This document shows, one piece after another, positions 1 to 64,000 of a DNA stretch of 64,000 nucleotides. The stretch is from a bacterium (GTDB lineage Bacteria > Oederibacteriota > JAAXVQ01 > JAUVAV01), in NCBI GenBank assembly GCA_021108215.1, contig JAIORK010000032.1, forward strand, positions 62,001 through 126,000, in the 5' to 3' direction. Positions within the stretch are counted from its first letter, which is position 1; the number at the start of each line of letters is the position of its first letter. The translations under genes were made by a program, and so were the position numbers. The notes under the pieces were generated by a model that saw only the letters and a program-made list of their open reading frames with translations, was not told the DNA's origin and did not search any database.

Positions 1-1
1 G

Positions 2-115
2 AGCTATGCACAGTTATTGAATGAGCTTATTTATTTTGGAGAAAAAACGCGGATAAAGTGGGCGGTAGATTTTTATCCAAGGAGGGCCAATGATAGCTTC
101 AATGCTAAACCTTAG
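2..115 (+). CDS. cse2: Cse2 (CasB), C-terminal end only
   Basis: The reading frame entering the window encodes about 37 residues, beginning SYAQLLNELIYFGEKTRIKW and continuing AVDFYP, before a TAG at 113-115. The pattern of a leucine-rich helix, an aromatic-Gly-Asp/Glu step and a Lys/Arg-Trp-Ala-x-Asp-Phe-Tyr ending is what the last helix of Cse2 looks like. Cse2 is the small subunit (two copies) of the type I-E Cascade complex. The frame overlaps the start of cas6e by 26 bp, as expected inside a cas operon. Most of the gene lies outside the window, so the call rests on a short C-terminus plus context. Confidence 0.7.
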   Translation, partial: SYAQLLNELIYFGEKTRIKWAVDFYPRRANDSFNAKP

Positions 116-695
116 TCGTAAGGATTGTAAAGATTGGCAACTTAAAGATGGATACAGCATGCATCGGATTGTTTATTCATTATTTCCCAAGCAGGAAAAC
201 GAAACCAGAGAGTTTTTGTTTGCTGATAAAGGTATTGCAGGGCAGTGCCATCGAATATTAATTCTATCCAAACGCCTACCGGAAAAACCTGATTTTGGAG
301 AAATAACATCAAAAGAAATTTCTGAATCTATTTTAAGCCATGATCACTATGGCTTTGAAATCACGCTTAATCCTGCGACTAGGAACGGTCAGTCCCGAAA
401 ACTTATACCGGTACGCGGCAAAGATAATCTTTGCGAGTGGTTTATTAAAAAGTCGCTAACTACGGGATTTGAAATTGATCCCAACAGTTTGTGCGTGGGT
501 CAAACTCAGGTACAGCAATTTGACAAAATAAAGGAGGGGACTAAATTTTTACATACACACGGATCAGCAACGTTTACAGGAAAGCTAAAAGTGACCAGCA
601 GAGAACTTTTTAAAAAAAGTTTTGAGCAAGGTATAGGACGAGCCAGGGGCTTTGGGTTTGGCTTGCTTCAAATTGTGCCAATGAAAAGTAATTAA
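90..695 (+). CDS. cas6e: Cas6e (CasE/Cse3) crRNA endonuclease
   Basis: This 201-aa protein is the type I-E pre-crRNA processing nuclease, which cuts in the repeat hairpin and stays bound to the crRNA 3' end in Cascade. The N-terminal motif GYSMHRIVYSLFP contains His25, which aligns with the catalytic histidine of E. coli CasE (His20). The C-terminus carries the glycine-rich RNA-binding loop GIGRARGFGFGLLQI. The length is normal for the family. The ATG at 90 follows the Shine-Dalgarno AAGGAGG at 79-85. The gene sits between cse2 and cas7e rather than after cas5e as in E. coli. Confidence 0.93.
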   Translation: MIASMLNLSRKDCKDWQLKDGYSMHRIVYSLFPKQENETREFLFADKGIAGQCHRILILSKRLPEKPDFGEITSKEISESILSHDHYGFEITLNPATRNGQSRKLIPVRGKDNLCEWFIKKSLTTGFEIDPNSLCVGQTQVQQFDKIKEGTKFLHTHGSATFTGKLKVTSRELFKKSFEQGIGRARGFGFGLLQIVPMKSN

Positions 696-723
696 AATAT
701 TACTTAAAAAACAGGAGGCTAAC

Positions 724-1893
724 ATGAAAAAGAATCAAACAAAGAATCCTTATCAGAGCATGCACATAGAGTATCACATTATTCAGTCATTTCCGGTTAC
801 TTGTCTGAATCGGGATGATGTAGGTGCTCCAAAAACCGCTATGATCGGTGGTACGACTCGTGCCAGAGTCAGCAGTCAGTGCTGGAAACGTCAAGTGCGA
901 CTTACACTTCGTGATCTGGGTATTGAATTGGGAAGCAGAACAAAATTAATCGCTGAGCTGATTGCTACAGCATGCAAGGAAAAAGGAGCTACTCCAGACC
1001 AGGCAAAAGCTTGTGGTGAAAAGGTGGAGCATATATTTATTAAAAAGAAAGAAGATAATAAAACAGCTAACTCTGGAAAAACAAAGAAGAATGATGAAGA
1101 TGAGAATGGTGAATCAGGAAATGACGACAAAACAGATACTCTTCTTTTTATAAGTCCGGCAGAAGTAAAACTCTTGGCTGAAGAATTCAAACAAGTCCAA
1201 TTCAAACCTGATGCGTTATTCAAACAAAAAGATGCAAAAAAACAAGCTAAAGAATTAGCAGATCTTATCGGTAAAACAGATGAACAAATCAATGCATTGG
1301 ATATAGCGCTTTTTGGCCGCATGGTGGCGCAAGCAGCAACACTGAATGTCGAGGCGGCATCATCCTTTGCTCATGCCATATCAACCCATAAAGTGACCAA
1401 TGAAGTTGAGTTTTTTACAGCCCTCGATGATGAGTCTAAGGAGCAGGGCTCTGCCCATATGGGGAGCTTAGAATTTAATTCTGCAACCTATTATCGGTAT
1501 ATCAGTCTGGATATTGGGCAGTTGTGGCAGACACTTGCCGGTCAAAATATTCCGGAATCCGTGGAGGTTTTTACCAAGGCGCTTTATATGGCAGTACCCA
1601 ACGCCCGTCAGACCTCGCAGTCCGGAGCGTCCCCTTGGGAGTTTGCCCGGATATTTGTACGCCGGGGACAGCGTTTGCAGGCACCATTTGAAACAGGCGT
1701 GAAAGCTCAAAATGGAGGATTTCTGGAACAAAGCATTAATGAGTTGTGCCAATATCTGGATAAAAAAGAAAAGCTAGCAGGTTCGCTTTTTGGGAAAATT
1801 AAGAAAGTTGATTTTGGGAAAGATGAAGCCTTTAACATAGACAAATTGATTGGAGAGATTAAATTCGGAATTGCGGAAGGCCGCGCGAAATGA
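724..1893 (+). CDS. cas7e: Cas7e (CasC/Cse4) Cascade backbone
   Basis: This 389-aa protein is the backbone subunit that polymerises along the crRNA in type I-E Cascade. Family marks include an N-terminal HIIQSFPVTCLNRDD stretch (about residues 18-32), the RVSSQCWKR motif (48-56) and the C-terminal PNARQTSQSGASPWEFA segment. Residues about 107-138 form a Lys/Asp/Glu/Asn-rich, probably disordered insertion. The AGGAGG Shine-Dalgarno lies 6 bp upstream of the ATG, and the stop overlaps the cas5e start by 4 bp, implying translational coupling. Confidence 0.95.
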   Translation: MKKNQTKNPYQSMHIEYHIIQSFPVTCLNRDDVGAPKTAMIGGTTRARVSSQCWKRQVRLTLRDLGIELGSRTKLIAELIATACKEKGATPDQAKACGEKVEHIFIKKKEDNKTANSGKTKKNDEDENGESGNDDKTDTLLFISPAEVKLLAEEFKQVQFKPDALFKQKDAKKQAKELADLIGKTDEQINALDIALFGRMVAQAATLNVEAASSFAHAISTHKVTNEVEFFTALDDESKEQGSAHMGSLEFNSATYYRYISLDIGQLWQTLAGQNIPESVEVFTKALYMAVPNARQTSQSGASPWEFARIFVRRGQRLQAPFETGVKAQNGGFLEQSINELCQYLDKKEKLAGSLFGKIKKVDFGKDEAFNIDKLIGEIKFGIAEGRAK

Positions 1894-2648
1894 AAACCAA
1901 ATATCTATTGTTATGGCTGGAAGCGCCTTTGCAATCATGGGGTGCGGATTCAAAGTTCGGCAGGCGGGATACCATGTCCTTTCCCACCAAATCCGGTGTT
2001 ATTGGAATTTTACTCTGCGCGATGGGCGCGTCAGGTGAACAGGCCGAACTGCTTTCGCGATTAGCACTACTCAAGCAGACAGTTATTTCATATGTGCCCG
2101 CTCGGAAAATGGAGAACGGGAAATCAGAGAAGACTGATCGTGAACCTCTTTTAAATGATTTTCACATGGTGGGAAGTGGGTATGATGACAAAAATCCATG
2201 GGAATCAATGCTCATCCCTATGACTTGGGATTCTGTAAAGAAAAAGTCTGGTAAAGCAAATAATGCAGATGGTTCAAGAGGTGGAACAAAAATTACTTAC
2301 AGGTATTATCTACAGGATGCTAAATTTGCAGTAATAATGGAAGTACCTGACAAAATGGCAGATGACTTTTCCGAGGCATTACAAAATCCAGTTTATGATG
2401 TTTATCTTGGGAGGAAAAATTGTGTACCAACAGATATAATTTATCGCGGAAACTATGAAAGCGAAGCAGTAGCATTAAAACGAGCTGCGGAAATTGCAGA
2501 AGAAAAGGGGGCGTTGGCAGAAGATTTCAAGGTCATAGACGGAGAGTATAATGATGATGGCGAAACAATGACCTTGAATGACATACCAGTTCAGTTTGGC
2601 GAGATCAAGCGTTACCGCGACAGAAAAGTAACGGTGATTCAATCGTGA
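1890..2648 (+). CDS. cas5e: Cas5e (CasD) Cascade subunit
   Basis: This 252-aa RAMP protein caps the 5' handle of the crRNA in type I-E Cascade. The N-terminus (LLLWLEAPLQSWGADSKF, then RRDTMSFPTKSGVIGIL) is the standard Cas5 signature, with a conserved Gln-Ser-Trp-Gly and the pro-thr-lys-Ser-Gly-Val-Ile-Gly helix start. The C-terminal part has the YLGRKNCVPT motif. It overlaps cas7e by an ATGA and is itself overlapped by the GTG start of cas1. Confidence 0.95.
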   Translation: MKTKYLLLWLEAPLQSWGADSKFGRRDTMSFPTKSGVIGILLCAMGASGEQAELLSRLALLKQTVISYVPARKMENGKSEKTDREPLLNDFHMVGSGYDDKNPWESMLIPMTWDSVKKKSGKANNADGSRGGTKITYRYYLQDAKFAVIMEVPDKMADDFSEALQNPVYDVYLGRKNCVPTDIIYRGNYESEAVALKRAAEIAEEKGALAEDFKVIDGEYNDDGETMTLNDIPVQFGEIKRYRDRKVTVIQS

Positions 2649-3547
2649 GCGGGACATCATCTTCAGCGAGTGAAAAAAGTCAAAGGCTATTCATCAAGGT
2701 TACAAAAGCCAGTTTGCCACAAGTAAAAGACAAGTATCCGTTTTTGTATCTGGAACGGGGCCGACTGGAGATAGATGATAGTAGTGTCAAATGGATTGAT
2801 TGCGATGGCAATGTAGTTCGATTGCCGATTGCTACTATCAATACGGTATTGTTAGGACCGGGAACGTCTATAACCCATGAAGCAGTAAAAGTTATGGCAA
2901 CTGCTAATTGTTCTGTTTGTTGGGTTGGAGAAGATTCCTTGTTGTTTTATGCAGTGGGGCAGAGTCCGACATCAGATTCGAGTAATCTGCGGTCACAAAT
3001 GTTGCTGGCTACTGACAAGGAAAAATCCGTGGAAGTCGCCAGGCGGATGTATGCCCGGCGTTTTCCTTCGGCACAACTGGAAGGGAAAAATCTCAAAGAA
3101 ATGATGGGCATGGAAGGTTATCGAGTCCGCCGGATGTATGAGCAAAAAGCGGCTAAATACAATGTAGGGTGGAAGGGAAGATATTATCAGCCGGGTAAGT
3201 TTGAGTTTGGAGATATAACAAACCGGGTTTTAACATCAGCTAATGCAGCGCTTTACGGTATTCTGACCTCGGCTGTTTACAGCATGGGATACGCACCGCA
3301 CATTGGGTTTATACATTCCGGTAGTCCGTTGCCTTTTGTTTATGATTTGGCGGATTTATACAAAGAAAATCTTTGTATTGATTTGGCGTTTGTATTGACT
3401 TTGGAATTGGCAGGAAAATATAACAAGGCAAAGGTGTCTTCTGCATTCCGTAAGCGGGTAATAGAAATGGACTTGTTGGCGAAAATCGGTCCGGATATTA
3501 AAGAAATGTTATATGGAGGGAATGATGTTGGTGGTAATAGCGAATAA
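2645..3547 (+). CDS. cas1: Cas1 integrase, type I-E
   Basis: This 300-aa protein is the catalytic subunit of the spacer-acquisition complex. The expected metal ligands are visible: Glu157 in MEGYRVRRMY, His224 in GFIHSG, and Asp234 and Asp237 in PFVYDLADLYK. Their spacing (67, 10 and 3 residues) equals that of E. coli Cas1 (E141, H208, D218, D221). Translation starts at a GTG that overlaps the cas5e TGA by 4 bp. The first dozen residues are Ser-rich and probably disordered. All catalytic residues are intact, so adaptation is likely still possible. Confidence 0.96.
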   Translation: MSGTSSSASEKSQRLFIKVTKASLPQVKDKYPFLYLERGRLEIDDSSVKWIDCDGNVVRLPIATINTVLLGPGTSITHEAVKVMATANCSVCWVGEDSLLFYAVGQSPTSDSSNLRSQMLLATDKEKSVEVARRMYARRFPSAQLEGKNLKEMMGMEGYRVRRMYEQKAAKYNVGWKGRYYQPGKFEFGDITNRVLTSANAALYGILTSAVYSMGYAPHIGFIHSGSPLPFVYDLADLYKENLCIDLAFVLTLELAGKYNKAKVSSAFRKRVIEMDLLAKIGPDIKEMLYGGNDVGGNSE

Positions 3548-3812
3548 TATTCCGCCCGCAGTTCGAGGCAGAATGAAATTATGGTTTGTTGAACCGCGTC
3601 CCAATGTATTTGTTTCAGGAATTAAAGATTCAGTGGCGGATAATATCATTGAGTATTTATATAAATATTGTCCGGAAGAATCTGGCTTAGTTATTTTTCA
3701 AAGAATAAGAAAATCTCCTGGATATAAAATTTGGGGAATAGGGGATATAACTCGGGCACTCATAGAAATAAGTGGATTACAGTTAATACAAGAGAAAAAT
3801 GGTACTGTTTAA
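3525..3812 (+). CDS. cas2: Cas2, type I-E
   Basis: This roughly 95-aa protein is the structural partner of Cas1 in spacer integration. The sequence from MLVVIANNIPPAVRGRMKLW onward is typical of the Cas2e (CasB-type) family. I prefer the ATG at 3525 because GGAGGG at 3515-3520 is correctly spaced for it. In-frame ATGs at 3513 and 3522 are possible but have no room for a ribosome site. The gene overlaps the end of cas1 by 23 bp. The CRISPR array starts 50 bp after the stop, so part of the leader may lie within this gene. Confidence 0.92.
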   Translation: MLVVIANNIPPAVRGRMKLWFVEPRPNVFVSGIKDSVADNIIEYLYKYCPEESGLVIFQRIRKSPGYKIWGIGDITRALIEISGLQLIQEKNGTV

Positions 3813-3862
3813 ATATAACCATATTTTGTATAGTTGAAAAACTAGTTATACATAATGTTGGT
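3813..3862 (+). promoter_or_regulatory. CRISPR leader (short)
   Basis: This AT-rich 50-bp stretch separates the cas2 stop from the first repeat. It carries an inverted pair TGTATA/TATACA (about 3827-3850). The cas-proximal end is the leader end because the repeat orientation matches E. coli I-E repeats and the degenerate last repeat is at the far end. I see no convincing -10/-35 pair, so the array promoter may be in cas2 or the array may be read from the cas operon. Confidence 0.5.
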
Positions 3863-6800
3863 ATTTTCCCCACGCGAGTGGGGGTGTTTCTGATGTTTTG
3901 GGACACGCTTTTATTATCCCCTAATTTTCCCCACGCGAGTGGGGGTGTTTCTAAATAGATGGCTATATGGAGGATTTAAATGAAATTTTCCCCACGCGAG
4001 TGGGGGTGTTTCTAAAGGATATGCGGGTTTAGTAATACGACTACCATTTTCCCCACGCGAGTGGGGGTGTTTCTCTCGCCGACGGGCGGAAAACGGAGAG
4101 GGAGAAATTTTCCCCACGCGAGTGGGGGTGTTTCTTTTTATGATGATAAACCAAGCAATAAAAAATGATTTTCCCCACGCGAGTGGGGGTGTTTCTTTTA
4201 CGTCCAGCATAATCCTTCATCTCCATTCATTTTCCCCACGCGAGTGGGGGTGTTTCTGGTTTTAACATTGCCTAGACCTCCTCTTATTTATTTTCCCCAC
4301 GCGAGTGGGGGTGTTTCCTTTCCTTATTTCACCTATCGGCAGCGGCCTTGATTTTCCCCACGCGAGTGGGGGTGTTTCTCGTATGCATATTGAGTATGAT
4401 ATACAACAATGATTTTCCCCACGCGAGTGGGGGTGTTTCCAAACGCAGGGGGTTTGGACTGGGTATAATACGATTTTCCCCACGCGAGTGGGGGTGTTTC
4501 CCACAGGCAAATAAATCACGTGGTGTGAATTTCATTTTCCCCACGCGAGTGGGGGTGTTTCTATCTTGCCGACTTGTCAAGCCAAGTCATCAAAATTTTC
4601 CCCACGCGAGTGGGGGTGTTTCTCCAAGATGCATTTTCAAGTACAAGTATTTTTTATTTTCCCCACGCGAGTGGGGGTGTTTCTAAGCGGTTTTTAGGAC
4701 TTGAACACAAAAAACAATTTTCCCCACGCGAGTGGGGGTGTTTCTCGAATAGGTTTTTGCAGCACTTGTAAGTATGGATTTTCCCCACGCGAGTGGGGGT
4801 GTTTCTCTATGACACGCTGCGGAACAAGAACATCATCGATTTTCCCCACGCGAGTGGGGGTGTTTCATGAATCTGTACCGTTTCACTTTTCTCTAGATAA
4901 TTTTCCCCACGCGAGTGGGGGTGTTTCTGACTCACCGTCGGCGCGGATGCTCGCGGTGGCATTTTCCCCACGCGAGTGGGGGTGTTTCTAGAGAGACCTG
5001 TGATGTACTACTAGCCTCAAGATTTTCCCCACGCGAGTGGGGGTGTTTCTTGATGGCGTCCGCATCTGGTGGACATATCGCGATTTTCCCCACGCGAGTG
5101 GGGGTGTTTCTGCTACCGTATCCCTGGTCGTATGCATGAATGAATTTTCCCCACGCGAGTGGGGGTGTTTCTGGATAAAAGATCAAACACACATAATTAC
5201 GGTCATTTTCCCCACGCGAGTGGGGGTGTTTCTGCTAAACGTGGCAATCCTAGCCTGATTGATCTATTTTCCCCACGCGAGTGGGGGTGTTTCTTGTTTT
5301 TCTACTGTGTCGATAACAAATTTATTATTTTCCCCACGCGAGTGGGGGTGTTTCTATGATGTCATTGCTATTGATGTCTGCGGGATGATTTTCCCCACGC
5401 GAGTGGGGGTGTTTCTGATGCCATGCGAATCAAAGAAGGTCATGGTCAATTTTCCCCACGCGAGTGGGGGTGTTTCTTCACCGGCGCAGCTAATCAACGC
5501 AACGATCAAATTTTCCCCACGCGAGTGGGGGTGTTTCCACCGGCGACGGGTCCAGCTTTACGGGGATCGAATTTTCCCCACGCGAGTGGGGGTGTTTCTA
5601 ATAAACTGTGAACGGTCTTGGTTGGTTCCAGATTTTCCCCACGCGAGTGGGGGTGTTTCTCGTTTTGACTACACAAATCTTGATGTATAGCAATTTTCCC
5701 CACGCGAGTGGGGGTGTTTCTTCCGCGTATCCGACTACGCCATTAGTGATGTCATTTTCCCCACGCGAGTGGGGGTGTTTCTTAAGACGCGCGAAAAGTA
5801 TCCCGGCTTAATGAATTTTCCCCACGCGAGTGGGGGTGTTTCTTATTGGAGCAGGAGGAACAGTAGATGTAGGTGATTTTCCCCACGCGAGTGGGGGTGT
5901 TTCTACCCCTACAGCAAGTGCATCAGGTAGCGCGAAATTTTCCCCACGCGAGTGGGGGTGTTTCTTCCAAACACCACCAACACTTTTATTATGTGCGATT
6001 TTCCCCACGCGAGTGGGGGTGTTTCTATATTCTTGCGTCGTCATCTCTCCCAGGTTTTATTTTCCCCACGCGAGTGGGGGTGTTTCTTGAGCGTCATTAT
6101 TGCGGTATGTCTGATTGTAATTTTCCCCACGCGAGTGGGGGTGTTTCTATAAAGCGTTACATACATCAACGGATGGGATTATTTTCCCCACGCGAGTGGG
6201 GGTGTTTCTCGTTTAAGCGTGGTGGTGAAGCGGTCAACCAAATTTTCCCCACGCGAGTGGGGGTGTTTCTAAAATAGGGTGGGTATGACTATTTTATACC
6301 CAATTTTCCCCACGCGAGTGGGGGTGTTTCTCTAAAAAAATTATATTCACCCCAGGTGTGCGGATTTTCCCCACGCGAGTGGGGGTGTTTCTAGAGCCAG
6401 GTAAGTTAATCGCGTCTTGTAAAGATTTTCCCCACGCGAGTGGGGGTGTTTCTCAGTTAAGGCAACACGTTTGCCTATGGAAAAGATTTTCCCCACGCGA
6501 GTGGGGGTGTTTCTCTCTTATATCCGCTGTTGTTGCTTTATATGGAATTTTCCCCACGCGAGTGGGGGTGTTTCTCAAGATCCTGGTCGTCCTGTGCATA
6601 CATTACAATTTTCCCCACGCGAGTGGGGGTGTTTCTGATAGGAATTCGGTTGCAGAGTGCTGGAAGTTATTTTCCCCACGCGAGTGGGGGTGTTTCTCAC
6701 TTTTGATATCCCCTAAAGAAGTGGCAAAAATTTTCCCCACGCGAGTGGGGGTGTTTCTATTTCTAGTATTATAACGGACTTTGTAAAAGAATTTTCCCCA

Positions 6801-8652
6801 CGCGAGTGGGGGTGTTTCTTATATTGTAGGGGTGTTATGGTATACATATAAAATTTTCCCCACGCGAGTGGGGGTGTTTCCGATATAGAGATGAGCATAA
6901 AATTTACTATTTAATTTTCCCCACGCGAGTGGGGGTGTTTCTTGATAGCTAAAAGGTGGGCCTTTACAAGTCTCATTTTCCCCACGCGAGTGGGGGTGTT
7001 TCTCTAGAGCATAAATATAAAGCGTTGCATACATCAATTTTCCCCACGCGAGTGGGGGTGTTTCTTAATACTATCTACCCCCGAAAAGGGTGAATTGATT
7101 TTCCCCACGCGAGTGGGGGTGTTTCTTCCGAGCTCGATACTCTGGCTGCAACAGCGGGATTTTCCCCACGCGAGTGGGGGTGTTTCTTAAACTAAAAATT
7201 TATTGCGCAACTCGGGGAAATTTTCCCCACGCGAGTGGGGGTGTTTCTCTCCCTAGCGCTACCATAACCTCATGGTGGCGATTTTCCCCACGCGAGTGGG
7301 GGTGTTTCTTTGCATTATTAACCTTCCTTTAGCTGATTTTTATTTTCCCCACGCGAGTGGGGGTGTTTCTCAATTAAACGGGATGAGGAGGACACGAAAC
7401 GGATTTTCCCCACGCGAGTGGGGGTGTTTCTTTATAAAAAAACCCGCCAACCGCAGTAGAGCTATTTTCCCCACGCGAGTGGGGGTGTTTCTATAATTTG
7501 TGCTACCCGATGCGCTAGCGGTGGGATTTTCCCCACGCGAGTGGGGGTGTTTCTTTATAAAAATTGATCCGAAATATGCCGCATTAATTTTCCCCACGCG
7601 AGTGGGGGTGTTTCTTGATAACAAAAAGGCGGGCCTTTACAAGTCTCAATTTTCCCCACGCGAGTGGGGGTGTTTCTGATCTAACTCTAGAAATTACAAC
7701 TGGTAATAATTTTCCCCACGCGAGTGGGGGTGTTTCTTTAAAATATGGTATCCAACCATTAATCAGGGGATTTTCCCCACGCGAGTGGGGGTGTTTCTCA
7801 GTTAAAGCAACACGTTTGCCAATGGAAAAGATTTTCCCCACGCGAGTGGGGGTGTTTCTCTATAATATGCGTATAGGAAATGATCCATTAGATTTTCCCC
7901 ACGCGAGTGGGGGTGTTTCTACCCGATAGGGAACTTAACTGTTGGGTAAGTTAATTTTCCCCACGCGAGTGGGGGTGTTTCTATTTCAAATCATCGGCAT
8001 TAAGTCCTTGCTGAATTTTCCCCACGCGAGTGGGGGTGTTTCTAAACAACCGCTTATTTCTGTTGTGATAACTAAATTTTCCCCACGCGAGTGGGGGTGT
8101 TTCTGCTATTGTAAAAATGGCCGTAAAAGAAGCAATATTTTCCCCACGCGAGTGGGGGTGTTTCTTTTCATCGTTCCCCTCCTGTTATTTTCGATAGATT
8201 TTCCCCACGCGAGTGGGGGTGTTTCTTAGAAGAGGCAGGTGAAGATAAAAATGATTACATTTTCCCCACGCGAGTGGGGGTGTTTCAATCGCATCATGAA
8301 AAAGTCCGTGCCGAAATCGATTTTCCCCACGCGAGTGGGGGTGTTTCTCTTGCGTCGCGTTCGGTGTCGTATAAGTGCGGATTTTCCCCACGCGAGTGGG
8401 GGTGTTTCCCACAGACAGACATAAATGCCGCGTAGATGTGCATTTTCCCCACGCGAGTGGGGGTGTTTCTAATAACGTCGCTTACGCCATAAGGGGGAAT
8501 CAATTTTCCCCACGCGAGTGGGGGTGTTTCTTGCATATTGCTACACATATTCAGTCGGCAATGATTTTCCCCACGCGAGTGGGGGTGTTTCTGTACTTTT
8601 GGCGTTATGCGGGGAGAAGAAAAAATTTTCCCCACGCGAGTGGGGGTGAACC
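3863..8652 (+). CRISPR. Type I-E CRISPR array, 79 repeats and 78 spacers
   Basis: By direct count there are 79 repeats. The 28-nt core starts ATTTTCCCCACGCGAG and ends TGGGGGTGTTTC, with CCCCACGCGAGTGGGG forming the stem. Repeats recur every 61 bp (33 nt between cores). Five intervals of 62 and one of 60 all fall among repeats 49-68. The core shows no change that I could see until the final copy at 8625, whose last four bases are replaced (AACC instead of TTTC), the usual leader-distal decay. The base after the core is T in 70 of 78 copies, C in 6 and A in 2. Orientation matches E. coli type I-E repeats, so crRNAs are made on the plus strand. Confidence 0.99.
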
Positions 8653-8688
8653 GATTTTTTCGAATTATAGCGAGACTGGAATTATGTT

Positions 8689-8717
8689 TTGAGATACTAT
8701 GAAAAATACCCTATAAT
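8689..8717 (+). promoter_or_regulatory. Sigma-70-type promoter for the Bro-N gene
   Basis: TTGAGA at 8689-8694 and TATAAT at 8712-8717 are separated by 17 bp, close to the consensus arrangement. The Bro-N gene starts 115 bp downstream. The stretch between the array end (8652) and 8831 holds nothing else that I recognise except an AAGAAAATAGAGAAAT-like leader segment also seen before later genes. Confidence 0.55.
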
Positions 8718-8831
8718 CCTACAGGGACAATGCTGATGTGAAAAATATTTTAAATATTGTGCAAGAAAATAGAGAAATGTTGGTCAAACTGTATAGGGGG
8801 AATATCCTGTACAGAGGAGGACTGAGAAAAG

Positions 8832-9701
8832 ATGGCAAACAGTATTGCGATTTTTAAGGGGGAAAAGATTAGGAAGACGATTTACAAGAATGAGTGGTGG
8901 TTTTCGGTGGTGGATATAATTGAAGCATTAACAGGAAATGATCGCCCAAGAAAATACTGGAATGATCTCAAGAAAAAGGTGATAGATGAAGGTTATTCTG
9001 AACTGTCCGAAAAAATCGGACAGTTGAAATTAGAAGCTCCTGATGGCAAATTACGTGAAACCGACTGCGCCAACACCGAGGGAATTTTTCGCATTATCCA
9101 ATCCATTCCATCGCCAAAAGCCGAACCATTCAAACGATGGCTGGCAAAAGTAGGTTATGAACGGGTGCAGGAGATTGAAGATCCTGAACTAAGCACAAAG
9201 AGAACACGAGAGCTGTACAAAGCCAAAGGGTACTCGGATACCTGGATTGAAAAGCGAATGAGGGGAATCGCTATTCGCGAAGAACTAACAGATGAATGGA
9301 AAAATCGAGGTGCCAGAGAAGAAACGGATTATGAGATATTGACTGCAGAGATATCAAAAGCAACATTTGGTATTATACCAGCTGAGTATAAGAAGATTAA
9401 AGGTCTCAAGCGTCAGAACCTGCGTGATCATATGGATGATTTCGAGTTGATTTTTACCATGCTGGGAGAGCGTTCAACCACAGAGATTCATCGCAATGAA
9501 AATTCTCAAGGGACGAAGAAACTTAAAGTAGATTCTCGTGCTGGGGGTAAAATAGCCGGCAATGCACGCAAAGCTTTAGAAAAAAAATTAAAACGTCCTA
9601 TTGTTTCCAGTGAAAATTATTTATCCGCTCCACAGAGTGCTAAAAAAATTGGCGCGAACCCCAAGCAATCAAAAAAGTCCAGGAAGGTTCGCGGATCATG
9701 A
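8832..9701 (+). CDS. Bro-N domain protein (phage antirepressor-like)
   Basis: This 289-aa protein starts with a Bro-N domain: residues about 5-115 include TIYKNEWWFSVVDIIEALTG, then RKYWNDLKKKV and a RIIQSIPSPKAEPFKRWLAKVG segment. The C-terminal half contains a four-helix-like region and ends in a Lys-rich tail. Bro-N proteins occur in phages and mobile regions and can bind DNA, but the cellular role of this type is not settled. The ATG follows an AGAGGAGG site. A strong terminator follows at 9762. It is the best preserved member of a group whose remnants lie at 9966 and 10466. Confidence 0.8.
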   Translation: MANSIAIFKGEKIRKTIYKNEWWFSVVDIIEALTGNDRPRKYWNDLKKKVIDEGYSELSEKIGQLKLEAPDGKLRETDCANTEGIFRIIQSIPSPKAEPFKRWLAKVGYERVQEIEDPELSTKRTRELYKAKGYSDTWIEKRMRGIAIREELTDEWKNRGAREETDYEILTAEISKATFGIIPAEYKKIKGLKRQNLRDHMDDFELIFTMLGERSTTEIHRNENSQGTKKLKVDSRAGGKIAGNARKALEKKLKRPIVSSENYLSAPQSAKKIGANPKQSKKSRKVRGS

Positions 9702-9719
9702 AAAATAGTCCGTGCATTT

Positions 9720-9908
9720 TACGGGACGTAGTTCGGTGATACGGTAATAAAAATTCTCCTGAGGACATGTCTGGTTTTTAAAAAGGCATGTCCTTTTTTT
9801 ATTTATATCTGTAGCAGCGGTGCATCCCCAGTTGACGATGAGTTGTCCGAAAGAAAACAACTGAAAAATAAATGAAATAGTTTGCAAGGAAATGTGAGAA
9901 ATCCTGTC
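9720..9908 (+). repeat. Duplicated intergenic block, copy 1
   Basis: The roughly 185-bp segment starting TACGGGACGTAGTTCGG recurs at 10203-10385 with point differences (roughly 80-85% by eye). It holds a terminator hairpin in its first third and an AT-rich stretch with TTTGCAAGGAAAT in its last third. It lies after the Bro-N gene and before the DinD remnant, so it acts as both a 3' and a 5' flank. Confidence 0.8.
9762..9800 (+). terminator. Rho-independent terminator after Bro-N gene
   Basis: AGGACATG and CATGTCCT form an 8-bp stem around a T/A-rich loop, followed by seven T residues. The same structure recurs at 10245. Confidence 0.8.
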
Positions 9909-9965
9909 TATAGGGGTAGGGAACAGGCATGCCTGATCCTTACAATTGCACAAAGGAGGAAAAAG

Positions 9966-10202
9966 GTGAAAGAAAAAAATATTGAGAAAAAATATCATGA
10001 TACATTTGAGAAATTCAAGCAATATAGTCAAGAAAATATTGGATTTTGGTATGCGCGCGATTTGCAAATAATTCTTGAATATAGTAGTTGGGATAAATTT
10101 AAGCGTGTTATTCAAAAAGCTATAGTTGTTTGCGAAACAGCAGGACAGCTAAGTAATGACCATTTTTCCCAAGTGGGAAAAATGGTCGGGCTTGGCTCCT
10201 AG
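9966..10202 (+). pseudogene. DinD-like N-terminal fragment
   Basis: A GTG start at 9966, behind AAAGGAGG, opens a 78-aa frame. Residues such as FWYARDLQIILEYSSWDKF, then AIVVCETAG, then NDHFSQVGKMVGLGS match the first third of DNA-damage-inducible protein D. The frame stops right after the GLGS position, where intact DinD proteins (about 270-280 aa) continue. A 30-bp palindrome covers the DHFSQVGKMV codons. I read this as a truncated dinD, although a short stand-alone protein cannot be excluded because its ribosome site is intact. Confidence 0.7.
10158..10187 (+). repeat. 30-bp perfect palindrome inside DinD fragment
   Basis: Arms GACCATTTTTCCCA and TGGGAAAAATGGTC pair perfectly around AG. 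Because it is self-complementary, both strands encode DHFS-x-x-GKMV. Confidence 0.9.
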
Positions 10203-10385
10203 TACGGGACGTAGTTCGGTAATACGGTAATAAAAATTTTTCAGAGGACATGTCTGGTTTTTAAAAAAGGCATGTCCTTTTTTTATTTGTATCTGTAGCA
10301 GATGTGTATCTCCGGTTGGCAATGAGTTGTCCAAAAGAAAATAACTGAAATAATTTGCAAGGAAATATGAAAAATTCTGTCTAAC
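10203..10385 (+). repeat. Duplicated intergenic block, copy 2
   Basis: This is the second copy of the segment at 9720. It begins with the same GGGACGTAGTTCGG motif, has the same terminator hairpin, and the same TTTGCAAGGAAAT leader. Past its end the sequence changes to a stem bounded by GTAGGGAACGATC and GACCGTTCCCTAC (10392-10440), which recurs upstream of the gene at 11910. Confidence 0.8.
10245..10284 (+). terminator. Rho-independent terminator after DinD fragment
   Basis: The AGGACATG/CATGTCCT stem of the duplicated block is followed by seven T residues. Confidence 0.8.
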
Positions 10386-10465
10386 TGTGCAGTAGGGAAC
10401 GATCATCCGGTATTCGCCAGGCAAGCTGACCGTTCCCTACAATAGCGCAAGGAGGGATAAAAAAG

Positions 10466-10576
10466 ATGTCAACAGGTATTGCGGTTAGAGGGAAGGAAAT
10501 TAGGAAGACGCTCTATAAGAACGAGCGGTGGTTTTCGGTGATGGATGTTGCAGGGAGTTTGGTCTATGGGGAGTAG
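10466..10576 (+). pseudogene. Bro-N remnant, 36 codons
   Basis: Starting at an ATG behind AAGGAGGG, the frame reads MSTGIAVRGKEIRKTLY, then KNERWFSVMDVAGSLV, and stops at 10574-10576. This mirrors the first 30 residues of the Bro-N protein at 8832 (IAIFKGEKIRKTIYKNEWWFSVVDI). The rest has been replaced by the DUF1016 gene, which begins inside it in another frame. It may now act only as a translated leader of that gene. Confidence 0.75.
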
Positions 10577-11648
10577 AAAAATAATTCGTATTAACAAATT
10601 TGGGCAACAGCCTGTTGCCAAGAAGAATCAGACGGATTTATTCAATGAGATTCGCAACTTGATTACGGAAGCCAAACAGTCGGTTGTAGTTACTGTTAAT
10701 GCTGCTCAAACAATGCTTTATTGGCATATTGGTAAACGTATCAACCGTGAAGTGTTAAAGGGTAAACGCGCGGAATACGGTAAACAAATTTTGAACTCAT
10801 TGTCCTCAAAATTGAGTGTTGAGTTTGGCAAAGGTTTTTCTGAAAAAAGTCTGAGAAGAATGCTTCAATTTTCAGAGGCTTTCCCCAAAAAGCAGATTGT
10901 CGCATCACTGCTGCGACAATTGAGCTGGACTCATTTCACCTTGCTTATTCCAATAAAAAATGAGCTTCAAAGGAACTTTTATACCCAGATGTGCAGAGTT
11001 GAAGGCTGGACCATACGCGTCTTACGCCAAAAGGTTGATTCTATGTTGTTTGAGCGGACTGTTATTTCCAAAAAATCGGATAAGCTTATTAGGCAGGAAC
11101 TCTCCTCATTGGCGAAAGAAAATAAAGTTACTCCGGCATTGGTAATGAAAGATCCTTATCTGCTGGATTTTCTCGATTTGAAGGAAACATTTAGTGAAAA
11201 AGATCTGGAGCAGATTATTCTAAACGAATTAAAGCAGTTTATTCTTGAACTTGGTTCAGGTTTTGCATTTGTAGAACGACAAAAACGAATGATTATTGAT
11301 AAGGAAGATCATTATCTGGATTTATTATTTTATCATCGGCGGTTGAAACGGTTGATTGCGATTGAACTTAAGCTTGGTAAATTTAAGGCGGCTTATAAAG
11401 GTCAGATGGAACTGTATCTGCGTTGGTTAGCTAGACATGAAACCACGAAAGATGAAAAACCGCCACTTGGTATCATTCTTTGTGCCGAAGGAAAACAGGA
11501 ATCTATCGAACTCCTGGAATTGGGCAAGTCCGGTATTCATGTTGCGGAGTACCTAACCGAATTGCCACCTCGGAAACTTCTTGAACAAAAATTACATAGT
11601 GCTATTGAACAGGCCAAATCAAGGCCAAATCAAGGACAAATGCATTAG
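10566..11648 (+). CDS. DUF1016 / YhcG-family PDDEXK nuclease protein
   Basis: This 360-aa protein has an N-terminal DUF1016_N helical domain (LFNEIRNLITEAKQSV ... MLYWHIGKRI, then FSEKSLRRMLQFSEAFP and LSWTHFTLLIPI). The C-terminal PDDEXK nuclease-like domain shows DLLFYHRRLKRLIAIELKLG, with the Asp and the Glu-x-Lys of the fold, then KGQMELYLRWL. YhcG-type proteins are common in mobile and defence-associated loci, but their target is not established. I prefer the ATG at 10566 (AGGGAG at 10551-10556) over the one at 10545. All motifs look intact. Confidence 0.85.
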   Translation: MGSRKIIRINKFGQQPVAKKNQTDLFNEIRNLITEAKQSVVVTVNAAQTMLYWHIGKRINREVLKGKRAEYGKQILNSLSSKLSVEFGKGFSEKSLRRMLQFSEAFPKKQIVASLLRQLSWTHFTLLIPIKNELQRNFYTQMCRVEGWTIRVLRQKVDSMLFERTVISKKSDKLIRQELSSLAKENKVTPALVMKDPYLLDFLDLKETFSEKDLEQIILNELKQFILELGSGFAFVERQKRMIIDKEDHYLDLLFYHRRLKRLIAIELKLGKFKAAYKGQMELYLRWLARHETTKDEKPPLGIILCAEGKQESIELLELGKSGIHVAEYLTELPPRKLLEQKLHSAIEQAKSRPNQGQMH

Positions 11649-11909
11649 CAGATGATGAGGGGTAGATGAAGCCGTTACAAAGTGTACGGTTTTAATCGGT
11701 GGGCGATAACCAGAGGGTGGGGACAAATTGTCACCATCCTTTTATTGTGATGTATATTCATCAAGAGAGGAACGATTTGTATCTAAAATATTCTGCAAGA
11801 AAACAGCTGTGTTTCGGTCTCACTGTGCAGTAGGGAACGATCACCCGGCCCGGCATTCGCCAGGCAAGCTGACCATTCCCTACAATAGCGCAAGGAGGAA
11901 TTAGAATAA
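11649..11909 (+). repeat. Leader stem-loop segment shared with 10386-10454
   Basis: The right part (about 11822-11897) repeats the sequence found at 10386-10457. It starts TGTGCAGTAGGGAACGATCA, contains CGCCAGGCAAGCTGACC, and ends CCCTACAATAGCGCAAGGAGG, which supplies the ribosome site of the next gene. GTAGGGAACGATC and GACCATTCCCTAC form the stem. The left part holds nothing that I recognise. Confidence 0.7.
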
Positions 11910-12383
11910 ATGACAGCGCGATATAGTGAACTACTTGGACAGATCAAACAGCGAATTAAACAAGGACAGACGCGTGCTGTATTTTCTGCAAATGCAGAAA
12001 TGATCACCATGTATTGGGATATTGGTCATATGCTGAATGAACGCCAGAAAATTAAGGGCTGGGGAGCAGGCGTTATTCCCCGCCTGGCACGAGATATTCG
12101 GAATGAATTGCCGGAAATCAAAGGGTTTTCTGAGAGGAATATCGGATATATGATTAGATTTGCCCGGGAGTATGGATCGGCGCCAATTTTGCAACAACCT
12201 GTTGCAAAATTACGGTTGGGGAAAATTATGGATACGATAAAAGTGCCACAGCTTGTGGCACAAATACCCTGGGGGCATAACGTCCTGCTTATGGAAAAAG
12301 TGAAAGATATTGAAAATAGATTTTGGTACATACAGCAAAGTATTGTGTGGGGTTGGAGGGAAATTAATGAGCGTGTTTTTTAA
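11910..12383 (+). pseudogene. Truncated DUF1016 protein lacking the nuclease domain
   Basis: This 157-aa frame carries most of a DUF1016_N domain: LLGQIKQRIKQGQTRAV, then EMITMYWDIGHMLNERQ, GFSERNIGYMIRFAREY and QIPWGHNVLLMEKVKD, ending WYIQQSIVWGWREINERVF. Intact relatives continue with another 180-200 residues that include the PDDEXK domain, which is missing here. The stop lies 17 bp inside the next DUF1016 remnant. It has its own AAGGAGG site, so a short protein could still be made. Confidence 0.7.
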
Positions 12384-12741
12384 AGAAATCAGAAGTATTG
12401 TTGAAAACGCCCGCCGAAAAGTTTATACAGCAGTGAATTTTCCATGGTAGAAGCGTACTGGCAAATAGGCCGACGTATAGTCAAAGAAGAACAAAAGGGT
12501 AGTACCCGGGCAGCATATGGGAAGAAAGTGATTAGCAGATTGTCTAAAGAATTTGTTTCCTAATGAGAAAAAATTCTACGCACTGCGTAGAGAATTGACC
12601 TGGACCCACTATCGAATGATTATGCGGGTGGGAAATTCCAGAGCAAGGGACTATTATATCCGGGAAGCAACGGAATGCAACTGGAGTACCCGGCAGCTCG
12701 AGGACTATAAATCATGGAGCATGATGTGCATGATCCTGTGA
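12367..12741 (+). pseudogene. Frameshifted DUF1016 (YhcG) remnant
   Basis: The pieces of another YhcG-type N-terminal domain are spread over frames. MSVFFKEIRSIVENARRKVY starts at 12367. After a frameshift comes MVEAYWQIGRRIVKEEQKG, then AAYGKKVISRLSKEF. After a deletion and frame change comes RELTWTHYRMIMRVGN, then YYIREATECNWSTRQLE. No frame spans them, and the C-terminal nuclease domain is absent. Confidence 0.85.
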
Positions 12742-13040
12742 TATTGCTACCCCAAAGAGAGTAGGGAAAATTGAAATTGTAGAATTTAATCTATAATTTA
12801 GCTAATAATAGTTATCCCGTAGAGGATAACTAAGCTGTGTAGACAAACCTTCTTACTGGTCATGATATTGGAAAATTGGTAGAAATTCACAAAGTGTCCC
12901 ACACTAAATTCATACAAAAATTTAATTGAAATTAAAAGAGTTATGTGCCATGCGTAGAGTGTGCCTCCAGAAATGCATGAAAATAGGTTGAGAGGTGCTA
13001 TTGGGTGATCAAATATATGTTTTAACAAAGCTGTACCAGC
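12742..13040. other. Gene-free AT-rich stretch
   Basis: Nothing here supports a gene. One small hairpin (GTTATCC/GGATAAC, about 12810-12829) is visible. The stretch joins the end of the plus-strand remnants to the 3' end of the minus-strand glycan operon. Confidence 0.5.
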
Positions 13041-13068
13041 GTAGGGAACAGGCATGCCTGTTCCCTAC
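13041..13068 (+). repeat. 28-bp perfect palindrome (REP-like)
   Basis: GTAGGGAACAGGCA is followed directly by its exact complement. It lies 10 bp past the stop of the minus-strand operon and could form a bidirectional hairpin between convergent units. Related palindromes occur at 30648, 31800 and 49193. Confidence 0.85.
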
Positions 13069-13077
13069 AATATCTAA

Positions 13078-14904
13078 TCATCCCACAGCCAAGGTTGCTA
13101 ACTGGTCTTTGACTGCTGTCAGGAAAGCCGGATCGGGATTGTGTTGAGCCAGACTTTCCTGAATAACCGTTTTACAGGCATCCAGCGACTGGCTGCCTGT
13201 GGCCAGGGGAAGCATCTTTTTTAGGGCCTGGGTGCTGGGGAAAATCATAAATGCCAGCTGGTACGCCATCATGGCCAGGGATTGCCGCTGGGTCTGGTGC
13301 AAGGCATTGCCGATGTTCAAAAACAGGGCGGCCAGGTCTTCCAGTCCTTGCAGCACCAGATCGCTCTCTAAGCCGAGTTCACGCAATAAGGTCTCGCATT
13401 CTTTGACCAGCTTGTCCAAATTATTTTGTTGAAAGTAAATTTCACACAGCCCCAGTTTGGTATCCAGCATGTCCGGGTCCATGAGTTTGGCCCGGTTAAA
13501 ACAACTGATGGCTTGTAAATAGTCTTTTTTCAAAAGCGAGAGATGACCCAGATTGGTGAGCGCTTCGACCCGGTCAGGGTTGATATCCAAGGCAGTCCTG
13601 AATGCCTGTTCCGCATCTTCAAAGCGGTTGGCTTTGCGCAGTGCCAATCCCAGGTTGGAATAGTTGGCATCGGTCCGGCCGTCTTTTTCATCGATGGCTT
13701 GCTGGAAATAATCCGCAGCCAGGGGATACGCGTTTTGATTGAGCTGGAGCAGGCCCAGCTCCTGTAAAATACGGTAGCGGTAGGTTGGAGATGCCAATGC
13801 CGCTTCAAACGATAAGCGTGCCTGTTCAATTTTACCGGTTTTTTGATAAGCCTGTCCCAGCAGGAAGCCACGCTGAAAGTTGATGACATCTAAGTTAAGC
13901 GGCATGAAGCCTGCGGAAAAGGTTGTGTCCTGACATTGCTTGAGTTCGGTGATCGCAGCTGCATATTTTTCTGCCTCAAAATAGGCAGTGCCGAGGTAAT
14001 AGTGAATGAGTCCATTGTCCGGATAATCCGGTAAAAGTGACTGATAGACCTGCTGGGCGGAATCATCCAATCCAATATCCGAGCAATAGCGTCCCATCAG
14101 CAGGGAGGTTTCCAGGAAAAATTGTGGGTGCTGCTGCTTGACCACCGGGTTATCCACCACTTGCTGCATGGCGGTGATCGCCTCTTCGTACCGCTCCAGG
14201 TTTGCCAATGTGCGGCCCAACTGGAAGCGCATAACAAAATCTTCAGGTTTTTTTTCCAAAACGCGCTCAATGATTGCCAGATTGCGTTTGGATTTTCGGA
14301 TCAGGTCTGTTTGCTGTTCATTGCCGATATGCCGGATGGTGATGGGACGCTGCTCGCAGATGATGCCGGATTTTTTTAGATTGTTGGATATTTGTTCGTG
14401 GATCTGCCACTCAAATCGTGCCGTGGGAATATTGGGGAAAAGCCGGAGCTGATAAAAAGTAAGATCACCGCTCATCCGGGCAGCCTCACTATGGACAACC
14501 AGATAGTAGGCATGGTCCTGTCGTTGCGGAAGTGAGGTTTTGAGCTGTTTGAGTTTTTGTATCTCAGCCGGATTGACGCGGTCATCCGCATCCAACCAGA
14601 GAATATATCTGCCGCGCGCATGCCGGATAGATTCATTGCGTGCGGCACTAAAGTCATCGCACCAGGTAAAATCGAAAACCCTGGCACCCGCGTTTTTTGC
14701 GATAGTACGGGTATCATCTGTGGACCCGGTATCAACCACAATGATTTCATCCACAGCATCCTGCACAGATTGCAGACAGCCGGCAAGATTTTGGGATTCG
14801 TTTTTTACAATCATACATAAGGAGAGCAATGGTGTTGCGTCACCATTTGTGGCGGCCAGGCGGCGGTGCTGTTTTTTTGTGCGCTGCTTACTTCTGCTTT
14901 TCAT
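13078..14904 (-). CDS. Family 2 glycosyltransferase with TPR repeats
   Basis: This 608-aa protein begins with a basic tail. A GT2 domain (about residues 25-250) follows with LSLCMIVKNE, IIVVDTGSTDDT and the LDADD metal/nucleotide-sugar motif. The rest (about 210-520) is a string of TPR-like helices, for example NYSNLGLALRKANRFEDAE and EALTNLGHLSLLKKDY. GT2-TPR proteins often transfer sugars to proteins or cell-surface glycans; the substrate here is unknown. The ATG is preceded by AAGGAGG. It is the last gene of a three-gene operon, 12 bp after the multidomain glycosyltransferase. Confidence 0.88.
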   Translation of the reverse strand: MKSRSKQRTKKQHRRLAATNGDATPLLSLCMIVKNESQNLAGCLQSVQDAVDEIIVVDTGSTDDTRTIAKNAGARVFDFTWCDDFSAARNESIRHARGRYILWLDADDRVNPAEIQKLKQLKTSLPQRQDHAYYLVVHSEAARMSGDLTFYQLRLFPNIPTARFEWQIHEQISNNLKKSGIICEQRPITIRHIGNEQQTDLIRKSKRNLAIIERVLEKKPEDFVMRFQLGRTLANLERYEEAITAMQQVVDNPVVKQQHPQFFLETSLLMGRYCSDIGLDDSAQQVYQSLLPDYPDNGLIHYYLGTAYFEAEKYAAAITELKQCQDTTFSAGFMPLNLDVINFQRGFLLGQAYQKTGKIEQARLSFEAALASPTYRYRILQELGLLQLNQNAYPLAADYFQQAIDEKDGRTDANYSNLGLALRKANRFEDAEQAFRTALDINPDRVEALTNLGHLSLLKKDYLQAISCFNRAKLMDPDMLDTKLGLCEIYFQQNNLDKLVKECETLLRELGLESDLVLQGLEDLAALFLNIGNALHQTQRQSLAMMAYQLAFMIFPSTQALKKMLPLATGSQSLDACKTVIQESLAQHNPDPAFLTAVKDQLATLAVG

Positions 14905-14916
14905 GATGAATCCTCC

Positions 14917-17900
14917 TTAGACCAAGGGACAAAAATGTTCCTGCTTTAATCCGTTTTTGATGGTTTTTTTCATACTGTAAGTATAGCCGTAAGGCAGATC
15001 GGACGGTATCCGCCACTTCCGTTTGAAAATTTCCCAGTTTTGACGCAAACTGGCTTGGTAATCAATTTTGGTATCAACAAAAGTCCGGCTTCCAAAATGA
15101 TGAACATAACAATCTTCAGCAATCCAGGATGAGAAACCCGCAATGGCGGCACGAAGCGTAAAGTCATCATCCTCAAAATTACCCAATCCAAAACGGTGAT
15201 CCAATCCACCAATGGTGTCAATGACATCACGCTTCATGAGCATGCAAAATCCCACCAAACGCCAATAGGGATGCGCTTGACCGGTATGCTCTGCACCATA
15301 GGAGGTAGAAAAAGCATCCAATCCTTCCAGTGAATCAAGATGATACTCCGGCTTTGGGACATGCTGCGGGGCGGAAGCATAATTGGTCATGGGGCCGACG
15401 ATCCCGATGTTGGGATCATGTTTGAGGGTACGCCGAAGTTTTTCCAGCCAATCCGGCGTCACCACAATGTCATTATTCATCAGCAAGAGCAGCGGTCCTT
15501 TGGCCTGGGAAATACCCTGGTTGTTGCCTTTGGCGAAACCGGCATTTTCCGTATTTTTAATAATATGAATACGTTGACAAGTGTCCGGTGCCTGGAGTTT
15601 ACCAAGATAGTCCAAAGTCTTATCTGTTGAGCAATTATCTACGAAAAGTAATTCATAAGGTGATCTGGTATGGCGAAAGATACTCTCAATACATTTTTGT
15701 GTATAGGTTAATTGGTTGTGGGTCAGGATGATGATACTCACCAGTTCGGCATGCACGTTATTGTGTGCCGACATATCCGGGAGTTGAGATGCCATCTGTG
15801 CTGCAATCGTGCGATAGCTGTAATGGGTCTCTAAAAAATCCCGCCCCTGGTGAGCGAGTTTGGTCCAGAGGGTTTCATCGGTGTACAGCCGGACCACAGC
15901 ATCGGCAAATGTTTGGGCGGTATCAGCCTGCATAACGTTTTGTTCATGCGTCAGGCCGATGCCTTCACAACCAATGGCGGTCGTTACCACCGGCAGACCG
16001 CGGCTCAAGGCTTCACACACTTTACCTTTCATACCGGCACCGAAGCGCAGCGGCGCCACCGAGACCCGGGCTGCATCCAGATAAGGCGCGGTTTCCAGGA
16101 CGTACCCGGTGACTTTGATACCCGGTCCGGCAAGTTGCCGGATGTTTTCGGGCGGGTTGGCACCTACAATTGTCATCGAAATATCGGGAATGGTTTTTTT
16201 TATTTTAGGCAGTACATCGCGGCAGAAAAAATGCATGGCATCAGCATTGGGCGGATGATTGAAGTTGGCCACAAACACAAGTCCCTGACGCTGCATGAAT
16301 TCCGGAAAATCAGGCAGGGTCTCATGAATCAACGGAATGATGAGGGTCTCTTTGCCGGGTAAATGGTTATGAACAATCGTGGCATCTGCCGGAGTGACCA
16401 TGATCAAAGTATCCGCTTTTGCATAAATGGCAAGTTCGCGATTTTGGGTTTCCTTGGCTTTTTTACGCAATGCAGTATCTTGAAGTATTTCCGCCTGACG
16501 GGTTTCACGGAGAAAATGGACATCCACCGTATCGATTAGTATTTGGGTATTTGGTGAATATTGGCGGATTTCCGGCAGGTATTGTTCGGCAATCTCATAA
16601 AAAGAGAGCCAGGCAATCGCAAAAAATGTTTCGCGTAAAATCGTTTCCAGGGAAATACGCGCGGCTGTCACCGGGTGCCCCAGGGATGCCATTTTGTCAG
16701 GATCAGTTGCAAAAACAGTAATGCCCATTGCTTCCAATTCGCGCTTATAGCTCTCCTGGCGGATACCATTGCGTGCAATATAGGTGATTGGGTAATGCTG
16801 TTCCCGCATGATTTTGAGAATATTAAACAAGCGCATGGCCCCGGCGGAGCGGTCATACGCCGGCAGCAGCGGATCAATGACGAGAATATGCGGGTGATCC
16901 GTGGTGTTGGCAGTCTTCGCGGGACTGTTTATTGTCTTAAGACCTCTTTTTTGGCGGTCAGCGGAGGCAGGGATTTTTCCGGAAAGATTGGGATTGGTTT
17001 CATGCCGGCTTAGCACGGATTGCCATTTTTCTAAAAAAGCATCGCGGTTTTTTACCTGATAAGATTTAAGTCCGCTTTTAAGATCTGTGCCGGCGGTAAT
17101 CCCTTCATAGTGGAGTACGACGGCCTGGGGACAATAAACCACCTTATAACCGAGCGCACGGATGCCGAAACACAGGTCCACGTCTTCGTAATAAGCAGGT
17201 ACGTAGCGTGTATCAAAACCATTGAGTTGGGTAAAAAGGTCTTGCCGCACCAGCAGACAAGCTCCGCTGCAGTAATCCACCTCAATGGTCTGATTGTAAA
17301 TTTCTTTTTGAGGATCGTCATGGCGCCCGAAATTCCAGCCGTGTCCATCTGAGAAAATAATTCCGCCGGCCTCCTGGAGCCGTCCATTGGGATAAACCAG
17401 TTTGCCGCCCGCCGCGCCGATAGTGGCATCGCCTTCCATCAGCAGCAGCATCTCTTCCAACCATCCGGCTTGGGGCTCAGTGTCATTGTTGAGGAAGAGC
17501 AGGTACTTGCTTTGTGATTTTTCAGCGCCTTGATTGCAGGCAATCACAAAGCCCAGGTTCTCCCGGTTGGTGACAAGGGTGACATCACCTGCCAATTGTT
17601 TGAGCAATTCAGGTGTACGATCTGTAGAAGCATTGTCCACGATGATACCGTTGTACAATTCCGGCGGTGTGGTTTGGCTGAGGCATTCAATACACTGCCG
17701 GGTATAGTCAACCTGGTTAAAGACCGGAATTACAATGCTCACTGCATTTTGCGGCAGGGCTTGCAACCGTGTTTGGTTTTCTAAGCGGTAGATCACCGCA
17801 TCGCGGGTCCTTAGGTGCGCAGCCAGTTGTTTGATGGTCTGTTCTTTTTCATAGACCGATTGTCCAAGTTGGTTGAGCTGCTGTTGGTGGCTGGCAGACC

Positions 17901-18642
17901 ACTGGTCTGAGATGTCAAGCAGCGCGGAGGTGTTGGTTGGCAAGTTGATCTCCTGATCGGAACACAACGCGATATCGTAGACCTCATGCAGCGGCGCTTG
18001 GGTCGGCACAAAGGCCGCTTGCGTGAAATCGAGGCGGAATTCCTGATAGGCTGCTACCGGGTGTTCAAGGTCCCATAGATAGGAAACCGGCGCGACGCGC
18101 TGTCCCAAAAGGCGGATATGTGAAAAACCGGTATGCAAAAATGTTTTAAACTCATCCGGATAAAATTCGCGAAGATGGTATTCGTTTTTGTAAAGAGGAT
18201 CATCGCTGTAGACTTTTTTATTGGGTGTTGAAACGAGGAAAAGCCCCCCGGGTTTGAGCAGGCGTTTTACTTCTTTCAAAAATGCGTGTTGTACTTCCCC
18301 GGAAACATGCTCAATGGTTTCAAAAGAAATCACGACATCAAAGGTATGGTCGGTTTTCAGTGGAATTGCCGCAACACTTCCGGTTTTAAATTCCAGATTT
18401 TTTTGGGGATACTTTTCCTGTGCATAGGCAATCGCCTCATGACTGATATCAATGCCAATAACCGAGTGGGCGTACTGGGACAGCAGGAAACTTCCGTACC
18501 CTTCACCGCAGGCACAATCGAGTACTTTTTTTCCCGCAATAAATTGGGTGGAAAATAAATACCGGTGCCAGTGTTCATAGCATATTTGCGGCGAGGTATG
18601 GGAAGTCACAAAACGTTCGCCGGTGAAATCAAGATCAGGCAT
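14917..18642 (-). CDS. Fused methyltransferase - GT2 - GT4 - GT2 protein
   Basis: This 1241-aa cytoplasmic protein has four domains. Residues about 20-190 are a class I SAM methyltransferase (VLDCACGEGYGSFLL, then FDVVISFETIEHV). Residues about 300-540 are a GT2 domain (VSIVIPVFNQ, IIVDNASTDRTPEL, FLNNDTEP). Residues about 590-930 are a GT-B/GT4-like domain (HILVIDPLLPAYDRSAGAMR ... APLRFGAGMKGKVCEALSRG). Residues about 945-1215 are a second GT2 (VSIIILTHNQ, LLMNNDIVVTPDWLE). A coiled segment lies between the first two. I chose the ATG at 18642, behind GGAGG, giving an 8-bp overlap with the upstream gene; an ATG 13 codons earlier lacks a clear ribosome site. It probably adds a short, partly methylated glycan. 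Flagellin is a possible but unproven target. Confidence 0.88.
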   Translation of the reverse strand: MPDLDFTGERFVTSHTSPQICYEHWHRYLFSTQFIAGKKVLDCACGEGYGSFLLSQYAHSVIGIDISHEAIAYAQEKYPQKNLEFKTGSVAAIPLKTDHTFDVVISFETIEHVSGEVQHAFLKEVKRLLKPGGLFLVSTPNKKVYSDDPLYKNEYHLREFYPDEFKTFLHTGFSHIRLLGQRVAPVSYLWDLEHPVAAYQEFRLDFTQAAFVPTQAPLHEVYDIALCSDQEINLPTNTSALLDISDQWSASHQQQLNQLGQSVYEKEQTIKQLAAHLRTRDAVIYRLENQTRLQALPQNAVSIVIPVFNQVDYTRQCIECLSQTTPPELYNGIIVDNASTDRTPELLKQLAGDVTLVTNRENLGFVIACNQGAEKSQSKYLLFLNNDTEPQAGWLEEMLLLMEGDATIGAAGGKLVYPNGRLQEAGGIIFSDGHGWNFGRHDDPQKEIYNQTIEVDYCSGACLLVRQDLFTQLNGFDTRYVPAYYEDVDLCFGIRALGYKVVYCPQAVVLHYEGITAGTDLKSGLKSYQVKNRDAFLEKWQSVLSRHETNPNLSGKIPASADRQKRGLKTINSPAKTANTTDHPHILVIDPLLPAYDRSAGAMRLFNILKIMREQHYPITYIARNGIRQESYKRELEAMGITVFATDPDKMASLGHPVTAARISLETILRETFFAIAWLSFYEIAEQYLPEIRQYSPNTQILIDTVDVHFLRETRQAEILQDTALRKKAKETQNRELAIYAKADTLIMVTPADATIVHNHLPGKETLIIPLIHETLPDFPEFMQRQGLVFVANFNHPPNADAMHFFCRDVLPKIKKTIPDISMTIVGANPPENIRQLAGPGIKVTGYVLETAPYLDAARVSVAPLRFGAGMKGKVCEALSRGLPVVTTAIGCEGIGLTHEQNVMQADTAQTFADAVVRLYTDETLWTKLAHQGRDFLETHYSYRTIAAQMASQLPDMSAHNNVHAELVSIIILTHNQLTYTQKCIESIFRHTRSPYELLFVDNCSTDKTLDYLGKLQAPDTCQRIHIIKNTENAGFAKGNNQGISQAKGPLLLLMNNDIVVTPDWLEKLRRTLKHDPNIGIVGPMTNYASAPQHVPKPEYHLDSLEGLDAFSTSYGAEHTGQAHPYWRLVGFCMLMKRDVIDTIGGLDHRFGLGNFEDDDFTLRAAIAGFSSWIAEDCYVHHFGSRTFVDTKIDYQASLRQNWEIFKRKWRIPSDLPYGYTYSMKKTIKNGLKQEHFCPLV

Positions 18643-19411
18643 TTTTGGCCTCCGGGGCGCGTTGGGGTTTGGTGCCGACAATTGCGATGGATTCAGGTCC
18701 GGTCAGGGTGAAGAGGGTTGTCTGGTGCCAGCCGGCGGCGAGCATGTCGAGAAAAAAATCTGCGCCATATTCACTCCAAACAATTAAATCATTGGTATCA
18801 TCCGAACAGTTGCCATGGTAACTGGCAGGCATATCAAAACGCCGCCGGGTCAACCGCGAGGGCAGGACCGGAACAGTCATCACCATGCACCCGCCCGGTT
18901 TGACAATGCGCCGGCACTCGCGTAATCCCTGCACCGGGTCCATAAGGTGCTCTAAGGTATCGGAGTGAATCACCAGATCAAAGGAATTATCCGGATAGGG
19001 CATCTGCTGCATATCCGTTTCCGGATAAGCGGCAAAAACAGCATGGGGAAAGCGGCTGAGAAAAGGATGCAGACTGCCGGCTTCATTGATTTCCAGCAGT
19101 TGAATTGCAGCTGCCGCAGGATGCGTGGGGAGTGCTTCCAGCGTACCGTGCCAATCAAAATATTCATTAATCACTGCGGCCAAGGTCATGGAACGAAGAT
19201 TGGTATGACAACGAGTGCAGTGAAACCCCTGTTGGCGGTTGATAAAAGTTTCCTCGTCAGGATTCAATTCCCATGTGGATACCAGTTCCGGCCAGAGGAT
19301 TTTGGTTTCGGAAAAATCCCGGTGACCGCAGACCGGACACTGTGGCGGATCACTATAATGATAAAGCGATGGTGTCAATGTCGCTGCATTGCATACTGAC
19401 GGCACAAGCAC
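18635..19411 (-). CDS. SAM-dependent methyltransferase with N-terminal zinc ribbon
   Basis: This 258-aa protein has a Cys-rich N-terminus (CPVCGH near residue 25 and CTRC near 66), like a small zinc ribbon. A class I methyltransferase core follows: SFDLVIHSDTLEHLMDPVQGL, then RRIVKPGGCMVMTVP. The glycine-rich SAM loop is weak (LLEINEAGSLHPFL). Such genes are common in surface polysaccharide clusters. The start is a GTG with a run of G residues upstream. It is the first gene of the minus-strand operon and overlaps the next one by 8 bp. Confidence 0.82.
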   Translation of the reverse strand: MLVPSVCNAATLTPSLYHYSDPPQCPVCGHRDFSETKILWPELVSTWELNPDEETFINRQQGFHCTRCHTNLRSMTLAAVINEYFDWHGTLEALPTHPAAAAIQLLEINEAGSLHPFLSRFPHAVFAAYPETDMQQMPYPDNSFDLVIHSDTLEHLMDPVQGLRECRRIVKPGGCMVMTVPVLPSRLTRRRFDMPASYHGNCSDDTNDLIVWSEYGADFFLDMLAAGWHQTTLFTLTGPESIAIVGTKPQRAPEAKNA

Positions 19412-19590
19412 AATCCCCCCCTGGCAATAAGCCGAAGATCATTTAGTGGCTTTCGTAGAGTATCGTGACTATGCCGGAAAAACTGTAATGAAATGTTTTT
19501 CATATTTTGGCACGGAGGAGAGACGTGTGAATTTTTATCGGATAGGGGCGCGTAGGGACGGTGTATAAGGGAGTCTAATCGTATAAGTAT
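19412..19590. other. Intergenic, probable promoter side of the glycan operon
   Basis: This stretch is upstream of the divergently placed minus-strand operon. I find no gene and no promoter strong enough to place. Confidence 0.4.
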
Positions 19591-19832
19591 TTCCGGTTAA
19601 GCGTTGTTTTGTTCCTGCAAAAACGAAAACACGCATAATCCCCCTAAATGCTGCTTGGCAAATATTTTTGCTTAATCTTTTATCGTGCCAGCGCGAACAC
19701 AATGGGCGTAAGCCCATTGATGAAGCGAGTTAATACCGCCGAAGGCGAACATCTCAGGACAAAAATACCACAGGTGTAAGCCTGTGGATTTTTATAGCGT
19801 GTCTTGCAGGAACAAAATAACGCTTAACCGGA
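19591..19832 (+). repeat. Multi-hairpin element with 35-bp inverted ends
   Basis: The outer arms, TTCCGGTTAAGCGTT with GTTTTGTTCCTGCAA at the left and TTGCAGGAACAAAAT with AACGCTTAACCGGA at the right, are imperfect inverted repeats about 35-40 nt long. Inside are perfect smaller hairpins: AATGGGC-GTAA-GCCCATT (19701-19718) and CCACAGG/CCTGTGG (19768-19787). No protein is encoded. The structure looks like a non-autonomous element or a structured transcript. Confidence 0.65.
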
Positions 19833-19898
19833 AAACAGTATGGTCCGGGAATTTTTTTTACATCAATACTGTATTAGTTCACAAAGTAGTCTGTTGCC

Positions 19899-20042
19899 AA
19901 GCCGGTTAGAATGCTTGTTTTTAAAGAAAATCGGCACTGTCAACGCACAACCAAGCAAGCTTCGACGATATGGCCTACTATGACGATGCCCCTTCGTATT
20001 GATGCGTTTTTTTTCTTTAAAAATAAGCATTCTAACCGGCTT
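19899..20042 (+). mobile_element. Hairpin element (MITE-like), copy 1
   Basis: Nearly perfect 32-nt inverted arms (left from AAGCCGGTTAGAATGC, right ending GCATTCTAACCGGCTT) flank about 80 bp. The inner part starts CGGCACTGTCAACGCAC and ACCAAGCAAGCT, and is shared in reverse orientation with the element at 27665. No coding capacity is evident. Confidence 0.7.
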
Positions 20043-20116
20043 TATCACGTATTGTATCACTCAATTTGGAAATGTATGTTTTTGCATGAACGAAATAAAT
20101 ACTGAAAAACTCACCC

Positions 20117-20132
20117 ATGGAAACAATTCCAT
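20117..20132 (+). promoter_or_regulatory. Candidate activator site (UAS) for sigma-54 promoter 1
   Basis: ATGGAA-ACAA-TTCCAT is a perfect palindrome whose centre lies 151.5 bp before the C of the -12 GC. Further ATGGAG/ATGGAA half-sites lie at 20151 and 20170. The same palindrome occurs at the same distance from promoter 2 and nearly so from promoter 3. Confidence 0.65.
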
Positions 20133-20260
20133 ACTTTTGCGGTGCTTCCTATGGAGTCGGTACCCCACTATGGAATTTTCGTGACACCGGCCGAGCGTGT
20201 TGAAAACAGGAATAGGTGGGAAAATAAAGCAAAAAAAAATATCCCTTACCAAAGGGAAAG

Positions 20261-20278
20261 TTGGCCTGCTATTTGCAA
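20261..20278 (+). promoter_or_regulatory. Sigma-54 promoter 1 (flagellar block A)
   Basis: TTGGCC-N6-TTGCAA has the invariant GG and GC separated by exactly 10 nt, with one change from the TTGGCAC half. Transcription would start near 20288, 33 nt before the small ORF that precedes flgF. Confidence 0.7.
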
Positions 20279-20320
20279 TTAGTGGGGACAGCTTGATTGT
20301 TATGGCTGGAGGTGTGGAAA

Positions 20321-20524
20321 ATGCAGTTTCTGAAATTGAAAACATTGTCTTGGAATCCCAGCTGGTATCAGAAGTATTCCTACACACCTCAGGATGTCTG
20401 GAAAAAAGAGACATCTTTCACAGCCGGCAGTGATCCCAGAAAAATATTGAAAACCGGCAAAAGGAAGCGCGAGGCACGTTGGGGATCTGTTTTTCCCTGG
20501 TGGTTGGTAAAAGAAATCAGATGA
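20321..20524 (+). CDS. Small basic, Trp-rich protein upstream of flgF
   Basis: This 67-aa frame has a textbook GGAGGT site 7 bp before its ATG and starts 33 nt after the predicted sigma-54 start site. It opens MQFLKLKTLSWNPSWYQK and ends SVFPWWLVKEIR, with five Trp and many Lys/Arg and no membrane segment. I do not recognise a family. Its place as the first cistron of the flgFG operon, 30 bp before flgF, suggests a flagellar or regulatory role, but it could simply be a translated leader. Confidence 0.55.
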   Translation: MQFLKLKTLSWNPSWYQKYSYTPQDVWKKETSFTAGSDPRKILKTGKRKREARWGSVFPWWLVKEIR

Positions 20525-20554
20525 ATTAGGGTATATGGTAAAGGAGCCAAGGGC

Positions 20555-21244
20555 ATGATATCAGGTATTTATCAGTCAGCAGCTGGAATGGACTCATTGA
20601 TACACATACAGGAAGTGATTGCCAATAATTTGGCGAATATCAATACCAATGGATTTAAAAAAGAAATGCTGGAAGTTTTGCAGGTAAACGGCACCCAGCT
20701 TCAGGTCCAGGGAACACTCAATACAAGTCCCGGTGCGCCCAAAATAACCGACAGCCCGTATCACATGACATTGGGGAGTGAGGGTTATTTCACAGTGGAT
20801 ACCGGCGCAGGAATTGCCTATACCCGCAACGGCGATTTTAGTATTAACCGGGAGGGCCAACTGGTTACGGCCGAGGGTCATTTGGTGCAAGGTAAAAACG
20901 GTCCCATCATTATTGAAAGTGCGGATTTTACAGTAACGGAGACAGGTGATGTTGTCAGCAAAGGTCAAATAATTGATGCGCTTTTGATTAGCTGCGGCAC
21001 CGGGCCGATGCAGCGTTTGGGGAATAGCCTGATGGTTTATCACGATACGACCTCAGTGGTTGCCATGGAGGCGGAAAATGTTCAGGTTATGCAAGGTGTG
21101 CTTGAGGGCTCCAACGTCAATGTGGTGGAGTGTATGACAGATCTCATATTGGTGACACGGTTATTTGAGGCGAATCAAAAGGCTTTAGAGAGCCAGGATG
21201 GCGCGCTTCAGCAGTTGATTTCACAGGTCGGAAGAGCGAAGTAA
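20555..21244 (+). CDS. flgF: Proximal rod protein FlgF
   Basis: This 229-aa protein of the rod/hook family has the N-terminal signature (SGIYQSAAGMDSLIHIQEVI, then NNLANINTNGFKK) and the C-terminal helix (SNVNVVECMTDLILVTRLFE). It is shorter than the distal rod protein FlgG that follows and lies in the usual flgF-flgG order, which is why I call it FlgF. It is exported by the flagellar type III system. The ATG has AAAGGAG upstream. A 22-bp gap separates it from flgG. Confidence 0.88.
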   Translation: MISGIYQSAAGMDSLIHIQEVIANNLANINTNGFKKEMLEVLQVNGTQLQVQGTLNTSPGAPKITDSPYHMTLGSEGYFTVDTGAGIAYTRNGDFSINREGQLVTAEGHLVQGKNGPIIIESADFTVTETGDVVSKGQIIDALLISCGTGPMQRLGNSLMVYHDTTSVVAMEAENVQVMQGVLEGSNVNVVECMTDLILVTRLFEANQKALESQDGALQQLISQVGRAK

Positions 21245-21266
21245 ATCAGGGAAAGGGGACACGCGA

Positions 21267-22049
21267 ATGTTAGGAGCATTGATGATTTCTGCAAGTGGTA
21301 TGTCTGCCCAGCAGTTGGCTATGGATACCATTTCCAATAATTTGGCCAATGTTAATACAACCGGATTTAAAGCTTCGCAGGCAAAGTTTGCCGATGTATT
21401 TTACCAGCAGGTTCACCGGATTGACGGGGCACAAGGGAGTGAATCAGCCGGACCTTCTCAGGGATTGGGTGTTAAACATTCTCAAATCCAGAGGGTTTTT
21501 ACACAGGGGACGGTTGAGGCCACCGGCAATCCTCTGGATCTTGCTGTTCAGGGTGAGGGGTTTTTTCAGGTTATCCGTCCGGATAATTCCATTGGATATA
21601 CCCGGGATGGATCCTTTTCCGTGAATTCCCAGGGAATCCTTTGTACTGCGCAGGGATATCCCCTGAGTCCGCAGATCGAGATTCCCAGTGATACCACAGA
21701 AGTACAGATTGGTGCTGATGGGACGGTCGCCATCAAGCGTGTGGGTGATATGATGCCCAGAGAAATTGCTCAGCTTGAGTTGGCCCAGTTTATCAACCCC
21801 GGAGGGCTTGAGAGTTTGGGAAATAATGTCTACGCCATGACATCGGCTTCGGGAGACGCCATGGCCGGGACGCCGGGAGATGATGGTTTGGGAAGTATTG
21901 CGCAGGGGAATCTTGAGCGCTCAAATGTCAACCTGGTCCAGGAAATGGTTAATATGATTATTACCCAGAGGGCCTATGAAGTGAATACCAAATCAATCCA
22001 GGCAGCAGACGAAATGCTGAAGATGGCAAATAATATTAAACGAGGATAA
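21267..22049 (+). CDS. flgG: Distal rod protein FlgG
   Basis: This 260-aa protein matches the length and pattern of FlgG: MISASGMSAQQLAMDTISNN, then LANVNTTGFKASQAKFADV, the VQGEGFFQV core, and the C-terminal SNVNLVQEMVNMIITQRAYE helix. It forms the rigid distal rod that passes through the P and L rings encoded just downstream. Confidence 0.95.
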   Translation: MLGALMISASGMSAQQLAMDTISNNLANVNTTGFKASQAKFADVFYQQVHRIDGAQGSESAGPSQGLGVKHSQIQRVFTQGTVEATGNPLDLAVQGEGFFQVIRPDNSIGYTRDGSFSVNSQGILCTAQGYPLSPQIEIPSDTTEVQIGADGTVAIKRVGDMMPREIAQLELAQFINPGGLESLGNNVYAMTSASGDAMAGTPGDDGLGSIAQGNLERSNVNLVQEMVNMIITQRAYEVNTKSIQAADEMLKMANNIKRG

Positions 22050-22054
22050 ATAAG

Positions 22055-22756
22055 ATGAGAGGGATCAAAATACTATTAATTTTAATTATTCTTAGTAGTA
22101 TATCCAGCACTGTTTTTTCAGAAAGCAGGCTCGTCGAGCAATGCGTTGAAGCATGGTTATCTGAAAATTTTTCAGTTCAAAATGGTCGCTGGTCTGTCAC
22201 TCTGCTTAGTTCCAATAAACCGCTCAAGATGTCAAAAGTGACGTTCTGCAAAGTTGTCGCATTGGTGGGACTGAAAAAGCCTAAGAAAATAATGGTATTC
22301 AAGGTCGTTCCAAAGATGGGAAACACCTTGGTATACCGGAAAATAACGGTTCGTGTATTTAAGTATGTAAAAGTCCCGATTACAAACAAAGTTATCCGAA
22401 ATAGAGTAACTATAGACGGAAAAGACTGGAGATTTGAAGAAAGGGATGCAGATCTTCTGAGCAAGGATGTAATAAAGAATTCAGAGGAATTGCGTAATAA
22501 GCGGAGCAAAAAAATATTGAGTATTAATGAAGTTTTAACCAGGCATGCGATTGAGAAAATTCCTGATATTACTCAGGGCAAAGAGATCACGTTGCGAGTG
22601 GTTGGGTATGGCATTATTTTGAGCACTGATGCGGTCAGTATGGAGGAGGGTAATATTTCGGAGTGGATTAAGCTCAAACAACAGTATAACGGTCAAGTTG
22701 TCAAAGCCAGGATTATCGGGCCAAGTGAGGCTCAAATCCATTTGGCAAGGAGGTAG
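22055..22756 (+). CDS. flgA: P-ring assembly chaperone FlgA
   Basis: This 233-aa protein has a signal peptide (MRGIKILLILIILSSISSTV, then FSES). The C-terminal SAF-like part shows QGKEITLRVVGYGIILSTD and a final GQVVKARIIGPSEAQI segment, as in FlgA. The overall match is weak and the call leans on position between flgG and flgH. The gene looks more AT-rich than its neighbours and encodes many Lys and Ile, so fast divergence or a different origin is possible. FlgA helps FlgI form the P ring in the periplasm. Confidence 0.75.
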   Translation: MRGIKILLILIILSSISSTVFSESRLVEQCVEAWLSENFSVQNGRWSVTLLSSNKPLKMSKVTFCKVVALVGLKKPKKIMVFKVVPKMGNTLVYRKITVRVFKYVKVPITNKVIRNRVTIDGKDWRFEERDADLLSKDVIKNSEELRNKRSKKILSINEVLTRHAIEKIPDITQGKEITLRVVGYGIILSTDAVSMEEGNISEWIKLKQQYNGQVVKARIIGPSEAQIHLARR

Positions 22757-22762
22757 TAATCA

Positions 22763-23356
22763 ATGTCAGTTGGAAATAAGCTATGGATGGTTCTGATCGC
22801 CGGTCTTTTTACCGGATTGTTTGTCACCACAGTGGGGCATGCGGAATCGCTTAGCGGGACCGGCGCCGGTATTTTTTCCAGTGAGAAGAGCTTTCAACCG
22901 GGTGACATTGTCACGGTCATTGTTTCCGAGAATGCCAAGGCGGAGCAAAGTGCCTCCACCAAGCTGAGCAAGGAAACCGGCATGGGTTATTCTGCCGGAG
23001 GCTTGTTAGGCACACTTATTCCCTCAGCTGCTCTGGGTGTGACCTCGGACCAGGATGGGCGAGGAGACCTCGCACGCAAAGGAAAAATGGAAGCCAAGGT
23101 GGGTGCGGTGGTGGAAGAGGTATTGACCAGCGGGAATCTTCGTATCCAGGGTAAGCAGGAAATCAAGTTTGACAGCGGAACTCAGGTGATTCAGGTGGCC
23201 GGGATTATCCGGCCGCGGGATGTCTCGGCAACCAATGAGGTCTACTCATTTAAAATGGCAAATGCACAGATACTTTATAGCGGCAAGGGTGCCTTGCACG
23301 AAAAGGCACGCACCGGTTACTTAAGCCGATTATTGGATCTACTTTGGATTTTTTAG
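22763..23356 (+). CDS. flgH: L-ring protein FlgH, without lipobox
   Basis: This 197-aa protein carries the FlgH core: FQPGDIVTVIVSENAKAEQSA, the long central loop, LRIQGKQEIKFDSGTQVIQVAG, then IIRPRDVSATNEV and ARTGYLSRLLDLLW at the end. FlgH is normally an outer-membrane lipoprotein. Here the N-terminus is an ordinary signal peptide ending near VGHAES, and the whole protein has no Cys, so it cannot be lipidated. It starts 6 bp after flgA with AAGGAGG. Confidence 0.92.
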   Translation: MSVGNKLWMVLIAGLFTGLFVTTVGHAESLSGTGAGIFSSEKSFQPGDIVTVIVSENAKAEQSASTKLSKETGMGYSAGGLLGTLIPSAALGVTSDQDGRGDLARKGKMEAKVGAVVEEVLTSGNLRIQGKQEIKFDSGTQVIQVAGIIRPRDVSATNEVYSFKMANAQILYSGKGALHEKARTGYLSRLLDLLWIF

Positions 23357-23365
23357 GAGGCAGGT

Positions 23366-24505
23366 ATGCAGCACCCGCAAGATGAATGGCTCAGACGTTT
23401 ATGGTTCTTACAGTTGCCGTTGTTGCTCTGGTTGGTATTCAAATCAGGCGTACTGCCGGCGCAGGCCGTGCCGGTAACTTTGGGCGATATCGCACATATA
23501 CAAGGGTTGCGCGAGAATCATATTATTGGGTATGGATTGGTGGTGGGTTTGCAAGGGACGGGCGACAGTCGTCAATCGCTGTTGACCGCGAAATCCATGG
23601 CCAATATGCTGGAAAAATTTGGGCTCAATTTATCCAGCCGCGATTTTCATGTACGCAATTGTGCCGCCGTGATGGTGACTGCCAGTATGCAGCCGTTTGC
23701 CCGCGAAGGCGACAAGATGGATATTAATGTTGCCTCGATAGGAGATGCCAAAAGTCTACAAGGCGGAACACTTTTACTAACACCGCTATCGGCTGGAAAT
23801 CAGAAAATCTATGCCCAGGCCCAAGGACCTATTTCCGTGGGCGGTTATTATGTGGCATCACGCAAACAATCCATTCGGAAAAATATCACAACAGCCGGGG
23901 TGGTTCCCAATGGGGCGATTATTGAGAAAAAAGTTAATGCTGAATTTTTGAAAGAAAACCGGCTTGATTTTGTTTTAGAAAGAACGGATTTTATTTTAGC
24001 AGATCAAATTGTCAGAAAATTGGTCGGGAAATTTGGACTCGGGGTTGCCCGCACCCGTAATGGGACGGATATCGAGATTGTTATTCCGCAAAGTCATCAA
24101 CCCAATCCGGTTGCTTTTATTGCTGAGGCACTGGCCATACCCCTCGAACATACCGAGCAAGCCAGGATTGTGATTGATGAGCGGACCGGAACAATTGTTG
24201 TGGGTGGCGAGATCCGGATTGCCAAGGTGGCGGTCTCGCATGGCGGGCTGCATATTGCCATTGCCGGGGATACTAAAATTTCCCAGCCGGCACCCTTCTC
24301 GCTTGGGCAGACGGTTGTGGCGGAGGATTTGTCAATACGTGTTGATGAGGCTGAGGGAGAAATGGTCATTATGCCGGAAGGCACAACGATTGAAGAGTTG
24401 GTCAGAGCGCTAAATGCCCTGGGAACATTACCCCGGGATATTATTGTGATCGTTGAAAATTTAAAGGCAATTGGTGCATTGCATGCACAAGTGATCGCAC
24501 GTTAG
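23366..24505 (+). CDS. flgI: P-ring protein FlgI
   Basis: This 379-aa periplasmic protein has a signal peptide ending near LPAQA. The conserved mature start reads LGDIAHIQGLRENHIIGYGL, then VVGLQGTGDS. The C-terminus has EGTTIEELVRALNALG and PRDIIVIVENLKAIGALHA. Length and motifs are normal. It surrounds the rod in the peptidoglycan layer. It lies between flgH and flgJ as in enteric bacteria. Confidence 0.96.
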   Translation: MQHPQDEWLRRLWFLQLPLLLWLVFKSGVLPAQAVPVTLGDIAHIQGLRENHIIGYGLVVGLQGTGDSRQSLLTAKSMANMLEKFGLNLSSRDFHVRNCAAVMVTASMQPFAREGDKMDINVASIGDAKSLQGGTLLLTPLSAGNQKIYAQAQGPISVGGYYVASRKQSIRKNITTAGVVPNGAIIEKKVNAEFLKENRLDFVLERTDFILADQIVRKLVGKFGLGVARTRNGTDIEIVIPQSHQPNPVAFIAEALAIPLEHTEQARIVIDERTGTIVVGGEIRIAKVAVSHGGLHIAIAGDTKISQPAPFSLGQTVVAEDLSIRVDEAEGEMVIMPEGTTIEELVRALNALGTLPRDIIVIVENLKAIGALHAQVIAR

Positions 24506-24592
24506 GCGTATGAGTGACTAAATATTCATACGCTTAGTGGTTCCAGTCCCCGGGGGGGGACTTGTGCAGGGGCAGGTAGTTTCTGCCCCTGC
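24506..24592 (+). repeat. Two hairpins between flgI and flgJ
   Basis: GCGTATGA/TCATACGC (24506-24533) starts at the last base of the flgI stop codon. GCAGGGGCAG/CTGCCCCTGC (24566-24592) follows. Neither has a T-run, so they may tune or process the transcript rather than end it. Confidence 0.5.
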
Positions 24593-24614
24593 CAAAGCAA
24601 AAGGAGACAGGGAT

Positions 24615-24932
24615 ATGGATTTTTCAATGCAAGTTCATAATATTCCTTTAAAAATGGATCATTTAGATAGTTATGCCAATAGGAATGTCGATAAAACACA
24701 AAGCGCGAAGGAAGCATTTCAGAGCTTTGAAGCACTTTTCATTTCCACCATATTATCTGAAATGTCCAGTGCAACCAAAACAGGATTATCCGGTAAAAAG
24801 AAGAGTATGGAAGAGGAGTGGGCCTGGACGATGATGATTCAGACAATTTCTCAGGAAATGGCGGCAGGCGAAGGACTGGGATTGGGAAAATTACTCTTGG
24901 AGAATGAGAGCCAGGTCAAGCCGGTTCGGTGA
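24615..24932 (+). CDS. flgJ: Rod-binding protein FlgJ, N-terminal domain only
   Basis: This 105-aa protein matches the rod-binding domain of FlgJ: AKEAFQSFEALFISTILSEM, then EEEWAWTMMIQTISQEMAAG and LGLGKLL. It lacks the C-terminal muramidase domain found in enteric FlgJ, so another enzyme must open the peptidoglycan for the rod. I chose the ATG at 24615 behind AAGGAG. A GTG at 24537 in the same frame would add 26 residues encoded by the repeat hairpin, which is unlikely. Confidence 0.85.
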   Translation: MDFSMQVHNIPLKMDHLDSYANRNVDKTQSAKEAFQSFEALFISTILSEMSSATKTGLSGKKKSMEEEWAWTMMIQTISQEMAAGEGLGLGKLLLENESQVKPVR

Positions 24933-25039
24933 TAGGAAAGATAAAATCAAGTGCTGTATGATTTCGAAATTTAAGTTTCCTCTTAGATGGCACGAATGTA
25001 ATTATGAGACTGAAGCAGCGCGAAAGGAGGCGGACCAAC

Positions 25040-25621
25040 ATGAGTATTGACGGTATCCCTCAAGGAAACAATCCGATTCCAAAAATGGAAAAGATGGACA
25101 TTCAGGCGGCACCGCCAAAAAAAGTGAAAGTAACGCCACACACAAGCGGTAAGTCAGGGCCAATTCACGCCAGGCCGCCCGCCCTACCGCATACCGGGTC
25201 AACAGGTGCAAAGTCGGCGCAGCCGATTGTCAATACGGAAGCAGCATCCCAAGCAGCAGCCCAATCGCTGGTAGAGCTCCAGACAGCGACGGACAAGCTG
25301 CGCCAATCAAACCATGCCTTTCATACCCGTAGTCAAATTTCGGAATTGGGGCGTTCGATTGTTGAAACCAAGGATTCGCTCCATCAAGCAGCGCAGGAGC
25401 GCATGGAAGCGATTGTTCAAGCGAGCGGTGAGAGCTCATTTTTCAACAGCATGGGTATTATGGAAAAAGCACAGCATATCAACCGGTTGAAAGATGATAT
25501 CAAGAATATGGAGATTGAACGCGGCGCATTGGTTGGCGATTTACGCGAGAAGGTGATGTCCAATCAGTATGATCCCGGCGGTATGGATATTTTGCAGGGG
25601 ATGCTGGAAGAATATTTGTAG
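25040..25621 (+). CDS. FlgM-like protein (candidate anti-sigma factor), long form
   Basis: This 193-aa protein starts at the ATG behind AAAGGAGG. The first half is Pro/Ala/Lys-rich and likely disordered. The second half has two helical stretches, and the last 30 residues (GALVGDLREKVMSNQYDPGG, then MDILQGMLEEYL) resemble the FlgM end in which a helix is followed by G/N-x-Y and a final amphipathic helix. Its place between flgJ and flgN also fits FlgM. Typical FlgM is only 90-100 aa, so this is a tentative call. Confidence 0.4.
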   Translation: MSIDGIPQGNNPIPKMEKMDIQAAPPKKVKVTPHTSGKSGPIHARPPALPHTGSTGAKSAQPIVNTEAASQAAAQSLVELQTATDKLRQSNHAFHTRSQISELGRSIVETKDSLHQAAQERMEAIVQASGESSFFNSMGIMEKAQHINRLKDDIKNMEIERGALVGDLREKVMSNQYDPGGMDILQGMLEEYL

Positions 25622-25709
25622 AGGCTTGCAGGGCAGTGTGAAACAGTTGCCCGCCCGGGGTTGGAAATAAAAAATCCGGGAACCACGATGGTTTGAACAG
25701 GAGAAGGCC

Positions 25710-26207
25710 ATGGAACTGGTATGGAGACAACTTTTGAATATCATTGACCGTCTCTCGCAGCAATGCGATAGAGTCACCCAGGTATCGCTGCGCATGCGGG
25801 AAGCGATTATTGCCAATCGTGTGACCGAGGTGGGTGAAATCGTGATTGAACAGGAACAAGAGATGCAGGCCTTTCAGGATTTGGAAAAGGAGCGGGAAGC
25901 GCTTTTGCAAAGTTTGCAAATCGAGTTTAATCTGGATGAAAAAGAAATATCTTCTGAGCGTTTGTTGGCGTTTGTGCCGCCGCAATGGAGCAATGATTAT
26001 CGTGAAAAAATTAATACCCTGCGCATTAAAATGGAGACTGTGAAGCAAGAACAAAATGGCAACCGCAAGCTTTTACAGCGGTCGCAGCATTTTATGGATT
26101 GGCTGGTGAAATATTTGGTGACTCCGGAAGGGTCGGCGCCGATCTATGATGCCGGCGGGGAACAAGATCAGAAAAGCTATTATCATATTATTAACCAGAA
26201 CATGTAA
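25710..26207 (+). CDS. flgN: Flagellar export chaperone FlgN
   Basis: This 165-aa protein is largely alpha-helical and coiled (LLNIIDRLSQQCDRVTQVS, then IEQEQEMQAFQDLEKEREAL) and ends in a flexible tail. FlgN keeps the hook-filament junction proteins FlgK and FlgL soluble before export. It lies 12 bp before flgK, the usual arrangement. The sequence family is poorly conserved, so the call depends on both fold and context. Confidence 0.8.
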   Translation: MELVWRQLLNIIDRLSQQCDRVTQVSLRMREAIIANRVTEVGEIVIEQEQEMQAFQDLEKEREALLQSLQIEFNLDEKEISSERLLAFVPPQWSNDYREKINTLRIKMETVKQEQNGNRKLLQRSQHFMDWLVKYLVTPEGSAPIYDAGGEQDQKSYYHIINQNM

Positions 26208-26219
26208 CGGGAGTATGCG

Positions 26220-27635
26220 ATGATATCAACTTTTTTTGGAATTGAATTGGGTAAGCGGGCACTCCTGGTGCAGCAGATGGCGCTCAGCACGGTCTCGCAC
26301 AATATTGCCAATGCAGCCACCCCGGGATACTCGCGCCAATTGAGCAGCCTCACTGCGTCGATGCCGCTCAATCTTTCGGCCTCAAACCGAACCCTGATTC
26401 CCAGCCAGCTGGGAACCGGTGTGGACATCAGCACCATTACCCGGGTCCGGGACATGCTGTTGGAGAGACAAATATTAGAAGAAAAATCCGATGGCAGCAG
26501 TTATGACACCAAGATTGATTATATGGCCATGGTGGAGACGGTTTTACAAGAGCCGTCAGACAATGCGCTAAGCACATCCATGGATGCCTTTTGGGCAGCC
26601 TGGCAGGAGCTCTCGGTGTATCCGGAGGATGTTGCGGTCAGAAATACATTGTTGGCCAAGGCTGAGCAGATGCTGTATACACTTCAGTCCAATGACAATG
26701 ATTTGGCCCAACTTCAGAATCAGGCGGACAATGAGTACCGTACCGCCGTTCAAAATATCAATACCCTGGCAGGGCGGATACGCGACCTCAATGTCCAGAT
26801 CAACCAAACAGTGGGTGTGGAAAGTCAGCCGAATGATCTCAAAGATCAACGGGATGTACTTTTGCGGGAATTGTCGGAACTGGTTAATTTTGAGGGGCAT
26901 GAGATGAGCAATGGTCTTTATGCCATCAGTATCAACGGCCATATGCTGGTCCAGGATAATACATTCAATCCCATCCAGGTGGTGAACGATCCTTTAAATA
27001 ATAATTATGCCCAGGCCATTTGGTCGGATGACGGGACCGCGGTTGCGATTGATGATGGGAAATTACAAGGTCTGATGGATATGCGCGATGTTTATCTGCC
27101 GGTCTACCGGACCGCGCTGGATGATATTGCCCAGGGTTTTATTAATACCGTCAATCCGATACACGTAGCCGGATTTGCGCTCAATGCAGCCGCGCCGTCC
27201 GGCCAGGATTTTTTTACCGGGACAACTATTCAGGATATTGCAGTCAACCCGATACTAACCGCAGATCCAACCCAGATTGCGGCAGCAACCAATCCGAGTG
27301 CGCCGGGGGATGGATCGAACGCCCTGCTCATTGCCCAAGCCCAGTATTCCCTGACCATGGCCGGCGGGACCCAGAGTTTGGGTGAATTTTATCAGCAGTT
27401 TGTCGCGCAAGTGGGATTGGACAGTCAGGATACTCAAATGCGGCAACTCACCCAGGCAAGCCTGGTCGGCAGCCTGATTAATCAGCAGGAATCAAATGCC
27501 GGGGTGAACTTGGATGAAGAAATGACCAATATGATTCGATATCAAGATGCCTATCAGGCGGCAACCCGGGTGATCACCGCCATGGATGAAATGCTGGATG
27601 TGCTAATCAACCGGATGGGTCTGGTGGGAAGGTAA
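26220..27635 (+). CDS. flgK: Hook-filament junction protein FlgK
   Basis: This 471-aa protein has the FlgK N-terminus (LGKRALLVQQMALSTVSHNI, then ANAATPGYSRQ), the central DLKDQRDVLLRELSELVNFE segment and the C-terminal helix (GVNLDEEMTNMIRYQDAYQA). Length is within the family range. It forms the first of two junction zones between hook and filament. Confidence 0.95.
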   Translation: MISTFFGIELGKRALLVQQMALSTVSHNIANAATPGYSRQLSSLTASMPLNLSASNRTLIPSQLGTGVDISTITRVRDMLLERQILEEKSDGSSYDTKIDYMAMVETVLQEPSDNALSTSMDAFWAAWQELSVYPEDVAVRNTLLAKAEQMLYTLQSNDNDLAQLQNQADNEYRTAVQNINTLAGRIRDLNVQINQTVGVESQPNDLKDQRDVLLRELSELVNFEGHEMSNGLYAISINGHMLVQDNTFNPIQVVNDPLNNNYAQAIWSDDGTAVAIDDGKLQGLMDMRDVYLPVYRTALDDIAQGFINTVNPIHVAGFALNAAAPSGQDFFTGTTIQDIAVNPILTADPTQIAAATNPSAPGDGSNALLIAQAQYSLTMAGGTQSLGEFYQQFVAQVGLDSQDTQMRQLTQASLVGSLINQQESNAGVNLDEEMTNMIRYQDAYQAATRVITAMDEMLDVLINRMGLVGR

Positions 27636-27664
27636 ATAAATAGATTAATTTGTTTGTTGAGTAA

Positions 27665-27803
27665 GGCATCCGGAGTAGCTGTTTGTAAAGGAAAAAACGC
27701 AGCATCACGATAGCTGGGACATTGGTGAACACTATCGTCATAGCTTGCTTGGTAGTGCGTTGACAGTGCCGGTTTTCCTTTACAAACAGCTATTTCGGAC
27801 GCC
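27665..27803 (-). mobile_element. Hairpin element (MITE-like), copy 2, between flgK and flgL
   Basis: Arms of 31 nt (left GGCATCCGGAGTAGCTG ending GTAAAGGAAAA, right TTTTCCTTTAC ending TTCGGACGCC) pair with few mismatches. The reverse complement of the inner 77 bp shares CGGCACTGTCAACGCAC, ACCAAGCAAGCT and GACGATA with the element at 19899, while the outer arms differ. It splits the flgK-flgL pair and could affect their co-expression. Confidence 0.7.
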
Positions 27804-27867
27804 CTGGCCGACAGGGCATCTCAGTAAGTTAGATGGTAGTACTATTTTATGCGTAAGAGGTGGGGAC

Positions 27868-28779
27868 ATGCGGATTACAACAAATATGGTATCGAATCAG
27901 ATTATTGAAAATCTTAATATTAATCTGGCCAACCTCGCCAAGATACAGGAACAAACGGCAACCGGAAAAAGAATTCTTAATCCTTCGGATGATCCGCTGG
28001 GAACGCAACGGGTCATCAGTATTAAAGAAGCAATTGACGGTATTAATCAGTATCAGCGCAATGCCGATTATGTGACTAATTGGGTCACAGCGTCTGAATC
28101 GGCACTCGGTGCGGTCAATGATTCCATTATGCGGGCCAATTCCCTGGCCGTGCGGGGGGCTCAGGATATCACGCTTAATCAGAGCGAGCTTGATGCGATT
28201 GCCGATGAAATTGACGGGTTGATTGATCAGGTGCTCAATGCCGCCAATACACGCCTGGAGGGCAAAAGTATTTTTAGCGGCTATCAAATAGACACGGATG
28301 CCTTTACCGCCACCCGGGTCGGGACAGAGGTTGTTTCCGTCGCCTATAGCGGGGATATAGGAGTCGATCAGGTGGAAATTGATACCGGATTGATTGTGAA
28401 TAAAAATGTGCCGGGTGACCAGATTTTACAGCCGGCTGCCGGGGTGGATGTGTTTGATATATTGATCGCCCTGCGAAATGATCTGCGGGCCGGAAATACT
28501 GCCGGTGTGGAAAATGCAATCGCTATGACGGACCAGGCCCAGGAGCAGGTATTGAATCAGATCTCCTTTTTGGGAAATAAAACCAATCAATTGGAAATGG
28601 CGGATTCCAATATCAGTGAGAAAAAAATGGGATTGGAAGCGCTGAATTCCAAGTTGGAATATGTGGATATGCCTGAGGCAATTGTTCAGTTACAGACTGC
28701 TCAGAATGTTTATGACGCGGCACTGCAAAGCAGTTCGCGCATGTTGCAACAGCGCAGCTTGATGGATTTTCTCGGTTAA
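27868..28779 (+). CDS. flgL: Hook-filament junction protein FlgL
   Basis: This 303-aa protein begins MRITTNMVSNQIIENLNINL and has TGKRILNPSDDPLGTQRVIS near the start. At the C-terminus is AIVQLQTAQNVYDAALQSSS. These are the flagellin-like terminal helices of FlgL. The start at 27868 has AGAGGTGGGG upstream; an in-frame extension back into the hairpin element is not real. Confidence 0.93.
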   Translation: MRITTNMVSNQIIENLNINLANLAKIQEQTATGKRILNPSDDPLGTQRVISIKEAIDGINQYQRNADYVTNWVTASESALGAVNDSIMRANSLAVRGAQDITLNQSELDAIADEIDGLIDQVLNAANTRLEGKSIFSGYQIDTDAFTATRVGTEVVSVAYSGDIGVDQVEIDTGLIVNKNVPGDQILQPAAGVDVFDILIALRNDLRAGNTAGVENAIAMTDQAQEQVLNQISFLGNKTNQLEMADSNISEKKMGLEALNSKLEYVDMPEAIVQLQTAQNVYDAALQSSSRMLQQRSLMDFLG

Positions 28780-28929
28780 AGGCGCTTCGTGTTGCTCCCT
28801 GCCGATAGGCTGGGGACAAGAATTGTGATTTTTGTCATTGCACTGTGACAGCACCCTTGCAATGAAAGCATTACCTGCCGGGGCTTGTGTTCGCATGATG
28901 ATATCGGCAGGATATTCAAGGAGGGACAC

Positions 28930-29430
28930 GTGATTGTTACAACACGTTTTTTCGGTGAAGTTGAAGTGGCGGATGAAAAGCTCCTGGAGTTTCCCAAGGG
29001 AATTATTGGGTTTGAAGATACCAGGAAGTTTTGTTTGCTGGCCTTGGAAAAAGTCCGGCCGTATGAATGGCTGCAGTGTATTGATAAACCGGAGCTGGCT
29101 TTTTTGGTGGTCCCGATCCGGATGATCCGGGCCGACTATGAACTTAAGCTTTCCCGGGAAGAATCCCGGGAGCTCAAACTTGAAACGGAAAACGCTGAGG
29201 TTGTTTTGGGAATCGTGGTGATCCCCAATGATCCCCAAGCGGCCACAGTCAATTTGCTCGCACCCATTGTGATCAATGAAAAGGTCCGGTTGGGGAACCA
29301 AGTGGTCAATGATCGCAATGGATATAAAACGCGCCAGAGTATCAAGGAAGAAAATCAAGACAAAGCCAGGGAGGGCGAAAATCATGTTGGTGCTGACAAG
29401 AAAGAGGAACCAGTCGCTGGTCATCGGTAA
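28930..29430 (+). CDS. fliW: Flagellar assembly factor FliW
   Basis: This 166-aa protein has the FliW core: FGEVEVADEKLLEFPKGIIG, then FEDTRKFCLL, FLVVPIRMI and NLLAPIVINEKVRLGNQVV. FliW binds both flagellin and CsrA, so free flagellin releases CsrA repression. The start is a GTG at 28930 behind AAGGAGGG. The gene overlaps csrA by 47 bp and lies just upstream of the two flagellin genes. Confidence 0.93.
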   Translation: MIVTTRFFGEVEVADEKLLEFPKGIIGFEDTRKFCLLALEKVRPYEWLQCIDKPELAFLVVPIRMIRADYELKLSREESRELKLETENAEVVLGIVVIPNDPQAATVNLLAPIVINEKVRLGNQVVNDRNGYKTRQSIKEENQDKAREGENHVGADKKEEPVAGHR

Positions 29431-29611
29431 TGATATCGAGATCCAGATCCTGGAAGTAAGCGGCGAGCAGGTGCGCATCGGTATTAAAGCGCCGCCGTCC
29501 GTACGCATTTTGCGCAAGGAATTGTTTGATGAGATTCATCATCAGAACCTTGCGGCAGCGGTAAATCCGGCGATGCTTGACAATTTGAAAAAAATTAAAA
29601 AAACGGATTAA
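29384..29611 (+). CDS. csrA: Translational regulator CsrA
   Basis: This 75-aa protein is a standard CsrA: MLVLTRKRNQSLVIGNDIEI, then ILEVSGEQVRIGIKAP and a VRILRKELFDEI helix. CsrA dimers bind GGA motifs in hairpin loops and block ribosome access. The ATG at 29384 lies inside fliW behind GGGAGGG. The nearest likely targets are the flagellin leaders downstream. Confidence 0.96.
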   Translation: MLVLTRKRNQSLVIGNDIEIQILEVSGEQVRIGIKAPPSVRILRKELFDEIHHQNLAAAVNPAMLDNLKKIKKTD

Positions 29612-29730
29612 AACCGGCAGTGAAACAGTGCAAAAGGAAGTGCAAGCAACATCCGGAACTTAAATTATGTCTGCGATAACAAACCATTGCATGGGGAGGA
29701 TGCGATCGCTGTCAGATATATTTGAGGATA

Positions 29731-29766
29731 CGGCAAGGATGCCGAAATACACATCAAGGAGGATGT
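29731..29766 (+). promoter_or_regulatory. Two CsrA-type hairpins in flagellin 1 leader
   Basis: CGGC-AAGGAT-GCCG (29731-29744) and ACATC-AAGGAG-GATGT (29751-29766) each present GGA in a six-base loop. The second loop contains the Shine-Dalgarno of the flagellin ATG at 29772. This matches the known CsrA target layout and the two-site hag leader of Bacillus. Confidence 0.65.
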
Positions 29767-29771
29767 AAATC

Positions 29772-30596
29772 ATGGGATTCGCAATCAATCACAATGTACC
29801 ATCAGTCGCAGCGTTAGGTGCTTTGGACAAAACCACCAACAGCATCGGTAAATCACTTTCCAAACTTTCCACCGGTCTTCGGATTGTTAAATCAGGAGAT
29901 GATGCCTCCGGATTGGTTATTAGCGAGCGCATGCGTGCTCAGATCAATGGTCTGAACACCGCCAAGCTTAATGCCCAGGAAGGGATCAACATGCTGGCCA
30001 CGGCGGAAGGTGTGCTCAACGAAATTCACAGCATCATGCAGCGTTTGAATACTCTGGCGGTTCGGGCGGACAACGATGTTACCATAGCGGCCGGATCTTC
30101 AGAACTTCAGGCTTTGCAGGATGAAAACGACGCATTGGTCAGTGAAATTGATCGTATTGCAGGCTATGCCACTTTCAACGGTGTGACATTGTTGGACGGC
30201 TCGGTCTCGGGTAACCTACAAGTGGGTCCGGGAGCCGGCGGAGACAATGTCATTGGGGTTAATCTCGGTGTAGTTGATGCAACCACTTTGGGTGTCAATG
30301 CACTGACATTGGGTGATGGGGGTGCCGCAATTACCGCCATCATTGCTGCGATAGAGACCTTGGGTTCAACCCGGGGTGATCTGGGTGTGGCCATGAATCA
30401 GCTGGAACATACAGTGGTCAATCTGGATATTATGATTGAGAACACGGTTGCTTCTGAAAGCCGAATCCGTGATGTGGACATGGCAGCTGAAATATCCAAC
30501 TTCACTCGACTCCAGATATTGCAGCAGTCAGGAACGTCCATGTTGGCTCAAGCCAATGCCCAACCACAAGCAGTTCTCAGCCTACTCCAAGGGTAA
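29772..30596 (+). CDS. fliC: Flagellin 1
   Basis: This 274-aa protein has typical flagellin ends: MGFAINHNVPSVAALGALDK, then LSKLSTGLRIVKSGDDASGL, and the C-terminus SNFTRLQILQQSGTSMLAQA followed by NAQPQAVLSLLQG. It has only a short central domain, so the filament surface is mostly D1. It is 22% shorter than the common 350-aa type, and near-identical at its ends to flagellin 2. The start follows AAGGAGG within a CsrA-type hairpin. Confidence 0.96.
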   Translation: MGFAINHNVPSVAALGALDKTTNSIGKSLSKLSTGLRIVKSGDDASGLVISERMRAQINGLNTAKLNAQEGINMLATAEGVLNEIHSIMQRLNTLAVRADNDVTIAAGSSELQALQDENDALVSEIDRIAGYATFNGVTLLDGSVSGNLQVGPGAGGDNVIGVNLGVVDATTLGVNALTLGDGGAAITAIIAAIETLGSTRGDLGVAMNQLEHTVVNLDIMIENTVASESRIRDVDMAAEISNFTRLQILQQSGTSMLAQANAQPQAVLSLLQG

Positions 30597-30615
30597 TTGG
30601 TTATTTCTGAAAAAG

Positions 30616-30639
30616 GGGATGCACCAGTCGGTGCATCCC
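30616..30639 (+). terminator. Hairpin after flagellin 1
   Basis: GGGATGCACC-AGTC-GGTGCATCCC is a perfect 10-bp stem. The T-tract is weak (GAATTTT), so some read-through into flagellin 2 is likely. Confidence 0.55.
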
Positions 30640-30647
30640 TGAATTTT

Positions 30648-30675
30648 GTAGGGGCGACCGGCCGGTCGCCCCTAC
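30648..30675 (+). repeat. 28-bp perfect palindrome (REP-like)
   Basis: GTAGGGGCGACCGG is followed by its exact complement. It differs in the middle from the other palindromes but keeps the GTAGGG/CCCTAC ends. Confidence 0.85.
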
Positions 30676-30866
30676 GCCGTAATTATCCCGCTTTTTTCTA
30701 AAATAAAATTTAAGAATTATTAAAATTGATGCGAAGTAAAAGATTGTGGAAGCTCAAGATGGTCTTGGTCATCCAAAAGCGTGAATCCGCTTTTTGTGAC
30801 TGTCGCATGCACGGCCGGCGTGTAGCAGACACAGACAGAGGAATTCTGCCCTGGATGTTTGAGATA

Positions 30867-30880
30867 CGGCAGGGATGCCG
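30867..30880 (+). promoter_or_regulatory. CsrA-type hairpin in flagellin 2 leader
   Basis: CGGC-AGGGAT-GCCG has the same stem as the flagellin 1 site, with GGA in the loop. The second site around the Shine-Dalgarno (30891-30897) keeps AAGGAGG, but its flanking stem is reduced to about 2 bp. Confidence 0.55.
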
Positions 30881-30906
30881 GAAAACTATCAAGGAGGACT
30901 GGAATC

Positions 30907-31728
30907 ATGGGATTTGCAATTAATCACAATGTACCATCGGTGGCGGCGTTGGGCGCTTTGGACCGAACCACCGGAAGTATCGCCAAGTCTTTGTCAAAAC
31001 TCTCTACAGGTTTGCGTATTGTCAAATCAGGAGATGATGCCTCGGGTTTGGTGATTTCTGAGCGCATGCGTGCTCAGATCAATGGTCTGAACACGGCCAA
31101 ACTGAACGCGCAGGAAGGTATTAATATGCTGTCCACAGCTGAAGGGGTCTTAAATGAGATCCACAGCATTATGCAGCGTATGAATACTCTGGCGGTCCGG
31201 GCGGACAATGATGTCACGATCGCAGCCGGCTCCTCGGAACTGCAGGCATTGCAGGATGAAAGTGATGCCTTGGTCTCGGAAATTGATCGTATCTCAGGTT
31301 ATGCCACGTTCAATGGCGTGACCCTGCTGGACGGTTCGGTTTCGGGAAATCTGCAGGTCGGTCCGGGTGCAGGCGCTGCCAATTCAATCGCAGTTAATAT
31401 CGGGACAGTTGACGCTGCAGCATTGAGTGTTGACTCTTTGACCCTGGGAGACGGCGGCGCTGCCATCACGGCAATTAATGCTGCGATAGAGACCCTGGGT
31501 TCCACCCGCGGCGATCTTGGCGTGGCGATGAACCAATTGGAACACACGGTGGTCAATCTGGATATTATGATTGAGAACACGGTTGCTTCTGAAAGCCGAA
31601 TCCGTGATGTGGACATGGCAGCTGAAATATCCAACTTCACTCGACTCCAGATATTGCAGCAGTCAGGAACGTCCATGTTGGCTCAAGCTAATGCACAACC
31701 GCAGGCGGTATTAAGTCTGCTCCAGTAA
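30907..31728 (+). CDS. fliC: Flagellin 2
   Basis: This 273-aa protein is a close paralogue of flagellin 1, with the same MGFAINHNVPSVAALGALD start and C-terminal helices. Differences cluster in the middle (about residues 155-185). A 140-bp stretch near the 3' end is identical to flagellin 1 at the DNA level. The ATG at 30907 is preceded by AAGGAGG; an in-frame upstream start would translate the CsrA hairpin and is unlikely. Confidence 0.95.
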   Translation: MGFAINHNVPSVAALGALDRTTGSIAKSLSKLSTGLRIVKSGDDASGLVISERMRAQINGLNTAKLNAQEGINMLSTAEGVLNEIHSIMQRMNTLAVRADNDVTIAAGSSELQALQDESDALVSEIDRISGYATFNGVTLLDGSVSGNLQVGPGAGAANSIAVNIGTVDAAALSVDSLTLGDGGAAITAINAAIETLGSTRGDLGVAMNQLEHTVVNLDIMIENTVASESRIRDVDMAAEISNFTRLQILQQSGTSMLAQANAQPQAVLSLLQ

Positions 31729-31746
31729 GTGTTGGCGGGTAATGCA

Positions 31747-31789
31747 GGGGATGCCATGCACCGGACGGTGCCGGGCATCCCCTTTTTTT
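31747..31789 (+). terminator. Terminator after flagellin 2
   Basis: GGGGATGCC and GGCATCCCC form the outer stem of a longer imperfect hairpin, followed by seven T residues. Confidence 0.85.
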
Positions 31790-31799
31790 GTGTACTTCC

Positions 31800-31875
31800 G
31801 TAGGGAACGGTCGCGACCGTTCCCTACTACGCAGGCGCGACCGTTCCCTACTACGCAGGCGCGACCGTTCCCTAC
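31800..31875 (+). repeat. Palindrome plus two 24-bp half-copies
   Basis: GTAGGGAACGGTCG followed by its complement is a 28-bp perfect palindrome (31800-31827). Two tandem 24-bp units starting TACGCAGG and ending GCGACCGTTCCCTAC (31828-31851, 31852-31875) repeat its right half. This lies between the flagellin terminator and fliD. Confidence 0.9.
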
Positions 31876-31983
31876 GGGATTGTTATTTTATTTATTATTA
31901 AAAAAACCCTTAAGAAACCGGCGCAATGGTACGAAAACATATATAGGAAGTGTGACAAGGCAATTAGGAAAGGGGTCGTCACC

Positions 31984-33801
31984 ATGGCTTCAGAAGTGTT
32001 GTTTTCAGGTCTGGCTTCAGGGATTGATACGGAAAGTATTATTACAAAAATGATGTATCTTGAAGAACGGCCCAAGCTCAAGCTGGAACAAAAAAGTATG
32101 ATTCTAAACCAGCAGAAAAGTATTTACAGCGCACTCAATGCTAAGATCTCCGCATTGCAGGATATGGTGGGAAAATTTAATGATATTGCAGATCCATTTT
32201 TCTCGCAAAAAGCAGTTTCCAGTTCAGATACCGCTATTGCGGATGCCACGGTATACGGCATCAATCCAGCCACCGGGAGTTTTCAGATTACGGTAACCCA
32301 GATGGCAACTGCAGCCATGGTCAATGCTGTAGAATCACTCTATACCGGAGCGGACAATGAGGACCAACCTGCGCAGATGGTAAGTTCCGCAGGAATCAAT
32401 GCACCCTCATTCACAGTGGATCAGACTTTGAGTTTGGCATCCCAGTCCGGGAATTTTGCCACGGCCCCGGGAACCTCCGGCACAATTGAGATTAATGGCG
32501 TCAGTATTGACTGGGATGACAGCATGAGCCTCAATGAAATCATCGGAGTGATCAACAACTCGAGCGCGGAGGTGACAGCCGGCTTTGACAGCGTCAGCCA
32601 GACTTTTACCATCGCGTCAAATGAAGCCAATGGTGATGTGGAAATGACCATTGCTCAGACCAGCGGGACTTTTTGGGAAAGCATGAATATCACGCCGGGG
32701 ACGGCAGTGGGCAGCGATGCGGTTAAACCGGATTTGCGCGAACCGCTGGGAGATGCTGCCGCCAATTTGGACATCGCGGTCACGAGCGGGACATTCACCC
32801 TCAATGGGGTGATGTTTACCATTGATGCAACCACCGATACCCTGCAGGATGTTTTAAGCCGCATTTCAAGTTCTAGTGCCGGGGTGACGGCCAGTTATGA
32901 TGAGAATACCGGAAAAGTCTCCCTGTTTCAAAAGGAGACCGGCAATGGGAATGAAATTGTTTTGGGCAGTGCCGATGATTCAAGCAATGTGCTGTATGCG
33001 CTTAAACTTTCCGCAAACAATCCACCTACCGGCGGCGCGGCAGACACCTACCAAGGCACGGATGCAATTATAAATCTTAATGGCAGCGCGGATCAGACCT
33101 TTGCCACAAATCAGATCCAGGGCTTGATTCCAGGGGTGACACTCAATCTAAGCAGCATTGGGAACACCACGGTCAAAGTAGAGTCTGATGTGGATGCCAT
33201 GGTTAATACGGTTAAGGATTTTGTAGCGGAATACAACAGCGTGATGAGTTATATCAATGCCAAGTTGGGAGAGGAGCGGGTGGAAAATCCGCAGAGTGCA
33301 GCAGAGTATACTCAAGGAACATTTGTTTCAGATTCCTTGTTTTTAGATGCGAAATTTGAGCTGGGGAACATTATTACCAGTGCGGTCGACGGTTTGTCCG
33401 GGGATATGAACCAACTGGCACAGATTGGTCTTACCACCACCTCCACCAATTTTGGTAAGGATGCCACACTGAACGTGGATGAGGATGAATTGCGTGCGGC
33501 GCTGCTCAATGATCCGGACAAAGTCGAGGCATTGTTTAATAGCGCAAGCACAGGGATTATGGTCCGCCTGGATGAGGAATTGACATCCATGACGGATACG
33601 GTTTTTGGCAGTTTTACGCTGGAAGAGGATGCCATTGATACGGAAGTGGACTATCTTAGTAAGCGTATTGAGGATATGGAGTTCAGGTTGGAAAAACGGG
33701 AAGAAGTCATGCGGCGTCAGTTTTCAGCAATGGAACTTGCTGTGGCACAATTGAATTCCATGGGAAACACACTTGCGGCGATGATGGGGAATATGGGATA
33801 A
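31984..33801 (+). CDS. fliD: Filament cap protein FliD
   Basis: This 605-aa protein has the FliD N-terminus (VLFSGLASGIDTESIITKMM) and C-terminus (YLSKRIEDMEFRLEKREEVM, then RRQFSAMELAVAQLNSMG). The centre carries two flagellin_IN-like segments (GTIEINGVSIDWDDSMSLNE and GTFTLNGVMFTIDATTDTLQ). It is longer than the usual 450-500 aa because of the extra central domain. It caps the growing filament and directs flagellin folding. Confidence 0.94.
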   Translation: MASEVLFSGLASGIDTESIITKMMYLEERPKLKLEQKSMILNQQKSIYSALNAKISALQDMVGKFNDIADPFFSQKAVSSSDTAIADATVYGINPATGSFQITVTQMATAAMVNAVESLYTGADNEDQPAQMVSSAGINAPSFTVDQTLSLASQSGNFATAPGTSGTIEINGVSIDWDDSMSLNEIIGVINNSSAEVTAGFDSVSQTFTIASNEANGDVEMTIAQTSGTFWESMNITPGTAVGSDAVKPDLREPLGDAAANLDIAVTSGTFTLNGVMFTIDATTDTLQDVLSRISSSSAGVTASYDENTGKVSLFQKETGNGNEIVLGSADDSSNVLYALKLSANNPPTGGAADTYQGTDAIINLNGSADQTFATNQIQGLIPGVTLNLSSIGNTTVKVESDVDAMVNTVKDFVAEYNSVMSYINAKLGEERVENPQSAAEYTQGTFVSDSLFLDAKFELGNIITSAVDGLSGDMNQLAQIGLTTTSTNFGKDATLNVDEDELRAALLNDPDKVEALFNSASTGIMVRLDEELTSMTDTVFGSFTLEEDAIDTEVDYLSKRIEDMEFRLEKREEVMRRQFSAMELAVAQLNSMGNTLAAMMGNMG

Positions 33802-33928
33802 AAACCCACCGGCTGCGAAGCGTCCCATGGAAAGATTGTTTACAGGCCGGGGCTGCGATAAGCAGTGGGAGCATGGGTGGTAACGCGCAAAGGAAGGCAG
33901 AAAGTAATCGACAAGGAGGTCAAATCAA

Positions 33929-34387
33929 ATGCAAGATGCTGTACTCGTACAAACACCCTTTTTTAACCAGGTTATCCAGCCGGTGCAAATGGAACAGCAA
34001 AATTCAAGCAATCCTTTTTCAGTTTCTTATCAGGAAAATCAGGTTTTTACCGCCAGCCGTGAGGAATTGATTTTAATGCTCTATGATGGGGTTGCCAAAT
34101 TTCTCCGCCGGGGTATGCAGGCGATTGATGATAAGGATGATCCGGCAATTAATTATAATTTTTTACGTGCTCAAAAAATTGTTCACTATTTGGATATATC
34201 TTTGGATATGGATAAAGGCGGGGAGATCGCTGAAAATTTGGCCCGTCTCTATCAGTATATCAACCGGCGTTTGACGGATTGTCAGATGAAACAGACTCGG
34301 GAAACGGTACAAGAAATTATGGAATTGGTTCATACGCTGCGCCAGGCATGGTATCAGGCCTTTTTGGGAGATCAGCAGTCAGAGTAA
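33929..34387 (+). CDS. fliS: Flagellin export chaperone FliS
   Basis: This 152-aa protein matches FliS from about residue 40: ASREELILMLYDGVAKFLRR, then INYNFLRAQKIVHYLDISLD and a C-terminal four-helix bundle. It binds the flagellin C-terminus before export. The N-terminal 40 residues are an extension beyond most FliS proteins. The ATG has AAGGAGG 9 bp upstream. Confidence 0.9.
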   Translation: MQDAVLVQTPFFNQVIQPVQMEQQNSSNPFSVSYQENQVFTASREELILMLYDGVAKFLRRGMQAIDDKDDPAINYNFLRAQKIVHYLDISLDMDKGGEIAENLARLYQYINRRLTDCQMKQTRETVQEIMELVHTLRQAWYQAFLGDQQSE

Positions 34388-34404
34388 TCCGCAAGTTAAA
34401 AAAA

Positions 34405-34434
34405 GGGCGTATGCATTGCATGCGCCCTTTTTTT
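34405..34434 (+). terminator. Terminator after fliS
   Basis: GGGCGTATGCA and TGCATGCGCCC form an 11-bp stem with one mismatch, followed by seven T residues. It ends the flagellin-fliD-fliS group. Confidence 0.85.
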
Positions 34435-34662
34435 ATTCAGCGGGGCGCTTCTGCCGGAAAATGCCGGAGCAGGGAACGGTCGGTCGCGACCTGTTCTGCC
34501 GGCAGGGCGAATGCCGGGCACATGTGAGACCGTTCCCCTCGAATAAACGTTTAAAATTCTTAATTAAAAAGGCAACATGACGAAACTTATTATAGCCGGG
34601 GCAATGTGCGGTAGCGCGCATCCGGTATTCAGGTACGATACTGTAACCGGGAGTAGGAAATT

Positions 34663-35550
34663 GTGGAACAGGATAAACTAAAAAAAGTCATCCAAAGTAT
34701 TAGTGACGTGCCAACCCTGCCCACGGTTGTTGCCCGGGTTATGCAAATATTGAATGATCCGTATTCATCCGCTTCAGATTTGACGGAAGTTGTATCAGTG
34801 GACCAGGCCATGACCTTTCGCATTTTGAAAATGGCCAACTCGGCATTCTATGGATTTCCTCGGGCGGTTTCGACGGTGACCGAGAGTGTTGTGCTGCTGG
34901 GATTTTCAACCGTACGAAATTTGATCCTAACCACCATGATGTATAATTTTGATCAGATTTGGAATGAAAAAACCAAAGTGAAGAAAAGTGATCAAAAAAT
35001 ATTCTTTAATCAGCGTCAGGAGTGGAAACATGCTGTGGCCACCGCGATTATGACGCGCGAACTGCTGGTCAGTCAGCAGCTTAAATCGCTGGAGCAAGTC
35101 GGTTTTTTGGCTGGGTTGATGCATGATGTGGGGAAGACGCTTTTTTATCATTACTTTCACGATGAGTACTACGCAGTATTAAAAAACGGGGTGGTTGAGG
35201 GGCGCGAACTTTGCCGTCGGGAAGAACGAAAAATGGGGGCGCATCACGGCCAAGTCGGGGCCTGGATCGTGGATCGCTGGAACCTGCCGGAGGAAATCGT
35301 CACGCCGATTGCATGTCATCATTTTCCGGAAGAGGCCAAGGAGCAGAAGGAATTGACCAATGTGCTCTATATTGCGAATCGTATGGCATGTGCGACACTG
35401 AAAGAGAACAGCCAGGAGGATATTCTGCATTCCGATGAAATTATCACACAATGGTGGAACCAATTGGGATTGGAGCAAAAACAGATTGAAAAGATGGAAG
35501 AGAAATTACGTCAGGAATTAGAGGAAATTGAAAGTTTTATGACAGTCTAA
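34663..35550 (+). CDS. HDOD domain protein
   Basis: This 295-aa protein has an HDOD domain (about residues 10-210): ISDVPTLPTVVARVMQILND, then MANSAFYGFPRAVSTVTESV and MHDVGKTLFYHYF. HDOD proteins are signalling or scaffold proteins related to HD phosphohydrolases but usually lack the full metal site. The start is a GTG behind GGGAG. A histidine kinase follows after 9 bp, as with the second HDOD gene at 61065. Confidence 0.88.
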   Translation: MEQDKLKKVIQSISDVPTLPTVVARVMQILNDPYSSASDLTEVVSVDQAMTFRILKMANSAFYGFPRAVSTVTESVVLLGFSTVRNLILTTMMYNFDQIWNEKTKVKKSDQKIFFNQRQEWKHAVATAIMTRELLVSQQLKSLEQVGFLAGLMHDVGKTLFYHYFHDEYYAVLKNGVVEGRELCRREERKMGAHHGQVGAWIVDRWNLPEEIVTPIACHHFPEEAKEQKELTNVLYIANRMACATLKENSQEDILHSDEIITQWWNQLGLEQKQIEKMEEKLRQELEEIESFMTV

Positions 35551-35559
35551 AGGAGCGGC

Positions 35560-37011
35560 ATGGCGGAAAAAAACTCCCGAAAAATTACTGGAAAAACCGG
35601 CGGCAGCAAGCCGCGCAGAAGCGGCCCGAAGAAAAAAACCGCCTTGATCAACCCGGCGGCAAAAAATCTCTTTCGGGACGAGGGGACGACTTCATCTTTT
35701 TCAGTGATCGATCCGGCGATGCAGACTGAATTAAATGAAGTGCGGAGTTATATGGAGATTCAGGAGAAGGTCAACCGCGGCTTGCGGGCGTTTATCAATG
35801 AGATGACGATTGTTTTTAGATTTATTGAGACGGTAAGTACGATTCACTCCTATGATAGGATTTTGCAGTTTTTAATGGATGTGCTAAAGGAACTATGCGG
35901 CTATGACAGCGCAAGTTTGTATTTGTACCAAGCCGGGGATACCCGCAGTGAATCACACAGTGTGCTTGACTATGCAGGGACGCTTATCGCACGCTACCGC
36001 CGTAAGCTGGATTTGGATGAGCGAATTTTTAACTGGGTTTTTCGTCAGGGGCATGCCGTGGTCGTGCCGGAGAGTTTTGTGCGGCCGGGACAAAAGGGCG
36101 GGGAAAAATGGTCTTTTATGATAGCGCCGCTTATGACCGCTTCGGAAAAATTAGGCAGAATCGAACTCTTTTTTAAACGGGAACAGGGGACTTTTACTCA
36201 GCAGACCTTCAGCATTCTCAATGTTTTAATCAAGCATGCCGCAGTGATCCTCGCCAATGAACGGGTCTACCTCAAAGAAAAGGCGACTGCTAAAAAATAT
36301 ATTGAGTTGGACATGCTTAAGCAGGATGTTGTAAACACCACTACCCATGAGATCAAGACACCGCTGACAATTATTCAGGCCTCGAGTATTTTATTGGAGC
36401 GAAACCAGGCGATACCCCCGGAGGAGCGCATACAGCTTTTAAAAAAAATATCCGGCCAGTGTGAAAGAATCAATCAGATTGTGGTGGAGTTGTTTGAGTC
36501 TTCGCAGATGGATGAGAGTAAACCGGTTATGAATCCGGAGGTGGTTGCGCTCAATGTGTTGACCCGGGAAATTATCCAGGATATACCCTATAATGCCGAA
36601 AAAATTGTTTTTCAGATACTCAGTGAGAAAAAGTTAGGTGCCATCTGGGCAGACCGCTCCCGGATTTACAAAGTGATACGAAATCTGGTTGAGAATGCGG
36701 TTAAATATTCGCCCCAGGGAGGCACTCTCACGATCAAAACCCGCCAGTCAAAAACGCATGTGTTTTGGGAAATCCAGGACCAGGGGGTGGGCATTTCCCC
36801 GGAAGATCAGGAAAAAGTTTTTGAAAAGTTTTATCGGGCAGGTGCCAGCACAACCCGGTCAGTACGCGGTATGGGATTTGGGCTCTATCTGGCTAAAAAA
36901 AATGTGGAACTTAATCAAGGAAGTATTACGTTAAAGAGCCAGTTGGGAAAAGGGTCGCTTTTCAGTCTTCAATTTCCCCGGTATATTGAAAAAGAAAAAA
37001 ATCACACCTGA
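35560..37011 (+). CDS. GAF-domain sensor histidine kinase
   Basis: This 483-aa cytoplasmic kinase has a basic N-terminal tail (1-40), a GAF domain (about 85-240), a HisKA domain with the phospho-acceptor in TTHEIKTPLTIIQASS, and a HATPase domain with RNLVENAVKYSP, IQDQGVGISPED and GFGLYLAKKNVELNQG. All catalytic boxes look intact. There is no membrane segment, so it senses an internal signal. It is one of two candidates for the kinase of the sigma-54 activator at 57221. Confidence 0.92.
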   Translation: MAEKNSRKITGKTGGSKPRRSGPKKKTALINPAAKNLFRDEGTTSSFSVIDPAMQTELNEVRSYMEIQEKVNRGLRAFINEMTIVFRFIETVSTIHSYDRILQFLMDVLKELCGYDSASLYLYQAGDTRSESHSVLDYAGTLIARYRRKLDLDERIFNWVFRQGHAVVVPESFVRPGQKGGEKWSFMIAPLMTASEKLGRIELFFKREQGTFTQQTFSILNVLIKHAAVILANERVYLKEKATAKKYIELDMLKQDVVNTTTHEIKTPLTIIQASSILLERNQAIPPEERIQLLKKISGQCERINQIVVELFESSQMDESKPVMNPEVVALNVLTREIIQDIPYNAEKIVFQILSEKKLGAIWADRSRIYKVIRNLVENAVKYSPQGGTLTIKTRQSKTHVFWEIQDQGVGISPEDQEKVFEKFYRAGASTTRSVRGMGFGLYLAKKNVELNQGSITLKSQLGKGSLFSLQFPRYIEKEKNHT

Positions 37012-37064
37012 GTATTTCAAAAATTCTATTATTGAAAATTTAAATTGAGTCTTCAATATACAAA

Positions 37065-37118
37065 GGAATCCCCGTGCACTTGTCCGGCGTAACTTGTCCG
37101 GCGCATGCCGGATGCCGG
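37065..37118 (+). repeat. 54-bp repeat, copy 1
   Basis: The stretch starting GGAATCCCCGTGCACTTG and ending CATGCCGGATGCCGG recurs at 63121-63174 with two mismatches. It contains overlapping GCCGG/CCGGC hairpins. Apart from this, the region 37012-37394 holds the promoter and activator sites listed below and no gene. Confidence 0.9.
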
Positions 37119-37132
37119 CACGATAAGCAATG

Positions 37133-37174
37133 AATTCCATAGTTGGGTCAGTCGTGCTATGGAATGATTTCCAT
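37133..37174 (+). promoter_or_regulatory. Candidate activator sites (UAS) for sigma-54 promoter 2
   Basis: ATGGAA-TGAT-TTCCAT (37159-37174) is a perfect palindrome centred 151.5 bp before the C of the -12 GC, the same distance as at promoter 1. An AATTCCAT half-site at 37133 lies 26 bp upstream of it, exactly as at promoter 3. Confidence 0.68.
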
Positions 37175-37302
37175 AATGAGGATAAAAGCATGATTCTTAA
37201 GTTCCAGATGATTATTTGGAAAAGGCGGGGAGAGAATAATGCTTTGAAACCAATGATTTTTTAAGGATGAAAAATCCTGACAAACAGTAAGAATTAAGAA
37301 AA

Positions 37303-37320
37303 TTGGCACGTATGTTGCTT
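37303..37320 (+). promoter_or_regulatory. Sigma-54 promoter 2 (flagellar block B)
   Basis: TTGGCACG-N4-TTGCTT is an essentially perfect sigma-54 promoter, with GG and GC 10 nt apart. Transcription would start near 37330, 65 nt before the first gene. Confidence 0.88.
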
Positions 37321-37394
37321 TATTCCTTATACACGATCGCACGTTCTCAATTGATAAGCCGGAGCGGAGTAGGTTATACAGATAAGGAGACACA

Positions 37395-37856
37395 ATGTCA
37401 CAGACAGACGCACCCCATCAGGATGTATTGGCGGAAACGCTTCACTGCGTCGGCGAAATAATCGAGCATGCGGAGAAGCTGATTGCTTTAGAAAATCAAT
37501 GGAAGAACGAGCAACCGGTCCTGCAGACTGAAAAACTCAACACCTATGTAGAAGCCAAAAAAGAGTTGTTCGCTCAGATGACAACGCTCTTTGAAAGCGG
37601 ACAATGGCAGCATGCCATTAAAACGGTTATGCAAAATACCGCCCATCCCATGAACCAAAAAATTGTCGAACAGAAACTGGTTATGACAAAACGTTTTCAG
37701 GAGGCCATGCGTTTGCATGATCAGGCGTTAACCGGCATCAAGCGGCACTATGCTGCGGCGGGTACAGGTTTGGAAGATATTCAGAAAACAAAACAGTATC
37801 TTTCCACGCACCGGGCCATGCGTCATTCAAATCAGCGCATCGATATTTCCCAATAA
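37395..37856 (+). CDS. FlgN-like helical protein upstream of flgB
   Basis: This 153-aa protein is predicted to be nearly all helix (ETLHCVGEIIEHAEKLIALE, then KLNTYVEAKKELFAQMTTL) with no membrane segment. It resembles FlgN-type export chaperones in length and pattern but has no decisive motif. As the first gene behind a sigma-54 promoter and 10 bp before flgB, a flagellar role is likely. It may serve a different export client from the FlgN at 25710. Confidence 0.5.
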   Translation: MSQTDAPHQDVLAETLHCVGEIIEHAEKLIALENQWKNEQPVLQTEKLNTYVEAKKELFAQMTTLFESGQWQHAIKTVMQNTAHPMNQKIVEQKLVMTKRFQEAMRLHDQALTGIKRHYAAAGTGLEDIQKTKQYLSTHRAMRHSNQRIDISQ

Positions 37857-37866
37857 GGAGCAAGCA

Positions 37867-38265
37867 ATGCCGATAGATTTCAGCAGTCAATGGCTTCAAC
37901 AATTGAACCGGGTGATGGATTTGCTTACGGTTCAGCAAAAGACCATTGCCCAAAATGTTGCCAATACCAATACGCCTGGTTATATCCGGCATACGGTCGA
38001 TTTTTCTGCGGAGCTAGAACGGATTATGGAAAGTGAATCCGGGGTGTTGCAAAAATCATCGCAACCGCAGTCCATCGCAACCGCAGAAAACAAAATGGAA
38101 ATTATTGAGGACACCACGCAACCGGCCCGTGCTGATGGCAACAATGTTGCATTGGAAAAAGAAATGGTGGATTTGGCGCAGGTTTCGCAACTCTACAATA
38201 TGATGACCCGGATTGCATCCAAGGATATTAAATCCATGCGCTATGTTATTTCAGGAGGACGCTAA
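37867..38265 (+). CDS. flgB: Proximal rod protein FlgB
   Basis: This 132-aa protein has the FlgB pattern: LLTVQQKTIAQNVANTNTPG near the N-terminus and EKEMVDLAQVSQLYNMMTRI at the C-terminus. I chose the ATG at 37867 behind AAGGAG. It forms the first rod layer with FlgC and FliE, encoded next. Confidence 0.92.
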   Translation: MPIDFSSQWLQQLNRVMDLLTVQQKTIAQNVANTNTPGYIRHTVDFSAELERIMESESGVLQKSSQPQSIATAENKMEIIEDTTQPARADGNNVALEKEMVDLAQVSQLYNMMTRIASKDIKSMRYVISGGR

Positions 38266-38267
38266 TA

Positions 38268-38666
38268 ATGAATATTTTTCCTGAGTTAATGATCAGTGCT
38301 TCCGGTTTAACTGCTGAGCGCGCACGGATGGAAGTGATTTCCCGCAACATTGCCAACGTTAATACAACTCAGACCGCTGAGGGGGGTGTTTTTAAACGGC
38401 AATTGCTGGAAGTCATGGCTGCCGGGGAGACGGAACTCGGACTTCACGGGGTTGAGGTGATGGGGATTGTTGAGGATACGGCTCCCCCCAAGATGATTTA
38501 TGATCCTAAACATCCGGATGCGGATGAAGACGGTTACCGGGCCAAGCCCAATATTGACATTATGATGGAAATGGTGGATATGCTCAGTGCCAGTCGGGCG
38601 TATGAAGCTAATGTGACGCTATTACAAAGTGCAAAAGAAATGGTCCGCCAGGCATTGACCATTTAA
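38268..38666 (+). CDS. flgC: Proximal rod protein FlgC
   Basis: This 132-aa protein has LMISASGLTAERARMEVISR, then NIANVNTTQTAEGGVFKRQL, and the C-terminal MMEMVDMLSASRAYEANVTL helix, all typical of FlgC. It starts 2 bp after the flgB stop, with AGGAGG inside flgB. Confidence 0.94.
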   Translation: MNIFPELMISASGLTAERARMEVISRNIANVNTTQTAEGGVFKRQLLEVMAAGETELGLHGVEVMGIVEDTAPPKMIYDPKHPDADEDGYRAKPNIDIMMEMVDMLSASRAYEANVTLLQSAKEMVRQALTI

Positions 38667-38685
38667 TCAGACCAAGGAGGCCGGT

Positions 38686-38985
38686 ATGAATATTGAAGGT
38701 GTTCATCTGCTTAACACGTTGCCCGTAGCTTGGCAGGAAACCACCGGGGTACAAAATCTCCAGGGAGAATCCTTTCAGCAGGTCATGCTGGACAGTATTC
38801 AGACGATCAATGAAGATCAGGCGGAAGTGAAAGACAATATCAAGTTGTTTTTAAAAGGCGAAGGACCGGCATTGCATGAAATTATGCTCCGGGCGGAAGA
38901 GGCAAAACTTTCACTCGAATTTGCAGTTCAGGTAAGAAATAAAGTGATGGACGCCTACAACGAAATTATGCGCATGCAAATGTAA
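38686..38985 (+). CDS. fliE: Hook-basal body protein FliE
   Basis: This 99-aa protein fits FliE by size, by position between flgC and fliF, and by its C-terminal half (ALHEIMLRAEEAKLSLEFAV, then QVRNKVMDAYNEIMRMQM). FliE connects the MS ring to the rod. Confidence 0.93.
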   Translation: MNIEGVHLLNTLPVAWQETTGVQNLQGESFQQVMLDSIQTINEDQAEVKDNIKLFLKGEGPALHEIMLRAEEAKLSLEFAVQVRNKVMDAYNEIMRMQM

Positions 38986-39015
38986 GGGTGGGTTAATTCT
39001 TGAGGAGGAGGGCAC

Positions 39016-40521
39016 ATGGCAAATCCGGCGCAGCAGGCCTTTGAACAGATAGCACAGTGGTGGGAAAAACTCAACATTAATCAGAAAATGATAGCGCTCT
39101 TAACCGGAAGTGCCATGGTTTTAATGCTGGGCGGATTGATCTACTTTGGGGCGCGCCCGGATTATGCCGTTCTGTTTACGGATATGTCCGCGCAAGACGC
39201 CAATGCCGTGGTAGAGCACCTTCAGGAGAAAAATGTTGCCTACCGGATTGGGGCCGGGGGTAATCAGATTGAGGTGGCATCCGACAAGGTGTATGCGATG
39301 CGTCTTGAACTGGCCGGCAAGGGATTGCCCCGCGGCGATGGGGTGGGATTTGAGATTTTTGATAAAATGTCGCTGGGTGTCACTGACGAGGTCCAGCAGA
39401 TCAACTATTTACGGGCCATGCAAAATGAATTGGAACGCACCATTGATTCACTTAATGCGGTGGAAAAATCACGCGTGCATTTGGTTATTCCCAAAGATGA
39501 CCTCTGGTTCGGTGAAACGTTCACGCCTTCAGCCTCTGTGATGCTGAAATTAGGAAGTCCGGGAGCACTTTCACCCAAAACCGTGGCGAGCATTCGTCAT
39601 TTACTGGCAAGCGCGGTACAGGGTTTGGCTCCGGAGCGGGTAACCATTATTGATACGATGGGCAAAGCACTCAGCAGCGGTAGTGAAAGCGGTTCCGGCG
39701 TGGGTATCAGCCAACAGCAGATTGATTACAAAAATAAGGTTGAAAAGGACCTGAAAGAAAAGGCCGAGAGTCTGCTATTTGAAATTCTTGGGCCCGGCAA
39801 GGCAGCGGTCCGGATTTTTGCCGAGGTGGACTTTGACCAAATTATCAAGGAACGTGAGTACTATGAACCGGTGGTAGGTGGAAAGGGATTGCTTCGTTCG
39901 GAACAGCAGCAATCTATCTCACCGGCGGGCGGCAAAGCGACACCGGGCGGCGTGGCGGGCACCGCATCCAATCTCAAGGGTTACCCTCCCAGCGGCAGAG
40001 TGGCAAACAGCGGGAGTAAGAAAAATGAGAGTGTTCGCAACTACGAAATGAACCGGACCGTGGAGCGCATCACCACGGCGACCGGGACCATTACCAGACT
40101 TTCGGTGGGGATATTTATTGACGGCGACGCCGAGAGTCCGCAATTGGAATCAATCCAGTCGGTGATCTCTAAAACGCTGGGAATTAATCCTGTGCGAGGT
40201 GATCAGATTGAAGTGAAATCCATTGCATTTAACCGCATGGACGTTGAATCTCAAAAGCAAATTTTGGAAAAATCCGATAAGCAACAATTCATCATGACGA
40301 TCGCGACCAAGTGGGTGCCGCGGGCACTGTTGGTGCTGCTCGCGCTGGGGATTTTGGTCACCAGCATCCGGTCTTTAAATCGGCATACGGAAAAGTTGCT
40401 TGCGGGTCGGGAGCAGGAGAAAGAAAAAGAGGCCCAGGGAATTACGCCGGAAAATATACTGTCGCTGATTAAACAAAATCCTTCGGAATCGGGCCAGATT
40501 TTAAAACACTGGCTGTCATGA
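39016..40521 (+). CDS. fliF: MS-ring protein FliF
   Basis: This 501-aa inner-membrane protein has an N-terminal membrane helix (about 24-44), the ring-building motifs ARPDYAVLFTDMSAQDANAV and IDSLNAVEKSRVHLVIP, and a second helix (about 435-455). The C-terminal tail (LIKQNPSESGQILKHWL) binds FliG. It is slightly shorter than the usual 530-560 aa. The ATG has GAGGAGG upstream. Confidence 0.95.
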   Translation: MANPAQQAFEQIAQWWEKLNINQKMIALLTGSAMVLMLGGLIYFGARPDYAVLFTDMSAQDANAVVEHLQEKNVAYRIGAGGNQIEVASDKVYAMRLELAGKGLPRGDGVGFEIFDKMSLGVTDEVQQINYLRAMQNELERTIDSLNAVEKSRVHLVIPKDDLWFGETFTPSASVMLKLGSPGALSPKTVASIRHLLASAVQGLAPERVTIIDTMGKALSSGSESGSGVGISQQQIDYKNKVEKDLKEKAESLLFEILGPGKAAVRIFAEVDFDQIIKEREYYEPVVGGKGLLRSEQQQSISPAGGKATPGGVAGTASNLKGYPPSGRVANSGSKKNESVRNYEMNRTVERITTATGTITRLSVGIFIDGDAESPQLESIQSVISKTLGINPVRGDQIEVKSIAFNRMDVESQKQILEKSDKQQFIMTIATKWVPRALLVLLALGILVTSIRSLNRHTEKLLAGREQEKEKEAQGITPENILSLIKQNPSESGQILKHWLS

Positions 40522-40606
40522 GCTGTTTGTTTGGGTCACTGTCACGTCTGTCATCGCCGGGGTTGCCGCGCGGGTGATGGAGTAAGTATGCCAGGGGAGG
40601 AAAGCA

Positions 40607-41632
40607 ATGCCGGTCAAAGAAGAAGATCAAAAAGTAAAACACCGGAAAGTTGCGGTATTGCTCTCCTTGGTTGGACGAGAGGTGGCGCAGGAAATTTTAA
40701 AGCAGTTTCAGGTTCGGGATATTGAGATGATCGGGGAAGAAATGGCAAAAGTCAAAGAGATCAGCCGGGAGGAGCAGGACCGTGTTTTGCTTGAGTTTTT
40801 AAATTCCCTTCAGCAGAAAAATTTACCGACCAAGATTGATCTTGATTATATTGAACAGATTTTTACACCCTCACTGGAACCGGAACGCGCACAGCGGCTT
40901 ATGAAAAAATTTCAGAGTCCTCAGCAGATTGTGCCCTTTGAAGAACTAAGTGACCATGAGCCGGACCGGATTATTGAGGCTATGGCAGGGGAGCATCCGC
41001 AAACCATCGCCCTGGTGGTTGCCAGCCTTCCCAGCGAACTTTCGGCTAAAGTTATTAAGCGCCTTCCGGAAAAGGTGCAGCATGAAGTGGCACGCCGGAT
41101 TGCGGTATTGGATAAAACCGCCCCGGATATTGAAACCGTGCGTGATATCGAGAAGCGGCTGAGTACGCGGATCAAGCAAAAATCTGAAAAACCCGAGATG
41201 ACGAAGATGGGTGGTGTACAGAGCACGGCGGATATTTTTAATCTGATGGACAAAGAAGTTGTCCACGGCATTATGGAGAGTCTTGAAACCGCCAATGAAG
41301 AACTGGCTGCTCAGATAAAGATGAAAATGGTCCGCTTCGAAGATCTTAACAAACTGGATGACATGGAAATACAACGGATACTCAAAGAGGTTGAGACCCA
41401 GGATTTAGCGTTGGCCTGTATTCGATTGGAAAAAGCTGTGGAAGAAAAAATATTTACCAACATGTCGACACGTGGTGCCGAGATGCTCAAAGATGATATT
41501 GAAGTGATGCAAAATGTTAAAGCGGATGCGATCAAAGCAGCCCGCCTGAAAATTGCTGAAGTCATGCGCCGGCTGGATGAGGAAGGCACAATTGTTTTGA
41601 ACAAGCAAAGCCTGGAGGAAGAAGTTGAGTAA
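40607..41632 (+). CDS. fliG: Motor switch protein FliG
   Basis: This 341-aa protein has the three FliG domains: an N-terminal FliF-binding part (KVAVLLSLVGREVAQEILKQ), a middle domain with EHPQTIALVVASLPSELSAK, and a C-terminal torque domain (MDKEVVHGIMESLETANEEL ... FTNMSTRGAEMLKDDIEVM). It is a rotor component that contacts MotA. The gene overlaps the fliH-fliI fusion by 8 bp. Confidence 0.96.
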   Translation: MPVKEEDQKVKHRKVAVLLSLVGREVAQEILKQFQVRDIEMIGEEMAKVKEISREEQDRVLLEFLNSLQQKNLPTKIDLDYIEQIFTPSLEPERAQRLMKKFQSPQQIVPFEELSDHEPDRIIEAMAGEHPQTIALVVASLPSELSAKVIKRLPEKVQHEVARRIAVLDKTAPDIETVRDIEKRLSTRIKQKSEKPEMTKMGGVQSTADIFNLMDKEVVHGIMESLETANEELAAQIKMKMVRFEDLNKLDDMEIQRILKEVETQDLALACIRLEKAVEEKIFTNMSTRGAEMLKDDIEVMQNVKADAIKAARLKIAEVMRRLDEEGTIVLNKQSLEEEVE

Positions 41633-43589
41633 AGTCATTAAATCACCCAAACTCAGCGGGCGGGAATGTTTTATCGCCGTTAACTGTGATCCCGCCTTCG
41701 GCAATGGTTTGGCAAAAATTCAGGAAAAAGACAATCAGTCTTTGCCGCAACTGGAGAATCGAATGGCGGTACAGGCGCGGACTCAGCAAGAGGCGGAGAC
41801 GCAAGCGTTTACCAAGGGAAAGCAGGCGGGACAGCTGGCCGCGCAGCAGCAGCATGAAAAAAATAATCAGGTCATGCAGTCTTTGCTCCAGGGAATCGAT
41901 GACGAAGTTGAATCGTTTTTCAGACGGATGGAGATCCGGGTGAATGAAGTTGTGATGGCCATGGTAAAAAAAATTGTCGGAACACTTAGTAAAATTGAGC
42001 CGGAATTGATCCAACAAAGTGTTCGCAAGGTTCTTTCTCAGCATACGGAGTTGGGTGATATCCTGACACTGCATTTGCATCCGGAAGATTATCAGCGCAT
42101 GGCGCCGGATGAAAGCGTGGCCCCTAAAAATTTAAAAATGGTCCGGGATTCGACGGTACAAAGAGGCGGATGTATGCTGGAGACCAAGTATGGATTGATT
42201 GATGCACGCCTGGAAACCCAACTTGAGGAACTTGAGCAGACCCTGACCGCACAGGTGGCCATGCAAAGTCCGCCCTCGCAAATCATCGATCGTGTAACGC
42301 AGACTGCGGATGTGCGTACCGAAGGATGGGTTATTAATATTGTCGGGACGGTGATTGAATCAAAAGGCCCCAATGTTACAGTTGGCGAGCAGTGTGAAAT
42401 CAGCGACACCAAACGCAGGAAAACGATCCGGGCGGAAGTCATCGGCTTTAAGGATAATCGTGTTTTATTGATGCCATTGGAGGATGCTCAGGGAATTGGG
42501 CCGGGGAACCGGGTGATTGGCAAAGGGAGACGGTTTGCAGTCCATGCCGGTGAAGGGCTGCTCGGGAGAGTACTCAATGGACTGGGAGAACCGATTGACG
42601 GTCTCGGAGCCATTGTGGGCGGCGATCCGGTGGAGATTCACGCCCGCCCGAGTAATCCGATGCAGCGTCAGACAATTGATTCACCATTGTATACCGGGGT
42701 GCGGGCAATTGACGGGATACTGACTTGCGCCAAAGGCGGGCGTATGGGTATTTTTGCCGGTTCAGGTGTCGGCAAAAGTGTTTTGCTTGGCATGATGGCC
42801 CGCAATACAGAAGCGGATATCAATGTTATTGCATTGATCGGAGAGCGGGGCCGTGAAGTGCGGGAGTTTGTTGAACGGGATTTGGGTGAGGAAGGGCTGA
42901 AACGGTCGGTTGTGATTGCCGTCACATCGGATGAATCACCTGTTTTGCGGATTCATGGTGCACAGTTGGCAGCCAGCATTGCCGAACACTTTGCACGGCA
43001 GGGTAAGCATGTTATGTTCATGATGGATTCGGTGACCCGCTTTGCCATGGCGCATCGCGAGATTGGCCTGGCCATCGGGGAACCGCCCACGACCAAAGGC
43101 TATACCCCATCCACCTTCGCAGCACTTCCCAAACTCTTAGAGCGGTCCGGGATTTTTAATGAACAGGGCAGCATCACCGGCTTTTATACAGTACTGGTGG
43201 AAGGCAATGATATGGATGAGCCGGTGGCTGATCATGTGCGCAGTATTTTGGACGGGCATATGGTCCTTTCCCGTTCGCTTTTTAGTCAAAATCATTTTCC
43301 GGCCATCGATATTCTGCCCAGTATCAGCCGTTTAAGCAAGCAGGTTTGTATTCCGGAAAATACCCGGAAGGCGGGTGTGCTGCGGGACAACCTGGCAACG
43401 TATCAAGAAGCCCAGGATTTGGTGAATATTGGTGCGTATGTCAAAGGCAGCAATAAAAAAATAGATACAGCACTGCGTGTGATTGATGATATTAAGGTTT
43501 TTTTAAAACAGGGGATGGATGAGAAGACAGAGCATGACGCCATGTGGAAGCAAATGGCGATGATTGCCGATAAAGTAGGCAAAGAATGA
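41625..43589 (+). CDS. fliI: FliH-FliI fusion: export ATPase with its regulator
   Basis: This is one uninterrupted 654-aa frame. Residues about 1-215 are FliH-like: a charged coiled stretch with Gln-rich repeats (about 30-90), then FFRRMEIRVNEVVMAMVKKI and HLHPEDYQRM with a GLIDARLETQLEELE end. From about 220 on it is a full FliI: GWVINIVGTVIESKGPNVTV, the Walker A GSGVGKS near 380, the RDLGEEGLKRSVVIAVTSDE region, and SRLSKQVC. The start is TTG behind GGAGG. These are normally two proteins forming a FliH2-FliI complex. An in-frame ATG at 42261 with a weak AGGTGG could allow separate FliI. Confidence 0.93.
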   Translation: MSKVIKSPKLSGRECFIAVNCDPAFGNGLAKIQEKDNQSLPQLENRMAVQARTQQEAETQAFTKGKQAGQLAAQQQHEKNNQVMQSLLQGIDDEVESFFRRMEIRVNEVVMAMVKKIVGTLSKIEPELIQQSVRKVLSQHTELGDILTLHLHPEDYQRMAPDESVAPKNLKMVRDSTVQRGGCMLETKYGLIDARLETQLEELEQTLTAQVAMQSPPSQIIDRVTQTADVRTEGWVINIVGTVIESKGPNVTVGEQCEISDTKRRKTIRAEVIGFKDNRVLLMPLEDAQGIGPGNRVIGKGRRFAVHAGEGLLGRVLNGLGEPIDGLGAIVGGDPVEIHARPSNPMQRQTIDSPLYTGVRAIDGILTCAKGGRMGIFAGSGVGKSVLLGMMARNTEADINVIALIGERGREVREFVERDLGEEGLKRSVVIAVTSDESPVLRIHGAQLAASIAEHFARQGKHVMFMMDSVTRFAMAHREIGLAIGEPPTTKGYTPSTFAALPKLLERSGIFNEQGSITGFYTVLVEGNDMDEPVADHVRSILDGHMVLSRSLFSQNHFPAIDILPSISRLSKQVCIPENTRKAGVLRDNLATYQEAQDLVNIGAYVKGSNKKIDTALRVIDDIKVFLKQGMDEKTEHDAMWKQMAMIADKVGKE

Positions 43590-43604
43590 GGAGGGGTGTT
43601 TGAT

Positions 43605-44045
43605 ATGCAGCCATTTCAGTTTGGATTGGCAACATTGCTGCGCATTCGATGCAAGATGGAAGAAAGGGCCAAAAATGAATTTAATGACCAACAGCGCCGC
43701 GTTTTGGAACAAACCAAGCTGCTGGAGCAATTGATGGAAGATCGAAAAACCGCTGAGGTCAAGGCCAAAGCTGCCGGCCGGGAAACAGTTGATCTTGCAC
43801 TGGAAAAAAATTGCGCAGAGTATATCCAGACGTTGCGGTATCGCATTGAGGCGGCGCAATTGAGGTTGAATCAATTGTCTGAAGCACTGGAGCAATTGCG
43901 CGATAACTATATTCAAGCGCAGCAAGCCGTGAAAATATTGGAAAAACTGAAGGAACACCGGTATAGCGACTATCTTAAAGAAGCGCGTCGCCAGGAACAA
44001 AATTTTTTAGATGAGGTTGCCATCAGTCACTTTAAGTCAGCCTAA
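43605..44045 (+). CDS. fliJ: Flagellar export protein FliJ
   Basis: This 146-aa protein begins MQPFQFGLATLLRIRCKMEE and is a long antiparallel coiled coil throughout, as in FliJ, the central stalk of the export ATPase. The ATG at 43605 is 8 bp from GGAGGGG; a GTG at 43596 in frame is too close to it. It lies directly after fliI, as usual. Confidence 0.88.
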   Translation: MQPFQFGLATLLRIRCKMEERAKNEFNDQQRRVLEQTKLLEQLMEDRKTAEVKAKAAGRETVDLALEKNCAEYIQTLRYRIEAAQLRLNQLSEALEQLRDNYIQAQQAVKILEKLKEHRYSDYLKEARRQEQNFLDEVAISHFKSA

Positions 44046-44065
44046 GGTTTTTAAGGAGGCAAAAA

Positions 44066-45505
44066 ATGCAAACAAATTTTACGCCCGGAAATATGAGTCT
44101 GTTCGAACCGTCAGATCCCGCCGTTTTTACGGATTTCACGGTGGAGTCCGGGCAGGAGGAGGCAGCCATTGATTTTGAGGATTTGATTTCGCGCAGGATA
44201 AAATCCGTTGAGTCTGAAAAAGCGGAAGCGGCAGAAAAAGCGGAAGAGGCGGAAGAGGCGGAAGAGGCGGAAGAGGCGGAAGCGGCGGAAGCGGCGGAAG
44301 AGGCGGAAGAGGCGGAAGAGGCGGAAGCGGCGGAAGCGGCGGAAGCGGCGGAAGCGGCGGAAGCGGCGGAAGCGGCGGAAGACGCAGAGGGTCAGGAGAG
44401 TCTCTTGATGGATGATGGAGCGGTGTTGTTGCCCAATCAAGGCGGTAAGGAAGCATTGGAGTCAGGGTCGGATAATCAGGCACAGCGGCAAGCGACGCTT
44501 CATGCGGCTGCCCGGCAAACATTGCTCCAGGCCGGTACGGTCATGCAAAGCGCCGCACAAACGGATTTTCAGAATACTTTTGTGAAGCGGGAAAATCTTG
44601 GGGCGACAGTTCCGGCGGATATCTTCCCGGATGGTTGGGAAGTTTTATTGGAAGACCAGCCTAAAAGTGGTGCCGCTAAAAAAATGATTTCAACGGACCC
44701 GGAAACGCTTTCACAAATTGAATCGGTGTTGATGGAGAAATCCGGATCCCAAAAAGTTGAAACACAAATGCTGGAATTGTCTTTTGGCGGCAAAGAACTG
44801 CCGGGTGAAAAAAAACCACAAGTTGAAAAAGGACTCTTGACCCAGACTGCGGAAACATTTTCGGGATCTTCCACGCCGGTCCAGAACCGGTCTTCGCTGC
44901 TTAGTCTGTCCGGTGCAGGCCAAACAGATGTGGCCACGCTTAACCACGAAGAAAAGTCCGCTGTTCAGGAGTTGAGTGCGGAAATATCCACGGTCAAAAG
45001 TTCAGAGACCGTTGCTTCCGGGCCGGTGTCCAGAGTAACGGCAACTACACCGGCACAGCTGCTGGCACGCATGGATGAAGTCCAAAAACAGATGGTGGTG
45101 AAGGAGTTTGTGCAGATCACCAAGCAGGCGGTTCACGGAAAGGAAACCCAATTGATTGTGGAGCTCCATCCTCCTGAACTGGGACGTATTCGTATACGCC
45201 TGGATTCACACGGCGATCAGCTCAATGCCCAACTCACCCTGCAAGACCGGCACGTGGGGGAATTTTTTCAGGAGCGCCTGGAGTCCATACGCAAGAGTCT
45301 GGAAGCGGCAGGCGTTCGTCTCAATGATTTAAGCCTGGAGATCAAGCAGCATTTTTCCCGGGAGGCACACAGGGAGCAACCGGATGATCAAGGAATGAGC
45401 GGGTCCGGAAATGGGGATCACCACCCCAACGCGGCATCCGGCTCGAAACATACTGTTGCCGGCAAGACGGCCATTCAATCAGGAAAGGTGGATATGCTCG
45501 TATAA
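44066..45505 (+). CDS. fliK: Hook-length control protein FliK with Ala-Glu repeat
   Basis: This 479-aa protein has the FliK C-terminal domain: LIVELHPPELGRIRIRLDSH, then LNAQLTLQDRHVGEFFQERL and ESIRKSLEAAGVRLNDLSL. Near the N-terminus residues 53-109 are 19 units of Ala-Glu-x. The middle is Ser/Thr/Gln-rich and probably unfolded, as expected for a molecular ruler. It sits between fliJ and flgD. Confidence 0.92.
   Translation: MQTNFTPGNMSLFEPSDPAVFTDFTVESGQEEAAIDFEDLISRRIKSVESEKAEAAEKAEEAEEAEEAEEAEAAEAAEEAEEAEEAEAAEAAEAAEAAEAAEAAEDAEGQESLLMDDGAVLLPNQGGKEALESGSDNQAQRQATLHAAARQTLLQAGTVMQSAAQTDFQNTFVKRENLGATVPADIFPDGWEVLLEDQPKSGAAKKMISTDPETLSQIESVLMEKSGSQKVETQMLELSFGGKELPGEKKPQVEKGLLTQTAETFSGSSTPVQNRSSLLSLSGAGQTDVATLNHEEKSAVQELSAEISTVKSSETVASGPVSRVTATTPAQLLARMDEVQKQMVVKEFVQITKQAVHGKETQLIVELHPPELGRIRIRLDSHGDQLNAQLTLQDRHVGEFFQERLESIRKSLEAAGVRLNDLSLEIKQHFSREAHREQPDDQGMSGSGNGDHHPNAASGSKHTVAGKTAIQSGKVDMLV
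44222..44392 (+). repeat. 9-bp tandem repeat inside fliK
   Basis: Nineteen 9-bp units of the form GCGGAAGMG (mostly GCGGAAGAG or GCGGAAGCG) encode Ala-Glu-Glu or Ala-Glu-Ala. Because the unit is a multiple of three, copy number can change without a frameshift. Confidence 0.95.
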
Positions 45506-45584
45506 GCAGGGACATAAAACCGGAAAAATGCATTTAAAGGGATGTTTCAAAAGAGACGATACTCAAGGAAAGGAGGGCATAGCA

Positions 45585-45947
45585 ATGTCGATAGAAGCCA
45601 TTAATAATGAACTGGGAAAAATGGATTTTTTAAATCTTTTGGCAATACAATTGAGTCATCAGGATCCGATGGATCCGGTGGATAATTCTGAATTTATTGC
45701 ACAGTTGGCGCAGTTTTCTGCTCTGGAAGCCTCAGAAAATACATATCAAGCGGTGCTGGATATGGCATCCCAGGAAACGCAGGTATTTGCAACTGCGCTG
45801 CTGGGACGTACGGTTTCCGGAATTGATGCGACTACGAACACACTGTTTACCGGGCAGGTTACCGGGATTTCTTTTACGCAAGATCACCCTGTAGTTTATG
45901 TAGATGGGAACCCGGTGAGTTTATCGGATATCACAACTGTTTCCTAA
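45585..45947 (+). CDS. flgD: Hook cap protein FlgD, short form
   Basis: This 120-aa protein has the N-terminal FlgD signature (LGKMDFLNLLAIQLSHQDPM, then DPVDNSEFIAQLAQFSALEA). The ATG has AAGGAGGG upstream. It ends soon after, with LLGRTVSGIDATTN and a small beta part, so it lacks the large C-terminal Ig/tudor-like domains of enteric FlgD (about 230 aa). Short FlgD proteins occur in other phyla. It is needed for hook polymerisation. Confidence 0.9.
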   Translation: MSIEAINNELGKMDFLNLLAIQLSHQDPMDPVDNSEFIAQLAQFSALEASENTYQAVLDMASQETQVFATALLGRTVSGIDATTNTLFTGQVTGISFTQDHPVVYVDGNPVSLSDITTVS

Positions 45948-45965
45948 CAAGAGGAGGAGAAAGTC

Positions 45966-47189
45966 ATGTTACGTTCGTTGTTTACAGGAATATCAGGATT
46001 GACCAGTCATCAAACACGTTTGGATGTTGTGGGTAACAACATCGCCAATGTCAATACTTCGGGGTACAAATCAGGGCGGGTTAATTTCAGCGATATGATG
46101 TCGCAAACACTTTCCGGTGCCAGTCCCAGCCAGGGCGGCCGCGGCGGGACTAATCCGCTGCAGGTTGGATTAGGTGTCAACATGGCATCCATCACCAATA
46201 TCCATACCCAAGGAGCGCTTCAATCGACAGGTGTGATGACTGATTTGGCGATTCAGGGGGACGGTTTTTTTATTTTAGGTGATGGTGCGCAAAACTGGTA
46301 TACCCGTGACGGTAGTTTTGGATTGGATGCTGATGGGTTTATGGTTGAGCCGAGTAACGGACTCAAGGTTCAGGGGTGGACGGCGATCAACGGTGTCCTG
46401 GATACCACCCAGCCGATCGGAGACATTCAGATACCAATTGCCGCTGAAATGACCGCTTTGCAGACCGCCAATGCCGAAGTGATTGGCAATCTGGACTCAA
46501 CCGCAGCCGTGGGTGACACCTATAGCAATACCTTCATTGTTTATGATTCCCTGGGTGACAGCCACAATGCGACGGTGACCTATACCAAGACAGGTGTCAA
46601 TACCTGGGACTGGGTTGCTTCCGGTACAGGGATCGTCTCAGCGCCCCCGGTCAATGGCGGGACTTTGACCTACAACGCAGACGGGTCACTTAATACCCAG
46701 ACCGGTACGCTAAGCATTGCAACCACCAACGGTTCGACGACGCCGCTGCCGGTGGCAATTGATTTTTCCACCACCACGCAGTTGGCTTCGGGAAACACGG
46801 TGAATCTTTTTGGACAGGACGGCTATCCTCCCGGAACTCTGACAGCTTTTAATATCAGTAACAGCGGTATTGTAAGCGGTGTGTTCGACAATGGGATTAT
46901 TCAGACCATGGGGCAGATCAGCATGGCTCGGTTCACTAATAACAGCGGCTTGATGAAAGAGGGAGACAACCTTTGGGCGGAGTCAGTCAATAGCGGTGTG
47001 TCCCAGGTGGGAACCGCCAATACCGGCGCTCGCGGCGGGATCCAGGCAGGGTCTTTGGAAATGTCCAATGTTAATTTGGCTTCGGAATTTTCCGACATGA
47101 TTGTTACACAGCGTGGATTTCAGGCCAACTCACGCATTATCACCACATCCGATGAGATTTTACAGGAATTAATTAATATGAAACGGTAA
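45966..47189 (+). CDS. flgE: Hook protein FlgE
   Basis: This 407-aa protein has the conserved ends: LFTGISGLTSHQTRLDVVGN, then NIANVNTSGYKSGRVNFSDM, and the C-terminal MSNVNLASEFSDMIVTQRGF, QANSRIITTSDEILQELIN. It is the polymeric hook subunit whose length is set by FliK. The ATG has GAGGAGG upstream. Confidence 0.95.
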   Translation: MLRSLFTGISGLTSHQTRLDVVGNNIANVNTSGYKSGRVNFSDMMSQTLSGASPSQGGRGGTNPLQVGLGVNMASITNIHTQGALQSTGVMTDLAIQGDGFFILGDGAQNWYTRDGSFGLDADGFMVEPSNGLKVQGWTAINGVLDTTQPIGDIQIPIAAEMTALQTANAEVIGNLDSTAAVGDTYSNTFIVYDSLGDSHNATVTYTKTGVNTWDWVASGTGIVSAPPVNGGTLTYNADGSLNTQTGTLSIATTNGSTTPLPVAIDFSTTTQLASGNTVNLFGQDGYPPGTLTAFNISNSGIVSGVFDNGIIQTMGQISMARFTNNSGLMKEGDNLWAESVNSGVSQVGTANTGARGGIQAGSLEMSNVNLASEFSDMIVTQRGFQANSRIITTSDEILQELINMKR

Positions 47190-47208
47190 TCACTCCGGGA
47201 AAAGCAGT

Positions 47209-47243
47209 CCCTGCCTGAGTGAGTAAAAATCACTTAGGCAGGG
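47209..47243 (+). promoter_or_regulatory. Hairpin between flgE and flbD
   Basis: CCCTGCCTGAGTGA and TCACTTAGGCAGGG form a 14-bp stem with one mismatch and a 7-nt loop. It has no T-run, so partial termination or RNA processing is more likely than a full stop. Confidence 0.5.
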
Positions 47244-47270
47244 AGACCACACGGGGTGAGGAGATCAATT

Positions 47271-47501
47271 ATGATTGAACTTTCAAAATTGAACGGTGAC
47301 AGCATTTACATTAATGAGCAATGGATTGAGACGATTGAGGCATTGCCGGACACCACCATAACGTTTCATTCAGGTAATAAAATTGTGGTCCTTGATCCGA
47401 TGGGGCTTTTGCTGGCGAAAATTGTTCATTGGCAGCAAAGTCTTTTACCCAAGCGTGTAAAAAAGCAAAATCCGCAGGACCGGCAAAAGAAAAGTAAATA
47501 A
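47271..47501 (+). CDS. flbD: FlbD family protein
   Basis: This 76-aa protein (MIELSKLNGDSIYINEQWIE, then TIEALPDTTITFHSGNKIVV) belongs to the small FlbD/SwrD family encoded just before motA in many bacteria; SwrD raises motor torque in Bacillus. I start it at the ATG at 47271 behind AGGAG. The tail is Lys/Gln-rich. Confidence 0.88.
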   Translation: MIELSKLNGDSIYINEQWIETIEALPDTTITFHSGNKIVVLDPMGLLLAKIVHWQQSLLPKRVKKQNPQDRQKKSK

Positions 47502-47516
47502 AAGAGGCAGGCGCGA

Positions 47517-48305
47517 ATGGATCTGGCAACAGTATTTGGATTGCTACTGGCTTGGGGATCAGTTGTTTCTCTGGTCTATATAGAAGGCGGCCATCTTTCA
47601 TCTTTGTGGAATTTGGGAGCCTTTATACTGGTGGTGGGGGGGACAATCGGTGTCACCATTGTCGGTCAGTCCAAAGAGGATATCCTCAATTTACCCAATG
47701 TGGCTAAGAATGCTTTTTTTAGCAAGGCAATCAACCTGGATGATACCATCGGCATGCTGGTGGAGCTTTCCCGGACGGTTCGGAAAGAAGGACTGCTTTC
47801 TTTAGAGCGTGTGAGCGAGAACATCAAAAACGAGTTTTTTAAAAAAGCGATCCAGATTGTGGTTGATGGTCTTGATGCAGAGCAGGTACGCCTTATTTTG
47901 GAAACAGACTTAGAGTTATTGGAGGAGCGGCATAAAGGCGGGCAAAAAATATTTGTGACGATGGGCGGATTTGGTCCCACCCTGGGTATTATCGGGACCG
48001 TGCTGGGTTTGGTGCATATGCTGGCCAACATTTCATCCCCGGATACGATGGGCCCGGCCATTGCTGCGGCATTTATTGCCACGCTCTATGGTGTGGGATC
48101 GGCCAATTTGGTTTACATTCCGATCGGCAACAAGCTTAAACGGGTCAGCGAGGAAGAGGTCCTGGAACGCCGTATTATTTTGGAAGGCATTATTTCCATT
48201 CAGGGGGGGGACAATCCCAGAATATTGGAAGAAAAACTTCTCAGTTTTCTGCCGCCCAAGCAGCGCGCGCTGGTAGCGGAAAATCTTAAAGGTGCAAAAA
48301 AATGA
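47517..48305 (+). CDS. motA: Stator protein MotA
   Basis: This 262-aa inner-membrane protein has four membrane segments and the MotA family motifs: GGTIGVTIVGQSKEDILNLP, then GGFGPTLGIIGTVLGLVHML and AIAAAFIATLYGVGSANLVY. A charged cytoplasmic loop between helices 2 and 3 contacts FliG. It overlaps motB by ATGA. Confidence 0.94.
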   Translation: MDLATVFGLLLAWGSVVSLVYIEGGHLSSLWNLGAFILVVGGTIGVTIVGQSKEDILNLPNVAKNAFFSKAINLDDTIGMLVELSRTVRKEGLLSLERVSENIKNEFFKKAIQIVVDGLDAEQVRLILETDLELLEERHKGGQKIFVTMGGFGPTLGIIGTVLGLVHMLANISSPDTMGPAIAAAFIATLYGVGSANLVYIPIGNKLKRVSEEEVLERRIILEGIISIQGGDNPRILEEKLLSFLPPKQRALVAENLKGAKK

Positions 48306-49123
48306 GTAGAAAGAAAAAGCACGAAGAAGAAGAGAATGCCGAGCGATGGCTGCTCACCTATGCCGATATGATTACTCTGCTGGTCGCATTTTTTATGATG
48401 ATGTATTCCATGTCGGTGATCAATTTGGAGAAGTTTAAGGCTGCGGCGATTGGTATTCGCTCCGGTTTCAACGGACCTTCCATCGGAAAAAAGCAGAGCG
48501 GTGACTCTATGATTGAACGCGGTGTAAGCCACCGACCCATGCCGCAGGTGGATATCATGGCCATGCCGCCGATATCTCAAAAATCTCAGGTTGTTCCACA
48601 AGGAAAAATTGCCAAGCGGGCCGGGAATAGAAAAACCGGCATGACAGCTGCACAGCGTCGCGCCAAGCGGGTGGATAAGCTGTCCGGAAAAATTAATAAA
48701 AGCTTGGTGGGGGTGACGCAAGGGGATGCGGCGCGGGTGGTCCGGGAACGCAAGGGTGTTTCAATAGAATTGGTGGGTGATCTGATTTTTTTTCCCAAAG
48801 GAACCGCGCAGTTAAACGATGAGGCGGAAAATATTCTCTTGGCGGTTTCAGGGGTGCTAAGTTCCCTCGCCAATGAAGTCTCCATTGAAGGATATACCAG
48901 CCCGTTTACCCAAGAAGGAAATTCTCACTTTCGGAATAGTTGGGAATTGTCCACAGCGCGTGCAATGGCTGTGGTTAATTTTTTGATGGAAGGTAAAAAA
49001 ATTAATCCCGCCAGAGTATCGGTGACCGGTTTTGGCCAGTACCGGCCTGAAAAAAACAGCCGGGGCACCACCGTGGCCAAAAACCGGGATGACCGCGTCC
49101 GGATTTTTATTTATCAGGATTAG
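48302..49123 (+). CDS. motB: Stator protein MotB
   Basis: This 273-aa protein has one membrane helix holding the proton-binding Asp (LLTYADMITLLVAFFMMMYS), a linker/plug region, and an OmpA-like peptidoglycan-binding domain at the C-terminus (VSIEGYTSPF, then RAMAVVNFLMEG and RVSVTGFGQYRP). The residues match MotB and do not by themselves decide between proton and sodium coupling. Confidence 0.93.
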   Translation: MSRKKKHEEEENAERWLLTYADMITLLVAFFMMMYSMSVINLEKFKAAAIGIRSGFNGPSIGKKQSGDSMIERGVSHRPMPQVDIMAMPPISQKSQVVPQGKIAKRAGNRKTGMTAAQRRAKRVDKLSGKINKSLVGVTQGDAARVVRERKGVSIELVGDLIFFPKGTAQLNDEAENILLAVSGVLSSLANEVSIEGYTSPFTQEGNSHFRNSWELSTARAMAVVNFLMEGKKINPARVSVTGFGQYRPEKNSRGTTVAKNRDDRVRIFIYQD

Positions 49124-49192
49124 TTAGCGATCCTAAAAAACACAAGAAGTATTGGGAATAGTGAAGAAACAATGTGTACAGGTCTTAATCGA

Positions 49193-49224
49193 TAGTAGGG
49201 AATGGTCGCGACCATTCCCTACTA
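49193..49224 (+). repeat. 32-bp perfect palindrome (REP-like)
   Basis: TAGTAGGGAATGGTCG is followed by its exact complement. It lies just after motB and upstream of the activator site for promoter 3. The remainder of 49124-49488 carries only that regulatory region. Confidence 0.88.
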
Positions 49225-49255
49225 CTTTTTAGAGGGGTATTTGTTTTAGGAAATG

Positions 49256-49299
49256 AATTCCATACAATACACCCTTGACCTATGGAATCCGTTTCCCAT
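49256..49299 (+). promoter_or_regulatory. Candidate activator sites (UAS) for sigma-54 promoter 3
   Basis: ATGGAA-TCCGTT-TCCCAT (49282-49299) is an imperfect form of the palindrome, centred 149.5 bp before the C of the -12 GC. The AATTCCAT half-site at 49256 is 26 bp upstream, identical to the layout at promoter 2. Confidence 0.6.
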
Positions 49300-49424
49300 T
49301 TCGGTAAAAATGATGGAAATAAAACCGCATCCTTTTTTGTTGATACCCTGGTCAAATAATAACTAATAAAAACAAGGTATTTCTCCATGGAAAAAAATCC
49401 CTAACCACCCCGACATATCCATAT

Positions 49425-49442
49425 TGGCACAGTAGTTGCTTA
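49425..49442 (+). promoter_or_regulatory. Sigma-54 promoter 3 (flagellar block C)
   Basis: TTGGCAC-N5-TTGCTT is a perfect consensus match with GG and GC 10 nt apart. Transcription would start near 49452, 37 nt before fliL. Confidence 0.88.
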
Positions 49443-49488
49443 ATACAGTATCGTCAATCATCTATACTAAAAAAAAGCGAGGGAGATC

Positions 49489-50079
49489 ATGGACAAAGAT
49501 AAAGGTGCGCAAGAAAAAAAAGGTGACTCTACGCAGCAGCTTAAACTGCTCCTGATTGTTGTTTTGCTCGCGGCGGTGATTGTTCCGTTTTTATCAACCA
49601 CCATGGCGGTTAAAAGCATATCCGCTAATATTGAAAAAATGAACAGCCATCCGCATGGCGAGGAAGAAAAACACGAAGAGAGTAAAGGAGTCATGGTTTT
49701 TTACGAACCAATGGAATTTTTGGTCAATCTGGCAGATGCGGAAATAAGTCATTATTTAAGGACCACGGTCAGCCTTGGCAGCCTTACGGACCCCGTCCAT
49801 GAAAACCCTGCGGAGAAAAAAGACGGCGGGGGGCATGGCGGAGGACATGGCGGCGGTGAAGAAGCAGCGAGCCCAAAACCGGCGGTGTTTATAAAAATAA
49901 AAAGCCAGGAACCGGTTATCCGCGATGTGATTATTTCGGTTATTTCAACCTACCCTATGGCGGCGTTGGTTTCCGTTAATGGAAAAAAAGAACTCAAGGA
50001 AACCATCAAGCTTCGCCTGGAAAAGGAATTGGAAACAGAGAATATCTCAGTCTATTTTACTGCATTTACATTGCAATAA
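49489..50079 (+). CDS. fliL: Flagellar basal body protein FliL
   Basis: This 196-aa protein has one membrane helix (LLLIVVLLAAVIVPFLS) and a periplasmic domain (MEFLVNLADAEISHYLRTTV ... IKSQEPVIRDVIISVIS). FliL surrounds the stator. A Gly/His-rich insert (HGGGHGGG, about residues 113-123) lies in the periplasmic domain and is not typical. It is the first gene of block C, behind GAGGGAG. Confidence 0.9.
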   Translation: MDKDKGAQEKKGDSTQQLKLLLIVVLLAAVIVPFLSTTMAVKSISANIEKMNSHPHGEEEKHEESKGVMVFYEPMEFLVNLADAEISHYLRTTVSLGSLTDPVHENPAEKKDGGGHGGGHGGGEEAASPKPAVFIKIKSQEPVIRDVIISVISTYPMAALVSVNGKKELKETIKLRLEKELETENISVYFTAFTLQ

Positions 50080-50089
50080 GGAATTGACT

Positions 50090-51082
50090 ATGGCAAAGAG
50101 TATCAACACACTCGAAAAAAAGAGTAAAAAAGCTGAGCGGCCTTCTGATTTACCGGTAGGTGTCCGGCGGCATGATTTTAGGATTGCCAGAAAAATGAAC
50201 CAGAGTCAGAGAATCTGGTTTGGTGGACTGCATTCCCGGCTGGCGGCACAATTGGCCAAGTATCTGGAGGAAATATTTCATTGCGAGACAGAGCTTGCCT
50301 TCATGGGTTTGGAGCAGGTCCAGGGATCTGATTTTGTGGAACAAGATCACAAGGATACGATTACCAGCAATATTGCGCTTCAACCCGGAACCGGTCATAT
50401 GTATCTGATCTGGCCGCGCGACATGGCGTTTTTTATTATTGAAAAATTACTGGGCGGATCCGGAGATGTTCTTTTTACGGACAAAGAGTTGTCTGAATTT
50501 GAAAAAGATATTTTAAAACGTTTTACCAAAATAACTTTTCAGGCTTTGCAGGAAGTTTTTGAGGATAAACCGGCGCCCCAAGGAAACTGTGAGGCCATTC
50601 AAGAAGGGCCGGAATCTTTTTCCGGAGTTCTTCCTTATGAAGTTCTTTTGTTAGGCAGCCTTAATGTGCGTATTAACGGCCATCAGGGAAAACTGACATT
50701 GGTTTATCCCTACAGCGTGGTGAAGTCATGGGTTGAAGAACCCGCACCCTTCCCCGAGGCGACTGCGGATTCCATGACTTCACCACAAACCAAAGATGGC
50801 GCTCATTCCGCTCTGGAAAAAACCCCATTGGTGATACGTGTTCGGTTGAGTAATTCAAAAATAAAAGTTTCAGATTTCAGTAACCTCCAGGAAGGCGATT
50901 GCCTTCAACTTAACCATAGTATTCGGGAACCCTTTGATGTTTTTGTTGATAAAAGAGCCAAGTTTAAGGGTTATTTAGGTCAAAGCGGAAATCAATTGGC
51001 GATCAAGCTCGTCGCGCCTCAGGATGAGCCAAAGGATGCCGGAAAGCCAGACAAAGGAGAGAATCATGGAAAGTCAGAGTGA
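50090..51082 (+). CDS. fliM: Motor switch protein FliM
   Basis: This 330-aa protein has the FliM middle domain (FRIARKMNQSQRIWFGGLHS ... DMAFFIIEKLLGG) and the C-terminal SpoA-like domain (DFSNLQEGDCLQLNHSIREP, then FKGYLGQSGNQLAIKL). The N-terminal CheY-binding motif LSQxEIDALL is not visible; the first 20 residues are Lys-rich. The ATG at 50090 lies 10 bp after fliL. Confidence 0.9.
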   Translation: MAKSINTLEKKSKKAERPSDLPVGVRRHDFRIARKMNQSQRIWFGGLHSRLAAQLAKYLEEIFHCETELAFMGLEQVQGSDFVEQDHKDTITSNIALQPGTGHMYLIWPRDMAFFIIEKLLGGSGDVLFTDKELSEFEKDILKRFTKITFQALQEVFEDKPAPQGNCEAIQEGPESFSGVLPYEVLLLGSLNVRINGHQGKLTLVYPYSVVKSWVEEPAPFPEATADSMTSPQTKDGAHSALEKTPLVIRVRLSNSKIKVSDFSNLQEGDCLQLNHSIREPFDVFVDKRAKFKGYLGQSGNQLAIKLVAPQDEPKDAGKPDKGENHGKSE

Positions 51083-51641
51083 AATAAAAAATCAGGAAAT
51101 ACCGTCAACCGGTGAGCCCTCCGCCGGCGTTGCAGCGGTGGATGCGGTCGTGGGTGACGAGGCGCCGGTTCAGGCCGTATCACTTGATTCGGCAGCCAAA
51201 GCGGAACCGGACATGCAGCCGGAGGTGTCGGCAGAACCACTGGAAGTCCCGCCGGAAGAAGCGCGGGAAGCATCTGCCGGAGATAACTCCGAGACGGACC
51301 TGGAACCCAGAATTTATGACAGGCCGGCGGCAAAAGTTCTTCAGGAAAACGAATCTGTGCATCGAGCAAAATTTCCGCAACTGGAAGATACCATCACAAC
51401 CAAAGCGTTGGGAAAAATTGAATATCTCAAGGACGTTGATCTGGATGCCAGCGTGGAATTGGGAAATACGGTATTGACCGTCGAAAAAATTCTTAATCTC
51501 AACGTGGGATCGATTATTGAGCTGAATCAAACCATCGGTGATCAAGTACGCCTGCTGATTAACGGGAATCCCTATGCTTGTGGAGAAGTTGTGGTAATTG
51601 GGGATAAGTTCGGTGTGCGGATCACCAAACTGCTTCACTAA
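51066..51641 (+). CDS. fliN: Motor switch protein FliN with long N-terminal extension
   Basis: This 191-aa protein has a normal FliN SpoA domain at its end (YLKDVDLDASVELGNTVLTV, then LNLNVGSIIELNQTIGDQV and GEVVVIGDKFGVRI). It is preceded by about 110 residues rich in Pro, Ala and Glu, probably unfolded. The ATG at 51066 follows AAAGGAG and overlaps fliM by 17 bp. Confidence 0.93.
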   Translation: MESQSEIKNQEIPSTGEPSAGVAAVDAVVGDEAPVQAVSLDSAAKAEPDMQPEVSAEPLEVPPEEAREASAGDNSETDLEPRIYDRPAAKVLQENESVHRAKFPQLEDTITTKALGKIEYLKDVDLDASVELGNTVLTVEKILNLNVGSIIELNQTIGDQVRLLINGNPYACGEVVVIGDKFGVRITKLLH

Positions 51642-51662
51642 TAAAAACCGGAGACTAACTGT

Positions 51663-52100
51663 ATGGAAACAAGTGCTGCAGACTATTGGAACAATACGGT
51701 TGTCAGCCAGGCGGCCGCTTATCAAGGAATGAGTGACCTGCCATTGGGACAGTTTATGCTCTCGCTTTTGTTGGTGATCGGGATCATGCTTGTGCTGGCA
51801 TGGCTGGCCAGGCGGTTTGGGTTCATGCAAAAAAACCTCCCGTACGCCCAAGAGGACACACTTTTATTTTACAGCCGTTTTAATACAAATCAGACCCTGG
51901 TGTTATTGGAGGATGAGCAAGGCGTGCAATGCATCATTACACGGGGGAAGCAAATTGAACTGGCAACCGCAATTCCCCAGGTGAGCCGGTCAGCCTTGTG
52001 GAAAGGACCTGGGAAAAAAAATGAAAAACCAAAGTCCGGGCCATTATCATTTCAGGAAATATTGCGAAAAGGATTGAATTTGAAAGGGACCCGTCAATGA
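51663..52100 (+). CDS. fliO: Flagellar export protein FliO
   Basis: This 145-aa protein has a single membrane helix (FMLSLLLVIGIMLVLAWLAR) followed by a small cytoplasmic domain, as in FliO, which aids FliP ring assembly. The family is poorly conserved; position between fliN and fliP supports the call. It overlaps fliP by ATGA. Confidence 0.85.
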   Translation: METSAADYWNNTVVSQAAAYQGMSDLPLGQFMLSLLLVIGIMLVLAWLARRFGFMQKNLPYAQEDTLLFYSRFNTNQTLVLLEDEQGVQCIITRGKQIELATAIPQVSRSALWKGPGKKNEKPKSGPLSFQEILRKGLNLKGTRQ

Positions 52101-52891
52101 ACATGCGTTGGATGGTGCTTGTTTTTATCGGCTGTGGTTTGCTGCTGGCAACGCATGCGAGCGCTGCAACCGCTGCTCCGGGAGGCTTGAATATATCTTT
52201 TGGTCAGGGAACCGGCCAAAATTCCGGTCTGGTACTATCGGTCAATAACAGCGGCAAACCGCAGGACCTTTCCGGGACACTCAAAATATTTATCCTGTTT
52301 ACTGTGATTACATTGGCACCCACGATCATGATTATGTGCACCTCATTTACCCGGATTATTATTGTGCTGACCTTTCTTAGGCAGGCCATGGGTGTTCAGC
52401 ATGTGCCGCCTAATCAGGTGATGATTGCGATTGCTCTGTTTTTGACCGCGTTTAATATGATGCCGGTGTGGGACGAAATCCAGACCAAGGTGGTCCAACC
52501 TTATCAAAATGGGGAAATCTCCTGGGAAGAGGTCGCCCGGCAGGGGCCCGAGCCAATCCGGATTTTCATGCTGAAGCATACGCGACCCAAAGATTTATCG
52601 CTTTTTCTTAAACTGGCGAATAAACCCAGACCTAAGGACCATCATGAAATTACATTTATAACATTGATTCCGGCATTTTTAATCAGTGAACTTAAAGTGG
52701 CATTTCAGATTGGGTTTTTGCTGTATCTGCCTTTTATCGTGGTGGATATGGTTGTGGCGAGTATTTTACTTTCGATGGGTATGATGATGCTGCCGCCGAT
52801 TATGATATCCCTGCCATTTAAAATTCTCTTATTTGTTTTAATTGACGGCTGGAATTTAATCGTGACGTCATTATTAAAAAGTTTTCAATGA
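52097..52891 (+). CDS. fliP: Export gate protein FliP
   Basis: This 264-aa protein begins with a signal peptide, then the membrane helices of FliP, with TIMIMCTSFTRIIIVLTFLR, MGVQHVPPNQVMIAIALFL and FLISELKVAFQIGFLLYLPF. It forms the core of the export gate with FliQ and FliR. Confidence 0.96.
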   Translation: MNMRWMVLVFIGCGLLLATHASAATAAPGGLNISFGQGTGQNSGLVLSVNNSGKPQDLSGTLKIFILFTVITLAPTIMIMCTSFTRIIIVLTFLRQAMGVQHVPPNQVMIAIALFLTAFNMMPVWDEIQTKVVQPYQNGEISWEEVARQGPEPIRIFMLKHTRPKDLSLFLKLANKPRPKDHHEITFITLIPAFLISELKVAFQIGFLLYLPFIVVDMVVASILLSMGMMMLPPIMISLPFKILLFVLIDGWNLIVTSLLKSFQ

Positions 52892-52955
52892 AAATTCACA
52901 GGTTTATGCCTATCGATAAAGCGATGACATGATAAGCGTAACCGGAGTGTAGAAA

Positions 52956-53225
52956 ATGAATGAACTGGTAGTGATGAAATTGGCCAAGGATGCGTTGCTG
53001 ATGGTGACGCTGGCATCAGGACCCGCACTAGGACTGGGACTGTTTGTCGGCTTGGTGGTCAGTGTTTTTCAGGCAGTGACCTCAATCCAGGAAATGACCT
53101 TGGCAATTATTCCGAAAATATTTGCAGTGTTCATAGCACTCCTGGTTTTTGGTCCGTTTATCATAAAAATGCTGACAAGTTTTGCCTATCAGATATTTTC
53201 GAATATCCCGAATTTTGTCCGGTAG
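52956..53225 (+). CDS. fliQ: Export gate protein FliQ
   Basis: This 89-aa protein with two membrane helices shows the FliQ pattern ALLMVTLASGPALGLGLFVG, then LVVSVFQAVTSIQEMTLAII. It sits between fliP and fliR. Confidence 0.95.
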   Translation: MNELVVMKLAKDALLMVTLASGPALGLGLFVGLVVSVFQAVTSIQEMTLAIIPKIFAVFIALLVFGPFIIKMLTSFAYQIFSNIPNFVR

Positions 53226-53243
53226 GTTGGAAAGGAGTACCGC

Positions 53244-54017
53244 ATGGAAGGTCTGATTGCGATGTGGCAAACATTGGTCATCGGCCTGGGCCGGTCGGCG
53301 GCCTTGGTTTCCGTTGCGCCGGTCATTGGCGGAAAAAATGTACCCAATCAGATTAAAGTGGTCATCGCCGTGGTACTCACGTTGGTTTGTATGGGATTGC
53401 CGCTGGTGGAAAGTTCAGGGGCCACGTTAAGCATCCCTCTTTTTATGCTGTTTTTGATAAAGGAATTGGTGGTTGGATTTGCCATGGGGCTGTCGATCAC
53501 ATTGATTTTGTTCGCCTTTCAAGCTGCCGGAGAATTTCTGGGATTTCAGATGATGTTTTCAGCGGGCGCCACGTTTATGGCATTTACTCAGGAGCGTGCA
53601 ACCTTTATTGGTACCTTCTTTTACATTATGGCATTGCTGGTGTTTGTCACCATTGACGGTCATCACTGGTTGATTCAGGGACTGTATCAAAGTTACCGGA
53701 TTTTGCCGGTTTTTGATATGCCCGCCGGGATCGGAACGTTGTCCATGTGGGTACATATGACCGGGCAGCTTTTTGCGATTGGAATGCAACTGGCGCTCCC
53801 GGTGATTATGACGCTTTTTATTACCAATCTTATGCTGGGGATGATGGCAAAAACCATGCCGCAGCTCAATATTTTTATTGTGGGACTACCCATACAAATT
53901 GCAGTGGCGTTTTTTTTACTGTTCCTTATTATTTACAACCTTTTGTTTGCAGAGATTACCATTTTTAAACAGTGGGCGGCATCATTTTACAGCTTGATCA
54001 GACAATTTGCACCGTAA
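53244..54017 (+). CDS. fliR: Export gate protein FliR
   Basis: This 257-aa polytopic membrane protein has the FliR pattern (VIGLGRSAALVSVAPVIGGK, then LIKELVVGFAMGLSITLILF and FAFQAAGEFLGFQMMF). The ATG has AAAGGAG upstream. It follows fliQ by 18 bp. Confidence 0.95.
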   Translation: MEGLIAMWQTLVIGLGRSAALVSVAPVIGGKNVPNQIKVVIAVVLTLVCMGLPLVESSGATLSIPLFMLFLIKELVVGFAMGLSITLILFAFQAAGEFLGFQMMFSAGATFMAFTQERATFIGTFFYIMALLVFVTIDGHHWLIQGLYQSYRILPVFDMPAGIGTLSMWVHMTGQLFAIGMQLALPVIMTLFITNLMLGMMAKTMPQLNIFIVGLPIQIAVAFFLLFLIIYNLLFAEITIFKQWAASFYSLIRQFAP

Positions 54018-54039
54018 GTTTAAAAAAGGGAAATGAATT

Positions 54040-55107
54040 ATGGCGGATACCAATAAAACCGAACCATGTACGCCGAAAAAACGGTCGCAAGCAAGGGATC
54101 GCGGTGAAGTCGCCCGCAGTATGGAATTGGGTGCAGCCATGAATATGATTGTCGGTCTTTCGGTTGTATTTGTACTGGGAGGATATATTTTCGGTCAATT
54201 CTCAAATTTGCTGCATGAAATGCTCAATACCCTGGAAAAGGTCCCTTTGAATCAAGCCAGTGTGGTTGAAGTCATGCGTCTGGCAGGCGGCAAGGTCGTG
54301 ATGATACTGCTGCCGATTATGGCGGCGATTATGGTTGCTATGACAATCATCAATTTTATTCAAGTCGGGTTTAAAATTACACCTCAAGCGATGCAGCCAA
54401 AATTCAGCAAACTAAGTCCGATCAACGGTGTAAAAAAAATATTCGGGATGCGCGGCTGGATTGAGCTGGTGAAGTCAGTCGTCAAAATAGGCATTGTGTC
54501 CGTCATCGTATGGTTTACCGTGAAGGAGCATCTGCCGATCATGGTTGCTCACATCGGGTCTCCGCTCAAGCAAAGCCTGCCGGCAGCGACAAAACTTTTT
54601 TGGGATGTTATTTGGCGGCTGGGGATGTTTTTTTTTGTGGTGGGAATCGCGGACTATGTTTGGCAAAAGTATGAGTTTGAGCGAAAAATGCGCATGACCA
54701 AGCAGGAAGTCAAAGATGAATACCGCCAGGCGGAAGGTGATCAGAAAATAAAGTCGTCACGCCGGGCCAAGCACCGTCGTTTGGCGCAGAGCCGTATGGC
54801 GGCCGAGGTTGCCAAAGCCGATGTGGTCACAACCAACCCGACGCATTATGCAGTCGCCCTGCGGTATGATCAATTTAAAATGCGTGCTCCCAAGGTTGTT
54901 GCCAAAGGAGAACGGCTCTGGGCAAAAATGATTATCCGGATTGCCCGTAAACATCAGGTGCCGGTGATTGAGAACAAACTTGTGACCCGCGCCATGTACC
55001 ATAATGTGGAAATAGGCCGGGAAGTTCCACCCAAATTATATCGGGCGGTCGCGGAAGTGCTGGCAGCACTCTACAAGTTAAGGAGTAAACGCGGATGGCG
55101 GACATAA
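54040..55107 (+). CDS. flhB: Export switch protein FlhB
   Basis: This 355-aa protein has a cytoplasmic N-terminus (CTPKKRSQARDRGEVARS), four membrane helices, and the C-terminal domain with the self-cleaving Asn-Pro-Thr-His motif (VVTTNPTHYAVALRY). It controls the change from hook to filament substrates together with FliK. It overlaps flhA by 13 bp. Confidence 0.96.
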   Translation: MADTNKTEPCTPKKRSQARDRGEVARSMELGAAMNMIVGLSVVFVLGGYIFGQFSNLLHEMLNTLEKVPLNQASVVEVMRLAGGKVVMILLPIMAAIMVAMTIINFIQVGFKITPQAMQPKFSKLSPINGVKKIFGMRGWIELVKSVVKIGIVSVIVWFTVKEHLPIMVAHIGSPLKQSLPAATKLFWDVIWRLGMFFFVVGIADYVWQKYEFERKMRMTKQEVKDEYRQAEGDQKIKSSRRAKHRRLAQSRMAAEVAKADVVTTNPTHYAVALRYDQFKMRAPKVVAKGERLWAKMIIRIARKHQVPVIENKLVTRAMYHNVEIGREVPPKLYRAVAEVLAALYKLRSKRGWRT

Positions 55108-57176
55108 AGACGCAACCATCGGGAATTTCATTTGCGAAAATAGGCGAGCTGGGTATTGTTTTTGGGATCATCATGCTCCTGGTCATCATGGTTATTCCAC
55201 TACCGACCGTGATTCTCAGTTTTCTCATTGTGGCTAATTTGGGGTTGGCACTGGTGATTTTAATGGTGTCTATTTATATTACAAAACCCCTGGAGTTTTC
55301 GTCCTTTCCTTCGATTTTATTGATTATGACACTGTTTGATTTAACGCTGCATATTGCAGCCACCCGAAAAATTTTAACCGAGTCACATGCCGGGGAGGTT
55401 ATCCGCGGTTTTGGTGAGGTGATGACCGGCGGGAATGCCGGTGTGGGGTTGGTCCTTTTCATTATCATAAGCATTGTACAATTCCTGGTTATTACCAAGG
55501 GCGCGGAGCGTATTTCCGAGGTCTCGGCCCGGTTCACATTGGATGCAATGCCGGGAAAGCAGATGTCCATTGATGCAGACCTCAATGCCGGAATCATCAC
55601 CAATGAGGAAGCGAAAGAAAAGCGCACGGAGATCGGGGAAGAGGCTAATTTTTACGGGGCCATGGATGGTGCCAGTAAATTTGTGAAGGGAAATGTCATT
55701 GCATCATTTGTTATTATTGTCATTAATATTATTGGCGGTATTATTGTCGGGTTTGTTAAAAGTCAGCTGTCCTGGACAGAGATTTTTAGAACATACACCC
55801 TGCTTAGCATCGGCGAAGGTTTGGTGATTATTTTGCCGTCCTTTTTGGTGGCGGTATCCTCAGCGATTATTATTACCCGCGCCGCCTCCCACTCAACCCT
55901 GGGGGAGGATACGCTTCAACAAATGACCGCCCGGCCGGTTGCGCTGAAGGTGGTTGCATTTGCCACGTTTCTGTTCGGGTTGTCGGGTTTTTTTACCGAG
56001 ATGCCGACAATTCCATTCTGGATTATCAGCCTGATGCTTATCCTGACAGCCAAAGTAGTGGAATCATCCCAGAAAAAACAAGTGACACAGCCGGCAGACG
56101 GGCAAGCCCGGGAAGAGGAACCTGCGGAAATGGTGGCACCCTTTTTATTGGTGCCGCCGGTAGAACTGGAATTAGGTTACGGACTGCTGGGGATGGTGGA
56201 CTCCCAACGCAGGGGCAATTTACTCAACCGCATCAAAATGGTCCGGCAGAATTTGGCGGTGGAACTGGGTATTGTTGTGCCGCCCATCCGGGTCAAAGAC
56301 AATATCAAGCTGGCGCAAAATAAATATATTATCAAGATCAAAGGTGTGGAGCGTTCCAGTGCGGAAATATATCCCGGGCATTTTCTGACAATGAATCCGG
56401 CCGGGATCAAAGAAAATATTCCCGGGATTAAGACCAAGGAGCCGACATTTAATTTGGATGCGTATTGGGTTACCGAGACCTGGCGGGACAAGGCAGAGAC
56501 GCTGGGGCATACGGTGGTAGATGCCGCCACAGTGTTGATTACCAACCTGATGGAAGTGCTCAAGAGCAATGCCCATGAAATTTTGGGACGGCAGGAAGTT
56601 CAGGTTTTGGTGGATCACTTGCGTCCAACCTATCCGAGCGTGGTGGATGAACTGCTGCCCAACATGATGACGTTGGGTGAAGTGCAGCAAGTCCTGAAAA
56701 ATCTGCTGCGGGAGCGCGTACCGATTCGCGACATGGTCACGATTTTAGAGACATTGTCGAATAGTGCTAAAAATAATAAAGATATTGATATGCTGACAGA
56801 ACAGGTGCGGCTGGCACTGGGAAATTCCATCTGCCAGCAATTCCAGAGTGATAAAAATATTATGTCGGTCTTGACGATTGACCCGGGAATTGAACGCATC
56901 ATTGCGGAATCCGTTCAAAATACACCGCATGGATTTACCTATAGTGTTGAACCGGGACTGTTGCAGAAACTTTATTCACAACTGGGCAGGATTATGGAAA
57001 AAGTTTTGCCGAAAACCAGGATACCCGTAGTGTTGTGTTCTCCGCAGGTGCGGTTTCATTTGAAAAGGTTGACCGAGAGGGTTTTTCCCCAGTTGGTCGT
57101 GTTGTCCTACAGCGAAATTCCACAACAATTTAAAGTACAGTCGCTGGGGATGGTGGATTTACCGGCACCCAGTTAG
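55095..57176 (+). CDS. flhA: Export gate protein FlhA
   Basis: This 693-aa protein has the N-terminal membrane domain (VILSFLIVANLGLALVILMV, the FHIPEP-like region from IRGFGEVMTGGNAGVGLVLF to MDGASKFVKGNVIASFVII) and the large cytoplasmic ring domain (YGLLGMVDSQRRGNLLNRI ... VLSYSEIPQQFKVQSLGMV). Length is standard. flhF and flhG, which often follow, are not found. Confidence 0.96.
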   Translation: MADIKTQPSGISFAKIGELGIVFGIIMLLVIMVIPLPTVILSFLIVANLGLALVILMVSIYITKPLEFSSFPSILLIMTLFDLTLHIAATRKILTESHAGEVIRGFGEVMTGGNAGVGLVLFIIISIVQFLVITKGAERISEVSARFTLDAMPGKQMSIDADLNAGIITNEEAKEKRTEIGEEANFYGAMDGASKFVKGNVIASFVIIVINIIGGIIVGFVKSQLSWTEIFRTYTLLSIGEGLVIILPSFLVAVSSAIIITRAASHSTLGEDTLQQMTARPVALKVVAFATFLFGLSGFFTEMPTIPFWIISLMLILTAKVVESSQKKQVTQPADGQAREEEPAEMVAPFLLVPPVELELGYGLLGMVDSQRRGNLLNRIKMVRQNLAVELGIVVPPIRVKDNIKLAQNKYIIKIKGVERSSAEIYPGHFLTMNPAGIKENIPGIKTKEPTFNLDAYWVTETWRDKAETLGHTVVDAATVLITNLMEVLKSNAHEILGRQEVQVLVDHLRPTYPSVVDELLPNMMTLGEVQQVLKNLLRERVPIRDMVTILETLSNSAKNNKDIDMLTEQVRLALGNSICQQFQSDKNIMSVLTIDPGIERIIAESVQNTPHGFTYSVEPGLLQKLYSQLGRIMEKVLPKTRIPVVLCSPQVRFHLKRLTERVFPQLVVLSYSEIPQQFKVQSLGMVDLPAPS

Positions 57177-57220
57177 CTGACAGGGCGGACCGGTAAGTTG
57201 GAAGAAAGGCGTGAAATAGT

Positions 57221-58705
57221 ATGGAAAGAAATAAAAAAATGAAAATTGCAGCCATTGATGATGAACCGGAAATTTGCTGGTTGATCACCCGGATTTTGGA
57301 AGAGGAAGGGCATATTCCACTGGTGGCGGACAATGGTCTCGATGGGCTGGCCATGGTCCAGGCGGAAAATCCTGATGTTGTTTTTTTGGATCTTCGCCTG
57401 CCTGGAATGGACGGGTTGGAGGTTTTGCGGAAAATCCGGGAATTTGACAAACAGATGATGGTTATCATCCTTTCGGCGTTTGAGAGTTTTGAAGCCGCAG
57501 TTCAGGCAATGAAGCTGGGGTCCTATGATTTTTTAACCAAACCAATCAACGTAGAGGAAATGAAGATCACGTTACGGAACGCCTTGCGGACAAAAAAACT
57601 GGTTTCTGAGGTGGAAACGCTCAAACGCCAGGCAGCCTTGACCTGGGAGGCCAAACAAATTATTGGTAATTGCCCGGAGATCCAAAATATTTACCGGCAG
57701 ATTGAATTGGCCAGTCAGCATAATATCGCGGTTTTAATCCTTGGGGAGAGCGGGACGGGTAAAGAATTATTAGCCAAGGCGGTTCATTTTAACAGTACAC
57801 GAAAAAAAGGACCCTTCATTTGTATCGATTGTTCCACCATACCTGAAAATTTAATTGAGAGCGAACTTTTTGGATATGAGAAAGGGGCCTTTACCGGTGC
57901 GCAGGAGAGAAAAATCGGCAGGCTGGAAATGGCGGACCAAGGAACCCTGTTTTTAGATGAGATCGGAAACATGCCTTTGGCCATGCAGATGAAGCTTCTG
58001 CGCGTCATCCAGGAGCGGGTGATATACCGGTTGGGTGGTAAAATACAGATACCCATTGATCTGCGTTTGATCACGGCAACCAATCTTGATTTAAAGCAAA
58101 GTATCCGGTCAGGACTGTTTCGCGAGGATTTTTTTTACCGGCTAAATGAATTTCCGCTGCATATTCCACCTTTGCGGGAGCGCGGTGATGATATACAAAT
58201 TTTGGCAAAATTTTTTCTGGATAAATTCAACCGGGAATTTCAAAAGCAGATTACGGAAATTTCACCGGAGGCGCATCACTGTTTGGCAACCCATCCTTGG
58301 CCCGGCAATGTCCGCGAACTCCAGGCGGTAATAAAGCGTGGTGTGATATTGGCTGTCGACCAGTTGCGTCCCGAGCATCTTCCCAGCGAACTTAGCGCAG
58401 GTCATAAGCCGAAGCAGCATTCTTTTATGATTGAAGCGGATCTGGACGAAATCCGGCCGATCAAGGAAGTTTCCAAGGAGGTGGTGTCGCGTATTGAGCG
58501 GCGCCTTATCCAGCGGGCACTGGAGAAATCCGGCAATAACAAAGTTAAGACCGCCAAGTGGTTGGGGATTGATTACAAGACTTTGTTTAACAAGCTTAAG
58601 CAATATCATATCGAGCGCGAGTCGCACCCGGAAGATACGGGTTCCGAACCGGTCCTGCCGTATGTTGGGGAGCAAAATAATTTACGTAATTTTAAACAAT
58701 TTTAG
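57221..58705 (+). CDS. Sigma-54-dependent response regulator (FlrC/FleR/FlgR type)
   Basis: This 494-aa NtrC-family activator has a receiver domain with the phospho-acceptor Asp near residue 57 (VVFLDLRLPGMDGLEVL). The AAA+ domain shows the Walker A GESGTGKE near 174, GAFTGA near 221 and GTLFLDEIG. A Fis-type helix-turn-helix lies at the end (LEKSGNNKVKTAKWLGIDYK). GAFTGA contacts sigma-54. Its place inside block C, itself behind a sigma-54 promoter, suggests a self-reinforcing flagellar activator. Confidence 0.94.
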   Translation: MERNKKMKIAAIDDEPEICWLITRILEEEGHIPLVADNGLDGLAMVQAENPDVVFLDLRLPGMDGLEVLRKIREFDKQMMVIILSAFESFEAAVQAMKLGSYDFLTKPINVEEMKITLRNALRTKKLVSEVETLKRQAALTWEAKQIIGNCPEIQNIYRQIELASQHNIAVLILGESGTGKELLAKAVHFNSTRKKGPFICIDCSTIPENLIESELFGYEKGAFTGAQERKIGRLEMADQGTLFLDEIGNMPLAMQMKLLRVIQERVIYRLGGKIQIPIDLRLITATNLDLKQSIRSGLFREDFFYRLNEFPLHIPPLRERGDDIQILAKFFLDKFNREFQKQITEISPEAHHCLATHPWPGNVRELQAVIKRGVILAVDQLRPEHLPSELSAGHKPKQHSFMIEADLDEIRPIKEVSKEVVSRIERRLIQRALEKSGNNKVKTAKWLGIDYKTLFNKLKQYHIERESHPEDTGSEPVLPYVGEQNNLRNFKQF

Positions 58706-58726
58706 GGAAAGAGAGGAGGTCATCAG

Positions 58727-59023
58727 ATGGCTTGGATCTGGATTTGGATCAGCACCAGTCTACCGGTCGTATTGGCGGTGAGTATTGTCGTTGAGACGGT
58801 TCAGCAACACGCAATATGGACGATTCTATATAGGAGTAGTCTGATTACGTTGATTTATGGGTGCGTGGTTTTTTTAATGGGAGTGTTTATCCTGGCGTAT
58901 TTACAACCCCGGGAAAGTAAGGAAGAGCAAGTCAGTCAGACAGAAAAACAGACAGCGGGAAACCCGGTACAAAAAAAACCGGCAATTAGTAAAAAGGCAG
59001 CGGTCGGACATAAAACCGGATAA
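58727..59023 (+). CDS. Small two-helix membrane protein
   Basis: This 98-aa protein has two predicted membrane helices (about 2-22 and 35-56: SLITLIYGCVVFLMGVFILA) and a Lys/Gln-rich soluble tail. I do not recognise a family. It has GAGGAGG upstream and lies between the activator and fliA, so a link to flagellar control is likely but undefined. Confidence 0.6.
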   Translation: MAWIWIWISTSLPVVLAVSIVVETVQQHAIWTILYRSSLITLIYGCVVFLMGVFILAYLQPRESKEEQVSQTEKQTAGNPVQKKPAISKKAAVGHKTG

Positions 59024-59073
59024 AGGCTGTTTTCGACGAAGAGCATCTGTCTGGAAGTGGGGGGCACAAGTTC

Positions 59074-59862
59074 ATGGACCCGGAAGAAGTAAAAGATTGG
59101 CAAGCATATAAAGAACAGAATGATCCCGATGCCTATACGCGGATATGCGAACGCCATTTGCGGGCGGTGAAACGCATTGTTGGGCGGATGTATATATATA
59201 TCAGCGATGGCGCACTTGATCAGGAGGATCTGGTGCATGCGGGTGTGGTGGGATTGATTAATGCGATCGAAAAATTTGATCCCGGTTTCAATATTCCATT
59301 TATTGAATTTGCCTATAAGCGTATCCGCGGGGCTGTTTATGATGAGTTACGGACATTGGACGGATTTTCATCCCGCAGTCGGCGCCAAAAACAGAATTTA
59401 GAAAAAATAAAAGAATATTTGCAGCACAAATTTTTACGGTCTCCCACAGAAGAGGAAACCGCTGATGAGATGGGAATCAGTCTGGACCAGTTTCGCATTT
59501 TGCAGAATAGTCTTAAAACGGTAAAGCCGGAACCATTGGATTGGAAGCATGAAGAGACCATCGGTGTTTCCCGGGGCATGGAAAAAATGAAGAATTGGAT
59601 TCCCAATGTAGATGGGTTGTCCCAGGCGGAAAAATACCGGATTGTTGCCAGTCAAATTGATCAGCTGCCGAAGCGGTCGCGCCTTGTATTGGGATTGTAT
59701 TATCGGGAAGGACTTACTTTAAAAGAAATAGCCCGCGTCATGGATTTGACCGAATCCCGAATTTGTCAAATCCATGCTGCAGCGATAGAGGTGCTTCAGC
59801 AACAATTGCAGGATATCGAGACGGCATTCGGCGGTAAGATCCGCATAAAAGTAAGCGGATAA
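59074..59862 (+). CDS. fliA: Flagellar sigma factor FliA (sigma-28)
   Basis: This 262-aa sigma factor of the FliA/WhiG type has region 2 (GALDQEDLVHAGVVGLINAI, then KFDPGFNIPFIEFAYKRIRG), region 3 (SPTEEETADEMGISLDQFRI) and region 4 (RSRLVLGLYYREGLTLKEIA, then RVMDLTESRICQIHAAAI). It would transcribe late flagellar genes. I could not find a convincing sigma-28 promoter in the flagellin leaders. Confidence 0.93.
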   Translation: MDPEEVKDWQAYKEQNDPDAYTRICERHLRAVKRIVGRMYIYISDGALDQEDLVHAGVVGLINAIEKFDPGFNIPFIEFAYKRIRGAVYDELRTLDGFSSRSRRQKQNLEKIKEYLQHKFLRSPTEEETADEMGISLDQFRILQNSLKTVKPEPLDWKHEETIGVSRGMEKMKNWIPNVDGLSQAEKYRIVASQIDQLPKRSRLVLGLYYREGLTLKEIARVMDLTESRICQIHAAAIEVLQQQLQDIETAFGGKIRIKVSG

Positions 59863-59926
59863 GCGGAATAATTCCGTACCCGCCGATACCCGGCCGGTTA
59901 TTGGCAGCTGAACTGCGGGAGGTGGT

Positions 59927-60244
59927 GTGAGCATGGTTGAACCGATTGATGCACAAAATATGTTGAGCCGGACACCGCTGGTGGAAAAAGCGGCTGTTGC
60001 CCGGAAAGAACAGGCAATTCAACTCAATCAACCGGCGACCCAGATTGAAAAAGAAAAACACCATGAGCAGGATAAGGTGGGAACAAAACACGATCTCCAG
60101 CACGTTGAGGATGAAAAACGAAATCAAAGCGGTGCGAAATCACAGCATCAGACTGAACAGCAGGAGAGCGAGGAGACACCGGAGATTGAATTGGTCCGGG
60201 AAGCGGCGGAAATTCCGGAGCATAAACTGGATGTAACGATATAA
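59927..60244 (+). CDS. Small hydrophilic protein downstream of fliA
   Basis: This roughly 105-aa protein is Glu/Gln/Lys/His-rich (QLNQPATQIEKEKHHEQDKV), with no membrane segment and no motif that I recognise. Start may be GTG at 59927 or ATG at 59933; GGGAGG at 59917-59922 fits either. It lies between fliA and the PilZ gene. Confidence 0.5.
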   Translation: MSMVEPIDAQNMLSRTPLVEKAAVARKEQAIQLNQPATQIEKEKHHEQDKVGTKHDLQHVEDEKRNQSGAKSQHQTEQQESEETPEIELVREAAEIPEHKLDVTI

Positions 60245-60263
60245 AAAAGGGAGCAGCGAAGCG

Positions 60264-61001
60264 GTGGCAACAGTCATGCGGCATACTCTGACAGCACAAA
60301 TTAAATCTGAGGAAATATTTTATCCCGGAGCGGAACTGTATCTTGCGCTGATGAAGGAAAAATATCCGCTTAAATTTAATGCCCGGATTACTTTTTTTAA
60401 TCAGCACCGGATTGAACTCAATATGCCGGATCATTGGTGGAAACTGGTTCCTTTTGAGGAAGCGATGCCGGTGAATATGGCCCTGTTTCACCAAGGGGGT
60501 ATGTTTTCGCTACGCGGAAAAATAACAGATTTTCTGCCCGAGCGCATTCCGGGGTTGATTATTACACACACCAACAAAGTAAAGCGCAATCAGCGCCGGA
60601 TGTTTTTCAGAGTAAAAATGGACAAACCCTTTTTATTAACAAAGGTGGTGCTGCCGGAAAAAGAATGCCTGCGTAATGTTCCGGTCACATTGAGCAATAT
60701 CAGCGCAGGCGGCATTGGTTTTAAATCGGCGGTTTTTCTTCCGCAGAGGAGTGTGATCAGCACACGTGATTTGGTGGATCCGGTGCTAAAAAAACATATC
60801 GGAGAAAATCGCCGGCTGGAAATTATGTGGTGCCGTGTGCAACGGCCGGCGGGCTATCGACTCGGCGCCGCGTTTTTGTACGCATCGCGGCGGGAACAGG
60901 ATCAAATGGTCCAGATTGTTTATCAATTACAGCGGATGTATCTTTTAAAGAATTATCATATTATTGGAGAAAAACAAGATTGGGAGTCAATGCCCGGTTG
61001 A
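60264..61001 (+). CDS. PilZ-domain protein (YcgR-like)
   Basis: This 245-aa protein has an N-terminal YcgR-like beta domain and a C-terminal PilZ domain with the c-di-GMP motifs RNQRRMFFRV (Arg-x3-Arg type) and NISAGGIGFKS (Asn/Asp-x-Ser-x2-Gly). YcgR-type proteins slow the motor at high c-di-GMP. The start is a GTG behind GGGAG; an ATG at 60276 is also possible. Confidence 0.85.
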   Translation: MATVMRHTLTAQIKSEEIFYPGAELYLALMKEKYPLKFNARITFFNQHRIELNMPDHWWKLVPFEEAMPVNMALFHQGGMFSLRGKITDFLPERIPGLIITHTNKVKRNQRRMFFRVKMDKPFLLTKVVLPEKECLRNVPVTLSNISAGGIGFKSAVFLPQRSVISTRDLVDPVLKKHIGENRRLEIMWCRVQRPAGYRLGAAFLYASRREQDQMVQIVYQLQRMYLLKNYHIIGEKQDWESMPG

Positions 61002-61064
61002 AAGCGACCGATACTGAAACTGTAGCGATCAAAGACGCCGGCGAAGGTTCGAGGAGGGTGTCCT

Positions 61065-61922
61065 ATGGTGGGCAAAGAAAAAATGAAAATAGAGGAACTA
61101 ACCGATAAGCTGCAGAATGTTTTTCCCATGCCGCAAATATTGGCAAAAATACTTAAGACGATCAATGATCCCGGTGCCAGCTCAGCCAGTGTGGAACTGG
61201 TATTTAAATATGAACCGAGCTTCACACTCAAACTATTAACCCTGGCCAATTCGGCATACTATGGTTCGCCGGGCAAGATTACCAATATTCGTGCCGCCAT
61301 TACGCTGCTGGGATTTAATCTGGTCAAAAGCATCGCGGTTCATGCCAGTGTTAATGAATTTTTTAATTTTGGATCAAATAATTCCATTTTTTCCGGGTAT
61401 GATTTATGGAAACATTCCGTAGGTGTCGGGGTTTGCGCCAAAATGATTTCGCGGAGGCTTCATCTGGGAAATGCCGAGGACTTTTTTACCCTCGGTATTT
61501 TACATGATGTGGGGCTGATTATTGAGTATCAATTTTATCGGGATGAATTTGTTGCGATATTAAGCAAGCTGCAAAATGGCTGGCATGAAATTGTTGAATT
61601 GGAACAGGAATTTTTAGGTGTCGATCATACCCTGCTGGCAAAAATGATCTGTGATAAGTGGCAGATGCCGGAAAGCCTGGGAGAGATTATTGTGCATCAT
61701 CACCAACCGCTGCATGCGCCGGAAGGGTTGCAAAAGCATGCCTGTGCCATGTATGTCGCCAATCACATCGTGAAAAAATGCAGGTATGGATTTTACTATG
61801 GCAAGCCGGAGCCCTTCGTTCCCGGTATTTTGGAACGATTGGAAATGGAGGCGGTGGATGTTGAGGTGCTCCAGGAGGACTTTGAGCAGGAAATCAATGA
61901 ATTGGCTATGTTTTTTGAATAG
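61065..61922 (+). CDS. HDOD domain protein, second copy
   Basis: This 285-aa protein has the same architecture as the gene at 34663: VFPMPQILAKILKTINDPGA, then LANSAYYGSPGKITNIRAAI and LHDVGLIIEYQFY. The ATG has GAGGAGG upstream. It is followed after 17 bp by a histidine kinase, repeating the HDOD-kinase pairing. Confidence 0.88.
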   Translation: MVGKEKMKIEELTDKLQNVFPMPQILAKILKTINDPGASSASVELVFKYEPSFTLKLLTLANSAYYGSPGKITNIRAAITLLGFNLVKSIAVHASVNEFFNFGSNNSIFSGYDLWKHSVGVGVCAKMISRRLHLGNAEDFFTLGILHDVGLIIEYQFYRDEFVAILSKLQNGWHEIVELEQEFLGVDHTLLAKMICDKWQMPESLGEIIVHHHQPLHAPEGLQKHACAMYVANHIVKKCRYGFYYGKPEPFVPGILERLEMEAVDVEVLQEDFEQEINELAMFFE

Positions 61923-61939
61923 GGGAAGATCACGACCCT

Positions 61940-62983
61940 GTGGCTGGAAAGACGACCATGAAAAAACCATCACCTGAACAATCCGGGAATCACACGGCCT
62001 CGGCGACAATGGGAAAGCAGCTCCCGTTGGACGGCGATTCGCCGGAAGTCGCCGCCGTCATAAAAAAGTATCAGGCGCGGTTGCGCCAACTCAAGCAGGA
62101 AATCATAGCCCGCCAAGAGGAAAACCATCGGATTGTTGAAGAAAATTATCGGCAAAATACGGAACTCCGTCAATTGAATCAGGTACTGGATGAAAAGGTG
62201 AAAGAGCGCACACGTGAATTGGAGGCATCCCAAGAACAACTGGTGGCGCAAAACAAGGAATTAAAGGAGCTCGATGAGAGTAAAGAAGCCATGATGCATA
62301 TGATCGTGCATGATATGAAAAATCCTCTCACCTCGGTGATGGGTGCGCTGAGTCTTTCACAGCGGGATTCTTTTCATGTGGATGCTCAGTTGCGGGAGCT
62401 TTTGCAGGATGCGAATATACAGTCGATCAAGCTGCGCACCATGATGGATGATATTTTAACCATGAGTAAGCTGCGTTCCAAGGAATTTGAAATCCAGATT
62501 CAGGAAGTCGATATGGTCAGCCTGATGCAGCAAAGTGTCATGCTGATGAATACCACCATGAGCGATCACAAGGTTGTGATTAATTACCAACCACCTGAGA
62601 GAACAATCATTTGTAATATTGATTTTCAGATTATTGAACGGGTTATGAATAATCTTATCAACAATGCGATTAAATATGCCCCGCGGCATAGTGAGGTAAC
62701 GGTGGAAACCCAGGTCGAAAATGGCATGGCGGTCGTGCGAATTTCAAATTGGGGCGAAAGTATTCAGCAGGATTGTCATAAGAAAATATTTGAAATGTTC
62801 GGCCGGGCCAAACCTCAGGACACTGAAATCAGAGGGACGGGTCTGGGGCTGGCATTTTGTAAACTGGCGATTGAAGCGCACCAGGGTGAGGTCGGCGTTG
62901 TTTCGCCTTTGCCGCCGAAAGATCATGGCGCACAATTTTATTTTACCATTCCATTTTGTTCTGAGTGCAAACCGGAAGATTAA
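61940..62983 (+). CDS. Cytoplasmic histidine kinase with altered ATP-lid motif
   Basis: This kinase of up to 347 aa has a coiled N-terminus (about 40-110), a HisKA domain with the acceptor His in MIVHDMKNPLTSVMGAL, and a HATPase domain (RVMNNLINNAIKYAPRHSEV ... RGTGLGLAFCKLAIEAHQG). The usual Asp-x-Gly-x-Gly G1 box reads Asn-Trp-Gly-Glu-Ser here (ISNWGESIQ), so ATP binding or kinase activity may be weakened. Start may be GTG at 61940 or ATG at 61958. Confidence 0.88.
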   Translation: MAGKTTMKKPSPEQSGNHTASATMGKQLPLDGDSPEVAAVIKKYQARLRQLKQEIIARQEENHRIVEENYRQNTELRQLNQVLDEKVKERTRELEASQEQLVAQNKELKELDESKEAMMHMIVHDMKNPLTSVMGALSLSQRDSFHVDAQLRELLQDANIQSIKLRTMMDDILTMSKLRSKEFEIQIQEVDMVSLMQQSVMLMNTTMSDHKVVINYQPPERTIICNIDFQIIERVMNNLINNAIKYAPRHSEVTVETQVENGMAVVRISNWGESIQQDCHKKIFEMFGRAKPQDTEIRGTGLGLAFCKLAIEAHQGEVGVVSPLPPKDHGAQFYFTIPFCSECKPED

Positions 62984-63120
62984 AAGAAAAAGTGTCCCGG
63001 CCGTGAACCGTTGCTGCTATAATGGTTTTGCTCGCGGTTGAAATTATTTTACAAGTCGCTTATTTTGATTCTGTGAAAAATGCGGGAGCACTTTGGGGAC
63101 GACATCATTTAATATGCGAA

Positions 63121-63174
63121 GGAATCCCCGTGCTCTTGCCCGGCGTAACTTGTCCGGCGCATGCCGGATGCCGG
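63121..63174 (+). repeat. 54-bp repeat, copy 2
   Basis: This is the second copy of the sequence at 37065-37118, with two mismatches. It lies between the second kinase and the lipoprotein gene. Confidence 0.9.
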
Positions 63175-63220
63175 GGGAGTGCGGGGATGATTTATTTGCA
63201 TATTGCATAAGGAGCCGGTT

Positions 63221-64000
63221 TTGCTGCAGCGTTTAATCTCTGTTTTTTTGTTGCTCTACATGAGCGGGTGTGCCGTATTGCCGGGTAAGGATGGCCCGCC
63301 GCCCCGGCATATTGCCGAGTATCCATTGGCCAATTGTCATCCCGGTATGGAGGATGCCAATTATTGGATCCGGAAATATGTTTTTCGCGACCAACTTTTG
63401 CTCTCGCCGGGTGAAATTCAAAAATTAAATCGAAAAAATCATAGTCGTGGATTGTTGACAAATGTTTTTGCGGATAAGCTTTGGGAATACAAGTATGTGG
63501 AGGTTGAACGGCCGGGTGAAGATAATCCGGCCGGGGAATGGAATTTAGAGCGGCCGACAGCCTACAGTCCGGGCGCTTTGGGCGGATACACGCTGTATAC
63601 TTATCTAAAAGATGAGACCGAACGCATCAAGCGGCGGACACGTTGGGACGTCAACGGACGGGCTGTTGCGCGGACCGGATTTTTAGCATTGGATGAAAAT
63701 TTGAATTTGACTGCGCTGCGTGAGGACAATCCCATTCGTTATGGGCTCACCCGGCAAAGAACCGATGTGCGTTACTATCCAACCGACATGTTGATTACCG
63801 GCAGGCGCTGGGATATTGATTTTGATATTTTGCAGGTTTCTGCGGTTCGCGCTTTGCAACCTGTGGCCGTTTTGCATGAAAGCCGCGACAAGAAGTGGGT
63901 TTTTGTCGTGACGGCATATTGCCGGGGATGGGTTTTGCGGGAACACATTACAGAGAAATGTAATCCCAGGGCGGTCCGTATGTTTACGGACCCCAAAAAA
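63221..64000 (+). CDS. SH3/NlpC-P60-type lipoprotein, 3' end outside window
   Basis: A TTG start behind AAGGAG opens a frame that runs to the window end (260 codons). The signal peptide ends in the lipobox LYMSGC (Cys codon 63269-63271). The later part (TRQRTDVRYYPTDMLITG, then AVLHESRDKKWVFVVTAYCR and GWVLREHI) matches the SH3b1-type domain of NlpC/P60 peptidoglycan hydrolases. The catalytic NlpC/P60 part would lie beyond the window. It could act on peptidoglycan during flagellar or general growth. Confidence 0.75.
   Translation, partial: MLQRLISVFLLLYMSGCAVLPGKDGPPPRHIAEYPLANCHPGMEDANYWIRKYVFRDQLLLSPGEIQKLNRKNHSRGLLTNVFADKLWEYKYVEVERPGEDNPAGEWNLERPTAYSPGALGGYTLYTYLKDETERIKRRTRWDVNGRAVARTGFLALDENLNLTALREDNPIRYGLTRQRTDVRYYPTDMLITGRRWDIDFDILQVSAVRALQPVAVLHESRDKKWVFVVTAYCRGWVLREHITEKCNPRAVRMFTDPKK

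Follow-up and report, generated by a model that had tools for sequence, protein, structure and literature searches.

Predicted two-site CsrA operators on both flagellin leaders of an uncultured relative of Candidatus Goldiibacteriota

Flagellin synthesis in an uncultured bacterium, a relative of Candidatus Goldiibacteriota, is very probably subject to a FliW-CsrA-flagellin feedback in which both flagellin leaders serve as two-site CsrA operators. We arrived at this reading by analyzing a 64-kb stretch of its genome (termed the window), which carries the flagellin genes fliC1 and fliC2. In other bacteria CsrA grips such hairpins in flagellin leaders and switches flagellin production off (PMC4894983, PMC7652899). 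According to the mechanism we propose, the leaders of both flagellin mRNAs would be bound by a CsrA dimer, first at an upstream C-ANGGAN-G hairpin (site 1). The dimer would then reach across 20-21 nt to a GGA within the Shine-Dalgarno (SD) sequence (site 2) and block ribosome entry. FliW, the product of an upstream neighbour gene, would bind CsrA and lift the repression. Unexported cytoplasmic flagellin, finally, would bind FliW, so that CsrA is freed and flagellin synthesis is shut off.

A first-pass annotation of the window had put forward both this feedback and an unequal repression of the two flagellins. The feedback is supported by the protein families, the key residues, the genome-wide uniqueness of the motif, its conservation across phyla and its lack in flagellated genomes without CsrA or FliW, the unequal repression is not. 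Two-site CsrA operators on flagellin leaders, together with FliW, have already been found in B. subtilis and C. jejuni, and they are predicted here for a relative of a candidate phylum. In the openly accessible papers searched, we found neither a report for the candidate phylum nor a cross-phylum survey of the leader signature. The analysis would extend a known flagellin checkpoint, experimentally established elsewhere, to an uncultured candidate phylum.

The flagellar cluster and its regulators

The window contains a flagellar cluster with the gene order putative flgM, flgN, flgK, flgL, fliW, csrA, fliC1, fliC2, fliD and fliS. The identity of flgM, which has no Pfam match, was inferred from its position and its C-terminal residues. 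Pfam matches of the two regulators (PF02623, PF02599) confirm that, as annotated, fliW and csrA lie directly upstream of the flagellins (Table 1), which are themselves ~93% identical to each other. The fliW and csrA genes overlap by 47 nt (29384-29430) in different frames, which suggests that antagonist and regulator may be translationally coupled.

Searches against the PDB match FliW to 2aj7 (E 9e-20) and 5dmb (E 3e-18), and the closest chain for CsrA is 5dmb_D, the CsrA of a FliW-CsrA complex. N55 of CsrA is essential for FliW binding, to which V/I51 contributes, and R44 is needed for RNA binding (PMC7829508). All features of the FliW-bound type of CsrA, namely the C-terminal extension, V/I51 (here I51), N55 and the RNA-binding R44, are present in the translation. 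FliW and CsrA retain the residues for RNA binding and for the contact between them.

The order and phylum were represented by 40 genomes, in four of which flagellin, csrA and fliW co-occur, namely that of the window (G000), G006, G007 and G010, with csrA and fliW present once each. The other 36 genomes, which have no flagellins, lack both csrA and fliW. Since the two genes are found in exactly the four flagellated genomes, CsrA of the candidate phylum is tied to flagella. The nearest flagellated relatives within the order, G006 and G007, were deposited as Candidatus Goldiibacteriota DeMMO3_7 and Firestonebacteria W9, respectively.

Hairpins in the two flagellin leaders

The leader of fliC1 has two hairpins with GGA in the loop, the second of which contains the SD sequence, whereas fliC2 retains the first and has largely lost the second stem, of which 2 bp are left; both descriptions agree with the first-pass annotation. 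The two GGA motifs are 21 nt apart in fliC1 and 20 nt apart in fliC2. Both leaders therefore have a second site when this is defined as a GGA over the SD sequence at a distance of ~18-24 nt, that of fliC2 being without a real stem. An RNA folding program recovered both hairpins in fliC1 and only the first one in fliC2. For the last 49 nt of the leader the predicted folding energy is -11.1 kcal/mol in fliC1 (z = -3.6; none of 200 shuffles equally stable) and -8.8 kcal/mol in fliC2 (z = -1.1). The minimum-energy fold pairs A with U within the first loop, so that site 1 there takes the form of a 5-bp stem capped by an AGGA tetraloop.

Two further GGA motifs were considered and not taken as CsrA sites, neither having a C-ANGGAN-G loop. 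One is a hairpin upstream of fliC1 (ATTGCAT-GGGGAGG-ATGCGAT, 29686-29706) that was not found in the relatives, the other a CCTGGA ~25 nt upstream of site 1 that is conserved in the second-flagellin leaders.

Table 1. Genes and predicted regulatory elements of the fliW-csrA-flagellin region (window coordinates)
Feature	Position	Strand	Description
fliW	28931..29430	+	GTG start inferred; PF02623, E 7.8e-34; predicted CsrA antagonist and flagellin sensor
csrA	29384..29611	+	PF02599, E 3.4e-24; 75 aa, C-terminal extension
fliC1, predicted CsrA site 1	29731..29744	+	CGGC-AAGGAT-GCCG hairpin
fliC1, predicted CsrA site 2	29751..29766	+	ACATC-AAGGAG-GATGT hairpin enclosing the Shine-Dalgarno
fliC1, flagellin 1	29772..30596	+	ATG at 29772; 274 aa; PF00669 + PF00700
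Terminator-like hairpin 3' of fliC1	30615..30640	+	consensus match only
Predicted sigma-28-like promoter of fliC2	30710..30737	+	TTAAG-N15-TGCGAAGT; 10/10 consensus positions
fliC2, predicted CsrA site 1	30867..30880	+	CGGC-AGGGAT-GCCG hairpin; ACGGCAGGGATGCCGG identical in three genomes
fliC2, predicted CsrA site 2	30889..30898	+	TC-AAGGAG-GA at the Shine-Dalgarno; 2-bp stem only
fliC2, flagellin 2	30907..31728	+	ATG at 30907; 273 aa; PF00669 + PF00700

Occurrence in the genome

As a background we used 366 kb of the same genome, comprising 189 SD-bearing genes and 155 GGA-containing SD sequences. Hairpins with a GGA hexaloop and a stem of at least 4 bp, located between -80 and -18, precede four of the 189 genes, and both flagellins are among these four. 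The other two genes have AT-rich hairpins with loops that do not fit C-ANGGAN-G, so that a hairpin with this loop is found upstream of the flagellins only (2/189). GGA-containing SD sequences within a stem are likewise rare, with 3/155 for stems of at least 5 bp and 10/155 for stems of at least 3 bp. The flagellin leader hairpins are not due to chance.

The same leaders stand out in searches with a covariance model, R2, which was trained on the leaders of 19 flagellin genes from other phyla, leaving out the phylum under study. It replaced an earlier model, R1, whose training set contained genomes under test. A first look at this genome gave 1328 candidates, of which the best 150 were scored. 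Among these, R2 ranks the leader of fliC1 first (42.2 bits, E 1e-8) and that of fliC2 second (35.4 bits, E 1e-6), and the next candidate follows 12 bits lower, at 23.5 bits. The lower candidates that were inspected are ordinary strong SD sequences without site 1, for example that of a ribosomal-protein-like gene. In G006 and G007, too, R2 gives both flagellin leaders the first two ranks. An Rfam scan of the whole window yielded no family at the gathering threshold.

The SD sequence of csrA itself lies in GCC-AGGGAG-GGC, which reads GCC-AAGGAG-GGC in G006 and G007, and a further CAAGGA is present upstream (29337-29384). Autoregulation of csrA through this hairpin is possible; the hairpin overlaps the conserved coding frame of fliW and scores only 18.9 bits with R2.

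Survey of flagellin leaders across bacteria

We surveyed 86 flagellin starts from 39 genomes, 31 of which have both FliW and CsrA (75 leaders), while eight lack one or both (11 leaders). The test for site 1 demanded an NNGGAN loop only, the loop A and the C-G closing pair not being required. By this test site 1 is present in 36 of the 75 leaders from genomes with both proteins, compared to 1.6 expected from dinucleotide shuffles, and is missing in about half of them. At the level of genomes, 25 of the 31 have a GGA hexaloop hairpin upstream of flagellins. When GenBank loci are included, the first loop position is A in all 43 matches and the closing pair is C-G in 39 of the 43, in agreement with CANGGANG, the optimum for CsrA/RsmE (PMC4894983). 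Covariation of the four inner stem pairs is partly circular, since these pairs were part of the selection. The outer pairs, which were outside it, are paired in 25/35 and 23/35 cases and show many two-sided changes of pair type.

The strict form, C-ANGGAN-G, is found in 24 of the 31 genomes with FliW and CsrA, but in none of the eight flagellated genomes (0/11 leaders) that lack CsrA, FliW or both (Fisher p = 1e-4, the genomes being phylogenetically non-independent). Moreover, flagellins encoded no more than 12 kb from fliW carry site 1 more often than the others (15/18 vs 21/57, p = 9e-4, with the same non-independence of genomes). From this comparison a simple signature emerges, a hairpin with the C-ANGGAN-G loop, its GGA preceding that of the SD sequence by 17-33 nt in most cases. 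In some 40 bacterial families this signature tracks whether FliW and CsrA are present, and it predicts which flagellin paralogues CsrA would control. Of the 19 multi-flagellin genomes in the survey, 12 have site 1 on only part of their flagellins and seem to place only these under CsrA control.

Alternative explanations

The hairpins might be plain structure that promotes mRNA stability or ribosome standby independently of CsrA. Site 1 is indeed a stable hairpin near the SD sequence, and in B. subtilis CsrA binding also alters the amount of the hag transcript, so that leader structure can affect stability (PMC6529632). A purely structural role, however, has no need of a loop A and a closing pair that stay fixed while the stem varies, nor does it account for the lack of the strict form in the eight genomes without CsrA or FliW, and we consider it very improbable. 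The hairpins around the SD might also be a chance by-product of strong AAGGAGG SD sequences, in which case only site 1 would be a real CsrA site. In line with this, short SD stems occur in many species, and stems of at least 3 bp are not significantly enriched near fliW (12/18 vs 25/57, p = 0.11). The same stems are nevertheless found in 23 of the 31 genomes with both proteins compared to one of the eight others (p = 0.003, genomes non-independent). They are also rare among the GGA-containing SD sequences of this genome, and in hag and flaA CsrA has been proven to bind at the SD GGA (PMC7652899, PMC4894983). We therefore regard a by-product as unlikely, and operators with two CsrA sites remain our preferred reading.

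Within this two-site reading the leaders may still be tuned differently, as the first-pass annotation had suggested, with CsrA repressing fliC1 strongly and fliC2 weakly. The SD hairpin has 5 bp in fliC1 compared to 2 bp in fliC2, CsrA of C. jejuni binds more tightly to the flaA leader than to other flagellar targets including flaB (PMC4894983), and in the survey site 1 is often confined to part of the flagellins of a genome. However, fliC2 still has both GGA motifs at a spacing of 20 nt, and stem strength need not track the affinity for CsrA, since most SELEX hairpins have at most 4 pairs (PMC7652899). In G006, moreover, the asymmetry is swapped, the second flagellin having the 5-bp SD stem and the first one 3 bp, and in G007 both stems are 3 bp. 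Across the three genomes the asymmetry thus does not follow gene position. We view unequal tuning as conceivable but doubtful.

Transcription of the flagellin genes

Probably the two flagellin genes differ in their transcription. Perfect matches to TTAAG-N15-NRCGAA, a sigma-28-like promoter motif, are found upstream of putative flgM (24971), fliC2 (30710) and fliD (31910). The one of fliC2 is located 197 nt upstream of the ATG, and an aligned motif precedes the second flagellin by 195 nt in G006 and by 185 nt in G007, where the surrounding DNA has diverged. The other conserved islands in the three second-flagellin leaders are CCTGGA, ACGGCAGGGATGCCGG (site 1) and the SD sequence. Since three genomes share this upstream promoter, it is unlikely that transcription of fliC2 starts only beyond the hairpins.

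For fliC1 no sigma-28-like promoter was recognized in G000, G006 or G007, the best match having 7/10 positions. A sigma-54 promoter was also considered for the first flagellin and rejected, as a possible site is present in G006 only and none in G000 and G007. The genome encodes FliA-type sigma factors, one of them at 59146-59811 of the window, as well as two RpoN. A terminator-like hairpin stands between fliC1 and fliC2. The transcript that covers putative flgM to csrA is likely to end with fliC1, which would be reached by read-through from csrA, and fliC2 is likely to form a separate unit. As a tentative extension of the feedback model, CsrA might be a single-purpose flagellin regulator that is passed on and lost together with flagella, with fliC1 on the mRNA of its regulators and fliC2 under its own sigma-28 promoter. 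If so, CsrA of the candidate phylum would not be a global carbon regulator, and the two flagellins would be controlled at different levels.

Comparison with known systems

The gene order in Bacillus resembles the flgM-flgN-flgK-flgL-fliW-csrA-flagellin-fliD-fliS order found here, and in B. subtilis, too, fliW and csrA are just upstream of the flagellin gene hag. The latter has its own sigma-D promoter, unlike the first of the tandem flagellins described here, which seemingly lacks one. Shared with BS1 and BS2 of hag is the arrangement of two CsrA sites, one of which is on the SD sequence (PMC7652899, PMC6529632, PMC8523840).

In C. jejuni flaA two ANGGA hexaloops bind CsrA at ~50 nM (PMC4894983). 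As in its SL1 and SL2, two such hairpins are adjacent here and the second covers the ribosome-binding site; the GGA spacing of 21 nt equals that of fliC1, and both organisms have FliW and a second flagellin gene (PMC4894983). The promoters differ, since flaA has a 45-nt 5' UTR and flaB depends on sigma-54 (PMC4894983), whereas fliC2 has a sigma-28-like promoter ~160 nt upstream and no promoter of its own was recognized for fliC1.

Treponema denticola has the flgN-flgK-flgL-fliW-csrA cluster in common with the window, and CsrA sites near the SD sequence have been proposed for more than one of its flagellin genes, flaB1 and flaB2 (PMC9481697). These sites are predicted only, and the flagellins are periplasmic spirochaete FlaB proteins, unlike those encoded here (PMC9481697). 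A two-site CsrA operator on the flagellin leader has also been predicted, with genetic support, for C. difficile.

Repeats in the window

Two related palindromic elements of ~140 bp are located at 19899-20042 and 27665-27803, one of them between flgK and flgL. They have terminal inverted repeats of ~31 nt, the arms of both copies are 84% complementary, and they look like small non-autonomous mobile elements. GC-rich palindromes in the gaps after fliC1 (30645-30680, GGGGCGACCGGCCGGTCGCCCC) and after fliC2 (31800-31883, tandem CGCGACCGTTCCCTACTACGCAGG) look like dispersed intergenic repeats. Finally, a 9-nt tandem repeat with many copies, GCGGAAGAG/GCGGAAGCG, at 44183-44415 probably encodes an Ala-Glu-rich stretch.
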